DNA of 48,177 nucleotides, from positions 1 through 48,177 of the forward strand of contig JAKQIZ010000007.1 of assembly GCA_029561465.1 (NCBI GenBank), written 5' to 3'. Origin of the DNA: Deltaproteobacteria bacterium. GTDB taxonomy: Bacteria; Desulfobacterota; Syntrophia; Syntrophales; UBA8958. Below are positions 1 through 48,177 of the stretch, in pieces. The translations under genes were made by a program, and so were the position numbers. The notes below the pieces were generated by a model. It did no database searches. It was not told the DNA's origin and saw nothing but the letters and a program-made list of their open reading frames with translations. Each line of letters opens with the position of its first letter. Position 1 is the first letter of the stretch.

Positions 1-1808
1 CCGAAGGCCGAAGAAAACAGTTGCAGCCAGATGCCCGGGCCTTCTCTCTTCAGGGATTCCAGACGCCCTTCCGCCGCCAGGCGCTCGTATTCAAGGGGAC
101 GCTCGTGACGCATGGCCTCCAGGCGATAGCGGCCGGTGAACACATTCGGCTCCAGGGGAAACTTGTTGGGAACGAGATGGTTGTTGAAGAAATGGATAGT
201 AAAGATGAAGATCGCGGCCAGAAAAGCCTCTTCGGAGTGCACTACCGTGGCCACATTGATCATCCAGCCGGGCATGAGATAGGAGGCGAGTTCCGGAAAC
301 CAAAGGACGAACCCGGAACCGCCGATGGCAGTCATGCCCCAGAAGACGGCAAAAAAATCAAATTTTTCCCAGTAGGTCCAACGGTCGAACCGCGGCATCT
401 CCGCCCCGCCGAAAAACCATTTGAACATGCCGATGACGTCCCGTAGATCCTTCAGATTTGGGAAGAGGGAATCGGGACCGAAAAGCCGCCCCAACCACCC
501 TTTCATCTTCCCTCCCGGGAAGAGAAACCGCAGGGACAGCCACAGGGTATAAAGGAAAAGACCACAGAGGACCAGGGCCGCCACGCGGTGGCAGATGCCG
601 GCCCGATAGGCGCCTCCCCAGATATTGATCATGATTTTCGCCCAGGGGGAGTCGTAATACTTCAACGGGAATCCCGTCATCACCAGGGTAAAGAAGGAGA
701 GAATCAACAGGACGTGCATGATCCTTTCCTGCATGGAGAAACGCTGGATCTGCTTTTCCTCCCGGCACTCGGGCAGGAGGTGCTTTTCCACGAACCCAGC
801 TTTGGCCTCCGCGCACTTGTCGCGATAAGTACGCCACCACCAGAGAAGCGTATGGAGCCAGAAGAAGGCGAAGGTGCCTCCCAGCAAGGTAATCATGAAG
901 GCATTTGTCCAGTAGAGCACGGGGTGCCGCTTGGCATCCAGCGGATCGGGATGGGCAACAAAGGAAAGAAAACGGTCGTGGAAGCCCTGGTGGCAAGTGC
1001 CGCAGGCCTCCTTCATCCGGTCGGGATGCATGGCGGACAGCAGATGACCCCGAGGCAGGATGTTGTGGCCGCGGTGACAGTCGGCGCAGCCGGCCACCCG
1101 CTGGGGATAACCGATGTTGAAGACCTTGCCGTGATAGGTGTCGTCGAAGGTGGTTACGGCCTGTGTGGAAAAGCGGTTGCGCTTGTCCATCTTCGCGTCG
1201 TTATGACAGGAACGGCACCGGCGGGTGTAATTTTCCCGGGCAGCGGCAACATCCCTCTCCAGGGTGGGATCGTAATAAGGGGTGTCGTGCAGTCCGTGAC
1301 AGTCCACGCATGAGGCGGCATCGGCGTTTCCTTTGAGAAAAGAACCGCTGTGCCCCAAAAGCACATAATCCTGGGAATCATGGCACTGACAGCAATTATC
1401 CACCGCCGCCTTCTCGAGCTCCACCCCGGATTTCCGGATGGCGTGGATATCGTGATGGCAATCCTGGCACTGGAAATTCAATTTTAGATAATGGACATTC
1501 TTCTTGAAACGGGAGGCGATGTCACGGTGGCAGCTCGCACAATTCACCGGCGCCGGCGCGCTTTCGCCCGTCATATGGCGACCCAGGTCGCTGATTTCTC
1601 CATGACAGCTCACACAGGTGTTCTTACCGTGTGCCGAAGCGAGAAAGTCCTGTTTATGAACATTTTCATCATGACAGGACTGGCATTGGTGGATCAGCAC
1701 CTTTGTCTTCTCAACAGCCGCCAGGGAGAGATGGGCGGGGGTGAGCAACCAGCCTGCCAGGCAGAGCATCAACAGGAATCGGTGGGCGGTGGCCGGGATC
1801 CTGATCAT
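1..1808 (-). CDS. Multiheme cytochrome c / cytochrome b561-type membrane fusion protein (3' end beyond window)
   Basis: Open minus-strand frame from ATG at 1808 (MIRIPATAHRFLLMLCLAGWLLTPAHLSLAAVEKTKVLIHQCQSCHDENVHKQ...) to the window edge. About nine CXXCH motifs by manual translation, then hydrophobic segments (YWTNAFMITLLGGTFAFFWLHTLLWWW, RIMHVLLILSFFTLVMTGFPLKYY). Missing from the ORF track because it has no stop in the window. ATGA overlap with the upstream gene. Confidence 0.85.
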   Translation of the reverse strand, partial: MIRIPATAHRFLLMLCLAGWLLTPAHLSLAAVEKTKVLIHQCQSCHDENVHKQDFLASAHGKNTCVSCHGEISDLGRHMTGESAPAPVNCASCHRDIASRFKKNVHYLKLNFQCQDCHHDIHAIRKSGVELEKAAVDNCCQCHDSQDYVLLGHSGSFLKGNADAASCVDCHGLHDTPYYDPTLERDVAAARENYTRRCRSCHNDAKMDKRNRFSTQAVTTFDDTYHGKVFNIGYPQRVAGCADCHRGHNILPRGHLLSAMHPDRMKEACGTCHQGFHDRFLSFVAHPDPLDAKRHPVLYWTNAFMITLLGGTFAFFWLHTLLWWWRTYRDKCAEAKAGFVEKHLLPECREEKQIQRFSMQERIMHVLLILSFFTLVMTGFPLKYYDSPWAKIMINIWGGAYRAGICHRVAALVLCGLFLYTLWLSLRFLFPGGKMKGWLGRLFGPDSLFPNLKDLRDVIGMFKWFFGGAEMPRFDRWTYWEKFDFFAVFWGMTAIGGSGFVLWFPELASYLMPGWMINVATVVHSEEAFLAAIFIFTIHFFNNHLVPNKFPLEPNVFTGRYRLEAMRHERPLEYERLAAEGRLESLKREGPGIWLQLFSSAF

Positions 1809-2563
1809 GGTTTCCTCCGTTTGTTCCATTCCTGCCACGCCGCCATCCCTCCCTCCAGCCGGTACAGCTTTTCCAGACCCTTGCGGTGCAGATAGCCCGC
1901 GGCAAGAAAAGACCGGCTGCCGTCCTGATCGATGAGGAGCAGTGGGCGGTCCAAATAGATGTCCTGATAGGTATTGTGCAGAGAGGCCAGCGGCACGTTG
2001 ACGGCACCAGCAATGCTTCTCGATTTGAAATCCGCGGGCCGGCGAAGATCGACCAGCAGTGCCGAACTGTTGGCGGCCAGCCAGCTCTTCAGCTTTTCCG
2101 GTTTTACGGCCAGACCTTTTATCCGCGGGATCCGGTCGATGGTCTCTACCTCGAATCCGGATCTTTTCCAGGCCGTAAGCCCTCCCTTCAGGAAATAGAT
2201 CTTTTTGTAACCCCTGGTGCGGGCGGTCTGCACCAGTTCACACCCCGGAGCGGCGGTGGCATTGCCGTCGTAAAAGACTATCTTCGTCTCCCTGTCCCGG
2301 GGCCACTCTTCCGCCTTCGCCACCCCCTCTCCGCACTCCATGCAGAGCGAAGAGGGAATACGGGTGTCCAGGCATTCCAAATTACTTGCCACATTGATGA
2401 ACACGATCTTCTCGCGGTTGTCCAGCATCCAGACCACGGCCTGTGGTTCGACGAGCGCCGGCTTTTCGTCCGCAGCAAGGACGGCGGCCGGTATTCCCAG
2501 GCTCAGGACAAACAACAGTACCGCAATCATTGTCATTCCGTTATATTTCCTCATGACGCGCAC
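1805..2563 (-). CDS. Exported protein with two rhodanese-like domains, catalytic Cys apparently absent
   Basis: Signal peptide; rhodanese-like blocks (FLKGGLTAWKRSGFEVE; LLVDLRRPADFKSRSIAGAVNVPL...LEGGMAAWQEW). Active-site loops read VFYDGNATA and LLIDQDGSR. Confidence 0.8.
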   Translation of the reverse strand: MRVMRKYNGMTMIAVLLFVLSLGIPAAVLAADEKPALVEPQAVVWMLDNREKIVFINVASNLECLDTRIPSSLCMECGEGVAKAEEWPRDRETKIVFYDGNATAAPGCELVQTARTRGYKKIYFLKGGLTAWKRSGFEVETIDRIPRIKGLAVKPEKLKSWLAANSSALLVDLRRPADFKSRSIAGAVNVPLASLHNTYQDIYLDRPLLLIDQDGSRSFLAAGYLHRKGLEKLYRLEGGMAAWQEWNKRRKP

Positions 2564-2576
2564 CGGTTATTCTCCC

Positions 2577-4565
2577 TTACTCATAAGACGGCGTGCCCTT
2601 CAACCCCCACGACTCATACTGGGGTACGGCATTGGGATCTTTGAGCTGGGGATAATCGTCCTTGAGCATTCCCCGGAGATTCTTTATGGTCATTTTGTTG
2701 AAAAATGACGCCGTATCGCTGTGGCAGTCGCCGCATCCCTCACCGGCGCCTTTCGTCCCGTATGCCTGTTTCTTCGCCAGGGGGATGACGCCGTGTTCGA
2801 CGCCGTACATCACCGGCGGCCCCGGCAGTGGTGTCGCCTTCAACCCCTGGGTACCGGCCTGATAAACCCGGTCCGAAACGAACACCACCTCCCGGAAACC
2901 CAGTCCGGTCAACTGGCGCGACATCTTAATAATATCGTCATCCTTCACCACTGTCCAACGTTTCCCCTTATCCCCCCCCGGGAGACCCACCGTCAGCACC
3001 GACAAACCCGGAACGGCTTTCACCGCCTGAGCCACATACCTCAGGGGAATGGGACGGATCTCGCCACCGGCCTGTCTTTCTCCAAACCATTGCAGGTGTT
3101 TGGGAACGACGGGGGTATATTGCTCCCCCGCATCACCCTGTTTTCCCAATCTGGCCAGCCAGGGTTTCCAGGGTTCCTTTGCCGGGCGGTCGTAATCGGG
3201 AAGCCAGCGGACTCCCTCCAGATTGTCGGCGGTATAGCCGGTTTCCTGTCCGGCGCTCATGTCCAGGACCGCCATGCCCCTTCCCGGCTGAGCCACGCTG
3301 TGACAGCCACCGCAACTTATGAGATAGGTATGGAAGGACGCCTTGGCAAATTTGGCGAGATGCTTCTTCTGGGGATTTCTGGCCTCCCGGGAGGTCCTGG
3401 AAAGCGGCGCCGCATAACGGCCGCCGCCATGGCAGCCGACACAAGTTCTCATGCCCATTTCATCAAGATCATCCCGGACGGTATTGAGGGTGGAGTTTCC
3501 CTTGGCAATCTGATGGCGGAGACGTTCACTTGAGGATTTTCCCGCCAGGGGGTGACAGTCCGTACACGTCATGCCGGCGCGAAGATGAGCGTCAAATTCC
3601 GGATCGTGGCGTCCGCCGGTATTCTTGGCCTCTCCCTCGCCATGACACTGCAGACAATTCCGGTCGGCGACATGCTTCCTGATCACCTGACCCCGCAGAC
3701 GACCCTCCGGGGCGAACAGGCGCCGGTCCGTCCACCGGTAAGCCGTGACAGGCCGTTTGGAGAGATTCCACGTGCCCTCCCGGAAACCGGGATCACTGGG
3801 TCCCGCTCCCGGCCGGCTGTAAGTGAAAACAGCGCCACTGATTCTGCCGAGGCCGGCGCCGGCCGTGGCAGCCCAGCGGTAGTTGCGCCGGTTGAGCTGC
3901 TCATTCCGCTCGCGTAAACCGTAATCCGGCTTGTGGCAGAGGAGACAATCCGCCTCCACCACCCCGCTTTCCCGGAACCGGCTCTTTCCGTCCGGAGTCC
4001 AGAGAGAGCTGTAATCACCGTCGAATTTTTCTTTGCTGTGTTTTTCGCCCGCAGCGAGATTCCGGGTGAGGTCCGCCCGTCCTCCGGCGTCTCGGCCGTA
4101 TTCCATGGGTCCGCCGCCGGGATGGCACCAGCCGCAGGCCACGGCGGCAACCTTGCTTTTCCCTTCATATTTGCCGCCACCGATCCAGTCGTAGGTGGAT
4201 AGATCTATCTGCCGGAGATCCGTGTTTTTTTTGGCCGCCAGCCGGGCGGCGGCAGCCGTGGGGAGCCAGCGACCGAACATCCCCGGCGAAAGATGCCAGC
4301 GCCGCCTGGCGTCGAAGCGATCGTTTATCTTGTCGAAACCCTGCTGGAAATGGTATCCTATATTAATAACTGAATAATTATGGCATACACCGCAGGTTTT
4401 TCTGGGACTGTAGGGGTCGGAGTCGTTACGACCCGGGCTGATCCTGTCCCCCCGTTCATTTTTCAGCCAGACATCCCGATGCGTCCCAGCCGCCGCCTCT
4501 CCTGACCAGGAGATACCCAGGAAGATCATTACGAAGGCTATAATGAGGAGGTCAATTTTTTTCAT
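2577..4565 (-). CDS. Octaheme c-type cytochrome, exported
   Basis: Signal peptide plus CGVCH, CGWCH, CLLCH, CLQCH, CTDCH, CVGCH, CGGCH, CGDCH. Confidence 0.88.
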   Translation of the reverse strand: MKKIDLLIIAFVMIFLGISWSGEAAAGTHRDVWLKNERGDRISPGRNDSDPYSPRKTCGVCHNYSVINIGYHFQQGFDKINDRFDARRRWHLSPGMFGRWLPTAAAARLAAKKNTDLRQIDLSTYDWIGGGKYEGKSKVAAVACGWCHPGGGPMEYGRDAGGRADLTRNLAAGEKHSKEKFDGDYSSLWTPDGKSRFRESGVVEADCLLCHKPDYGLRERNEQLNRRNYRWAATAGAGLGRISGAVFTYSRPGAGPSDPGFREGTWNLSKRPVTAYRWTDRRLFAPEGRLRGQVIRKHVADRNCLQCHGEGEAKNTGGRHDPEFDAHLRAGMTCTDCHPLAGKSSSERLRHQIAKGNSTLNTVRDDLDEMGMRTCVGCHGGGRYAAPLSRTSREARNPQKKHLAKFAKASFHTYLISCGGCHSVAQPGRGMAVLDMSAGQETGYTADNLEGVRWLPDYDRPAKEPWKPWLARLGKQGDAGEQYTPVVPKHLQWFGERQAGGEIRPIPLRYVAQAVKAVPGLSVLTVGLPGGDKGKRWTVVKDDDIIKMSRQLTGLGFREVVFVSDRVYQAGTQGLKATPLPGPPVMYGVEHGVIPLAKKQAYGTKGAGEGCGDCHSDTASFFNKMTIKNLRGMLKDDYPQLKDPNAVPQYESWGLKGTPSYE

Positions 4566-4581
4566 CCGGATGAGCCATACA

Positions 4582-5823
4582 TTATCTGTTAATGGGCTTC
4601 GGGATCACGATCAGACGCTGATTCTCTTTGGAGCCGCCTCTGATCATCGTTTCCACGTCAAGAAAACGGGCCCGTTCGACGTGGCAGACATCGCAATTGC
4701 GGGTCCGCTCGGTACGTTTGCGGATGTTGTGCACCGGCGAGTCCCAGTAATTGGGCAGGGCGTCGAAATTCTCCATCTTAATCCCAGCCTTGACAAAGGT
4801 TTCCCGGACAGTGGGGATGAGACGCAGGGTGGTCAGGGTCTTCCGGTCCCTGGGATTCAGTCCCAAAAGCAACACCGGCTGGGAGGTGGCGCCCTTGCCG
4901 GCATGGCAGTCCTGGCACTGGCGATATGAGGTCGCGGTGTGACAACCGTAGCAGCTCACCTTGTCTTTGTGGCGCTTGTGGGATACCCGGGCCGTCAATT
5001 TCCCCTCCTGACCCAGTTTATGACAGTTACGACATGAGGGACGATCCCTGACCTCCTGCTTTGTCGCATAGGCTGTACCGTCGCCGTGGAATTCCGCTTT
5101 TTTATGGCAATCCATGCAGGCCATGCCCTTCTGGTAATGGACGTCGGGACTGCCGCCGTATTCTCCCGTATATTCAGGATAAACCCGGCCGCCATGACAG
5201 AAGGCGCAAGTTTTGCTCTCATCCTTCTTCACAAATTTATGCCGTTGAAACAGCCCCAGACCGATCCCGCCGATGGGTGGGGATTTCACGTGACAGTCGC
5301 CGCAGGAGGCGTGACAACTCCGGCAGGATTGCTCGAACACCTTCTTGTCGAAGGTTTTGAGTTCCTCCGGGGAAAACCTCGGCATGACGCCGTTTCTCTG
5401 TCCGGCAGTAGTGTAATGAAGTGATTTTGAATAGTTGTCTGCTATCTGACGGTGACACATCCCACAGGTGCGCAGATTATCGGAGGGTCGTTTGACCAGT
5501 CCCTGGTGTGCCGCTTCCTTGCCCTGCCCTTTTTCATTGCCTTTATGGCACAACCGGCAACCCATGCGGAAATGGGGATCCTTCTTGAGCAGATCCTTAT
5601 CCACCAGATAGCCCTTGTACATGTCTTCCGCCCTAACTGGCGGAGGCGCTCCCGCTCACCCCTCCCCCTCTTCCCCGGCGGTGACCGCCGGCTGTTTGTA
5701 GAGGGACTTCATCACCGCGTCGCTGGTGTGGCACTGGACGCAACTGCTGGCCTGAACCGGAATGACGGCGACGGACAGGGAAAAAAAGAAGAGCAGCACA
5801 TACAGGGTAACTGTTGATTTCAT
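4582..5823 (-). CDS. Eleven-heme c-type cytochrome with in-frame TGA at codon 56; candidate selenoprotein or interrupted gene
   Basis: ATG at 5823: MKSTVTLYVLLFFFSLSVAVIPVQASSCVQCHTSDAVMKSLYKQPAVTAGEEGEG[TGA]AGAPPPVRAEDMYKGYLVDKDLL..., same frame as the listed 346-aa ORF. One CXXCH before the TGA and ten after. Hairpin TCCGCC-AGTTAG-GGCGGA 12-29 nt after the TGA. Confidence 0.7.
5627..5658 (-). promoter_or_regulatory. Candidate SECIS element downstream of in-frame UGA in multiheme cytochrome
   Basis: UGA (minus 5658-5656), 11 nt, then 6-bp stem UCCGCC/GGCGGA with loop AGUUAG. Confidence 0.45.
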
Positions 5824-6217
5824 CTATCCTCCCATGTCTTCTTTAATAATATTTTTACATAAAGCACGGTAAAAAGTCAAAGTAATTCCGGGTTCCGGAC
5901 GGATTTTTGCCGCCCGTTGACATGATATTGCCATTGCCGGTAACTGATTCGGAACCGGCATCGGTATGGAGAACCTCGCCCGCTACATCATTCGGGCGCC
6001 TTTCTCACAGGATGCAGTACCTGGATCAGGAGGGGACGATTACATCGAAGCATAACGCAGCGAAAAAAGAGGCGTGCCGGAAAGGTCTGTCCAAAAAACA
6101 CCTCAAAATGCCTACCAGACTGGCAAGTCGCACAGAAAGAGAGCAGATGACGCCAGCAGGATCACCGCCGATCCACTTGCTGTGTATCCGCCCCTGGTTT
6201 TCCGATGGAAATATCCC

Positions 6218-6246
6218 TTGACACGAAAATACCGCGCTCCTATACT
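6218..6246 (+). promoter_or_regulatory. Sigma-70-like promoter for the plus-strand redox operon
   Basis: TTGACA (6218-6223), 17-nt spacer, TATACT (6241-6246). Confidence 0.65.
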
Positions 6247-6419
6247 CTAACCCATCAGAAGTAATGACTTATCAAACCGCTTTTCCACAGGGTCGCTTCC
6301 GGGGTATTCGCCCTATGTATTTTTCATCATTTGTCTTATGGACAAATGGAGTTCAATTCATTATCATAACCATCAAGAAACTTTCAAAGACGTCAAAATG
6401 CAGAGAGAAGGGGGGAAAG

Positions 6420-6836
6420 ATGATGAAAAGATTCAAGTATCCACTGTTCATCGCCGCGGCGCTGCTGGGCGTGTTCCTGGCCGCCGCCGTTTTTGCCGGG
6501 CATCCCGAAATACCGCGCATTTCTGTCGAAGAACTGAAGCAGCTCGTCGACGCCAAAGCCGAGGTTATCATTCTGGATGCCCAACTGAAGGAGATCTATG
6601 ACCGGGGGCATATCCGGGGGGCGGTGTCGTTTCCCTGGAAAGCCGAGGTCACCGATGCCGATGTGCCGATGTTTGCGAAGGATAAGCTGATCGTCACCTA
6701 CTGTGATTGCGGCCCCGGCGAATCGGACAGCGCCGATCTGGCCTTTCAGTTGCAGGGCCTCGGGTTCACGAATGTGAAGGTATTGGCCGATCCTGCCGTC
6801 AGGGGTTGGAAAAAGGCCGGCTATCCCATGGAGTGA
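6420..6836 (+). CDS. Exported rhodanese-like protein with active-site cysteine(s)
   Basis: ATG at 6420 after a GA-rich RBS; signal peptide MMKRFKYPLFIAAALLGVFLAAAVFAG; rhodanese pattern VIILDAQLKEIYDRGHIRGAVSFPW and IVTYCDCGPGESDSA. Confidence 0.85.
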   Translation: MMKRFKYPLFIAAALLGVFLAAAVFAGHPEIPRISVEELKQLVDAKAEVIILDAQLKEIYDRGHIRGAVSFPWKAEVTDADVPMFAKDKLIVTYCDCGPGESDSADLAFQLQGLGFTNVKVLADPAVRGWKKAGYPME

Positions 6837-6844
6837 GGTGCGAA

Positions 6845-7336
6845 ATGACGAAAAAGATCCCCATGCTATTACTGATCTTGGTGGGCGCCGCCGGCCTCGC
6901 CTTCTTCAGCGCCGTACCGGTCAGCCATTCCCAGCCTGAACCGGAGGGTTATGCCGGAGCAAACGCTTGCGCGATGTGTCACAGCGAGTTGACGGCCGGC
7001 TGGAAGACAACCCGCCACGCCCGGGCATTTGACACCCTGAAAAAGAAATCCCAGGAAAAACTCCCGGCTTGCGTCAAGTGCCACGTGGTGGGCTTCGAAA
7101 AACCCGGGGGATATGTGGATCAGGAGTTGACCCCCGAGCTGGCCGGGGTGCAATGCGAGTCCTGTCACGGACCGGCGGCCGCCCATGCCGCAAACCCGGC
7201 TAACAAGAAAGGTCTGATCGATCCCGGCGAAAAGACCTGTCGGGAATGTCACACCCCGGGGCAGGATCCGAAGTTCGACTATGCCGGTAAGAAACGCTTC
7301 GTCCACGGCGAAAGCGGGAAAGGAGGGGTTAAATAA
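6845..7336 (+). CDS. Tetraheme c-type cytochrome (cytochrome c554-like family)
   Basis: Signal peptide and four CXXCH (CAMCH, CVKCH, CESCH, CRECH); GVQCESCHGPAAAH pattern. Confidence 0.85.
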   Translation: MTKKIPMLLLILVGAAGLAFFSAVPVSHSQPEPEGYAGANACAMCHSELTAGWKTTRHARAFDTLKKKSQEKLPACVKCHVVGFEKPGGYVDQELTPELAGVQCESCHGPAAAHAANPANKKGLIDPGEKTCRECHTPGQDPKFDYAGKKRFVHGESGKGGVK

Positions 7337-7341
7337 ACGAA

Positions 7342-8061
7342 ATGAATAAAAGACCGTTGTCAATCCGGGGACTGCTGATTGCCCTGGCGCTGTTCGTCAT
7401 GACCGGCGCCGCCTTTGCCGCCGACAGCCTGCGCATCTCGCCCGTTCGGATCGAATGCGGCTTGATTGAGGAAGGGACGCCGGCGACCATGGTGGCCGTC
7501 GTGGAGAATATCAGCGGCAAAGAGGTGCGGATCACCGGCATCAGGACCAATTGAGCATGCACTGAGAGTGTGCTGGGACAGCACACCTTGCAGCCGGGAG
7601 AAAGAACGGAGCTGAAGGCCGTTTTCGACACCAAAAACGCCCCCGGCCCTTTTGAAAAAATCACCACCATCCAGACGGACGCCCCCGGACAGGAACAGAT
7701 CGAACTGGTCATGGCCGGCACGGTCAAAGAAGCGCCGGGGCCGAAGATCGCGGTATTGCCCCGCCGAACGGACCTGGGCGCCGTCAAGCCGGGGGAAGCG
7801 AAGCAGGTGAAAATCACGGTGACCAATCCGGGAGAACTGCCGCTAACAATCACCGCGGTGAAAGTCAGGCCGGGCGGCGCCATTGCCGCAGCGGCCGGAG
7901 CGTTGCCGGCGCAGATCGCCGCGGGACAGAAAGCCGAGCTGATGCTGATCATTTCCATCGGCAGACCCGGAACGTTTACGGAGCGCATTTCTCTGCAATC
8001 AAACGCCAAGAACGCCCCCAAAAGCGGTTTTGTGCTGATGGTTTCCGGCCGGGCGGAGTGA
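7342..8061 (+). CDS. DUF1573-like exported protein, predicted selenoprotein (Sec encoded by TGA 7552-7554)
   Basis: ORFs 7342-7554 and 7570-8061 share a frame: ...ISGKEVRITGIRTN[U]ACTESVLGQHTLQPGERTELKAVFDTKNAPGPFEK... DUF1573-style repeats; U falls on the first Cys of the usual SCGCT motif; perfect 7-bp hairpin downstream. Confidence 0.85.
7552..7592 (+). promoter_or_regulatory. Putative bacterial SECIS element (DUF1573-like gene)
   Basis: UGA 7552-7554; stem GTGTGCT (7568-7574) / AGCACAC (7580-7586), loop GGGAC (7575-7579); possible outer TGCA/TGCA pairing (7558-7561 with 7589-7592). Confidence 0.75.
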
Positions 8062-8143
8062 GTGCGGCCGGAATGATTCAAGAAGCGGAAAGAAGAAGAC
8101 TTTTCAACAAAACGTGGAAAAGAAAAAAACAAGGAGAAAGGTT

Positions 8144-9898
8144 ATGAAAACACGAACAAAATTCAGTGTCATGTGGCTGCTGGCGCTCGGCGTCTTTATC
8201 CTGACGCCGCTCGGCGCCTATGCCAAAGAGGCGATCCAGTCCTGGGAGCTCGTTAATCCCGCCGGGGTCGTCGAGGTAAAGTACTTCAAACCGGCGCCGC
8301 GCCTCACCTCTCTGGACGGTAAGACGATCGTCCTGAGATGGAACGAGAAGCATAACGGCGATTTATTTCTCAACCGGATTGCCGAGCTTCTCCAGAAAGA
8401 AGTTCCCACCGCCAAAGTGATCAAACTTTATGAAGTGGACAAATCCACAATCAAAATCAGCGGATCGGCCAAGGAGTCCAACCGGATCGCCGACGTGATC
8501 AAGGGTCTCAAGGCGGACATCGTCATCGCCACCCAGGCCGATTGAGGATCCTGCACCTCATGGCTGGTGGTCGACCAGTCCGAAGTAGAAAAACGCGGCA
8601 TCCCCACAGTTACCCTGGCGTCAAACCAATTTCTTTCCCTTGCTAAAAGCACCGTCAAAAGCACCGGCATTCCCGAGATGGCCTTTGTGGAATTCGAACA
8701 TCCGATGGGGATGATTCCCGCCGGAGAGGTCAGAGCGAAGGCCAATAAGGCCTTCCCGGAAATCATGAGAATGGCTACCAAATGGCAGCCGACGACTGCC
8801 GTGGCCGCGGCTGCGAAACCGCCCTATCCGGCGGAACGGATCAAGTTCAAAGGCACCTATGCCTCTCTGAACAAGATGTTTTATGAAAAAGGCTGGTCTC
8901 TGGGACTGCCGATAATCCCCCCGACCCCCGAGGCCGTAAAGGCCATGTTGAAGGGGACAAAGCACAAGCCCGGCGAAGTCGTCTGGGTCGTGCCGCCGCG
9001 GCAGGGCCAGTTGACCGTTGAGCTTGTGGCGACCATCGGCGTCATGGCCGGCTGCAAACCCGAGCATATGCCGCTGCTTCTCACCATCGTCAAGGTCCTC
9101 AAGGAACCGGACTTCGATTGGCGCGGCAACAGCACGACGACAGCACCCACGGCGCCGCTGCTCGTCATCAACGGACCGGTCGTCAAGGAACTGGGCATCT
9201 CCGCTTCCACGGGCGCCCTGGGTGGACAGATGCCGGTTAATATTTCCCTTGGCTATTTTGTCAATCTGGTCGGCGATATTGTCGGCGGCTCCGTGCCGCC
9301 TGATTCCGACAAGAGCACCCTGGGCAGCAGGGAGGATCTGGTGGCCATGGTGGTTGCGGAAAACGAGAGCCGGAATCCCTGGAAGCAATCCTATGCCGTA
9401 GAGCACGGATTCAAGGCAACCGACAGCGTCGTGACGGGTTTCGGCGCCTATATGGGGACGAACAACACGGATCACAACAGCGTCAAGGGGAAGGATCTCC
9501 TCAACACTTTTGCCGTGGGTCTGGCCGGCGCATCCTGCGGCATCACCTCATGCTATACCAGGCTGGATCAGCCGTCCACCTGGCAGAACGGCGTGAAGTT
9601 TGCTTTCCTCCTGGTCGGTCCCGAGCATGCCGACACCATGTACCGCGACTTTCCGACGAAGCTGGATGTCCAGAACTACCTCGTCAAGAAAGCGGTCCTG
9701 CCGTACTCGGGGTATTCACCGGGACAGTGCATCGTGCCCAAGGACTTCGGCCCTTACGATGAAAACACCATGTTTCCGCGGTTTACACAACCGGAGCAGA
9801 TCAAAATCGTCGTGACGGGCGGGTCGGGGAAGCAATCCCAGATATGGATTCCCTTCCTGACGGACAACCGGCCGGTATCGGCGGTTATGGAGAAGTAG
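8144..9898 (+). CDS. UGSC-type selenoprotein fused to a C-terminal domain of unknown function (Sec encoded by TGA 8543-8545)
   Basis: ATG 8144 with upstream AAGGAG; signal peptide MKTRTKFSVMWLLALGVFILTPLGAYA. ORFs 8114-8545 and 8567-9898 share a frame: ...GLKADIVIATQAD[U]GSCTSWLVVDQSEVEKRGIPTVTLASNQFLSLAK... U-G-S-C motif; hairpin downstream. Confidence 0.88.
8543..8581 (+). promoter_or_regulatory. Putative bacterial SECIS element (UGSC gene)
   Basis: UGA 8543-8545; stem CTGGT (8564-8568) / ACCAG (8574-8578), loop GGTCG (8569-8573), extended by GG/CC across a one-base bulge. Confidence 0.72.
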
Positions 9899-9918
9899 CT
9901 TCACTTGTGGCATTAAAC

Positions 9919-9947
9919 ACGGAGGGGGACCATTCGTCCCCCTCCGT
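9919..9947 (+). terminator. Strong intercistronic hairpin, terminator or attenuator
   Basis: ACGGAGGGGGAC-CATTC-GTCCCCCTCCGT: 12-bp perfect stem with 5-nt loop, followed by TATTCTCT. Confidence 0.6.
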
Positions 9948-9968
9948 TATTCTCTCAGGAGCGGGAAA

Positions 9969-11261
9969 ATGAAGCGGAGCAAAAAAAAATCCTTCTGGGG
10001 CGCTGTTGCCGCCGGCTTGCTTATCCTTTGCCTGTCGGCGCCCGCCGCGGCGGCGCCGCGCACCGTCGAGGTTTACAATCCCGCCGGTCAACAGCCCGAC
10101 GGGGTCTATGTGGACACTATCCTGAAGAAAATCATGGATGAAACCGGCGTGAAGCGACCGCTCCTGGCCGGGAAATTCACCGGGGTAAAGAAGGAGCGGA
10201 TCGGCATCCGCCATGATGAGTTCTCCGAGGTAAGCGAGTGGTTTTACCTGCGGGGATGGACCGACGGACTTCCCATCGTGCCGCCGACGGAACGACGGGT
10301 AAAGGAGATGCTGAAGGGTACGGACCTGCCGGCCGATTTTCTCGTGGCCAATCTTGACCCCATGGGCGGGCAGGCGACGGTGGAAAAGATCGCCGTCAAT
10401 GCCGTAATGGCGGGCTGCCGGCCCGAATATATGCCGGTGCTGATCGCCGCGGTAGAACTGGCGGCCAGACCGGAGTTCGACTTGAAGGGTCTGGCGACGA
10501 CCACCAACCCCGATGCGCCGCTGCTGATCCTGAGCGGCCCCATTGTGGAACAGCTCGATGTCAATGCGGGAACCAACACCCTGGGACGGGGCTGGCAGGC
10601 CAATGCCTCCATCAGTCGGGCTCTCCACCTGATCATCCAGAACATCGGCGGCAGTTGGCCGGGCGTGACGGATATGTCCACCATCGGCCAGCCGGGGGAT
10701 TTCGTCATGATGCTGGCGGAAAACAGCGCCGCCAACCCCTGGGGACCGCTGCACATGGAACTGGGGCACCCCCGGGCGGCAAACGTCCTGGCCGTCATGG
10801 CCGCTGAGGGGACCCACAGCATTCTCGGGATCGGTCAGTCCGACGAGGGGTTCCTCAAACTGGTCGCCGCCCATCTGGCGGGGCTGGAAAGACCCTACCG
10901 CGAGACGATGCTGCTGATCATCGCCCAGGATACGGCGAAGATGCTGGCCGACAAGGGATGGACCAGGGAAAGGATGATCGCCTACATCACCGACCGGGCG
11001 AAGATCCCCTTCCGCCTGTACAAGGAACGCTATCTCGATTCGTCGGCGCTGCGGAAGGGCATGCCGGACTGGGTCTTCCGGGTGCAAGATCCCGATGCCA
11101 TGATCCCCAGCCCCCTGATCGGCAAACTGTTGATTCTCGTCGCCGGCGGCACGGGCGAGAAGAGCACCCTCATTCCGGGCTGGTATGATGCGGGCATCAT
11201 GAGCAAGGAGATACGCCTACCGGCGAACTGGGACGAGCTGCTGCCGAAGAAAAACCCCTGA
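9969..11261 (+). CDS. Exported paralogue of the C-terminal domain of the UGSC protein, without UGSC motif
   Basis: Signal peptide; WFYLRGWTDGLPIVPPTERRVKEMLKGT...QATVEKIAVNAVMAGCRPEYMPVLIAA aligns by eye with MFYEKGWSLGLPIIPPTPEAVKAMLKGT...QLTVELVATIGVMAGCKPEHMPLLLTI in 8144-9898. Confidence 0.8.
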   Translation: MKRSKKKSFWGAVAAGLLILCLSAPAAAAPRTVEVYNPAGQQPDGVYVDTILKKIMDETGVKRPLLAGKFTGVKKERIGIRHDEFSEVSEWFYLRGWTDGLPIVPPTERRVKEMLKGTDLPADFLVANLDPMGGQATVEKIAVNAVMAGCRPEYMPVLIAAVELAARPEFDLKGLATTTNPDAPLLILSGPIVEQLDVNAGTNTLGRGWQANASISRALHLIIQNIGGSWPGVTDMSTIGQPGDFVMMLAENSAANPWGPLHMELGHPRAANVLAVMAAEGTHSILGIGQSDEGFLKLVAAHLAGLERPYRETMLLIIAQDTAKMLADKGWTRERMIAYITDRAKIPFRLYKERYLDSSALRKGMPDWVFRVQDPDAMIPSPLIGKLLILVAGGTGEKSTLIPGWYDAGIMSKEIRLPANWDELLPKKNP

Positions 11262-11367
11262 CCCGCCAGCGAGGGAGGGCTTAGCCCCATCCCCACCCCG
11301 ACCCCCCCTTGAAGGGGAGGGAGATTTGCGACTTTTGCGAGATCGCCAAGGATGACGCCCGGAGAGG

Positions 11368-12126
11368 CTATTTTTTCCAGACAAACTGTTCCTGCTCCAC
11401 CTGCGCCGGATCCACGCCCAGGCTCTCCAGCTCTTTCAGGGCGGTGTCCATCATGGGGGGCGGACCGCAGACATAGCAGGCGGCGTTTTCCTTCACGCCA
11501 TGCTTCTTCATGATCTCGGCGCTCAGCCGGCCTTGTTCATACTTCACCCCCGGAATGCGGGCGTCGAAATAGCTCTGTACGTCATCTTCCCGGCTCAGGC
11601 AATGGACAACGTTGAGCGGCAGCTCGCCGGTCATCGCGGCAATTTCCTCCCGGCAGAAGACATCGGCGAGAGTCTTGTTCGACCAGAAGAGGATAACCCG
11701 GTTTTTGGCCCCGCAGTTGCGGAAGTGCCTCAATACGCTGAGAAAAGGTGTGATGCCCACGCCTCCGGCCAGCATGACGATCTCCGGTCGGTCGTCAATC
11801 CCCTGGCAGAAAACACCGAGAGGTCCGATCACCTTCACCGGCGTCCCCGGCGTCAGGGAGGGGATGGCGGAAGTGAAAACGCCTTCCTTTTTGATGGTCA
11901 GTCGCAGGAGGTTATCCTCCGGGGCGGCGGAAATGGTGAAAGGGTGCGGTTCGCTCCAGCCCTCTGCGGCCGGAATCCTGATGGAGACGAACTGGCCGGC
12001 TTTTCTGGCGGTGAACTTCTCATCCTTTCCCTCCAGAAAGAGCGAGTTTACATCACTATTTTCCCCGGCCACCCGGACCACTTTCCAGATGTTTTTTTCT
12101 TCACTTGCGGTATTTGCTGAAGCCAT
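11368..12126 (-). CDS. FAD/NAD(P)-binding oxidoreductase (ferredoxin reductase-like)
   Basis: FNR motifs: EPHPFTISAAP, IVMLAGGVGITPFLSVLRHF, AACYVCGPPPMMDTALKELESLGV. Start taken as MASANTASEEKN. Confidence 0.85.
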   Translation of the reverse strand: MASANTASEEKNIWKVVRVAGENSDVNSLFLEGKDEKFTARKAGQFVSIRIPAAEGWSEPHPFTISAAPEDNLLRLTIKKEGVFTSAIPSLTPGTPVKVIGPLGVFCQGIDDRPEIVMLAGGVGITPFLSVLRHFRNCGAKNRVILFWSNKTLADVFCREEIAAMTGELPLNVVHCLSREDDVQSYFDARIPGVKYEQGRLSAEIMKKHGVKENAACYVCGPPPMMDTALKELESLGVDPAQVEQEQFVWKK

Positions 12127-12223
12127 TGCGGAACCTCCTCGTGATTTAGGCAAAGATATTAACATATCTTTATCACGGAGCACATCGTTATTTACTCCGG
12201 AACACCGAAAATGGCGGGCAATG

Positions 12224-12435
12224 TCAGCGGCGCCGGTAAACGATCCGCTTGCCGGCCGACACCAGGATGTAGGCCAGACCGGCAATGACGATGGTCATCG
12301 CCCCAGCGGGAAGATCCGGCCTATAGCTGACCGCCAGACCGGCCGTGGTGAAAAAGGGGGATCATCCAGAGATCCCGGGGCGAGACCATCAGGATGCTGC
12401 CGAAAAGATAACTCATCAGATCTTCGCCATAGCCG
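12224..12435 (-). pseudogene. Remnant of ABC-3 family (ZnuB-like) metal transporter permease
   Basis: Two frames of one degraded gene: GYGEDLMSYLFGSILMVSPRDLWMIPLF, then FTTAGLAVSYRPDLPAGAMTIVIAGLAYILVSAGKRIVYRRR-stop; most of the gene is missing. Confidence 0.5.
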
Positions 12436-12493
12436 GGGGTCCGGGATCAGAAGTAATGTCTTATCAAACATCCTGTCTTTCAATAATACGTGC

Positions 12494-13510
12494 TCACGGA
12501 TAACCGCAAGGATGGCGAGACTGCCAGCGCCAGGCATCGGCACACATCTCCTCTAGCCCTCGCACGGACCGCCAGTTCAGATCCTTTTTCGCCAAGCCCG
12601 GATCGGCATAGCAGACGGCGATATCGCCGGAACGCCGGCCCACGATTTCATAGGGCACCGGTCTGCCCGCGGCCTTTTCAAAGGCCCGGATCATCTCCAG
12701 GACACTGTAGCCCCGGCCTGTCCCGAGATTATAGATACCAAAATCGCCGGCCTCCGCAAGGCGCTCCAGGGCCTTCAGATGTCCTTGGGCGAGGTCCACG
12801 ACATGGATGTAGTCCCGGACCCCCGTTCCATCAGGGGTGGGGTAATCGTTCCCAAAGACGAGGAGACGGTCCAGCTTACCCACGGCCACCTGGCTGATGT
12901 AGGGCATGAGGTTGTTGGGGATGCCGGCCGGATCTTCCCCCATCAACCCGCTCTCATGTGCGCCGACGGGATTGAAATAGCGCAGCAGGATCACATGCCA
13001 TTCGGGATCCGACGTCTTCAGGTCCTGGAGGATCTGTTCTATCATCATCTTCGTTCGACCGTAGGGGTTCGTGGGACCCAGAGGAAAATCCTCACGGATG
13101 GGCACCGTGGCCGGATCGCCGTAAACCGTGGCCGAAGAGCTGAACACGAGGCGCTTCAAACCATGGTCTGCCATGACTTCGCAGAGGGCGAGGGTCGAGC
13201 AGACATTGTTTTCATAGTAGAAAAGGGGCTGGATTACGGACTCGCCCACCGCCTTGAGACCAGCGAAATGTATCACCGCGTCGCCGGGATGGACTTCGAA
13301 CACCGCCCTGAGGAAGCTTCGGTCCCGGCAATCACCGTGAAAAAACGCCGGCCGGCGCCCGGTGATGGTTTCGATCCGGGACAACACGCTGACCTTGCTG
13401 TTGGAAAGATTGTCCAGGATGACGACGTCATGGCCCGCCCGCAACAGTTCCACGCAGGTGTGACTGCCTATGTAGCCGGCGCCGCCGGTGACGAGTATCT
13501 TCATATCCAT
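12494..13510 (-). CDS. galE: UDP-glucose 4-epimerase
   Basis: MKILVTGGAGYIGSHTCVELLRAGHDVVILDNLSNS; VFSSSATVYGDP; NPYGRTKMMIEQIL; LRYFNPVGAHESG. Confidence 0.95.
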   Translation of the reverse strand: MDMKILVTGGAGYIGSHTCVELLRAGHDVVILDNLSNSKVSVLSRIETITGRRPAFFHGDCRDRSFLRAVFEVHPGDAVIHFAGLKAVGESVIQPLFYYENNVCSTLALCEVMADHGLKRLVFSSSATVYGDPATVPIREDFPLGPTNPYGRTKMMIEQILQDLKTSDPEWHVILLRYFNPVGAHESGLMGEDPAGIPNNLMPYISQVAVGKLDRLLVFGNDYPTPDGTGVRDYIHVVDLAQGHLKALERLAEAGDFGIYNLGTGRGYSVLEMIRAFEKAAGRPVPYEIVGRRSGDIAVCYADPGLAKKDLNWRSVRGLEEMCADAWRWQSRHPCGYP

Positions 13511-13667
13511 ATCCTCAATGATTCTTTCGGGACTCCGGGGGCAATTGCCCCGTCCGGGAAAGAGTTCTTATCATATTTATCGTCCCGAGGCTGCAATTTT
13601 TTAGTCCCCCCGGCGACGGGAAACTTGACATCTCGGGATGATGATATATCATGCATACTCATAATCC

Positions 13668-14150
13668 ATGAAAAGGACGGATCGAAAAATGGGGTACATC
13701 AAGATCAAGTTCAAAAACGAGCGGGGCAAGTTCGAGCAGGAGATTCAGGATGTGCTCGATGACATGTTTCATATCTCCGGACCGGCGTTCACCCTCGGAG
13801 AACATACCTGGCGGCCCCATGCGGACATCTACGAAACCTCGGATGCAATCGTTGTTATCCTCGATTTGGCCGGTGTCGTCCGGGAAGACATCCATCTGGA
13901 GGTCAGCCGCAAAACCATCAAGATATCCGGCAAACGTGACCAGAGTTATTTTTCCGGAACGACGCGGTACCATCTCGCCGAAATCACCTATGGTTATTTC
14001 GAACGTCAACTGGCCCTGCACGCCCCCGTGGATTCCGAAACGGTCCAGGCGACCTATGCCAACGGCCTGCTGGAAATCCGGCTGATAAAAATTCCGCCGG
14101 ACCGGGAAAGGCGCATCCCCGTTCTGGGCCCGACCGGTTCGGAATCGTGA
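13668..14150 (+). CDS. Hsp20/alpha-crystallin family small heat shock protein
   Basis: WRPHADIYETSDAIVVILDLAGVVREDIHLEVSRKTIKISGKR alpha-crystallin domain. Confidence 0.88.
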   Translation: MKRTDRKMGYIKIKFKNERGKFEQEIQDVLDDMFHISGPAFTLGEHTWRPHADIYETSDAIVVILDLAGVVREDIHLEVSRKTIKISGKRDQSYFSGTTRYHLAEITYGYFERQLALHAPVDSETVQATYANGLLEIRLIKIPPDRERRIPVLGPTGSES

Positions 14151-14179
14151 CCACAATATAACGACAGAGGACCACGGAC

Positions 14180-16528
14180 ATGACTGAAGAAAAAACCGCT
14201 CAAGATTTGAAGGTTATCCATATACCCGAGACCCTTCCCGTCCTGCCGCTTTTCAACATGATCGTCTTTCCCAAGATGATGCTGCCCATGGAGGTTTTCG
14301 GAGACCAGTCCCTGCAACTCGTCGATGAAGCCATGGCGAAAGACCGGATTATCGGTCTCGTTTTATCCAGAAAAAGCCCGCCGGAGACGACCTACGATCC
14401 GGAAGATTTTCACGCCGTCGGGACCAGCGCCGTTATCCTGAAGATGGCCAAAGCGGCGGAGAAGAAGGCCCAGCTCCTCGTCCAGGGGATCGAGCGGTTT
14501 CGGATCCGGGAATTCATCCCCGGCAAGCCCTATCTCCAGGTCCGGATTGAATCGATCCAGGAACAGGAAGGCAAGGATATAGAAATCGAGGCCCTCATGG
14601 CGAATTTGGTGAGCCTCTTCGAGCGGATCGTCAAACTGACTCCTTTTCTCCCCCAGGAATTCGGCGCCATGGCCAAGACCATTACCGATCCCGGCGTTCT
14701 GGCGGACCTGATCGCCTCCATCATCAACGTCTCGGCGGAGGAAAAGCAGGGCATCCTGGAGGCTACGGCCACCAAGAAGCGCCTCCGTGAGGTCACCCGC
14801 CTCGTCAACCACCAGGTGGAAATCCTCGAGTTGGGCAATAAGATCCAGTCCCAGGTGAAGGATGATATGGACAAGAGCCAGCGCGATTATTACCTGCGCC
14901 AGCAGTTGACCGCCATAAAGAAGGAACTGGGCGAAGAGGACGAAACCAAGGTGGAGGTGGAGGAATACCGGGAAAAGCTGGCCGGCAAGGACCTCCCCGA
15001 GGAGGCCAGGAAAGAGGCGGAGAGGGAGCTGCAGCGTCTGGGGCGGATGCATCCATCCTCGGCGGAATATAACGTCGTTTCCACCTATCTGGACTGGATC
15101 CTCACCCTGCCCTGGCGGGAGGGCACGGAGGACAACCTGGACATCAAAAAGGCCCGCAAGGTCCTCGACGATGATCACTACGGCCTGGAAAAGCCCAAGA
15201 AGCGCATCATCGAATACCTGGCCGTCCGGAAGCTGAAACCGGACACGAAGGGACCCATCCTCTGCTTCGTGGGCCCCCCGGGGACCGGCAAAACCTCCCT
15301 GGGGCAGTCCATCGCCCGCTCCCTGGGCCGAAAGTTCGTCCGCATCGCCCTGGGCGGCGTCCGGGACGAGGCGGAGATCCGGGGGCACCGCCGCACTTAC
15401 ATCGGCGCTCTGCCCGGCCGGATCATCCAGAGCATCCGCCGGGCGGAAACCAATAATCCGGTGTTCATGCTCGACGAAATCGACAAATTGGGCAGCGATT
15501 TTCGCGGCGATCCCTCCTCGGCCCTCCTGGAGGTCCTGGACCCGGCCCAGAATTTCTCCTTCATGGACCATTATCTGGATCTTCCCTTCGATCTTTCCCA
15601 CGTGATGTTCATCACCACCGCCAACATCCTCGACACGATCCCGCCGGCCTTGCGGGACCGCCTGGAGATCATCGAGCTGGTGAGCTACACGGTGGAGGAA
15701 AAGCTCCACATCGCCCAGCGCTATCTCCTCCCCCGGCAGATCCGGGAGAACGGCCTGCAGCCAAGCCAGATCACCTTCACCAAAGGAGCACTCCGGGTCA
15801 TTATCGGGAGCTACACCCGGGAGGCGGGGGTGCGGAACCTGGAGCGGGAAATCGCCGCCGCCTGCCGGGGTGTCGCCAGCCAGGTGGCCGTCGGCGACAT
15901 CGAGCGGGCCAAGATCCGCCGGCAGGACATCCACCGCTATCTGGGTCCGGAACGGATCACCACGGAAACGACCGCCCGGACCTCGAAACCAGGCGTCGTC
16001 ATGGGGCTGGCCTGGACGCCCACAGGCGGAGATCTCCTGTTTATCGAGGCGACGGCCATGAAGGGGAAAAAGGGACTTACCCTCACCGGACAGTTGGGCG
16101 ACGTGATGAAGGAATCAGCGTCGGCGGCTTTGAGCTTCATCCGGGCCAACGCCGAATCGCTGGGAATTGCCCGGGATTTCTTCGAGGACGTGGACATCCA
16201 CATCCACGTACCCTCCGGGGCCATCCCCAAAGACGGCCCTTCGGCGGGGGTAACGATCCTCACCGCCCTCACCTCGCTGCTCACCAACAAACGGATCAAG
16301 AAAGACCTGGCCATGACCGGCGAGATCACCCTCCGGGGCCTCGTGCTCCCCGTCGGCGGCATCAAGGAGAAGGTCTTGGCCGCCCACCGCGCCGGGGTGA
16401 AGACCATCATCCTTCCCAAATGGAACAAGAAGGATTTGGGCGACATCCCGGCCAAGATTCGCAAGGACATCGCCTTCCACCTCGTGGACGACATGCTGGA
16501 AGTCCTGAGGATCGCCTTGGAGAAATAG
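14180..16528 (+). CDS. lon: ATP-dependent endopeptidase La
   Basis: N-terminal Lon substrate domain; GPPGTGKTSLGQSIA Walker A; PKDGPSAGVTILTAL catalytic Ser region; GGIKEKVLAAHRAGVKTIILPKWNKKDL. Confidence 0.97.
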   Translation: MTEEKTAQDLKVIHIPETLPVLPLFNMIVFPKMMLPMEVFGDQSLQLVDEAMAKDRIIGLVLSRKSPPETTYDPEDFHAVGTSAVILKMAKAAEKKAQLLVQGIERFRIREFIPGKPYLQVRIESIQEQEGKDIEIEALMANLVSLFERIVKLTPFLPQEFGAMAKTITDPGVLADLIASIINVSAEEKQGILEATATKKRLREVTRLVNHQVEILELGNKIQSQVKDDMDKSQRDYYLRQQLTAIKKELGEEDETKVEVEEYREKLAGKDLPEEARKEAERELQRLGRMHPSSAEYNVVSTYLDWILTLPWREGTEDNLDIKKARKVLDDDHYGLEKPKKRIIEYLAVRKLKPDTKGPILCFVGPPGTGKTSLGQSIARSLGRKFVRIALGGVRDEAEIRGHRRTYIGALPGRIIQSIRRAETNNPVFMLDEIDKLGSDFRGDPSSALLEVLDPAQNFSFMDHYLDLPFDLSHVMFITTANILDTIPPALRDRLEIIELVSYTVEEKLHIAQRYLLPRQIRENGLQPSQITFTKGALRVIIGSYTREAGVRNLEREIAAACRGVASQVAVGDIERAKIRRQDIHRYLGPERITTETTARTSKPGVVMGLAWTPTGGDLLFIEATAMKGKKGLTLTGQLGDVMKESASAALSFIRANAESLGIARDFFEDVDIHIHVPSGAIPKDGPSAGVTILTALTSLLTNKRIKKDLAMTGEITLRGLVLPVGGIKEKVLAAHRAGVKTIILPKWNKKDLGDIPAKIRKDIAFHLVDDMLEVLRIALEK

Positions 16529-16715
16529 GCGCTTACCAACTTACAGGAGCCGGTTTGACGACCCGGAGAGAAGATCCGAAGCAGCCCTCGGTGAGGATTC
16601 GCACCTGATGATTGCCGGAAGTTACAGCGCCGACGAACCGTAAGGGGTGTTTTCCCCCTTGACAGGGAGGGAAAATCTTGCTACCAACCGTTTAGTTGAA
16701 CCAACCGGATGGTTT

Positions 16716-17384
16716 ATGATGACGGACAAACAATCCCTGACCACCGCGCGCATCCTTGACGCCGCCACGGATATCTTCGCCGAGGCGGGTTTCAACGGCG
16801 CCCGGATGGATGAAATCGCCCGCCGGGCCGGTGTGAACAAGGCCATGATCTACTACCACATCGGCGCCAAGGAGGCCCTGTATGCCGAGGTGCTGCACGG
16901 CGTCATCGGTCATGTCGCCGATTCGATTTCGGCGTGCATCGAAACCGGCGCTACTCCTGAAGCAAAACTGCGGGCCTACATCCGGGGTTTTGTTGACGCT
17001 GTGGAGGGCAATCCCCACATGGGACCCATTCTCCTCCGGGAAATCGCCTCGGGGGGCCAGAATCTGCCGGACCTGGTGATCCAGGACTTCGCCCGGATCA
17101 TCGCCCTCATCACCGCCATCCTCGATGAAGGCCGGGAACGGGGCGTTTTTTATCCGGTGACGCCCTTCCTCATTCACATGACGGTAGTGGGCTCCCTGAT
17201 CCTCTACAAGACCAGCGGCCCGATCCGGAGCCGCAGGGAAAACATTCCCGCGGCGGTCAAGGCCCTGGATCAGCAAATCACCCCCCGGGTAACGGTGGAG
17301 GTCGAAAACCTGATCATCCGGGGAATCAAAAAGCCTCCCCGGCCAGCTGCCGAGGTAACGAACGATGATGATGACCCCCGTTGA
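16716..17384 (+). CDS. TetR/AcrR family transcriptional regulator
   Basis: ILDAATDIFAEAGFNGARMDEIARRAGVNKAMIYYHIGAKEALYAEVL HTH. Confidence 0.92.
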   Translation: MMTDKQSLTTARILDAATDIFAEAGFNGARMDEIARRAGVNKAMIYYHIGAKEALYAEVLHGVIGHVADSISACIETGATPEAKLRAYIRGFVDAVEGNPHMGPILLREIASGGQNLPDLVIQDFARIIALITAILDEGRERGVFYPVTPFLIHMTVVGSLILYKTSGPIRSRRENIPAAVKALDQQITPRVTVEVENLIIRGIKKPPRPAAEVTNDDDDPR

Positions 17385-18879
17385 AAAATCCGGCCGCCGG
17401 TCATGGCCGCCGGTTGTCAGCAACCAGCCCATAACGCCCCCGCCGGGGACGGCGATCCCGGCCAGACCAGGCGTCCCCCGTTTCGGTCTCCTGGCTGTCG
17501 TCGCGCTGCTTCTCGCCTTCCTTCCCTTCTCCCCGGTCCTGGGACAATCCCCGGCGGTCCGGCCGGAAATGACAGCGGCCACTCCCTCCACCGCTCCATG
17601 CCGGTTCACCTTGGCGGAGAGCGTGGCCATGGCCCTGAAACAGAGCATGGTCGTCCAGGCGGCCAAGGAAGGGGTGAAGGGGGCGGAGGCCCAGAAAAAG
17701 GAGGCCTTCACGGGCTTTCTGCCTAAACTCAGCACCTCTTACAGCTACACCCGCCTCAACGATGCGCCCTGGACCAACATGCCGCCCATGACCATTTCCT
17801 CCCCCATCCTTCCCGCCCCCCTGACGACGCCGGGCGGTCCGATCACCGTGGGCACCCAGGACAATTACAGTTGGGCCCTGGAGTTCCGCCAACCCCTCTT
17901 CGCCGGCGGCTCCATCCTGGCCAACTACCAGGCCAACCGGAAGGGCGAGGACATCGCCCGGGTGGATGAAACGGCCGCCGCCCAGAATATTGTCGAGGAG
18001 GTGAAAAGCGCCTATTTCCAAATCCTCAAGGCACAGAAGATCCTCGGCGTTGCCCGCCAGGCGGTGGAGCAGCTTAAGTCCCACCGGGACGAGGCGCGTC
18101 ACTTCTTTGACGTCGGACTGATTCCGAAAAACGATCTCCTCCAATCGGAGGTTCAGCTCGCCAACGGGGAGCATAATCTCGTCCGGGCGGAAAACAGCCT
18201 GGAGATCGTCAAGTCCCGCTTCAACACCCTCCTGCGGCGGCCGATCGACGCCCCAGTGGAAGTGGAGGACATCCTGGCTTACCGTCCCTTCCCTAAAGCC
18301 GTCGAGGAATGTCTCCAAACCGCCTACAGCCAGCGGCCGGAAATCAAGGCCCACGCCCTGAAGGTAGAACAGGCCCGGGAGGTGGTCAAGGCCGCCCGGG
18401 GCAACTTCTTTCCCACGGTGAGCGCCGTGGGCCATTACGAACGGTTCGGGGATACGGGCAGTCTCCAGGGCAGCACCTACAAGAGCATGGAAAACTGGTA
18501 CCTCATGGCCCGGGCGGACTGGACCTTCTGGGAATGGGGAAAGACGAAGAACCAGGTGGACGCCCACCGCGCCCGGGAGAATCAGGCCGGCAGCATGCTG
18601 ATCCTCGAACGGGACAAGGTGACCCTGGAAGTGAAGGCCGCCTACATCCTGGTCCGGGAATCGGAAAAGCAGGTCTTTGTCGCCCAGAAGTCCATCGATC
18701 AGGCCGAGGAGAACTTCCGGATCAACAACGAGCGCTACCGGGAGCAGGTCGCCACCTCCACGGACGTCCTGGACGCCCAGACGCTTCTGACGAAGGCTAA
18801 ATCGGATTACTTCACGGCCCTGGGGGATTACTTCATCACCCAGGCCCGGCTGGAGAGGGCCATGGGGGTAAGTCAATGA
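17365..18879 (+). CDS. TolC family outer membrane efflux protein
   Basis: TolC-type repeats (AVEQLKSHRDEARHFFDVGLIPKNDLLQSEVQLANGEHNLVRAENSLEIVKSRFNTLL; YREQVATSTDVLDAQTLLTKAKSDYFTALGDY). Confidence 0.9.
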   Translation: MMMTPVEKSGRRSWPPVVSNQPITPPPGTAIPARPGVPRFGLLAVVALLLAFLPFSPVLGQSPAVRPEMTAATPSTAPCRFTLAESVAMALKQSMVVQAAKEGVKGAEAQKKEAFTGFLPKLSTSYSYTRLNDAPWTNMPPMTISSPILPAPLTTPGGPITVGTQDNYSWALEFRQPLFAGGSILANYQANRKGEDIARVDETAAAQNIVEEVKSAYFQILKAQKILGVARQAVEQLKSHRDEARHFFDVGLIPKNDLLQSEVQLANGEHNLVRAENSLEIVKSRFNTLLRRPIDAPVEVEDILAYRPFPKAVEECLQTAYSQRPEIKAHALKVEQAREVVKAARGNFFPTVSAVGHYERFGDTGSLQGSTYKSMENWYLMARADWTFWEWGKTKNQVDAHRARENQAGSMLILERDKVTLEVKAAYILVRESEKQVFVAQKSIDQAEENFRINNERYREQVATSTDVLDAQTLLTKAKSDYFTALGDYFITQARLERAMGVSQ

Positions 18880-19886
18880 AGAAACGCGTCGTCCTGGCCG
18901 TCTTTATCGCCCTGCTCGTCGCCGTGGGTGGATACGTCTATTACGGCCAGTGGAAAAACAAGCATCGGGAAACCTATTATTCCGGCGTCATCGAGGCCAA
19001 GGACGCAAAACTCGCCTTCCAGGCCGGCGGCCGGGTCATCGCCGTCCACGCCCGGGAAGGCCAGGCGGTGACAAAGGAAGAGGTCTTGGCGGAATTGGAT
19101 GCGGCGGAATTCCAGAGCCGCTGCGACCAGGCCCGGGCCGCCCTCGCCCGGGCCGTTAAGGGTCAGGAGCAGGCGGAAACCTCACTTCAGGTGTATCAGA
19201 AGGTCCTGCCGGCGGACGTGATCCGTGCCGAGGCCGCCGTCACGAGCGCCCGACGGGTCATGGAGGAGGCGCGGCGGAACAAGGATCGTTACGACAAACT
19301 GTACCAGCGAAAGGTCGTCGCCGAAAAGGAATGGGATGCCGTGCGGTTGCATTACGATACCTCCGTTTCCCGCCTGGCCGAGGGGAAGGCCGCTCTCAGC
19401 CAAGCGGTAAGCAACCTGAAGAAGATCGACATCGCCCGGCGGGAAATCGAAGCGGCGACCGCCCAGGTCCGGCTGGCACGGGCATCCATGGAACAGGCAG
19501 AGATCCAGGCGGCCTACACGAAGCTCCGGGCCCCCTTTGCCGGCGTGATCACCAGCCGCAACGTCGAACCCGGCGAGGTGGTCTCTCCCAGCCGGGAGGT
19601 CTTCAACCTGGCGGATCTCTCCCGGATCGATCTTAAGATCTTCGTGGAGGAAACGGCCATCGGCAAGGTCCGGCCGGGACAGGCGGTGGAGGTGAAGATC
19701 GACACCTTCCCGAACCACGTCTTCCCAGGCGTCGTTTCCTTCGTATCCCCGGAGGGCGAATTCACCCCCAAGATCATCCAGACCCAGAAGGAGCGGGTGA
19801 AGCTGGTTTATCTCGTCAAGGTCTCCATACCCAATCCCGACTTGGCCCTCAAGACCGGCATGCCGGCCGACGCCTGGCTGAAATAG
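18876..19886 (+). CDS. HlyD-family periplasmic adaptor
   Basis: N-terminal TM; barrel-sandwich and coiled-coil; AEIQAAYTKLRAPFAGVITSRNVEPGEVV. Confidence 0.92.
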   Translation: MKKRVVLAVFIALLVAVGGYVYYGQWKNKHRETYYSGVIEAKDAKLAFQAGGRVIAVHAREGQAVTKEEVLAELDAAEFQSRCDQARAALARAVKGQEQAETSLQVYQKVLPADVIRAEAAVTSARRVMEEARRNKDRYDKLYQRKVVAEKEWDAVRLHYDTSVSRLAEGKAALSQAVSNLKKIDIARREIEAATAQVRLARASMEQAEIQAAYTKLRAPFAGVITSRNVEPGEVVSPSREVFNLADLSRIDLKIFVEETAIGKVRPGQAVEVKIDTFPNHVFPGVVSFVSPEGEFTPKIIQTQKERVKLVYLVKVSIPNPDLALKTGMPADAWLK

Positions 19887-19996
19887 ATGGCACTGGCCGG
19901 CGAATCGTTCCGGACTCCGGTACCGCCTCTGCATTTCCGACCCGATCGCGGCGGGACGGAGTCAATATCTCTTCCCCCGGCCGAGAGGACAGGAAC

Positions 19997-20815
19997 ATGA
20001 CCGCACACCCGGACTCCTTTGTGAGCATCGAGCACGTCTCCATGCACTTCGGCGCCGTCGAGGCCGTTCACGACGTCACTCTCAAGGTGACGGCGGGAAC
20101 GATTTTCGGCCTGGTCGGCTCCGACGGCGCCGGCAAATCCACTCTCCTGCGCATGATCGCCACCATGATCAAACCGGCGGCGGGACGGATCACCGTGGAC
20201 GGCCACGACGTCGCCGCCGAAAAGAACCGGGTGAAGGACCTGATCGGTTACATGCCCCAGCGCTTCGGCCTCTATGCCGACCTGACGGTGGACGAAAATC
20301 TCCGTTTCTTCATGGACATCTTCGGGATTCCCCGCCCGGAACGGAAGCGGCGGCGGGAAAAATACCTCGGTTTTTCCAATCTGTTGCCCTTCGCCGACCG
20401 CCCCGCCGGCGCCCTTTCCGGGGGCATGAAGCAGAAACTGGGATTGGCCTGCGTCCTGATCCACGAACCCCGCCTCCTAATCCTCGACGAGCCGACCAAC
20501 GGCGTGGATCCGGTTTCCCGCCAGGAGTTCTGGGAAATCCTCGGCGAGATGCGCCGGGAGGGCATGACTATCCTCGTCTCCACGGCCTACCTCGACGAGG
20601 GGGAAAAATGCGGCGGCCTGGCGCTGATGCATAAGGCCCGAATCATCGACGTGGCGACGCCGGCGGCTATCCGGACCGCCTTCCCCTCCCTGGAGGCCGC
20701 CATGATCAGTCGCCTTCAGGAGGCGGACGCCGAAATCGGGAAAGATGCCTTTTTTGCCCATCCCCACCCGGAACCTCCCGCCGAGGGCGGGGAAAGCGAC
20801 GGCTATCCCTTCTGA
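19997..20815 (+). CDS. ABC transporter ATP-binding protein (efflux operon)
   Basis: Walker A GSDGAGKSTLL; LSGGMKQKLGLACVLIHEPRLLILDEPTNGVDP. Confidence 0.92.
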   Translation: MTAHPDSFVSIEHVSMHFGAVEAVHDVTLKVTAGTIFGLVGSDGAGKSTLLRMIATMIKPAAGRITVDGHDVAAEKNRVKDLIGYMPQRFGLYADLTVDENLRFFMDIFGIPRPERKRRREKYLGFSNLLPFADRPAGALSGGMKQKLGLACVLIHEPRLLILDEPTNGVDPVSRQEFWEILGEMRREGMTILVSTAYLDEGEKCGGLALMHKARIIDVATPAAIRTAFPSLEAAMISRLQEADAEIGKDAFFAHPHPEPPAEGGESDGYPF

Positions 20816-20899
20816 GGGGAGACGCATTATCTCCTCCCCCTTTTCAAGCGGGAGGTTGAAATGGTAGTAGGTTATCTATATAATATTAGTGAATTAACA

Positions 20900-21649
20900 A
20901 TGCCACAATCAGCGAACGGTATCGCCATTCGAGTCAAAGACCTGGAGAAACGCTTCGGCAAGTTCACGGCGGTGAACAGGGTTACCTTCAGCGTCCGGAA
21001 GGGAGAGATCTTCGGTTTTCTCGGCGCCAACGGCTCGGGTAAATCGACTACCATCCGGATGCTCTGCGGTATCCTTACCCCGACCGCCGGGGAAGGGATG
21101 GTGGCAGGCTACGACATCTTCCGGGAACCCGAGGAGATCAAGGGCGCCATCGGGTACATGTCACAGAAATTCTCCCTTTACGAGGATCTCAGCCCCGGGG
21201 AAAACATCCGTTTTTACCTGGGTGTCTATAACGTCCCCCCGTACCGCTGGGAGGAGCGGACCGCCTGGATTCTCGAGACGACTCAACTGGGCGACGTCCG
21301 CAACCGCCTCACCCGGGAACTCCCCCAGGGATGGCGACAGCGCCTCGCCCTGGGATGCGCCCTCCTGCACGAGCCGGAGATCCTCTTCCTCGACGAACCC
21401 ACCTCCGGCGTCGATCCCGTGACACGACAGCGCTTCTGGGATTTGATCCGCCGGCTGGCCGCCGGGGGCATCACCATCTTCGTCACCACCCACTACATGG
21501 ATGAAGCCCGGCACTGCGAGCGAATCGTCATGCTCAACCAGGGGGCCATCGTCGCCGCGGGAAGCCCGGAGGAGATCATCGCCCGGTCCTGCCCGGACCG
21601 GGAGGATGCGGACCTGAACGACGCGTTTATTACCTTGATGAAGAACTGA
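20900..21649 (+). CDS. ABC transporter ATP-binding protein (efflux operon)
   Basis: GANGSGKSTTIRMLCG; ALLHEPEILFLDEPTSGVDPVTRQRFWDLI. Confidence 0.92.
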   Translation: MPQSANGIAIRVKDLEKRFGKFTAVNRVTFSVRKGEIFGFLGANGSGKSTTIRMLCGILTPTAGEGMVAGYDIFREPEEIKGAIGYMSQKFSLYEDLSPGENIRFYLGVYNVPPYRWEERTAWILETTQLGDVRNRLTRELPQGWRQRLALGCALLHEPEILFLDEPTSGVDPVTRQRFWDLIRRLAAGGITIFVTTHYMDEARHCERIVMLNQGAIVAAGSPEEIIARSCPDREDADLNDAFITLMKN

Positions 21650-21729
21650 GAATTATACCTGACACGACGGGAAACCCATCCACACCCCAACTTTCTTCTT
21701 GAAGGGGAGGGAGAAAAGCATCCGGTAAG

Positions 21730-22863
21730 ATGAACCTACGTATCATTGCCGCCATAACCCGCAAGGAATTTTATCATCTCGTCCGGGACTACCGGAGCCT
21801 GTACCTCGCCTTCGCCATCCCTCTTATCCTTATCCTCCTGTTCGGCTACGCCCTGAGCCTCGACGTGGATAACGTCCGGACGGTCGTAGTCGATCACGAC
21901 AACACCCCCCGGAGCCGGGACCTGATCCGCCGCCTGGATGCCTCACCCTATTTCCACGTCACCGCCCGACTGGGAAACTCGGAGGATGCGGCGGCCTGGC
22001 TGGATCACGGCCGGACGATCCTGGCGGTGGTCATCCCCCCGGACTGGACCCGGAATATCCAGGCGGACCGGGAGGAGCCGCTCCAGATCCTCCTGGACGG
22101 CAGCGATCCCAACTTCGCCAACATCTCCGCCGGCTACATCACCGCGTTTCTGGAGCGGGAGAACACCGCGGCCCTTCATAATTATCTCAATCGCCAGGGG
22201 CAGGAGCAACTGCGGCCCCCTTTGGAAGGCAGGATCCGCATCTGGTTCAACGAGGATCTGGAAAGCAGGAATTTCATCGTTCCCGGCATCATCGCCGTGA
22301 TCATCATGATCGTGGGCGCCATGCTGACCTCCCTGGTCATTGCCCGGGAGTACGAAAACGGGACGATGGAGACCATCAAGTCCCTCCCCGTGAGCGCCGG
22401 GGATTTCATTGTCGGCAAGGCCATCCCCTATTTCTTCATCACCCTGGCCGACGTCCTTATCGCCATCCTCATGGGTCAGGTCCTTTTCGGCATCGTCATG
22501 AAAGCTGATTTCTGGCTCATGATCAGCGCCTGCGCCCTTTATCTGGCCGTGGCCATCACCCTGGGGCTCTTCATCTCCGCCGCGGTGAAGTCACAACTGG
22601 TGGCCAACCAGATTGCCCCCATAGTCACCTTCCTCCCCTCCATGCTCCTTTCCGACTTCGTCTTTCCCATCATGAACATGCCCGCGGCCATTCAGGTCAT
22701 CACCTACATCGTCCCGGCCCGGTATTTTATCGACATCCTCAAAGGGGTTTACATGAAGAACGCCGACTTCACCCTCCTGTGGCCGAACTTTGTCGTGCTT
22801 TTCATCATGGCGGCTGGCTTGGGGGCCTTGAATCTAATCGTCTTGAAACGGGAGGGCATGTAA
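21730..22863 (+). CDS. ABC-2 type permease
   Basis: N-terminal TM, large periplasmic loop, VPGIIAVIIMIVGAMLTSLVIAREYENGTMETIKSLPVS. Confidence 0.9.
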   Translation: MNLRIIAAITRKEFYHLVRDYRSLYLAFAIPLILILLFGYALSLDVDNVRTVVVDHDNTPRSRDLIRRLDASPYFHVTARLGNSEDAAAWLDHGRTILAVVIPPDWTRNIQADREEPLQILLDGSDPNFANISAGYITAFLERENTAALHNYLNRQGQEQLRPPLEGRIRIWFNEDLESRNFIVPGIIAVIIMIVGAMLTSLVIAREYENGTMETIKSLPVSAGDFIVGKAIPYFFITLADVLIAILMGQVLFGIVMKADFWLMISACALYLAVAITLGLFISAAVKSQLVANQIAPIVTFLPSMLLSDFVFPIMNMPAAIQVITYIVPARYFIDILKGVYMKNADFTLLWPNFVVLFIMAAGLGALNLIVLKREGM

Positions 22864-22864
22864 C

Positions 22865-23986
22865 ATGTGCCGCCTGCGGATCCGGGAACTGGTGCGGAAG
22901 GAATTCATTCAGATCTTTCGGGACAAGCGAAACCGCCCCATCCTCATCGTGGCGCCCCTGATCCAGATCCTGATCTTTGGCTATGTGGTGAATTTCGATA
23001 TCAACATTATCCATGTCGCCCTCCTCGATCAATCCCGAACCTTGGAGAGCCGGAAGATCGTCGATGCCTTCAGCGCCAACCACCTGTTCCAGATCGACAA
23101 CATTGTTCATAACTCACAGGAAATGGAAGAGATCCTCATCCGGGGGAAGGCGGACATCGGCTTGAAGATCGGCCCCGATCTCGCCCGGAAGATCCGCCGG
23201 GGGGAAACGGCGGAGGTCCAGATCCTTGCCGACGGCACGGTGAGCAATATGGCGGCGATCCGGGTTTCCTACGTCATGACCGTCATGGAACGCCTGAACC
23301 GTCAGTTCCTCCAGGACCGCTTTCCGGCACAGTTGAGTTACGGCCGTATCGACGGCCGCCTCCGCACCTGGTACAATCCCAACCTCTACAGCCGTCACTT
23401 CTTCGTTCCCGGGATCGTCGCCTTCATCGTCATGCTCATCTCGCTTTTGTTCACCTCCATGGCAGTCATCAAGGAAAAGGAGGGGGGAACGATGGAACAG
23501 CTCATCGTGACGCCGATGAAACCGTACGAGCTGATCATGGGCAAGACCATCCCCTACATCGTCATCTCCCTGATCCAAATGGCCGGCGTGCTCCTCTTCG
23601 CCGTCTATCTGTTCGATCTGCCCATTCGGGGCAGTCTGTCCCTGTTTTTCCTCGCCATCTGCCTCTTTCTCATGAGCACCCTGGGGATCGGCCTGTTCAT
23701 CTCCACCATCTCCGCCACCCAACAACAGGCCATGATGTCCACCTTCTTCTTCCTCCAGCCGTCCTTTCTCCTCTCGGGCTTCGTCTTCCCCATCGCCAAC
23801 ATGCCCGTGGTCGTCCAGTGGCTGACCTACCTGAATCCCTTCCGCTACATCCTCGTGATCATCCGGGGCATTTTCCTCAAGGGCGTGGGGATGGACGTCC
23901 TGTGGCCCCAGTATCTGTCCCTGACGATCCTGGGCCTGGCCGTCTTCACTGCCGCCGTCCTGCGCTTCCACAAACGCCTGGATTGA
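22865..23986 (+). CDS. ABC-2 type permease
   Basis: FVPGIVAFIVMLISLLFTSMAVIKEKEGGTMEQLIVTPM; paralogue of the preceding gene. Confidence 0.9.
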   Translation: MCRLRIRELVRKEFIQIFRDKRNRPILIVAPLIQILIFGYVVNFDINIIHVALLDQSRTLESRKIVDAFSANHLFQIDNIVHNSQEMEEILIRGKADIGLKIGPDLARKIRRGETAEVQILADGTVSNMAAIRVSYVMTVMERLNRQFLQDRFPAQLSYGRIDGRLRTWYNPNLYSRHFFVPGIVAFIVMLISLLFTSMAVIKEKEGGTMEQLIVTPMKPYELIMGKTIPYIVISLIQMAGVLLFAVYLFDLPIRGSLSLFFLAICLFLMSTLGIGLFISTISATQQQAMMSTFFFLQPSFLLSGFVFPIANMPVVVQWLTYLNPFRYILVIIRGIFLKGVGMDVLWPQYLSLTILGLAVFTAAVLRFHKRLD

Positions 23987-24214
23987 ATCTTCGAAAACGG
24001 TATATTTCCGTCAAAATTCTCCCTGACAGGCAAACGCCCCGACTCTGCTTGTCAATCGGCAGATGCATTTTTCATGATTTTGGGTTATATTCATCAGCAA
24101 TTACGGAAGATAACTCTTTCGATGTCATTCCGAACGAGCTGATTCAAACAATTATATAATGATATCAATCTTAAAATTTAAAGGTCCGTACTAAAACATT
24201 GTATCGGAGGAAAG

Positions 24215-25234
24215 ATGAAAGGCACGATCTACCGTCAGTGTGTTGGGTTGGGCAATGAATCCGTTTCGACCCTGAAAAGGCTTCTCCATGAAATGCCGCA
24301 TCCCTTCCGGAAAGGAGATAATATTGGGATCAAACTCCATTGGGGGGAAAAGGGAAATCACACCTTCCTGCCGCCGTTATTCGCGCGGGAGATCGTAGTC
24401 TGGCTTCGGGAACTGGGAGCGATGCCCTTTGTTTTTGATACCTCGGTTCTCTATTCAGGCAGCCGTCGCAACGGAAGCGACAGCCTGAAAACCGCGGCGG
24501 CACACGGTTACAGCGAAGCATACCTCGACTGTCCGGTGGTCGTCGCCGATGGACTCGATGGACGGGCCGTCATCGATATTCCCGCGGGATACAGGCATTT
24601 CGAAACGGTACAGGTGGCGGACATATTCAAAAGGGCGTCCGGTTTTGTCATTCTTTCCCACTTCAAGGGGCACATGGTTTCGGGATTCGGCGGCGCCATA
24701 AAGAATATCTCCATGGGCTGGGCGTCGCGGGCGCAAAAGCAACGCATGCACTCCGATGCGCGTCCGCGGCTGGAAAAGAACAGTTGCTCGCAATGCGGTC
24801 TATGTGTAGACATCTGTCCCTCGGGTGCGGCGCAAATTGCCGCGGACGGGTATCCTGATTACAGTCAGGAATTGTGTATCGGATGTGCTCAGTGTATCGG
24901 GCTCTGTCCGGAACTGGCCCTGGAAATATGCTGGAACACCGACATCAATGTGTTTCAGGAAAAACTTGTTGAAACGGCGGCCGCAATCTGGAAGCAAATC
25001 CAGGGCCGGGCCGTGCTTGTCAATGCAATGCTCAACATTGCCTCGGAATGCGACTGCCTGCCGGGACAACATCCCATTATCGCTCCCGATGCCGGATTTG
25101 TCGGCGGGTACAATCCCGTGTCCGTCGATGTGGAGTCCATAAACAGGATCGGGAAAGAGCCGTTCATAAAGGCCCACCCGCATGTGGATTGGAAACACCA
25201 GTTCTCATACGGCAGAGAAATTGGTTTTGCGTGA
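24215..25234 (+). CDS. DUF362-type protein with two 4Fe-4S clusters
   Basis: GIKLHWGEKGNHTFLPP; FVILSHFKGHMVSGFGGAIKNISMG; CSQCGLCVDICPSGA and CIGCAQCIGLCPE. Confidence 0.88.
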   Translation: MKGTIYRQCVGLGNESVSTLKRLLHEMPHPFRKGDNIGIKLHWGEKGNHTFLPPLFAREIVVWLRELGAMPFVFDTSVLYSGSRRNGSDSLKTAAAHGYSEAYLDCPVVVADGLDGRAVIDIPAGYRHFETVQVADIFKRASGFVILSHFKGHMVSGFGGAIKNISMGWASRAQKQRMHSDARPRLEKNSCSQCGLCVDICPSGAAQIAADGYPDYSQELCIGCAQCIGLCPELALEICWNTDINVFQEKLVETAAAIWKQIQGRAVLVNAMLNIASECDCLPGQHPIIAPDAGFVGGYNPVSVDVESINRIGKEPFIKAHPHVDWKHQFSYGREIGFA

Positions 25235-25876
25235 ACAGCCGCCAATTGCGTGATTTTCTAAAATCTTCTATTGGAACTTGAGGTCGTTTTGAGGCGCCAC
25301 GCATCTTTACTGACCGGCGGTCATTTTTTTGGGGGTAAAATTTTTTTCAGATCGTTAATTTCTTTATTATATCATAAGCTTGCTGACCGTCGATTCTCGA
25401 CGCTCCTCGCCGGGGATACCGTTGCGCCGTCCCGGCCAGTTAACAAATATTTGCTTTATAATATTATAATATAGTTTTATAACCAGATTATAAGTGCCTT
25501 GCCGCTGCGGGGCATGAATCCCATGAACCCATCAAGACGGTGGGCAAAAGAGGTCCTTACGATCTCGAAAATGATTGACGAGCGGTTCGGGAGGCTTTAT
25601 TCCGGATACCCTTTCCGGACGGTTCCTCGCGTTTACGCCCTTGCCTTACGTCGGCCATTGTGGCAATGAAGTAATCAGCGTCCGGAAGATCGAAAAACGG
25701 GAGAATTCGCGGTCATCGCCAAGAGGCGCTAAAACGGCGCCGCGCCGGGAACGGCAGCGGCTGCATGTTCGCAGCGGCCGCATGTTCATGGAAAGCGTCA
25801 AATTTTCCTGGACGAGGAAAGCATTATCGGGCAAGATAGATGACATCGTAAAAAGCGCAAAAAATGTCCCATTTGG

Positions 25877-26003
25877 GACGGCATCGTAAAAAGATCCGCA
25901 GGCGAGGCGCGCGAATCCTGAGGAATGAGGCGTACTGGGACGTACGTCGCAGTGACGAGGGATGAACCGCTTTCGAAGCATCCGGACTTTTTACGATGCC
26001 GTC
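25877..26003. mobile_element. MITE-like element with 17-bp perfect terminal inverted repeats
   Basis: GACGGCATCGTAAAAAG (25877-25893) and its exact reverse complement CTTTTTACGATGCCGTC (25987-26003), 127 bp overall, no credible ORF. Confidence 0.7.
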
Positions 26004-26044
26004 AAGATAGATTCATTGCCGACAAAAAAACTGGAGGTGGCGCT

Positions 26045-26608
26045 ATGAAACCGATTGGACCTTTAATGTGGGAGCACCGCCTGATCGAGAAGATGCTCCA
26101 GGTGGTGGAGAATGAAGCGGGCCGAATGGAGGCGTCCGAGGAGGTAAACCCGGTCTTTATCGACACCGCCGTCGATTTCATCCGCATTTATGCGGACCGT
26201 ACCCATCACGGCAAGGAGGAGGACATCCTCTTTCGGGAGTTGAAGAAAAAGAAACTGACCCCCGAGCACGCCCGGATCATGGACGAGTTAATCCAGGAAC
26301 ATGTCTATTCCCGCCGGACGGTGGGAAAGCTTGTGGCGGCAAAGGAGCGTTACGTGGCCGGCGACCGGGCGGCCGTCGCGGATATCGTCGCTTTGCTCAA
26401 GGAATTGGCGACATTCTATCCCCGCCATATCACCAAGGAGGACAAGCCGTTTTTTCATGAATGCCAGCGGTACTTCAGCGACGGCGAGCTGGATGAAATG
26501 CTTGGGGAGTTCTGGGATTTCGACCGGAAGATGATCCATGAGAAATATGAAAAGCTCGTGGAATCCCTAACCGGCGAGAAGGCCTTCAAGAGGGGTCGGG
26601 CGCTCTGA
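26045..26608 (+). CDS. Hemerythrin HHE domain-containing protein
   Basis: WEHRLIEKMLQVVENEA; DRTHHGKEEDILFREL; EHVYSRRTVGKL; FYPRHITKEDKPFFHECQRYF. Confidence 0.88.
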   Translation: MKPIGPLMWEHRLIEKMLQVVENEAGRMEASEEVNPVFIDTAVDFIRIYADRTHHGKEEDILFRELKKKKLTPEHARIMDELIQEHVYSRRTVGKLVAAKERYVAGDRAAVADIVALLKELATFYPRHITKEDKPFFHECQRYFSDGELDEMLGEFWDFDRKMIHEKYEKLVESLTGEKAFKRGRAL

Positions 26609-26837
26609 AGCAGAGAGCTTTGCGGGGTCTTCGGTAAAGATCAATTAGTCATGCCGGAGATGATCGGGCATCCAGTGTTTTCAAATAGTCCTGGAGTCTC
26701 GCGTCCGAGGGAATGAGGTAATACGGCATTATTCAAAGCTTAAGCCCCCTGCCAGCGGGATCGGATCCTATGAGCGGAAAGAGACATGGGGCGATTCGAA
26801 AACATCTTCCCCAGGAAGGAAACGGGAGATAGAGCAA

Positions 26838-27518
26838 GTGCCCTACGAGAAGATACCATCGGAAATCAAAGGCGGCCACTGGTTTTTCGACCTGCTCACC
26901 AGGCTTGCTCCCAATCCGGATGAGGTAGTCGTCACCGGAACTCCAGAGGAAATGATTGCGGAAGCCGCGAAAAAGGCCTTCTGGGTAAGCACATCCCTGG
27001 GGGCGGTGCCCGGGCCCCTGGGGCTGGCGACGATCCTGCCGGAGATCAGCGCCGTGACGAAGATCCAGATCGGCCTCGTCCACAAGATCGCCAAATTCCA
27101 CCACAAGCTGGAAACCCTCAACCACTCCATCGTCCTTCTGGTCTTCGCCAACGCCCTGGGGCTGGCGGTGGGAAACCAGCTCATCCGCCGGGTCGGGGTC
27201 CGCCTGGTGGTCAAGGCCCTGAGCGCCCCGATCATCGAAAGGATCGCCCGGGCCATCGGTTTCCAGATCGCCGCCAAAGTCACCCAGCGGATTGCCGGAC
27301 GGTGGCTGGTCTTCATCGCCGCCCCGCTCTTCGGCGTCTTCTCCCGACAGATGACCAGGAAGATCGGCCGGGAAGCCCAGGCGCTCTTCGCGGGCTTCCT
27401 GGAAATAGAGGGCGCTTCTCCCTCTTCCCCAGACCACGTCTCCTCGGCTGGGGCAAAATACCGTCCGGAACGAGGCATGGACCGGGAAGAAAGAACCAAC
27501 GAGGTTTACGATCTTTAA
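26838..27518 (+). CDS. EcsC-like / membrane-associated protein of unknown function
   Basis: AEAAKKAFWVSTSLGAVPGPLGLATILPEISAVTKIQIGLVHKIA and hydrophobic repeats; family assignment tentative. Confidence 0.5.
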   Translation: MPYEKIPSEIKGGHWFFDLLTRLAPNPDEVVVTGTPEEMIAEAAKKAFWVSTSLGAVPGPLGLATILPEISAVTKIQIGLVHKIAKFHHKLETLNHSIVLLVFANALGLAVGNQLIRRVGVRLVVKALSAPIIERIARAIGFQIAAKVTQRIAGRWLVFIAAPLFGVFSRQMTRKIGREAQALFAGFLEIEGASPSSPDHVSSAGAKYRPERGMDREERTNEVYDL

Positions 27519-27543
27519 CGGATAATGCAAAGGCCGTAAAGAG

Positions 27544-27675
27544 ATGCAAGCAGAGCATATCGTCTGGGATCCCAAATTCAGCATCCATATAGACGAAATC
27601 GATGCCCGGCATCGGGAGCTGTTCGCCACCGTCAGCGAGCTGATCGATCTGCGGGCCGGGAGCGGCGGAGAGTGA
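27544..27675 (+). pseudogene. Truncated bacteriohemerythrin-like N-terminus (43 aa)
   Basis: MQAEHIVWDPKFSIHIDEIDARHRELFATVSELIDLRAGSGGE-stop: first helix motif only, later His/Glu ligand motifs absent. Confidence 0.6.
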
Positions 27676-27684
27676 GGAGGCATA

Positions 27685-28136
27685 ATGGAAGCAGAGACTC
27701 GCATGACCGCCGGTGATCTGGTCATCCAGGAGGATTGCGACAACATCGACTGGGGGCGGCGGTGCGCGATTGCCTGCGCGCCGTGGGCATGGCCTCTCGT
27801 GATCCGGAATTGCATCGCCGGGCCTTCCTCAACAGCTTCGCCGTAGTCTTTCTCCATAACGGGAAACAACTGATCGGTTTTGGAAGGGCGATCTCCGACG
27901 GCGCTTACCAGGCGGCGATCTATGACGTCGCCGTGTCGCCGCCACATCAGCGCCGGGGGCTGGGCACGTTGATCATGGAAAGAATGCTTGCCCGGCTCTC
28001 CCACTGCAATGTCATCCTCTACGCCAACCCTGGACGGGAAGATTTTTATCTGAAATTGGGATTCCGCCCTATGCGCACCGGAATGGCAAAATACCTGAAG
28101 CCGGCCGTCATGAAGGAAAGAGGCCTGATAAGCTGA
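27685..28136 (+). pseudogene. GNAT family N-acetyltransferase with apparent single-base frameshift (or start at 27735 if intact)
   Basis: MEAETRMTAGDLVIQEDCDNIDW in one frame continues as GAAVRDCLRAVGMASRDPELHRRAFLNSFAVVFL...VAVSPPHQRRGLGTLIMERML...GREDFYLKLGFRPM in another; switch near GACTGGGGGCGG. Confidence 0.6.
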
Positions 28137-28177
28137 ATGTAGCTGGTCGGCGGCGAAAACAAGTCCCGCGAAAAGAC

Positions 28178-29764
28178 TTAAGCGCTACGCCCGCCGGCGT
28201 TGCCTCCGGTCAAGCATTTCCTTCCCCAGGTCGCCTTCACCGCCTCACGGTCGATGTTCCCCGCCGGAGTTTTGGGCAGCGCCGCGACGAAGATCACGTG
28301 TTTCGGTTTTTTATAGCGGGCGATCCGGGCCGCCACGAAGTCCCCCAGTTCCCCGGCGCTCACTCGGCCGCCCTCCGCAATGACGCAGACCGCCTGCACG
28401 GCCTCCCCCCATTCCGGATCGGGAACGCCGAAGACGCACGCTTCGGCGAGCGCCCCGTGGGCCAGGATGGCCTTTTCCACCTCGGCGGGATAGACGTTCT
28501 CGCCGCCGGTCTTGATGAGTTCCTTCTCCGGCTTCCGGCCCGCGTACCACAGGAAGCCTTCCTCATCCAGACGGCCCAGATCGCCGGTATGATGCCGGCC
28601 GCTCCGGGCGGCGGCCGCCGTTTCCCCGGGCAGACGCCAGTAGCCGCGGAATACGGCGGGGGAGCGAACGCAGATCTCCCCGGTCGTCCCCGGCGGAACC
28701 TCCTCGTCCATATCGTCGCAGATGGCGACCCGGGCCATCAGAGACGGACGGCCGATGCCGCCCGGGCAATCCCGGTAATTGCCCCCGGAAACGGGCATGA
28801 CCTCGGTCTGGCCGTAGAGGCTGAAGAATTCCGCCCGGGGATGGACCCGCAGGAATCGTTCGATGGTCGCCGGGGCGTCCACTCCACAGGCCAGGCGCAG
28901 GCCCGCCGTATCGTATTCCCCTTTTTCCGCCGCATCGAGGAGCGCGCCCAGCATGGGGGGAAAGGTCCCGAAAAAGGTGCCGCCGGATGCGGCGATGATA
29001 CGGAGGACGGCGGGAGGGTCGAATCGCGGTACGAGGATGTTCCGGCCGCCGGCCAGCATCGTCGCCAGGGTCATGGCCATCCCGCCGATATGGAAGAGGG
29101 GCAGGAGACCTACATAGGCGTCCCGGTCGTCGAGGCGGAACAGATGGGCCAGTTGCACCGCCGTTGCCATGAGGTTGTCCTGACTCAAGATACATCCCCG
29201 GGGTTTGCCGCCCATAGCCGCCGTATGAATGATGAGGAACGGATCGGCACCGCGCCCGGCGACGGGAGACAATGAGACGTTCGCGTCGGTAAAATCTTCC
29301 GCCGGCCAGGTGAGGAAATCATCACTGCCGGTCTCCGCGGTGGTCGCTTCTTCTCCATCGCCGGCAAAGACGAAGCGCTTCTCCAGGGAAGGCATCCCCG
29401 TTGCGGCCCGGCGAGCCTGGTCCCGAAACTCCCGGCCGCAGAACAGGAACCGGGGTGCGGTGTCGGCGAGGATATAGACGATCTCTTCCGGCCCCAATCG
29501 CCAGTTCACCGGCACGACGATGGCGCCGAGCCGGGCCGCCGCCACGCAGAGCAGGAGAAAGTCCGGCTCGTTTCCCGCCAGAAGGGCGATCCGGTCCCCG
29601 GCGGCAAGTCCCTCCCCCCGCAAACCGGCGACAAAGGCGTCACAGCGGTGGTGAAATTCCCCGAAGCTCAGGGGATAGCCACCGCCCGTCACCGCTTCCC
29701 GGCGCGCATGCAAGGACGCATTGCGGGCAATCAGGTCATAAATCGTAAACTCGGCAGTGTACAT
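28178..29764 (-). CDS. AMP-dependent acyl-CoA synthetase / class I adenylate-forming enzyme
   Basis: SLYGQTEVMPVSGGNYRDCPGGIGRPS; GRKPEKELIKTGGENVYPAEVEKAIL; KTPAGNIDREAVK. Confidence 0.92.
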   Translation of the reverse strand: MYTAEFTIYDLIARNASLHARREAVTGGGYPLSFGEFHHRCDAFVAGLRGEGLAAGDRIALLAGNEPDFLLLCVAAARLGAIVVPVNWRLGPEEIVYILADTAPRFLFCGREFRDQARRAATGMPSLEKRFVFAGDGEEATTAETGSDDFLTWPAEDFTDANVSLSPVAGRGADPFLIIHTAAMGGKPRGCILSQDNLMATAVQLAHLFRLDDRDAYVGLLPLFHIGGMAMTLATMLAGGRNILVPRFDPPAVLRIIAASGGTFFGTFPPMLGALLDAAEKGEYDTAGLRLACGVDAPATIERFLRVHPRAEFFSLYGQTEVMPVSGGNYRDCPGGIGRPSLMARVAICDDMDEEVPPGTTGEICVRSPAVFRGYWRLPGETAAAARSGRHHTGDLGRLDEEGFLWYAGRKPEKELIKTGGENVYPAEVEKAILAHGALAEACVFGVPDPEWGEAVQAVCVIAEGGRVSAGELGDFVAARIARYKKPKHVIFVAALPKTPAGNIDREAVKATWGRKCLTGGNAGGRSA

Positions 29765-30035
29765 GGTCGCTCCCTTACGATGTCTTTATCATGAAAACAC
29801 ATCCATACGATCTCACTTAAACCATTTTCATCGTGCGCGGGTGTTGGACAAAAATGATAATTCATATGAAAAAGCCTCTATATGCTTTACTCCATATCAG
29901 GACACCATCATGTGCGTTTCATGCACGTCAGGCTTACCCAGCCACCACTTCCGCCCGCGCGGATTTCTCTTTCACGGCGGTGCCGCCTCTATAATTCACC
30001 CGGCGGCCGATCAGGCGACGAAATAACCGGGGCTC

Positions 30036-30734
30036 CTAAGCAAAGAGTTCCGGAAGCGCCTTCCCCGCCGGCTCCCGGATCGCCTCATCATAAAGGGAGG
30101 ATATCACGTTGGCCTCGGGATTAATTTCTATGCACCGGGCTTCGTTGCCCTTGGCGAAGCTGGGAAAGCCCGCCGCCGGATAGACGACCCCAGAGGTCCC
30201 GATGCTCACGAAGAGATCGCAGGACCGGATCGCCGCAATGGCGGCGCTCATCACGTACTGGTCCAGCATGTCTCCAAACCAGACGATATCCGGTCGCAGC
30301 CAGTTTCCGCATTGCTCGCAGCGGAAACGCCGGTACTTCTCGCCGATATCCTCCGTAATGCCGTGCTCCGGACAGCGAAGGTGCCAGAGACTCCCATGGA
30401 GTTCGATGACTTTTCCACTTCCCGCCCGCTGGTGCATCCCGTCGATGTTCTGGGTCACCACCGTCACCCCGGGATGGCTTTTTTCCAGCGCGGCAACGGC
30501 GGCATGTCCGGCATGGGGGGCGCAGGCCAGGACCGCCGCCCGGCGGAGCTCATGAAATTGGAGCACCTTTTCCGGATCGGCGTCGAAGGCCTCCTGGCAG
30601 GCAAACTCCTCCCAGCGATACTGGCTCCAGATGCCGCCGCGGCCCCGGTAGGTGGGGACGCCGCTCTCCGCCGACATCCCGGCACCGGTGAAAAAGACGA
30701 TACGGCGATATTTCCGGGGATCAATTTTTTCCAT
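30036..30734 (-). CDS. cobB: SIR2 family NAD-dependent deacylase
   Basis: FTGAGMSAESGVPTYRG; VVTQNIDGMHQRAGSGKVIELHGSLWHLRC; LRPDIVWFGDML. Confidence 0.92.
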   Translation of the reverse strand: MEKIDPRKYRRIVFFTGAGMSAESGVPTYRGRGGIWSQYRWEEFACQEAFDADPEKVLQFHELRRAAVLACAPHAGHAAVAALEKSHPGVTVVTQNIDGMHQRAGSGKVIELHGSLWHLRCPEHGITEDIGEKYRRFRCEQCGNWLRPDIVWFGDMLDQYVMSAAIAAIRSCDLFVSIGTSGVVYPAAGFPSFAKGNEARCIEINPEANVISSLYDEAIREPAGKALPELFA

Positions 30735-30886
30735 GTCTTCACCTCCCGATGATCTGCCTGATTAGCACGGCCCTTGATTCTCCGCAACCCCCATGGTGAA
30801 TCTCATTGTCACCGGCCCTTTTTCATTGACAGGGCCGGACATTAACTATAGGAAAGATGCCTCAATAAATAGCGGGAGGTCGCATC

Positions 30887-32005
30887 ATGAAAAGATTCAT
30901 CGTTTTTCTGTCGGTATTTTCCCTGCTGGCATGCTTCGCCGCCGCCCCGGCCCTGGCGGCCGACAACATCAAGGTCGGCGCCGCCTTCGCCCTTTCGGGA
31001 AGCATCGCTGTTTACGGCGAGGGGTTCAAGAAGTGCGTGGATCTCGCCGTGGAGGAAATCAACGCCAAGGGAGGCATCAAGGGAAAGAAGATCGAGATCG
31101 TCTATGAGGACAACAAGAGCAACCCCAAGGATTGCGTATCGGCGGTACGGAAGCTGATCTCCGTGGACAGAGTCCCCGTGATCTTCGGCCCGGCGGGCAG
31201 CTCGAACTTCATGGCCGCGGCGCCGGTGGCCCAGGAAAGCCGGGTGGTGATGCTGTCGGCCCAGGGCACAGCGGAAAAGCTTACCCAGGCCGGCAAATAC
31301 ATTTTCCGGATCATCCCCTCCAATTCCAAGCAGGGGCAGCGCCTGGCGAAACTGGCCTTCGATCAAGGTTATCGCCGGCTTCCCGTGATGTACATCAACA
31401 ATGACTGGGGGCTGGACCTTAAGGACGGCTTCGTTACAAGCTTCCGGAAGATGGGTGGCGTCGTCACGGATATCATCCCCTTTGACGAGAAGAAAACGGA
31501 TTACCGCACCGAGCTCCTGCGGGCCGCCAAGGGCAACCCCCGGGCCATCGTCAATCTGACCTACATTAACGAAGGGGCGGTGCAGTTCAAGCAGGCTTAC
31601 GAGCTGGGCATCAAGACCCAGTGGCTCTGCGGGTCCGCCGCTCGGGCCCCCAAGATGGTGGAGCTGGCCGGCAAGGCCGCCGAGGGCGTCATGGGAACCT
31701 ATCCCTCGGTTCCCCAGGACACCAAGGCCTACCAGGCCTTCAAAGGCGCCTACAAGAAAAAGTACGGCAACGACAAGATCCCCATCTTCGGCGACTACAA
31801 CTATGACATGGTATATCTGTCCGCCCGGGCCATCGAAAAGGGCGGCTACACGGCAGAGGGGATCCGCAAGGCTCTACCGGCGGTTTCCAAAGGCTACTAC
31901 GGCGTGACCGGGGACAAGACCTTTGATCGGCAGCGGGGAATGGAGAAGGCCGATATCGGTATCTGGATCGTCAAAGGCGGCAAGATCGAGGACTATAAGA
32001 AGTAG
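30887..32005 (+). CDS. livK: Branched-chain amino acid ABC transporter substrate-binding protein
   Basis: Signal peptide; IKVGAAFALSGSIAVYGEGFKKCVDLAVEEINAKGGIKGKKIEIVYEDNKSNP. Confidence 0.9.
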   Translation: MKRFIVFLSVFSLLACFAAAPALAADNIKVGAAFALSGSIAVYGEGFKKCVDLAVEEINAKGGIKGKKIEIVYEDNKSNPKDCVSAVRKLISVDRVPVIFGPAGSSNFMAAAPVAQESRVVMLSAQGTAEKLTQAGKYIFRIIPSNSKQGQRLAKLAFDQGYRRLPVMYINNDWGLDLKDGFVTSFRKMGGVVTDIIPFDEKKTDYRTELLRAAKGNPRAIVNLTYINEGAVQFKQAYELGIKTQWLCGSAARAPKMVELAGKAAEGVMGTYPSVPQDTKAYQAFKGAYKKKYGNDKIPIFGDYNYDMVYLSARAIEKGGYTAEGIRKALPAVSKGYYGVTGDKTFDRQRGMEKADIGIWIVKGGKIEDYKK

Positions 32006-32033
32006 CAGCCGGAGCGGTTTCTCCTTTAACAGC

Positions 32034-32909
32034 ATGGATTCCCTCCCCTACTACCTGCAGACGATCATCAACGGCCTTCTGGCGGGGTGCATCTATGCCC
32101 TCTTCGCCATGGGGCTGACCCTGATTTACGGGGTTCTCAACTTCGTCAACTTCGCCCACGGCGAGTTGATCATGTGGGGGGCCTATTTTCTCCTCCTGGC
32201 CCTGGCGGAACCTTTCGCCTTGCCCCTATACGCGGCCGTCCCCGTAGCCCTGGGGATGACGGCGCTTTTGGGGGCCGGCATGGATTTCGCTGTGTTCCGG
32301 CACCTACGGCGGTCGAACCGGTTGACGCTGCTGATCGCCGCCATCGGCCTGTCCTTTTTCCTCCGCAACGCCGCCCAGCTTTTCTGGGGGGCGGAAGTGA
32401 GGACCTACGGATTCGAGATCCGGCCGGGGCTCCGGTGGTTCGGTGTTTCCCTCACCCCGCAGCAACTCGTCATCATCGTCATTTCGTTCCTTTGCATCGT
32501 CGGCGTTTACTTGCTCTTCTTCAAATCCCGGATCGGCAAATCCATGCGCGCCCTGGCCGACAATCTGGACCTGGCGCGGATCTCCGGCATCCATACCGGC
32601 AAGGCGATCCTATGGGCCTGGATAATCTCGTCGCTCCTTGCCGGGACGGGGGGAATCCTGATGGCCATGGACACCAACCTCCATCCCGAGATGGGGGTGG
32701 CAAACCTCATCAAGGCCTTCGCGGCAACCCTCATCGGCGGGGTGGGAAACCTCTGGGGCGCCCTGATTGGCGGGCTGATCATCGGTCTGGCGGAAAACAT
32801 CGCCGTCTTGTTCATCTCTCCGGGCTACAAGGACGCCGTGGCCTTCCTCATCATGGTGCTGATCCTGCTCAGCAGGCCCTTTATCGTCGCCGGTGAAAGG
32901 ACGGACTGA
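32034..32909 (+). CDS. livH: Branched-chain amino acid ABC transporter permease
   Basis: MDSLPYYLQTIINGLLAGCIYALFAMGLTLIYGVLNFVNFAHGELIMWGAY. Confidence 0.93.
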   Translation: MDSLPYYLQTIINGLLAGCIYALFAMGLTLIYGVLNFVNFAHGELIMWGAYFLLLALAEPFALPLYAAVPVALGMTALLGAGMDFAVFRHLRRSNRLTLLIAAIGLSFFLRNAAQLFWGAEVRTYGFEIRPGLRWFGVSLTPQQLVIIVISFLCIVGVYLLFFKSRIGKSMRALADNLDLARISGIHTGKAILWAWIISSLLAGTGGILMAMDTNLHPEMGVANLIKAFAATLIGGVGNLWGALIGGLIIGLAENIAVLFISPGYKDAVAFLIMVLILLSRPFIVAGERTD

Positions 32910-33799
32910 TGGACCTGTTACTTCATCTGACAATTGTCACGGCCATCTACGCCATCTTCGCCATCAGCCTGAACCTCGAAGTGGGCTATACGGGACTGTT
33001 CAATTTCGGCCATGTGGCGTTCTTCGCCCTCGGTGCCTATACATCGGCCCTCCTGTCCCTCGGCGGTTTGTCCTTTCCCCTTGCCATGTCTGCCGGTATC
33101 GCCGCCGCCGGTTTGGGTGGATTGATCATCGGGATTCCCGCTTTGAAACTACAGGGGGACTACTTCGGAATCGCCACCCTGGGCTTCGCGGAGATCGTCC
33201 GCATGATCCTCCAAAACCAGCAAGAGTGGACGAAAGGACCCATGGGGCTTCCCGGTATCCCCCGGCCGGAGTTGTTCTCCTGGCAGTTCGACACCCTGCC
33301 CGCCTATCTCGCCCTGGTCCTGGGGGCGGCGGCGATTACCTTTCTCGTTATTGGCTTCCTGACCCTGAGCCCCTTCGGACGGGTCCTCAAGGCCATCCGA
33401 GACGACGAGACGGCGGCGGCGATCCTCGGCAAGAACCCTTTTGCCTACAAGATGAAATCCTTTGTCATCGGCTCCCTCTTCGCCGGTCTGGCCGGCGTCC
33501 TCTGGGCCCACTTCATCACCTTCATCAGCCCCGGGGATTTTACCCTCACCGAAACCATCGTCGTTTTGCTCATCGTGGTGCTCGGGGGAAAAGGGACTCT
33601 GTGGGGTCCAGTGGTCGGGGCGGCGGTGCTGATCTTTTTTCAAGAATCGATCCGGTTGCTGCGACTGCCGCCGGAATGGAGCGGCATCCTGGGACCGCTG
33701 CAGCAGATGGTCTTCGGCCTGCTGCTGGTAATCCTGATGATCTTCCGTCCGGAAGGCCTGATCAGGGAAAAGGGGAAGGAAACTTTTGCTCGAGATTAA
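32909..33799 (+). CDS. livM: Branched-chain amino acid ABC transporter permease
   Basis: LNLEVGYTGLFNFGHVAFFALGAYTSALL; AIRDDETAAAILGKNPFAYKMKSFVIGSLFAGLAGVL. Confidence 0.93.
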   Translation: MDLLLHLTIVTAIYAIFAISLNLEVGYTGLFNFGHVAFFALGAYTSALLSLGGLSFPLAMSAGIAAAGLGGLIIGIPALKLQGDYFGIATLGFAEIVRMILQNQQEWTKGPMGLPGIPRPELFSWQFDTLPAYLALVLGAAAITFLVIGFLTLSPFGRVLKAIRDDETAAAILGKNPFAYKMKSFVIGSLFAGLAGVLWAHFITFISPGDFTLTETIVVLLIVVLGGKGTLWGPVVGAAVLIFFQESIRLLRLPPEWSGILGPLQQMVFGLLLVILMIFRPEGLIREKGKETFARD

Positions 33800-34532
33800 G
33801 AACGTCACGAAATCGTTCGGGGGGACCCAGGCCGTGGCCGGCTGCTCCCTCAGCCTCGCCGGACTGAAGATCGCCGGGCTTATCGGCCCCAACGGCTCTG
33901 GCAAGACAACTCTTTTCAACCTCATCACCGGCCTGATCCGTCCCGATGCCGGGAAAATATTCTTTCAGGACCGGCGCATAGACGGCGGAATGCCCCACCG
34001 TCTGGCCGCAATGGGACTGATCCGAACCTTCCAGCTATCCCGGGTCTTCCCCCGCCTTACGGTGATGGACAACATGCTGCTGGCCCCTAAGGGACAGGCG
34101 GGGGAACGCCTCCGGTCCCTGCTGCTCCGTTTCCCCCTGGTCCGCCGGCAGGAAGGGGAGCACCGGGAAAAGGCCTGCGAACTTCTGGATATGTTGGGGA
34201 TCATTCACCTCCAGGATCAGTTTGCCGGCAATCTCTCCTACGGCCAACAGAAGCTCCTGGAACTGGGCCGGGCGGTGATGGCCGAACCGCAGCTCATCCT
34301 CCTGGACGAACCGACGGCGGGGATCAATCCCCGCCTCATCCGGACCATGATCGACATGATCCTGAAGATGCAGGACCAGGGACGGACCTTCTTCATCATC
34401 GAACACAACATGGACGTGGCGGCGGAGCTTTGCGAACATATCTTCGTCCTCGATCACGGGGAGAGAATCGCCTCCGGGTCGCCCCGGGAGATCCAGAACG
34501 ATCCCCGGGTTATCGAGGCCTACCTGGGATGA
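33786..34532 (+). CDS. livG: Branched-chain amino acid ABC transporter ATP-binding protein
   Basis: GPNGSGKTTLFNLITGLIRPDAG; LSYGQQKLLELGRAVMAEPQLILLDEPTAGINP. Confidence 0.93.
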   Translation: MLEIKNVTKSFGGTQAVAGCSLSLAGLKIAGLIGPNGSGKTTLFNLITGLIRPDAGKIFFQDRRIDGGMPHRLAAMGLIRTFQLSRVFPRLTVMDNMLLAPKGQAGERLRSLLLRFPLVRRQEGEHREKACELLDMLGIIHLQDQFAGNLSYGQQKLLELGRAVMAEPQLILLDEPTAGINPRLIRTMIDMILKMQDQGRTFFIIEHNMDVAAELCEHIFVLDHGERIASGSPREIQNDPRVIEAYLG

Positions 34533-35242
34533 CGGGCATGGAGGGAAAAGATATATATGCAGGCTACGGGAAGATTGAAGTCCTCCACGGGGCGTTGATC
34601 CGGGCCGGCGAGGGTGAAATCGTATGCATCATCGGCCCCAACGGCTCCGGAAAATCAACCCTCCTCAAGGCCCTGTTCGGCCTGATCACACCCCGGCGAG
34701 GGAAGGTCCTCTTCGCCGGAAGGGACGTGACCCACCTCGCCCCGGAGGAAAAGGTCCGGCGGGGGATTGCCTTCATCCCCCAGGGACGCAATGTCTTTAC
34801 CTCCCTGACGGTCAGGGAGAACCTGGAGATGGGGGGAACGCCGCTGGGCGACGAGCGGGAGGTGGCCCGGGCCATCGGTGAGGTCCTGGAATCCTATCCC
34901 GTCCTGAAGGACAAGCTGCACCACCGGGCGGGAAACCTCTCGGGAGGGGAAAAGCAGCTCCTCGCCCTGGCCCGGGCCGACATGATCAAACCCCGGATGA
35001 TCCTCATGGACGAGCCATCCATCGGTCTGGCGCCTCGGATGATCGAAGAGGTGTACGAGCAGATCCAGGCCCTCAATACCCGGCGGGGAGTGACCTTCCT
35101 CATCGTCGAACAGAACGTCCGTAAGGCCCTGAACACGGCGCATCGTGGCTATGTTCTCGATTTGGGCGTCACCCGCATCGAGGACACCGGCCGGGGACTT
35201 CTGGACAACGAGGAGGTCAAAAAGCTCTACCTCGGCGGGTAA
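34529..35242 (+). CDS. livF: Branched-chain amino acid ABC transporter ATP-binding protein
   Basis: YGKIEVLHGALIRAGEGEIVCIIGPNGSGKSTLLKALFGL; LSGGEKQLLALARADMIKPRMILMDEPSIGLAP. Confidence 0.93.
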   Translation: MTGMEGKDIYAGYGKIEVLHGALIRAGEGEIVCIIGPNGSGKSTLLKALFGLITPRRGKVLFAGRDVTHLAPEEKVRRGIAFIPQGRNVFTSLTVRENLEMGGTPLGDEREVARAIGEVLESYPVLKDKLHHRAGNLSGGEKQLLALARADMIKPRMILMDEPSIGLAPRMIEEVYEQIQALNTRRGVTFLIVEQNVRKALNTAHRGYVLDLGVTRIEDTGRGLLDNEEVKKLYLGG

Positions 35243-35552
35243 CCCGGCCGCCCGATCATGCCCGGAAGACCGTTTCACATCTTGATTTCAAGAGCTGGAA
35301 GGAAGTGCTTTCCTTCACGTCGCTACGGTTGAACCACAAAAGGCGCCGGTGAAAGCGGTCGTCTCCAACCGGCCGGCACCGTCGAGGAGGACCGCCGGAC
35401 CATAGCGCCGGCGACGTTCCCCGGGGCTCGCATATCCATCCCGAGACCCTTGACATCATCGGCTGATGTTTGTATCTTGCCGGGCATAAAGCGAACATGC
35501 CTTGATAAACCGTCGCCTTCACGGGATCGAACCGGGAGATTATTTGTCGGAC

Positions 35553-36542
35553 ATGCTCAAGATCATTACGGACGCCAAAACCATTCAGCGCTGCCGACAG
35601 CAACTGGCCCGGAGGATAAGGGTGGCGGCAGCGGAAAAGATACCGGTTGTCCTGGGTCACCAGGGGGCCAGTCTCCGGGCGCGGGTCTGGTGGTCCGAGG
35701 AACTGGGATTGTGGTTCTACCCCAGCAAGGGGGAAGAGAACCGGTACTGGAACGCTTTCGGGACCGACCGCCCCCGGTCCGACGCCTCACTGTCCATCAC
35801 CTGCGAGATCAACTTTGCCAAAGAGGGAATCGATCGGCGGATCGGCGGGGCCTTCGCCACGGACAGCCGGGGGCGGATCTTCGTCGTCCACCGCGGCAAA
35901 TTAGGGGGCAGTCGGAAGGGCGTCGGCAAGGCCCTCTTCGAAAAGCGGTATCGCGGGGTCTGGATGGAAATGGATGACGGCGGGGAGGAGGCATCCGTGG
36001 CCGTGGTCGGCGTCCTCCCCTCCCCCCGCTTCGCCCGGCAGGTCGCCCAGTTCGTCGGCAAGATCGAAAAGATCAAGGATATGGCGGCCCCCTCCGCCCA
36101 GACGGAAATCGGCTTCGACGACCTCCGCCTCCGGGAGGAACTCCTGGGGACGCGGCGGTGCGAGCTGTACCGGGACACGGCCGGGGAGTGCGATCACGGC
36201 CTGGTCGTTAAGGATCTGGCCGCCGCGCTGAAAATAATAGGCTGCAAATTCGGTAATGATGGTCTCCGGGACCTCCTGGCCCTGGATCCCCGGGGCGAGG
36301 TGACGATCTTCCAGATCAAGACGGACAACCTCTATAAGAGCATCCAGGAAGGGGCCACCCGGCTCCTTGTCAACAGCCTCCGCGCCACCCGCCCCCCCCG
36401 CCTGGTTCTGGTCCTCCCCGCCGCCCCCGACACCGGCAAGGAGGAGAGGCTCCGGCGCCTCAATATCGACGTCCTCACCTACCGGTGGGAAGGAAACCAC
36501 GCCGTTTTCCCCGGACTGGAAACTTTCCTGGACATTCCTTAA
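35553..36542 (+). CDS. Protein of unknown function with possible C-terminal PD-(D/E)XK nuclease-like fold
   Basis: Intact ORF; C-terminus GLRDLLALDPRGEVTIFQIKTDNLYKSIQEGATRLLVNSLRA resembles the D...(D/E)XK core of NucS-like nucleases. Confidence 0.5.
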   Translation: MLKIITDAKTIQRCRQQLARRIRVAAAEKIPVVLGHQGASLRARVWWSEELGLWFYPSKGEENRYWNAFGTDRPRSDASLSITCEINFAKEGIDRRIGGAFATDSRGRIFVVHRGKLGGSRKGVGKALFEKRYRGVWMEMDDGGEEASVAVVGVLPSPRFARQVAQFVGKIEKIKDMAAPSAQTEIGFDDLRLREELLGTRRCELYRDTAGECDHGLVVKDLAAALKIIGCKFGNDGLRDLLALDPRGEVTIFQIKTDNLYKSIQEGATRLLVNSLRATRPPRLVLVLPAAPDTGKEERLRRLNIDVLTYRWEGNHAVFPGLETFLDIP

Positions 36543-36718
36543 CCAGCGGCAGGTTGCTTCCCTCGTTCGTCCGAAATAGCCACGAAAAGCTTACTGCCTT
36601 CCCGTTTTTATCATCCCCGGTAACGAGCGGAAGATCACCAGCAATGGGGGCGGCGCAGGGAAATTGTGCGTACGGGACCGATAGGGTGGCACGGCGGCGC
36701 TGGCCGGCTTTTTGCCGC

Positions 36719-38446
36719 TCAAGGGACCAGGAGGAGCTGGTTGTCCCGGGACCGGGATTCCCCCAGGCTGGTTACGGTGATCGCCGGCCGGCCCAGGACC
36801 GGGCATTTGTTTTCACAGATTCCACACCCCACGCAGAGTTCAAGATCTACATGGGGCTGTTTCAAGAGCATCTCCCGCCCCCGGCGATCCCGCACGCGAA
36901 CCTCCTCGAGCCAGATGGCCTTGGGGGAAGTAGGGCAAACCTCCTCGCAGACGATGCAGGACATGTCATGGGCAAAGGGCAGGCACCGCCCCTTGTCGAT
37001 CATGGCCAGGCCGATCTTCGTCGCCGCCTTTTCCCGCAGGCCAAGCCTGCCGATGGCCCCCGTGGGACACACCTGGCCGCAGAGGGTGCAACGGTATTCG
37101 CAGCAGCCGATGCGGGGCACCAGGACCGGGGTCCAGATCCCCTCCAGACCCGCTTCCAGGAGGGTGGGCTGGAGGCCGCCCGTAATGCAGACCTTCATGC
37201 ATTCCCCACAGCGGACGCAACGCTTAAGAAACTCCTCCTCCGCCAGGGCGCCGGGGGGACGGATCAGGGTCGGCTCGGCCGCTCCGGCCCTGGCCAGGGG
37301 GGTGATCCGCAGCAGCGGGGCCGTGAGCGCCCCGGCAACAGCGGCGCCGAGGACCCGCCTTCGGCCCAGATCTAAGGAAAAGGACGCCGGTCGGGAGGAA
37401 AATCCAAAAGAAACGGCATGTTGCGGGCAGGGATCGTCGCAGTTGAAGCAATACAGACATTCCGCAGCCACCCATTCCGCCCCCTTTGCTCCGATCGCCC
37501 CGCCCTGACACTCCCGGCGGCAGCGACCACAGTCGTTGCAGCCCTCGCTAACCGATCTCTTCAGGAGGGCAAAACGGGACAGCAGGCCCAGGAGGGCCCC
37601 CAGGGGGCAGAGGTATTTGCACCAGAAGCGGGACTCCCGGAGGTTGAGGGCCAAAAGGGCAAAGAAGAGCAGGCCGATGGCGGTCCCCTGGAAAAAAAGA
37701 GGCTGCGAAAAGGGGAGGACACTCCTTTTCAACAGCTCGTAAACGACCTCGGCGCCACTGCTGACCAGGGGGATATGCCACTCATACAGCATGGTGAAGA
37801 TGGAGCGGAGGGCGTAACTCAAGAACGGATAAACACTCAGGGACAGGGAACGGATGAGGAGGGTCAGGGGATCGAAAAGCCCGGCCGCCTGGACTCCTAG
37901 CATGGACAGAACGAGAATGAAGACGAGGAGGAGATATTTGATCCGGTATTGTCCCCAGTTCCTGACCCGGCGCCGGGGAACCTCAATGCCGGCAGTGGTT
38001 TCCTGACGACTTCCGGTACTTCCTGCGCCGGTGACGGAGTTGTGTCTCCGGGAAACGGCATTCCTTCTTCCCCTCAGGCCTTCCAGCAACCGAACGACCG
38101 TAATGGAACCTCCCCCCTTCCTGCGGGCGGCGCTTCTTTCCCGCTTCAGTTTTCCCGCCAACTGGTGGAGGGTCCCCAAAGGGCAGATCCAGCCGCAAAA
38201 TATCCGCCCCAACAGGATGGTGGCGACGATGACCGTCAGCGCCAGGGCAAAGGCGCCGTAAAAAGAGCGGGAGGCAAGGGCGGTCGTTATCCAGAGCAGG
38301 GGATCGGCGTCAAGGAAGATCTTGACGGGATAGCCGAGTTCGTTGGCCCCCTGCGATTCCGTCTGGAGAAAGAGCCAGAGAAAGAGGAGAAGAAACAGGG
38401 CCTGACTGAGACGGCGCAGCCTGGTCATGGTCAGATGCCGACGCAT
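36719..38446 (-). CDS. 4Fe-4S membrane ferredoxin (NapH/NapG-like fusion)
   Basis: FCGWICPLGTLHQL; WCKYLCPLGALLGLLSRFALLKRSVSEGCNDCGRCRRECQGGA; several further CxxCxxCxxxC clusters C-terminally. Confidence 0.88.
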   Translation of the reverse strand: MRRHLTMTRLRRLSQALFLLLFLWLFLQTESQGANELGYPVKIFLDADPLLWITTALASRSFYGAFALALTVIVATILLGRIFCGWICPLGTLHQLAGKLKRERSAARRKGGGSITVVRLLEGLRGRRNAVSRRHNSVTGAGSTGSRQETTAGIEVPRRRVRNWGQYRIKYLLLVFILVLSMLGVQAAGLFDPLTLLIRSLSLSVYPFLSYALRSIFTMLYEWHIPLVSSGAEVVYELLKRSVLPFSQPLFFQGTAIGLLFFALLALNLRESRFWCKYLCPLGALLGLLSRFALLKRSVSEGCNDCGRCRRECQGGAIGAKGAEWVAAECLYCFNCDDPCPQHAVSFGFSSRPASFSLDLGRRRVLGAAVAGALTAPLLRITPLARAGAAEPTLIRPPGALAEEEFLKRCVRCGECMKVCITGGLQPTLLEAGLEGIWTPVLVPRIGCCEYRCTLCGQVCPTGAIGRLGLREKAATKIGLAMIDKGRCLPFAHDMSCIVCEEVCPTSPKAIWLEEVRVRDRRGREMLLKQPHVDLELCVGCGICENKCPVLGRPAITVTSLGESRSRDNQLLLVP

Positions 38447-38458
38447 TAATTTACCCTC

Positions 38459-39361
38459 CTATACACTGACACGCTTGATCAGAAGCCGGGAGAGGTCCAT
38501 GTTCCCCAGGCCGGCGCGATGCCCGATGCGGACACAATCCAGGGTGTCGGCCTTCATGCCGAAGAGGGTGGTCCCGAAGGCATCCACGGCCACCTGGTCC
38601 GTCCCGGCGATCACGGTATCCAGGCGCCGGACATCGGCAAGACTCCCCCCCTGGGGACCGTTGTCCACAAGGATGCGCACGGCGTCCAGGACGATCAGGG
38701 ACGGGCGGATCACCCGGGCGATGTCCACGAGGCTCTCGTCGATACGCTGGTGAATCCGTCCCCGCCAGCCCCCCATGACCCCCATCCAGTTCTTCATCCC
38801 TAGGGTCAGGGTGGCGATGCCGTGCACCTTGGCGATCGGGACGTTGATCACCTTGTCCGCCGCGAGGATCTCCGTATAGAGAGGCCAGGACTTCAGCAGT
38901 TGACCCCGGAGGGCCGTATCTTTGAATTTACGGTCGTCTATATAGGAGACCTGGGCCCCCGCCGCCGTCGCCGCTGCGGCAATGCCGCTCTGCCGGTAGG
39001 TCCGCCGGGCGTCGTTGACGGGAAAGTCGAACACCTTCACCCGTTTGGCCCCGGCCTCATAACAAAGTCGGACCAGCTCCGCCACGACCTCGGGATTGGT
39101 ATTGGCGGCGTATTCCGGTGTCCGGTCCCAGCCGATATTGGGCTTGACGACCACGATGTCGCCCCGGGAGACGAATCTGCCCATCCCACCCAACTCTGCC
39201 ACCGCCGCCCGGGTGATCCGGGCCGGCGGGACGCCCCGCGCCACGGCCAGATCGGGTCGCCCGGCCGCCTCCGCCAGGGAACGCAGGGAATCGGCCCCCA
39301 GCGGCAGGGCCAGGGCCGCCCCGGACAGAACAGCCTGTTTGATGAAGTCGCGTCGGTTCAT
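38459..39361 (-). CDS. DUF362 domain protein with Tat-like signal
   Basis: MNRRDFIKQAVLSGAALALPLG; VVVKPNIGWDRTPEYAANTNPEVVAELVRLCYEAGAKRVKVFD; INVPIAKVHGIATLTLGMKNWMGVMGG. Confidence 0.88.
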   Translation of the reverse strand: MNRRDFIKQAVLSGAALALPLGADSLRSLAEAAGRPDLAVARGVPPARITRAAVAELGGMGRFVSRGDIVVVKPNIGWDRTPEYAANTNPEVVAELVRLCYEAGAKRVKVFDFPVNDARRTYRQSGIAAAATAAGAQVSYIDDRKFKDTALRGQLLKSWPLYTEILAADKVINVPIAKVHGIATLTLGMKNWMGVMGGWRGRIHQRIDESLVDIARVIRPSLIVLDAVRILVDNGPQGGSLADVRRLDTVIAGTDQVAVDAFGTTLFGMKADTLDCVRIGHRAGLGNMDLSRLLIKRVSV

Positions 39362-39684
39362 ATCTTCTCCCAATATTTATGTTTTTACGCAATTATTTGG
39401 AATGAAATCCCATTGGAACAGGCTATTTCAATATATGGCGCCGACCGCGGCATCCTTGCCTCAGGAGTCAGGGAAACGAAAATCCCGGGATGCGGCAGGC
39501 AACACTTTTTTACATGGCTTTAATGATTCTTTCAAGTTTTCTTCCCACAGCAGGTCAACTTCCGGAAATGAAAAAAATAGCCCAACAAATACAATGCCTT
39601 GCCATTATCAAACCTGGCAGGGGTAAGTGGCACGATTATTTCATATATAGAAGTAAAAAATAAAACACAGGGAGGACAAAAACC

Positions 39685-39960
39685 ATGAAAAAGACATTAT
39701 CCACCATAATCGTTGCCGCCATCTTCGTCCTGCTCACCGCGACCTTCAGCTTCGCCGAATTCACGGCGACGGGGGGCGATAACTTCCCCTACTTTCATCT
39801 GGGGCTGGTCATCATCGGCGGCCTGATAATCTTCTCGCTCAAGCAGAAATTCGAGAAGATGTACGCCGGGGAGGCCGTGGGCGCCTTCGCCCTCTACACG
39901 TTCTACGTGGCCCTCTTCACCGCGCCGGTCATGGATGCGATCAAGGCGCTGGTAAGCTGA
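39685..39960 (+). CDS. Small membrane protein of unknown function
   Basis: 91-aa ORF with RBS GGGAGG upstream, signal/TM segments, terminator downstream. Confidence 0.7.
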   Translation: MKKTLSTIIVAAIFVLLTATFSFAEFTATGGDNFPYFHLGLVIIGGLIIFSLKQKFEKMYAGEAVGAFALYTFYVALFTAPVMDAIKALVS

Positions 39961-39998
39961 CCAAAAAACGTCCCTCCCTCTCGAGAAGATAAACTACC

Positions 39999-40032
39999 AT
40001 CCCCCTTTGCGCCGGTCGCAAGGGGGGATTTT
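39999..40032 (+). terminator. Rho-independent terminator
   Basis: ATCCCCCTTTGCG-CCGGT-CGCAAGGGGGGAT followed by TTTT; 13-bp stem with one G.U. Confidence 0.8.
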
Positions 40033-40078
40033 TCATCGACGTTGTCAAGCCCCGGCATATGTGGTATGCCGCCGAACT

Positions 40079-41056
40079 ATGAAACAACTAGCTATCGGCG
40101 TCATCATCAGCGTCATCCTGGTCTATTTCTCCCTGCGGGGCATCGACTATCAAGGCCTGATCCGGGGGCTCCAGGGCATCGCGCCGGGATATGCCGCGGC
40201 GGCCCTGGCCATCATGATTCTCATGCAGGCGGTCCGGTCCGTCCGCTGGGGGGTTATCCTCAGCCCCATCCACAAAGTCGGACAGTTCGACCTCTTCGCC
40301 GTAACCAACGTCGGTTTTTTGGCCATTGCCTCCCTGCCCGCCCGGCTGGGCGAATTCGCCCGTCCGCTCTTGATCGCCAAAAAGGCCCCCATAAAGATGA
40401 GCTCCGCCCTGGCCACCATCTTCATCGAGCGGATCTTCGACAGCCTCACAATATTCCTGATCTTCGCCATCACGATGCTAATGACCCCCCTGCCCTCCTG
40501 GCTGATCCGCTCCAGCGCCATCTTTCTCCTTTTGACCCTGGCCATTCTAAGCTTCATGGTCTTCATGCTCTTCCGGCGCGAGCTGTGTCTGAGACTGCTG
40601 GCGCCCCTGATCAACCGGCTGCCGGGGCGCTATGCGGTCCTGGCGGACCGGCTCCTCCACCAATTCATCGACGGCTTCGGGATGATGGCCAAACCGCGCC
40701 TGCTCGCGCAGACGGCGGCGTTGTCCGTTTTTTTCTGGCTCATCGATGCATTTGCCATCTATATGATGTTCAAGGCCTTTCACCTCACCCTTCCGTTCAT
40801 CGCCGCCTTCGTCGTCCTGGTCATCCTCATGATCGGCATCGCCATCCCCGCGGGTCCCGGCTTTGTGGGCAACTGGCATTTCTTCTGCATCCTGGGCCTT
40901 ACCCTTTACGGCGTGCCGAAGACGGAGGCCCTCTCCTTTGCCATTGTCTATCACTTCCTGTCCATCGGCGTCGTAATTATCCTGGGTCTACTGTTCCTTC
41001 CCGCAAACCGTTTCTCCCTTGCCGACCTGAAGAATATGGCCAGAAAACCCGATTGA
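40079..41056 (+). CDS. Lysylphosphatidylglycerol synthase TM-region / flippase-like membrane protein
   Basis: FLAIASLPARLGEFARPLLIAKKAPIKMSSALATIFIERIFDSLTIFLIF; IPAGPGFVGNWHFFCILGLTLYGVPKTEALSFAIVYHFLS. Confidence 0.85.
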   Translation: MKQLAIGVIISVILVYFSLRGIDYQGLIRGLQGIAPGYAAAALAIMILMQAVRSVRWGVILSPIHKVGQFDLFAVTNVGFLAIASLPARLGEFARPLLIAKKAPIKMSSALATIFIERIFDSLTIFLIFAITMLMTPLPSWLIRSSAIFLLLTLAILSFMVFMLFRRELCLRLLAPLINRLPGRYAVLADRLLHQFIDGFGMMAKPRLLAQTAALSVFFWLIDAFAIYMMFKAFHLTLPFIAAFVVLVILMIGIAIPAGPGFVGNWHFFCILGLTLYGVPKTEALSFAIVYHFLSIGVVIILGLLFLPANRFSLADLKNMARKPD

Positions 41057-41088
41057 ACCTCTTATCCCGAATAAGTATTTTCCGCGCT

Positions 41089-41212
41089 CCGTTCTTCCGT
41101 AAAAAACGGGGAGCGCTGTCGTCATTTCACCTATTATATTATAAAGTTATCATCTGCCGGAGCACCGGCGGACATTTTTCCCCGGCGGAAAACGAGCCCA
41201 AGAACTCCCTAT
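41089..41212 (+). repeat. ~125-bp direct repeat, copy 1 (downstream of CHAT gene)
   Basis: CCGTTCTTCCGTAAAAAACGGGGAGCGCTGTCGTCATTTC...GAGCCCAAGAACTCCCTAT; near-identical to 43546-43670, same orientation. Confidence 0.9.
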
Positions 41213-41258
41213 GCTCCATCCTCGCCGGTCCTGGGAGGCCTACCAACAATAGTTCTGT

Positions 41259-43448
41259 TTATTTCGCATTCCCCGTCAGTTGAAATGATGCCCAGTAAAA
41301 TGGATGGGGATATTTACTCATGGTGTCTAACTGGGCAGACCGGAGAGCTTCGCGCTTGTCCTTTGTTTTCATAGTGGAATAGAACCGCGTCATCAGATCG
41401 GAGGTGGCAAGATCATCAACTTTCCAAAGGCTCGCAACAATGGAACTGCTTCCCGCATAGAGAAACCCCCTCGACAATCCTACGATATCATCACCATTGG
41501 CAATCTTGCCCAAACCCGTTTCGCAGGCACTTAAAGTCACCAGATCGGCATCAAGTTTTGTGGAATAGAGTTTGTCCACCGTCAGCATCCCATCACTTTC
41601 GGCATCTCTGGCCAACCAGAGGGCAGAACTTAAGGGTGCATCTGCATTGAACTGTCCATGGGTGGCAAAATGTATATAGTTAAATCCGCCGCCATATTTT
41701 TTGAATGCCGTTTCCGTCGCTTTTTTACGCAACAATACCTTGGATAGAGGCTGTGTTTTGGCAACGGCGATGGCCTCATTCTGGGCATAGACAAGGTCAT
41801 ATCGGGGATCACCCAGATCGGGATTACCAAATACAAGGATGTTTGCGGGTTGGGAAGATTTTTTAGCCGTCAGGTACTTGATCACACTGGCACTCGGCAG
41901 GACGCGGATGCTGTAATGATCAATGAGATACCCCTTCCCATTATGCAGCACATTAAAGGGAAGATAGTGCAATGAACCATGGGGAACAATGATGAGATTG
42001 CGATGGCCGAGGGAGCTTTCTATGGGCTGAATGAGTCTGGCATACAGGCGGTGGGAGGATTCCATGTAACCGCTTGAGGCTGGATTATCGAGGAGTTTGC
42101 GAAACTGCTGGATGTCGTCGGCAAGATTATCGCTGTTCAGCTTAATGGCTTTCAATCCTTGGGCAGACAGGATGAAAGCAATCATGTCTTTCTCGGCATA
42201 GTAATACTCGACAAGGACTTCATCCCCGGGGATGTTCGATTGGATTTCTGCGGTAGCAAGTGACGTGACACAAACAAGGGATGCCAGTTCAGGTGACTGT
42301 TCCCTCAGTTTTCCCCTGTTTTTGATCACAATGCTTCGCAGCTCCGATTTGTTCAAGGATAGGTCTTGGACGCTCAGCTCCGCCTCGTTGGCGGTATTTT
42401 CTGCCAGGAGGTCACGGATCGCCAGTTCGTCACTGCTCCGGACGGCGAAATCCTTTTTGGCTGCCAGCATATCGACCAGGGCGCGCGATTTGGAACGTTC
42501 CACGTACTCGAAAGCCGTGGCGTATTGGCCATCCCGATACAAAACTGAAATCAGACGGTGGTAAGCGCTCTGCTTATCCCCTACGAAACCGATCTTGTCT
42601 GCCTCCGTATTGATGGTAGAACGCTGCTGTTCAATGACGTCGACCGCTTGACGGTAGAAGCCGACTGCCTCCCGGAGGTTTCCTTCCTGCTCGGCTATAC
42701 GTCCCCGATCAAAGAGAATCAACCAGTAGATTCCGCCAATATCACTTATTTGTGGTATTTTTAAAAGTTCATCATATCCGGATTTTGCTTTGTTGGTCTG
42801 GCCTGTCTCCAGGAAGCACTTGTTTAGTTGAAATGATCGATAGATCTTGTCGATTTCTGGAATAATTATCCCTGAATCTTGCTGGATGACGTCGATCGCT
42901 TTTTGATATTCTTTTAGAGCAACATAAATGTTTGTCAGGTGAATGTTTATAACCTTTTGAACTATGAATCCAGTGGACGCTTGAGGGCTCTTGAGTTGAT
43001 TAATTACTTTGATTGCATTTTCTCTGTCCTCATGTAGGGCATAAGCTGATCCAAGAAGGCCCAATGCAGCGATTTTAATATGTATATGATTCTTTTCCCC
43101 GGACGCTATATCAAAGCCCTTTTTGGCTTCTCCGATCGCCTTCTCAAACTGGCCAAGGTCGATATAGGCTTGCGCTCGGAGCACATAAGGCACCGAAGCT
43201 GAGTAGCCAATGCCTCTATACTCCTTCCGGAGATTGTTCTCTAGCCGTTCACAACATTCGAAAAGTCGATCATATCGCCGCAAATGTAAATAGGCCTCAC
43301 ACAGTTGTGACAGTTGGTGTTCAGTTGCATCACCGGATCGACCGATCTCAGCTTCCAAATGTAGACGAGTCTGATCCGGAGTCATGGCGGCACAGCCAGA
43401 GAAAAGTAAAAACATAACTAAGACCATCAATTTTGAAATAATGCCCAT
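41259..43448 (-). CDS. TPR- and CHAT-domain (caspase-like) lipoprotein
   Basis: Lipobox MGIISKLMVLVMFLLFSGCAAM; TPR-like repeats; CHAT motifs NYIHFATHGQFNADAPLSSALWLA and DLVTLSACETGLGKIANGDDIVGLSRGFLYAGSSSIVASLWKVDD. Confidence 0.9.
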   Translation of the reverse strand: MGIISKLMVLVMFLLFSGCAAMTPDQTRLHLEAEIGRSGDATEHQLSQLCEAYLHLRRYDRLFECCERLENNLRKEYRGIGYSASVPYVLRAQAYIDLGQFEKAIGEAKKGFDIASGEKNHIHIKIAALGLLGSAYALHEDRENAIKVINQLKSPQASTGFIVQKVINIHLTNIYVALKEYQKAIDVIQQDSGIIIPEIDKIYRSFQLNKCFLETGQTNKAKSGYDELLKIPQISDIGGIYWLILFDRGRIAEQEGNLREAVGFYRQAVDVIEQQRSTINTEADKIGFVGDKQSAYHRLISVLYRDGQYATAFEYVERSKSRALVDMLAAKKDFAVRSSDELAIRDLLAENTANEAELSVQDLSLNKSELRSIVIKNRGKLREQSPELASLVCVTSLATAEIQSNIPGDEVLVEYYYAEKDMIAFILSAQGLKAIKLNSDNLADDIQQFRKLLDNPASSGYMESSHRLYARLIQPIESSLGHRNLIIVPHGSLHYLPFNVLHNGKGYLIDHYSIRVLPSASVIKYLTAKKSSQPANILVFGNPDLGDPRYDLVYAQNEAIAVAKTQPLSKVLLRKKATETAFKKYGGGFNYIHFATHGQFNADAPLSSALWLARDAESDGMLTVDKLYSTKLDADLVTLSACETGLGKIANGDDIVGLSRGFLYAGSSSIVASLWKVDDLATSDLMTRFYSTMKTKDKREALRSAQLDTMSKYPHPFYWASFQLTGNAK

Positions 43449-43545
43449 GCTACCCCCCTCTCTTCTCGTTGAGAACGTGGCTTTTGCCAGCACGTTCTCC
43501 TTACAGCGTATTCATACGGGTTGGAACTTTGCTGTTCTACGCTAT

Positions 43546-43670
43546 CCGTTCTTCCGTAAAAAAACGGGGAGCACTGTCGTCAATTCGCCTATTACATCAT
43601 GAAGTTATCCTCTGCCGGAGCACCGGCAGACATTTTTCCCCGGCGGAAACCGAGCCCAAGAACTCCATAT
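43546..43670 (+). repeat. ~125-bp direct repeat, copy 2 (upstream of CHAT gene)
   Basis: CCGTTCTTCCGTAAAAAAACGGGGAGCACTGTCGTCAATTC...GAGCCCAAGAACTCCATAT; about ten substitutions and one indel versus copy 1 by eye. Confidence 0.9.
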
Positions 43671-43773
43671 ATTTGGCGGTATCGGCGCTACCAGCGTCTA
43701 CATAAAAAAGGAGACGGTTCTCTTTTCCAAACCATCCCCAATCAGATCCAACCCCCGTAGCCTTTCCCACCGC

Positions 43774-45180
43774 CTATTGTCTGCCGCCCGTCCCCTCCTG
43801 TCTATCCACATCAAGGCCGTAGCTCTTGATCTTTTTATGGAGGTTGCTTCGTTCCAGACCGATGGCCTCCGCGGTCCGGGAGATGTTGCCGTCGTTTTCC
43901 CGGAGTTTGCGCAGGATGTACTGTTTTTCGAAATCCATCCGTGCCGCCCGGAGGCTTTCCGAATCCAGGGCGGGAGTTCGCGCGCCGAGACCGGGTTTAC
44001 TTTCCAGCCCATGCCCGCTCTCCTTGGAAAACAAAGGGATATCGGCGGCCGTAATGGCCTGGCCCGGGGTCATGATCACCAGACGCTCGACAATGTTCTT
44101 CAATTCCCGGACGTTGCCCGGCCAGTCGTGGTCCATGAGCAACGCCAGGGCCTCCTCGGTTATCGTCTTGGGATCTTCCCCCTCCTTGGCGGCAAAATCT
44201 CTGAGGAAACGATCTACCAGGGGGGGAATGTCCTCGCGGCGTTCCCGCAGGGGAGCGATCTGGAGGGGAATGACATTGAGGCGGTAATAGAGATCCTGGC
44301 GAAATCGCCCTTCCTCCATTTCCTTTTCCAGATCCTTGTTGGTGGCGGCGATCACCCGGACATCCACATGGATCATCTTGGTCCCCCCCACCCGCTCGAA
44401 CTTCTTCTCCTGGAGAATCCGGAGGATCTTGGCCTGGGCCTTGAGGCTCATGTCCGCCACCTCGTCGAGGAAGATGGTGCCTTCATGGGCCAGGTCGAAT
44501 TTCCCCCGCTTTTTTTGCGTCGCCCCGGTAAAGGCCCCTTTCTCATGGCCGAATAGTTCGCTTTCGATGAGATCCTCGGGAATGGCCGCACAGTTGACCT
44601 CGATGAAAGGTTTGCCGTTGCGCCGGCTCAAGCGGTGCAGGGATCTCGCCACCAGTTCCTTCCCCGTTCCGTTTTCGCCCATGATGAGGACCCAGGCGTT
44701 GGTGGGCGCGATAATGCCGATCGCCTCTTTGAGTTCCATGATGGAGATGCTGCCGCCGGTCAGTTCGTATTGCTGGGTCACCTTCTGCTTGAGCAGGACG
44801 TTTTCCTCCTCCAGGGCGATGATGTCCAGGGCGTGATTGACTAAGAGAATTATCTTGTCCAGGGAGATCGGTTTTTCGATGAAATCGTAGGCCCCCAGCT
44901 TGGTGGCCTTGACGGCCGTTTCGATGGTGCCGTGGCCGGACATCATGATCACCCGGATCTGGGGATATTCGGAGCGGATGATCTTGAGGGTGTCGATGCC
45001 GTCCATGCCGGGAAGCCAGATGTCTAAAAGGACCAGATTCGGCAGTTCCTCCTCGATGAGCTTCAGTGCCTCCTCCCCGCTGCCCGCCGAGATCGTTTCA
45101 TAACCCTCGTCCCGGAGGATGCCCGCCAGGGATTGGCAAATGCTCTCTTCATCATCGACAATGAGGATCGTCTTACGCAT
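43774..45180 (-). CDS. Sigma-54-dependent response regulator, NtrX-like
   Basis: Receiver (ILIVDDEESICQSLAGILRDEGYE), GENGTGKELVARSLHRLS, GAFTGA, Fis-type HTH (ISRTAEAIGLERSNLHKKIKSYG). Confidence 0.93.
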   Translation of the reverse strand: MRKTILIVDDEESICQSLAGILRDEGYETISAGSGEEALKLIEEELPNLVLLDIWLPGMDGIDTLKIIRSEYPQIRVIMMSGHGTIETAVKATKLGAYDFIEKPISLDKIILLVNHALDIIALEEENVLLKQKVTQQYELTGGSISIMELKEAIGIIAPTNAWVLIMGENGTGKELVARSLHRLSRRNGKPFIEVNCAAIPEDLIESELFGHEKGAFTGATQKKRGKFDLAHEGTIFLDEVADMSLKAQAKILRILQEKKFERVGGTKMIHVDVRVIAATNKDLEKEMEEGRFRQDLYYRLNVIPLQIAPLRERREDIPPLVDRFLRDFAAKEGEDPKTITEEALALLMDHDWPGNVRELKNIVERLVIMTPGQAITAADIPLFSKESGHGLESKPGLGARTPALDSESLRAARMDFEKQYILRKLRENDGNISRTAEAIGLERSNLHKKIKSYGLDVDRQEGTGGRQ

Positions 45181-47431
45181 AATCTCCTTTCTTGGCATGG
45201 TTCGCCGCTGCTTCTGCTTCCGGCGCGGGCAGTTCGAAGGTCACGACGGTCCCCCGTGGTTCATTGTCCCGAACGCCCACCTGGCCTCGATGCTCGGCGA
45301 TAATGGCGCTGACGATGGCCAGACCCAGACCGGTGCCGGCCCGTTTCATGGAGAAATAGGGCTCGAAGATCTTGCTCTTGAATTTTGCCGGCACCCCGAC
45401 ACCGTTGTCGGCCACCTCCACGACGGCGCGGCGCCTCTGGGCATCATAGCCGGTCCGGACCTCGATCCGGCGTTCTTCCAGCCCCAGGGCGGCCACGGCA
45501 TTGTCGAGAAGGTTCAGCATCACCCGCTTTATCTGCTCCGGATCGATATGGAGGCTGGGAATCGCCTCCCCCTTTCGGAAGGTGAAGGCAATGTCCTTGT
45601 GAGCATCCTGGAAAAGGACAATGGCATCGCCGAGAACCTCGTTCAAGTCGTTCAGGGATGGATTGGTCACCGGCATACGGGCGTACCGGGAAAAGGCGTT
45701 GACCAGGTTCTTGAGGACCTCCACCTGTCCAATGATCGTTTTGGTGCATTCCTGAAAGACATCGCCGTCTTCCTGAAGACGATCCCCATATTTCCGCTGG
45801 AGACGCTGGGCGGACAACTGAATAGGGGTCAGGGGATTTTTGATCTCGTGGGCCATGCGGCGTGCGGCCTCCCGCCAGGCCGCCGCCCGTTCCGCCTTTT
45901 GCAGTTGGGTAAGATCCTCGAACACAAGGACCATCCCCATATAATTGCCCTCGTCATCCCTGATGACCGTGGTCGTGATGAGGATGGTGAGGAAACGGTC
46001 CTTGAGGGTTATGGCAAGCTGCCGCTCCACGAATCCGTTTTCACTTTCTTTGAGTTCCCCCAGCAACTCCTTCACCAGCGCCAGGTGTTCGGCGCTCAGG
46101 ACATCCTGATAGGGACGGTTCAGGACCTTCTCCGTCTTGATCTCCAGCATCCGTTCCGCGGCCCGGTTAATGATGGTGATTACGTCATGTTTGTCCACTG
46201 AAACCACCCCAGCGGAAACATTGCTGAGAACCGCCTCCATGTATTTCCGTCGCTGTTCGAGATCGAGATTGGCCAGTTCCAGGTTTTGCTTACTTTTTTT
46301 GAGGTCCTTGGTCATGGAATTGAAGGAATCCACGAGTGTCCCGATCTCATCGTCCGCGGCAATATCGATCCGGTAATCGAGATCACCCCGGGCGATGCGG
46401 CCTGTGGCGTCGGCGAGATCCTGGATGGGTACGGTGATCTGTTTGGCCAAAAAGAGGCCGAACCAGGTCGCGGAAAAAACAATGAGGAGGGTCACGATGG
46501 ACAGGGTCACGATATAGGTGAATTTGATCGGGTTCTTGAGAAGACTCAACTGCTTGTACTCTTCTGATGTCTTTGATATTACTGCCATTTTATCCACAAA
46601 AGCGCGGGGAATGTAATAGCCTACCGCCACCATGCCCACGACTTCACCGGTGGCCAGCAGACTGTAGATGGGGGCGACGCCACTGATGATGTTGCCGCTG
46701 CCAGAAGAGTGTTCCGCCACGACCTCCTTCCCCGCAAACACCTCCTCGACAAGATTCGGAGGCAGGTTCAGCGGAACGATATGGGAGTTTTGCGAGTCCT
46801 GGACAATGACCTTTTCCCGCATACTATCGAAATGCACTTCCAACAGACCAAGGTTGTAGGCCTTCTGCCGCTGTTCCACCAAGGTGCGCAGATACTTTCC
46901 CCGCTCCTTTTCATAAAGGCGGCTTTCCGTAATGTCCCCGCTGATCTGACGGGCATAAAACTTAGCGTAATCGGAAGTATATTTATACGAGGTCTGGGCC
47001 ATTTCCAGCGTGCTGTTCAGAGCGTCGCCAATGCGGATATTGAACCAGTTCTCGATGCTGTAAGACAGGAAATTGATGGATACCAGAAACAGGACAAAGG
47101 TCGGAATGAGGGTCAGGCTGACAAAGGCCGCCACCAGCTTGGTCCGGATCCGGGAACCGATGACCCCATGGCGGCGCTCGTAAACCAGCTTGACGAGGTT
47201 CCTCATGATGAGGAATATTAACAGGATGATCAGGATGATATTGATGTTGATGAGGCCGAAGATGAGGACATTGCTGGAGATAGGCAGGATAGTTTCCTGC
47301 TTGGTAAGATGGGTCTCGAGAAAGGTGAGCAGGACGACGAGGATGACCGTGACGACGATGAGAATACGCTCCCGCTTCCGGCGGCGCAGTTCCTTTACGT
47401 CCAAAAGGGGCGCGGAACGATCCCGGGTCAA
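45173..47431 (-). CDS. NtrY-like membrane sensor histidine kinase
   Basis: TM region, HAMP, PAS, AHEIKNPLTPIQLSAQRLQRKYG, GVGVPAKFKSKIFEPYFSMKRAGTGLGLAIV. Confidence 0.93.
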   Translation of the reverse strand: MTRDRSAPLLDVKELRRRKRERILIVVTVILVVLLTFLETHLTKQETILPISSNVLIFGLININIILIILLIFLIMRNLVKLVYERRHGVIGSRIRTKLVAAFVSLTLIPTFVLFLVSINFLSYSIENWFNIRIGDALNSTLEMAQTSYKYTSDYAKFYARQISGDITESRLYEKERGKYLRTLVEQRQKAYNLGLLEVHFDSMREKVIVQDSQNSHIVPLNLPPNLVEEVFAGKEVVAEHSSGSGNIISGVAPIYSLLATGEVVGMVAVGYYIPRAFVDKMAVISKTSEEYKQLSLLKNPIKFTYIVTLSIVTLLIVFSATWFGLFLAKQITVPIQDLADATGRIARGDLDYRIDIAADDEIGTLVDSFNSMTKDLKKSKQNLELANLDLEQRRKYMEAVLSNVSAGVVSVDKHDVITIINRAAERMLEIKTEKVLNRPYQDVLSAEHLALVKELLGELKESENGFVERQLAITLKDRFLTILITTTVIRDDEGNYMGMVLVFEDLTQLQKAERAAAWREAARRMAHEIKNPLTPIQLSAQRLQRKYGDRLQEDGDVFQECTKTIIGQVEVLKNLVNAFSRYARMPVTNPSLNDLNEVLGDAIVLFQDAHKDIAFTFRKGEAIPSLHIDPEQIKRVMLNLLDNAVAALGLEERRIEVRTGYDAQRRRAVVEVADNGVGVPAKFKSKIFEPYFSMKRAGTGLGLAIVSAIIAEHRGQVGVRDNEPRGTVVTFELPAPEAEAAANHAKKGDYA

Positions 47432-48045
47432 AAGGCCACCTCCTTACGGTACCAGTCCGTCTCGAAATCCCAGAGGGAGACGAAAAAGAATACATATTCC
47501 ATATACAGGGGAAGCCGGACCTTGTCGAGCTTGGCCTTGATCAAAAGATAATAGGTGCCCCGGTTGCGGTCGACATTTCGGGGAATCGCTATATGGGCCG
47601 TCAGCTCCGCCATGGCCCGCTTGGCGCCTTCGAGGTCTTGAAAAGCGGTGGGATTACCGTTGTGATCCATGGAAACGAGAAAGATCTTTTTAACATTGTC
47701 GTATTTGACGGTCTGCCGGACCACCACGGCGGCGATTTTTTTGTCGGGCCAGAAATTGCGTTCCCGGTAGAAATCGACGAGAAAGGTAAAAGTTGTAGGC
47801 ACCCCGGCCATAATCGCCGATTCCATGCCGCCGGTGAAACAGTTCGTCACGCGGGCAAATACGGTGAATCTATCGGGCTGTCTGGCAACCAGCACGTCGC
47901 CGATCTGGGCCTCCCGGGCCGCGGATCCCGCGGGGCACAGCCAGGAGCCCATTATGAATAATATCGTTATAATGAGTCGTGACAATGTCTTTTCCCCGAA
48001 CTTCGCCGACGGCCATAGGAAAAGGAAGCGGAGCTGCATGCATGA
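47428..48045 (-). CDS. DUF4390-like exported protein
   Basis: Conserved block VFARVTNCFTGGMESAIMAGVPTTFTFLVDFYRERNFWPDKKIA and position directly upstream of ntrY-like gene; exact start uncertain. Confidence 0.65.
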   Translation of the reverse strand, partial: SCMQLRFLFLWPSAKFGEKTLSRLIITILFIMGSWLCPAGSAAREAQIGDVLVARQPDRFTVFARVTNCFTGGMESAIMAGVPTTFTFLVDFYRERNFWPDKKIAAVVVRQTVKYDNVKKIFLVSMDHNGNPTAFQDLEGAKRAMAELTAHIAIPRNVDRNRGTYYLLIKAKLDKVRLPLYMEYVFFFVSLWDFETDWYRKEVAF

Positions 48046-48177
48046 TATCCGGATCGAGTTGCCAAACCCATTTGCCGACGGCGGTGCAACTGCGGCCACG
48101 CCATCCTCCCTGAGAGCCTGATCTGCTGCCTGATGGAACCTGGAAGAGCATGAATTACCGATCACCATGATGGCTCC

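Follow-up and report, generated by a model that had tools for sequence, protein, structure and literature searches.

A selenocysteine-containing DUF1573 clade encoded beside a tetraheme cytochrome in Desulfobacterota and Acidobacteriota

Results

A cluster of five genes with two in-frame UGA codons

The window, which is the whole 48,177-nucleotide stretch of DNA analysed here (Deltaproteobacteria bacterium, contig JAKQIZ010000007.1), carries five plus-strand genes in the order rhodanese, tetraheme cytochrome, DUF1573 protein, UGSC protein and exported homologue of the UGSC C-terminal part. The rhodanese (6420-6836) is predicted to be exported and has a C-D-C in its active-site region. It is followed by an exported tetraheme c-type cytochrome of the PF13435 family, cytochrome c554-like (6845-7336), which lies 5 nt upstream of the DUF1573 gene. 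This immediately upstream cytochrome was absent from the sequence-only reading of the locus. The DUF1573 gene (7342-8061) encodes, as judged from its reading frame, its orthologues and an AlphaFold2 model, a two-domain selenocysteine (Sec)-containing protein of 239 amino acids with an N-terminal signal peptide and the motif U71-A72-C73. Downstream lies a gene for a UGSC-family selenoprotein (8144-9898; PF24696, E 1.2e-36; NF041046, 125.2 bits against a cut-off of 125) with its own UGA at 8543-8545. Its C-terminal domain is shared with the product of the next gene (9969-11261), an exported protein that has neither Sec nor a family match and is 84% identical in the related locus L127. The shared domain carries the signature G-W-x-x-G-L-P-I-(I/V)-P-P-T and occurs in the window both fused to UGSC and as this separate exported gene, with no Pfam or NCBIfam match.

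The DUF1573 gene is interrupted by a single in-frame UGA

The DUF1573 frame starts with the ATG at 7342, ends with the stop codon at 8059-8061 and reads M...TGIRTN-TGA-ACTESVLGQHTLQPGERTELKAVFDT...RAE-stop; the TGA at 7552-7554 corresponds to residue 71 of a 239-residue product if it is read through as Sec. The N-terminus has a hydrophobic stretch ending in ...GAAFA-ADS. The Pfam DUF1573 domain (PF07610) spans the UGA, covering residues 36-128, and the whole protein scores 89.2 bits against a cut-off of 26.1; a second, weaker DUF1573 match lies in the C-terminal half. A six-frame search of the genome recovered the DUF1573 match with "1 TGA" inside. The in-frame TGA noticed in the sequence-only reading is thus confirmed by both the frame and the domain match across it. 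In the alignment, the U-A-C of the window (T-N-U-A-C-T) falls on the C-G-C of the [ST]-C-G-C motif in Cys homologues, which agrees with the earlier placement of U on the conserved first Cys, with the second Cys two residues later.

Comparably long open frames joined across a TGA occur at 16 places in the G+C-rich window. Since such frames are not rare here, an open frame across a TGA on its own is weak evidence for Sec, and it is the homologues that carry weight.

A conserved bSECIS-like hairpin follows the UGA

A hairpin lies just behind the UGA on the plus strand (7568-7586), with stem arms at 7568-7575 and 7579-7586 and the loop GGA at 7576-7578. The stem GTGTGCT/AGCACAC around a GGGAC loop, as described earlier, is exact in its letters, and one further G-C pair extends it to 8 bp and shortens the loop to GGA. 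The UGA-to-loop spacing is 21-22 nt and the loop starts with G, in keeping with the bSECIS rule of a UGA-to-loop distance of 16-37 nt and a G first in the loop (PMC13188914). Only 0.3% of codon-order shuffles of the same stretch equal the hairpin score.

Across ten aligned sequences of the branch described below, the position of the hairpin is identical and free of gaps. Two-sided changes occur in five of the eight pairs and amount to 15 cells against a shuffle mean of 5.2, and none of 500 shuffles reaches 15. The hairpin is lost when the pairing partners are slid against each other in this alignment, and RNAalifold, unaided, returns the same 8 pairs. The alignment excludes locus L169, which has a stem of the same kind (TATGCTT GGC AAGCATA). 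An Rfam search near the hairpin returned no matching family, with chance-level matches only.

Selection past the UGA and the Sec machinery of the genome

Downstream of the UGA, the window and L126 differ by 103 changes at third codon positions against 41 and 41 at the other two (2.5x). Over the same part of the gene, dN is 0.17 and dS 1.33 between L126 and L127, and dN is 0.12 and dS 1.26 between L128 and L130; where dS could be estimated, dN was much the smaller of the two. The sequence past the UGA thus evolves as protein, under purifying selection.

The window genome encodes a tRNA-Sec (77.4 bits, TCA anticodon), and tRNA-Sec, SelA and SelD all score above their cut-offs. SelB is present as fragments split over contig ends, with a score below the cut-off; the genome is a fragmented assembly with an estimated contamination of 5.6%. 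Two SelD genes were found, each with an in-frame TGA (G000:C115:4991-5920 and G000:C75:1199-2125), and in view of this contamination they are either two copies or a sign of mixed strains.

Two ordinary explanations of the UGA have to be weighed against these results. Because Cys homologues carry TGC or TGT at this codon, the TGA could in principle mark a Cys DUF1573 gene broken by mutation to TGA, that is, a pseudogene or a sequencing error. The same TGA is found in all 11 branch members, which come from independent assemblies, the hairpin is conserved and purifying selection continues past the UGA; these observations rule such a defect out for practical purposes, and we give it almost no chance. 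A genome-wide code change that assigns tryptophan or some other amino acid to UGA is just as improbable, since tRNA-Sec, SelA and SelD are all in the genome and the U column aligns with Cys. For practical purposes it is excluded by the normal use of TGA as a stop in this genome: within the window, for instance, the rhodanese and DUF1573 genes both terminate at a TGA. The reading of TGA 7552-7554 as a Sec codon in a genuine selenoprotein gene is well supported.

The protein belongs to a distinct branch of Sec-DUF1573

The branch to which the window protein belongs comprises 11 loci: the window, L118/L069, L126-L133 and L169. Three of them were found via DUF1573 itself, namely the window, L118/L069 (genome G105) and L169 (G375), and the eight loci L126-L133 through a cytochrome search of named assemblies; G481 and G449 duplicate the records of L126 and L127, each of which is counted once. 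L126 comes from a Syntrophaceae bacterium, L127 from a "Deltaproteobacteria" bacterium, L128-L131 from four Acidobacteria, L132 from a Desulfobacteraceae bacterium and L133 from Desulfoplanes sp. The ten relatives of the window with the conserved UGA thus belong to Desulfobacterota and Acidobacteriota. Recurrence of the same stop codon in other genomes had been set as a test of the Sec reading, and TGA stands at the aligned codon in 11 of 11 loci, in the column of the first Cys of the CGC in Cys homologues, followed by A-C, S-C or G-C. No Cys form was found within the cytochrome-paired clade.

A tree computed from 71 DUF1573 domains places the ten branch members that it contains together on one side of a split supported at 100/99; the tree is built on few columns, and the long branch leading to the clade limits inference of its sister group.

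Searches of the genus-mates returned no DUF1573 relative, the protein used alone as query matched nothing in named genomes, viral contigs yielded no relative, and among plasmid records only one turned up, with a distant DUF1573. The window is collinear with the congeners compared only from about 12,490 onward, and positions 1-12490 are missing at the same place in those congeners. Besides the Sec cluster, this stretch encodes a double rhodanese and two multiheme cytochromes on its minus strand. Since collinearity begins only past it, the Sec cluster looks like an accessory stretch or island in the genus. A mis-binned contig is unlikely, as the Lon gene in the collinear part is 95% identical to that of a congener.

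The cytochrome gene is the constant neighbour

In all 11 branch loci the DUF1573 gene directly follows a tetraheme cytochrome c554-like gene; this pairing is by construction in the eight loci found via the cytochrome and independent in the window, L118 and L169. In the cytochrome-found loci the cytochrome is given by construction but the UGA-bearing DUF1573 gene is not. The cytochrome-alignment search returned 30 loci, in which a DUF1573 gene with the UGA stands beside the eight closest cytochromes and not beside the more distant ones. The cytochrome-DUF1573 pair is the sole constant of the neighbourhoods compared. No paper describing this pairing was found among open-licence papers.

The best NCBIfam model for the window cytochrome is the C-terminal stretch (about 399-519) of the UshA-like (seleno)protein NF041198 (CxU; PCGU), at 131 bits. 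In NF041198 the cytochrome-like part lies within the selenoprotein, whereas in the window it is a separate gene. A cytochrome module of this type thus accompanies a second Sec protein as well, which lends some side support to the redox role proposed below.

Around the pair, the neighbours vary. L127 reproduces the five-gene order of the window, L126 carries the full set but with the last two genes placed ahead of the others, and L169 has the first four in order, the available stretch ending inside the UGSC gene. Genes for rhodanese, cytochrome and DUF1573 are present in L129 and L131; in L129 a UGSC gene is additionally encoded on the opposite strand. The rhodanese accordingly occupies the same position as in the window in L126, L127, L129, L131 and L169, and the pair has no rhodanese next to it in L118, L128, L130, L132 and L133. 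The pair, the C-D-C rhodanese and the UGSC selenoprotein occur together in three families of the phylum. The UGSC protein (PF24696, NF041046) is an unrelated protein of a known family, encoded by the next gene; its own UGA is also kept in relatives, the U being conserved in L126, L127 and L169. The best NCBIfam match of the window rhodanese is the rhodanese-related (seleno)protein NF041203 (CxU), which shares the C-x-C/U spacing, but the window protein has Cys in place of Sec and scores 59 bits against a cut-off of 115. Its C-D-C may represent a third site of the cluster that other lineages fill with Sec.

In L118, L132 and L133 the pair is preceded by a PF03601 membrane protein, a YeiH-like putative sulfate exporter. 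Ahead of this protein, all three loci encode an exported protein of about 970 residues that belongs to no family (L118 4265-7171, L132 1005-3926, L133 325-3231). L118 and L133 have a small helix-hairpin-helix protein in between, and L118 has two arylsulfotransferase genes farther upstream.

Sec-DUF1573 across the phylum and its known catalogue

When 395 genomes from the same phylum were searched with PF07610, 188 of them had matches. Many matches contain exactly one TGA, and among the matches listed none contains TAA or TAG, the other stop codons that would have pointed to pseudogenes. We extracted 53 TGA-bearing DUF1573 genes from 52 loci, a set that includes L069 of the window's own branch. 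The alignment with homologues that had been proposed as a check puts U in one column in 53 of 53, at the first Cys of C-G-C and mostly as U-G-C, and nine Cys DUF1573 genes have C-G-C at the same position. With U at the first Cys throughout this set, Sec-DUF1573 is common in the phylum. It is far commoner there than the two GOS cases of 2008 suggest, with at least one gene in many genomes. Tandem DUF1573 genes were seen in two genomes of one family, as Sec plus Sec in L077 and Sec plus Cys in L090, a pattern that possibly reflects a recent exchange between Sec and Cys.

The sequence-only reading had left open whether such proteins were already catalogued. They are: OS_HP2 corresponds to pfam07610 with a U-x-C motif (PMC2398784), and a DUF1573 selenoprotein with a UGC motif is included in later surveys (PMC9312934, PMC13188914). 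Both surveys cite a 2007 paper on the delta symbiont of Olavius algarvensis, from which the family was first reported (reference 63 in PMC9312934). Sec-DUF1573 itself is therefore not new, having been catalogued since 2007-2008. Our literature search found no biochemistry for any DUF1573 selenoprotein.

Like OS_HP2 (NCBIfam NF041425), the window protein has a DUF1573 domain in which Sec takes the place of the first Cys of CGC, giving U-x-C. It differs in scoring only 51.4 bits against the NF041425 cut-off of 100, in falling into the separate clade described above (100/99 support), in having two tandem domains with a cytochrome gene directly upstream, and in the residue between U and C, which is A or S in the branch (G in one member). 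All 10 aligned branch members match NF041425 (best E 2.1e-19), and 7 of the 9 other Sec-DUF1573 proteins scanned pass its cut-off. By sequence, the branch is best described as a separate variant of the catalogued Sec-DUF1573.

The Sec site is predicted to lie on an Ig-like domain

The AlphaFold2 model shows two beta-sandwich domains with a mean pLDDT of 87; with a pTM of 0.64, the relative arrangement of the two domains is unsure. U71-A-C73 sits in the turn that links strand 62-69 to strand 74-77. Fold comparison retrieved Ig domains of the ASH/HYDIN/CEP192 type and 2qsv, a Porphyromonas gingivalis protein of unknown function; such resemblance in a model does not tell the function. The predicted fold is thus Ig-like and not a thioredoxin fold. 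A search for solved structures with a sequence match to the window protein found none. An analogy, though no more than that, is the N-terminal domain of DsbD: also Ig-like and periplasmic, it bears two cysteines that act as a redox pair, yet it is of another family and spaces them differently.

Discussion

Going beyond the computed features, we infer redox cycling of the U-x-C pair, with the cytochrome as its electron partner and sulfur as its substrate. The proposal of a periplasmic redox role arises from the signal peptides of all five products, recognized by eye, together with the heme protein and the sulfur-related neighbours. The DUF1573 protein itself would be periplasmic on the strength of its signal peptide.

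We then propose a mechanistic model. The UGA at 7552-7554 would be decoded as selenocysteine through the bSECIS hairpin just behind it, yielding an exported protein with two Ig-like (ASH/HYDIN-type) domains and U71-x-C73 in the first. U71 and C73 would form a reversible selenenylsulfide, which could take electrons from, or give electrons to, a periplasmic sulfur compound or a thiol/persulfide partner; candidates for such a partner are the C-D-C rhodanese and the UGSC selenoprotein. The electrons would be exchanged with the tetraheme cytochrome encoded directly upstream. We consider it fairly probable that the protein is such a periplasmic Ig-like redox protein, its U71/C73 swapping electrons between sulfur compounds and cytochrome, while gene adjacency is not proof of electron transfer.

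Metal binding and sulfur carriage are the two serious alternatives to redox cycling. In the first, the U-x-C would act as a ligand for a soft metal or metalloid such as mercury, copper or arsenic, with cytochrome and rhodanese belonging to a detoxification set. Several bacterial selenoproteins, SAO and related systems, have been proposed as metal ligands (PMC13188914), and the U-x-C spacing would suit two-coordinate binding. What makes this rather unlikely is the company the gene keeps: its strictly kept partner is a tetraheme cytochrome, the other neighbours are sulfur-related, and the loci compared show no metal transporter or reductase conserved beside the pair. The sulfur-related neighbours would also fit a sulfur carrier resembling the Ig-like SoxYZ: the rhodanese would load U71 with sulfane sulfur or a thiosulfonate, to be handed on to the cytochrome or to UGSC. 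Consistent with this are the Ig-like fold, the rhodanese adjoining in five other loci and the three loci in which a putative sulfate exporter adjoins the pair. We nevertheless regard it as unlikely. No Sox gene was noticed in the cluster, and the rhodanese is missing beside the pair in five of the loci. SoxY carries its Cys on a C-terminal tail, whereas U71 of the window protein is placed in an internal turn.

If the redox reading is correct, the cytochrome and the dedicated Sec-DUF1573 clade might together constitute an undescribed periplasmic electron-transfer module of Desulfobacterota and Acidobacteriota, joined in some lineages by the C-D-C rhodanese and UGSC for a sulfur or other chalcogen compound; we put this wider reading forward tentatively. 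Since the clade falls below the cut-off of the existing model, standard annotation would truncate its members at the UGA. Its Sec site would sit on an Ig-like beta-sandwich rather than on a thioredoxin fold. Sec-DUF1573 has been catalogued for nearly two decades without a function, and the clade tied to the cytochrome offers a concrete, testable partner.
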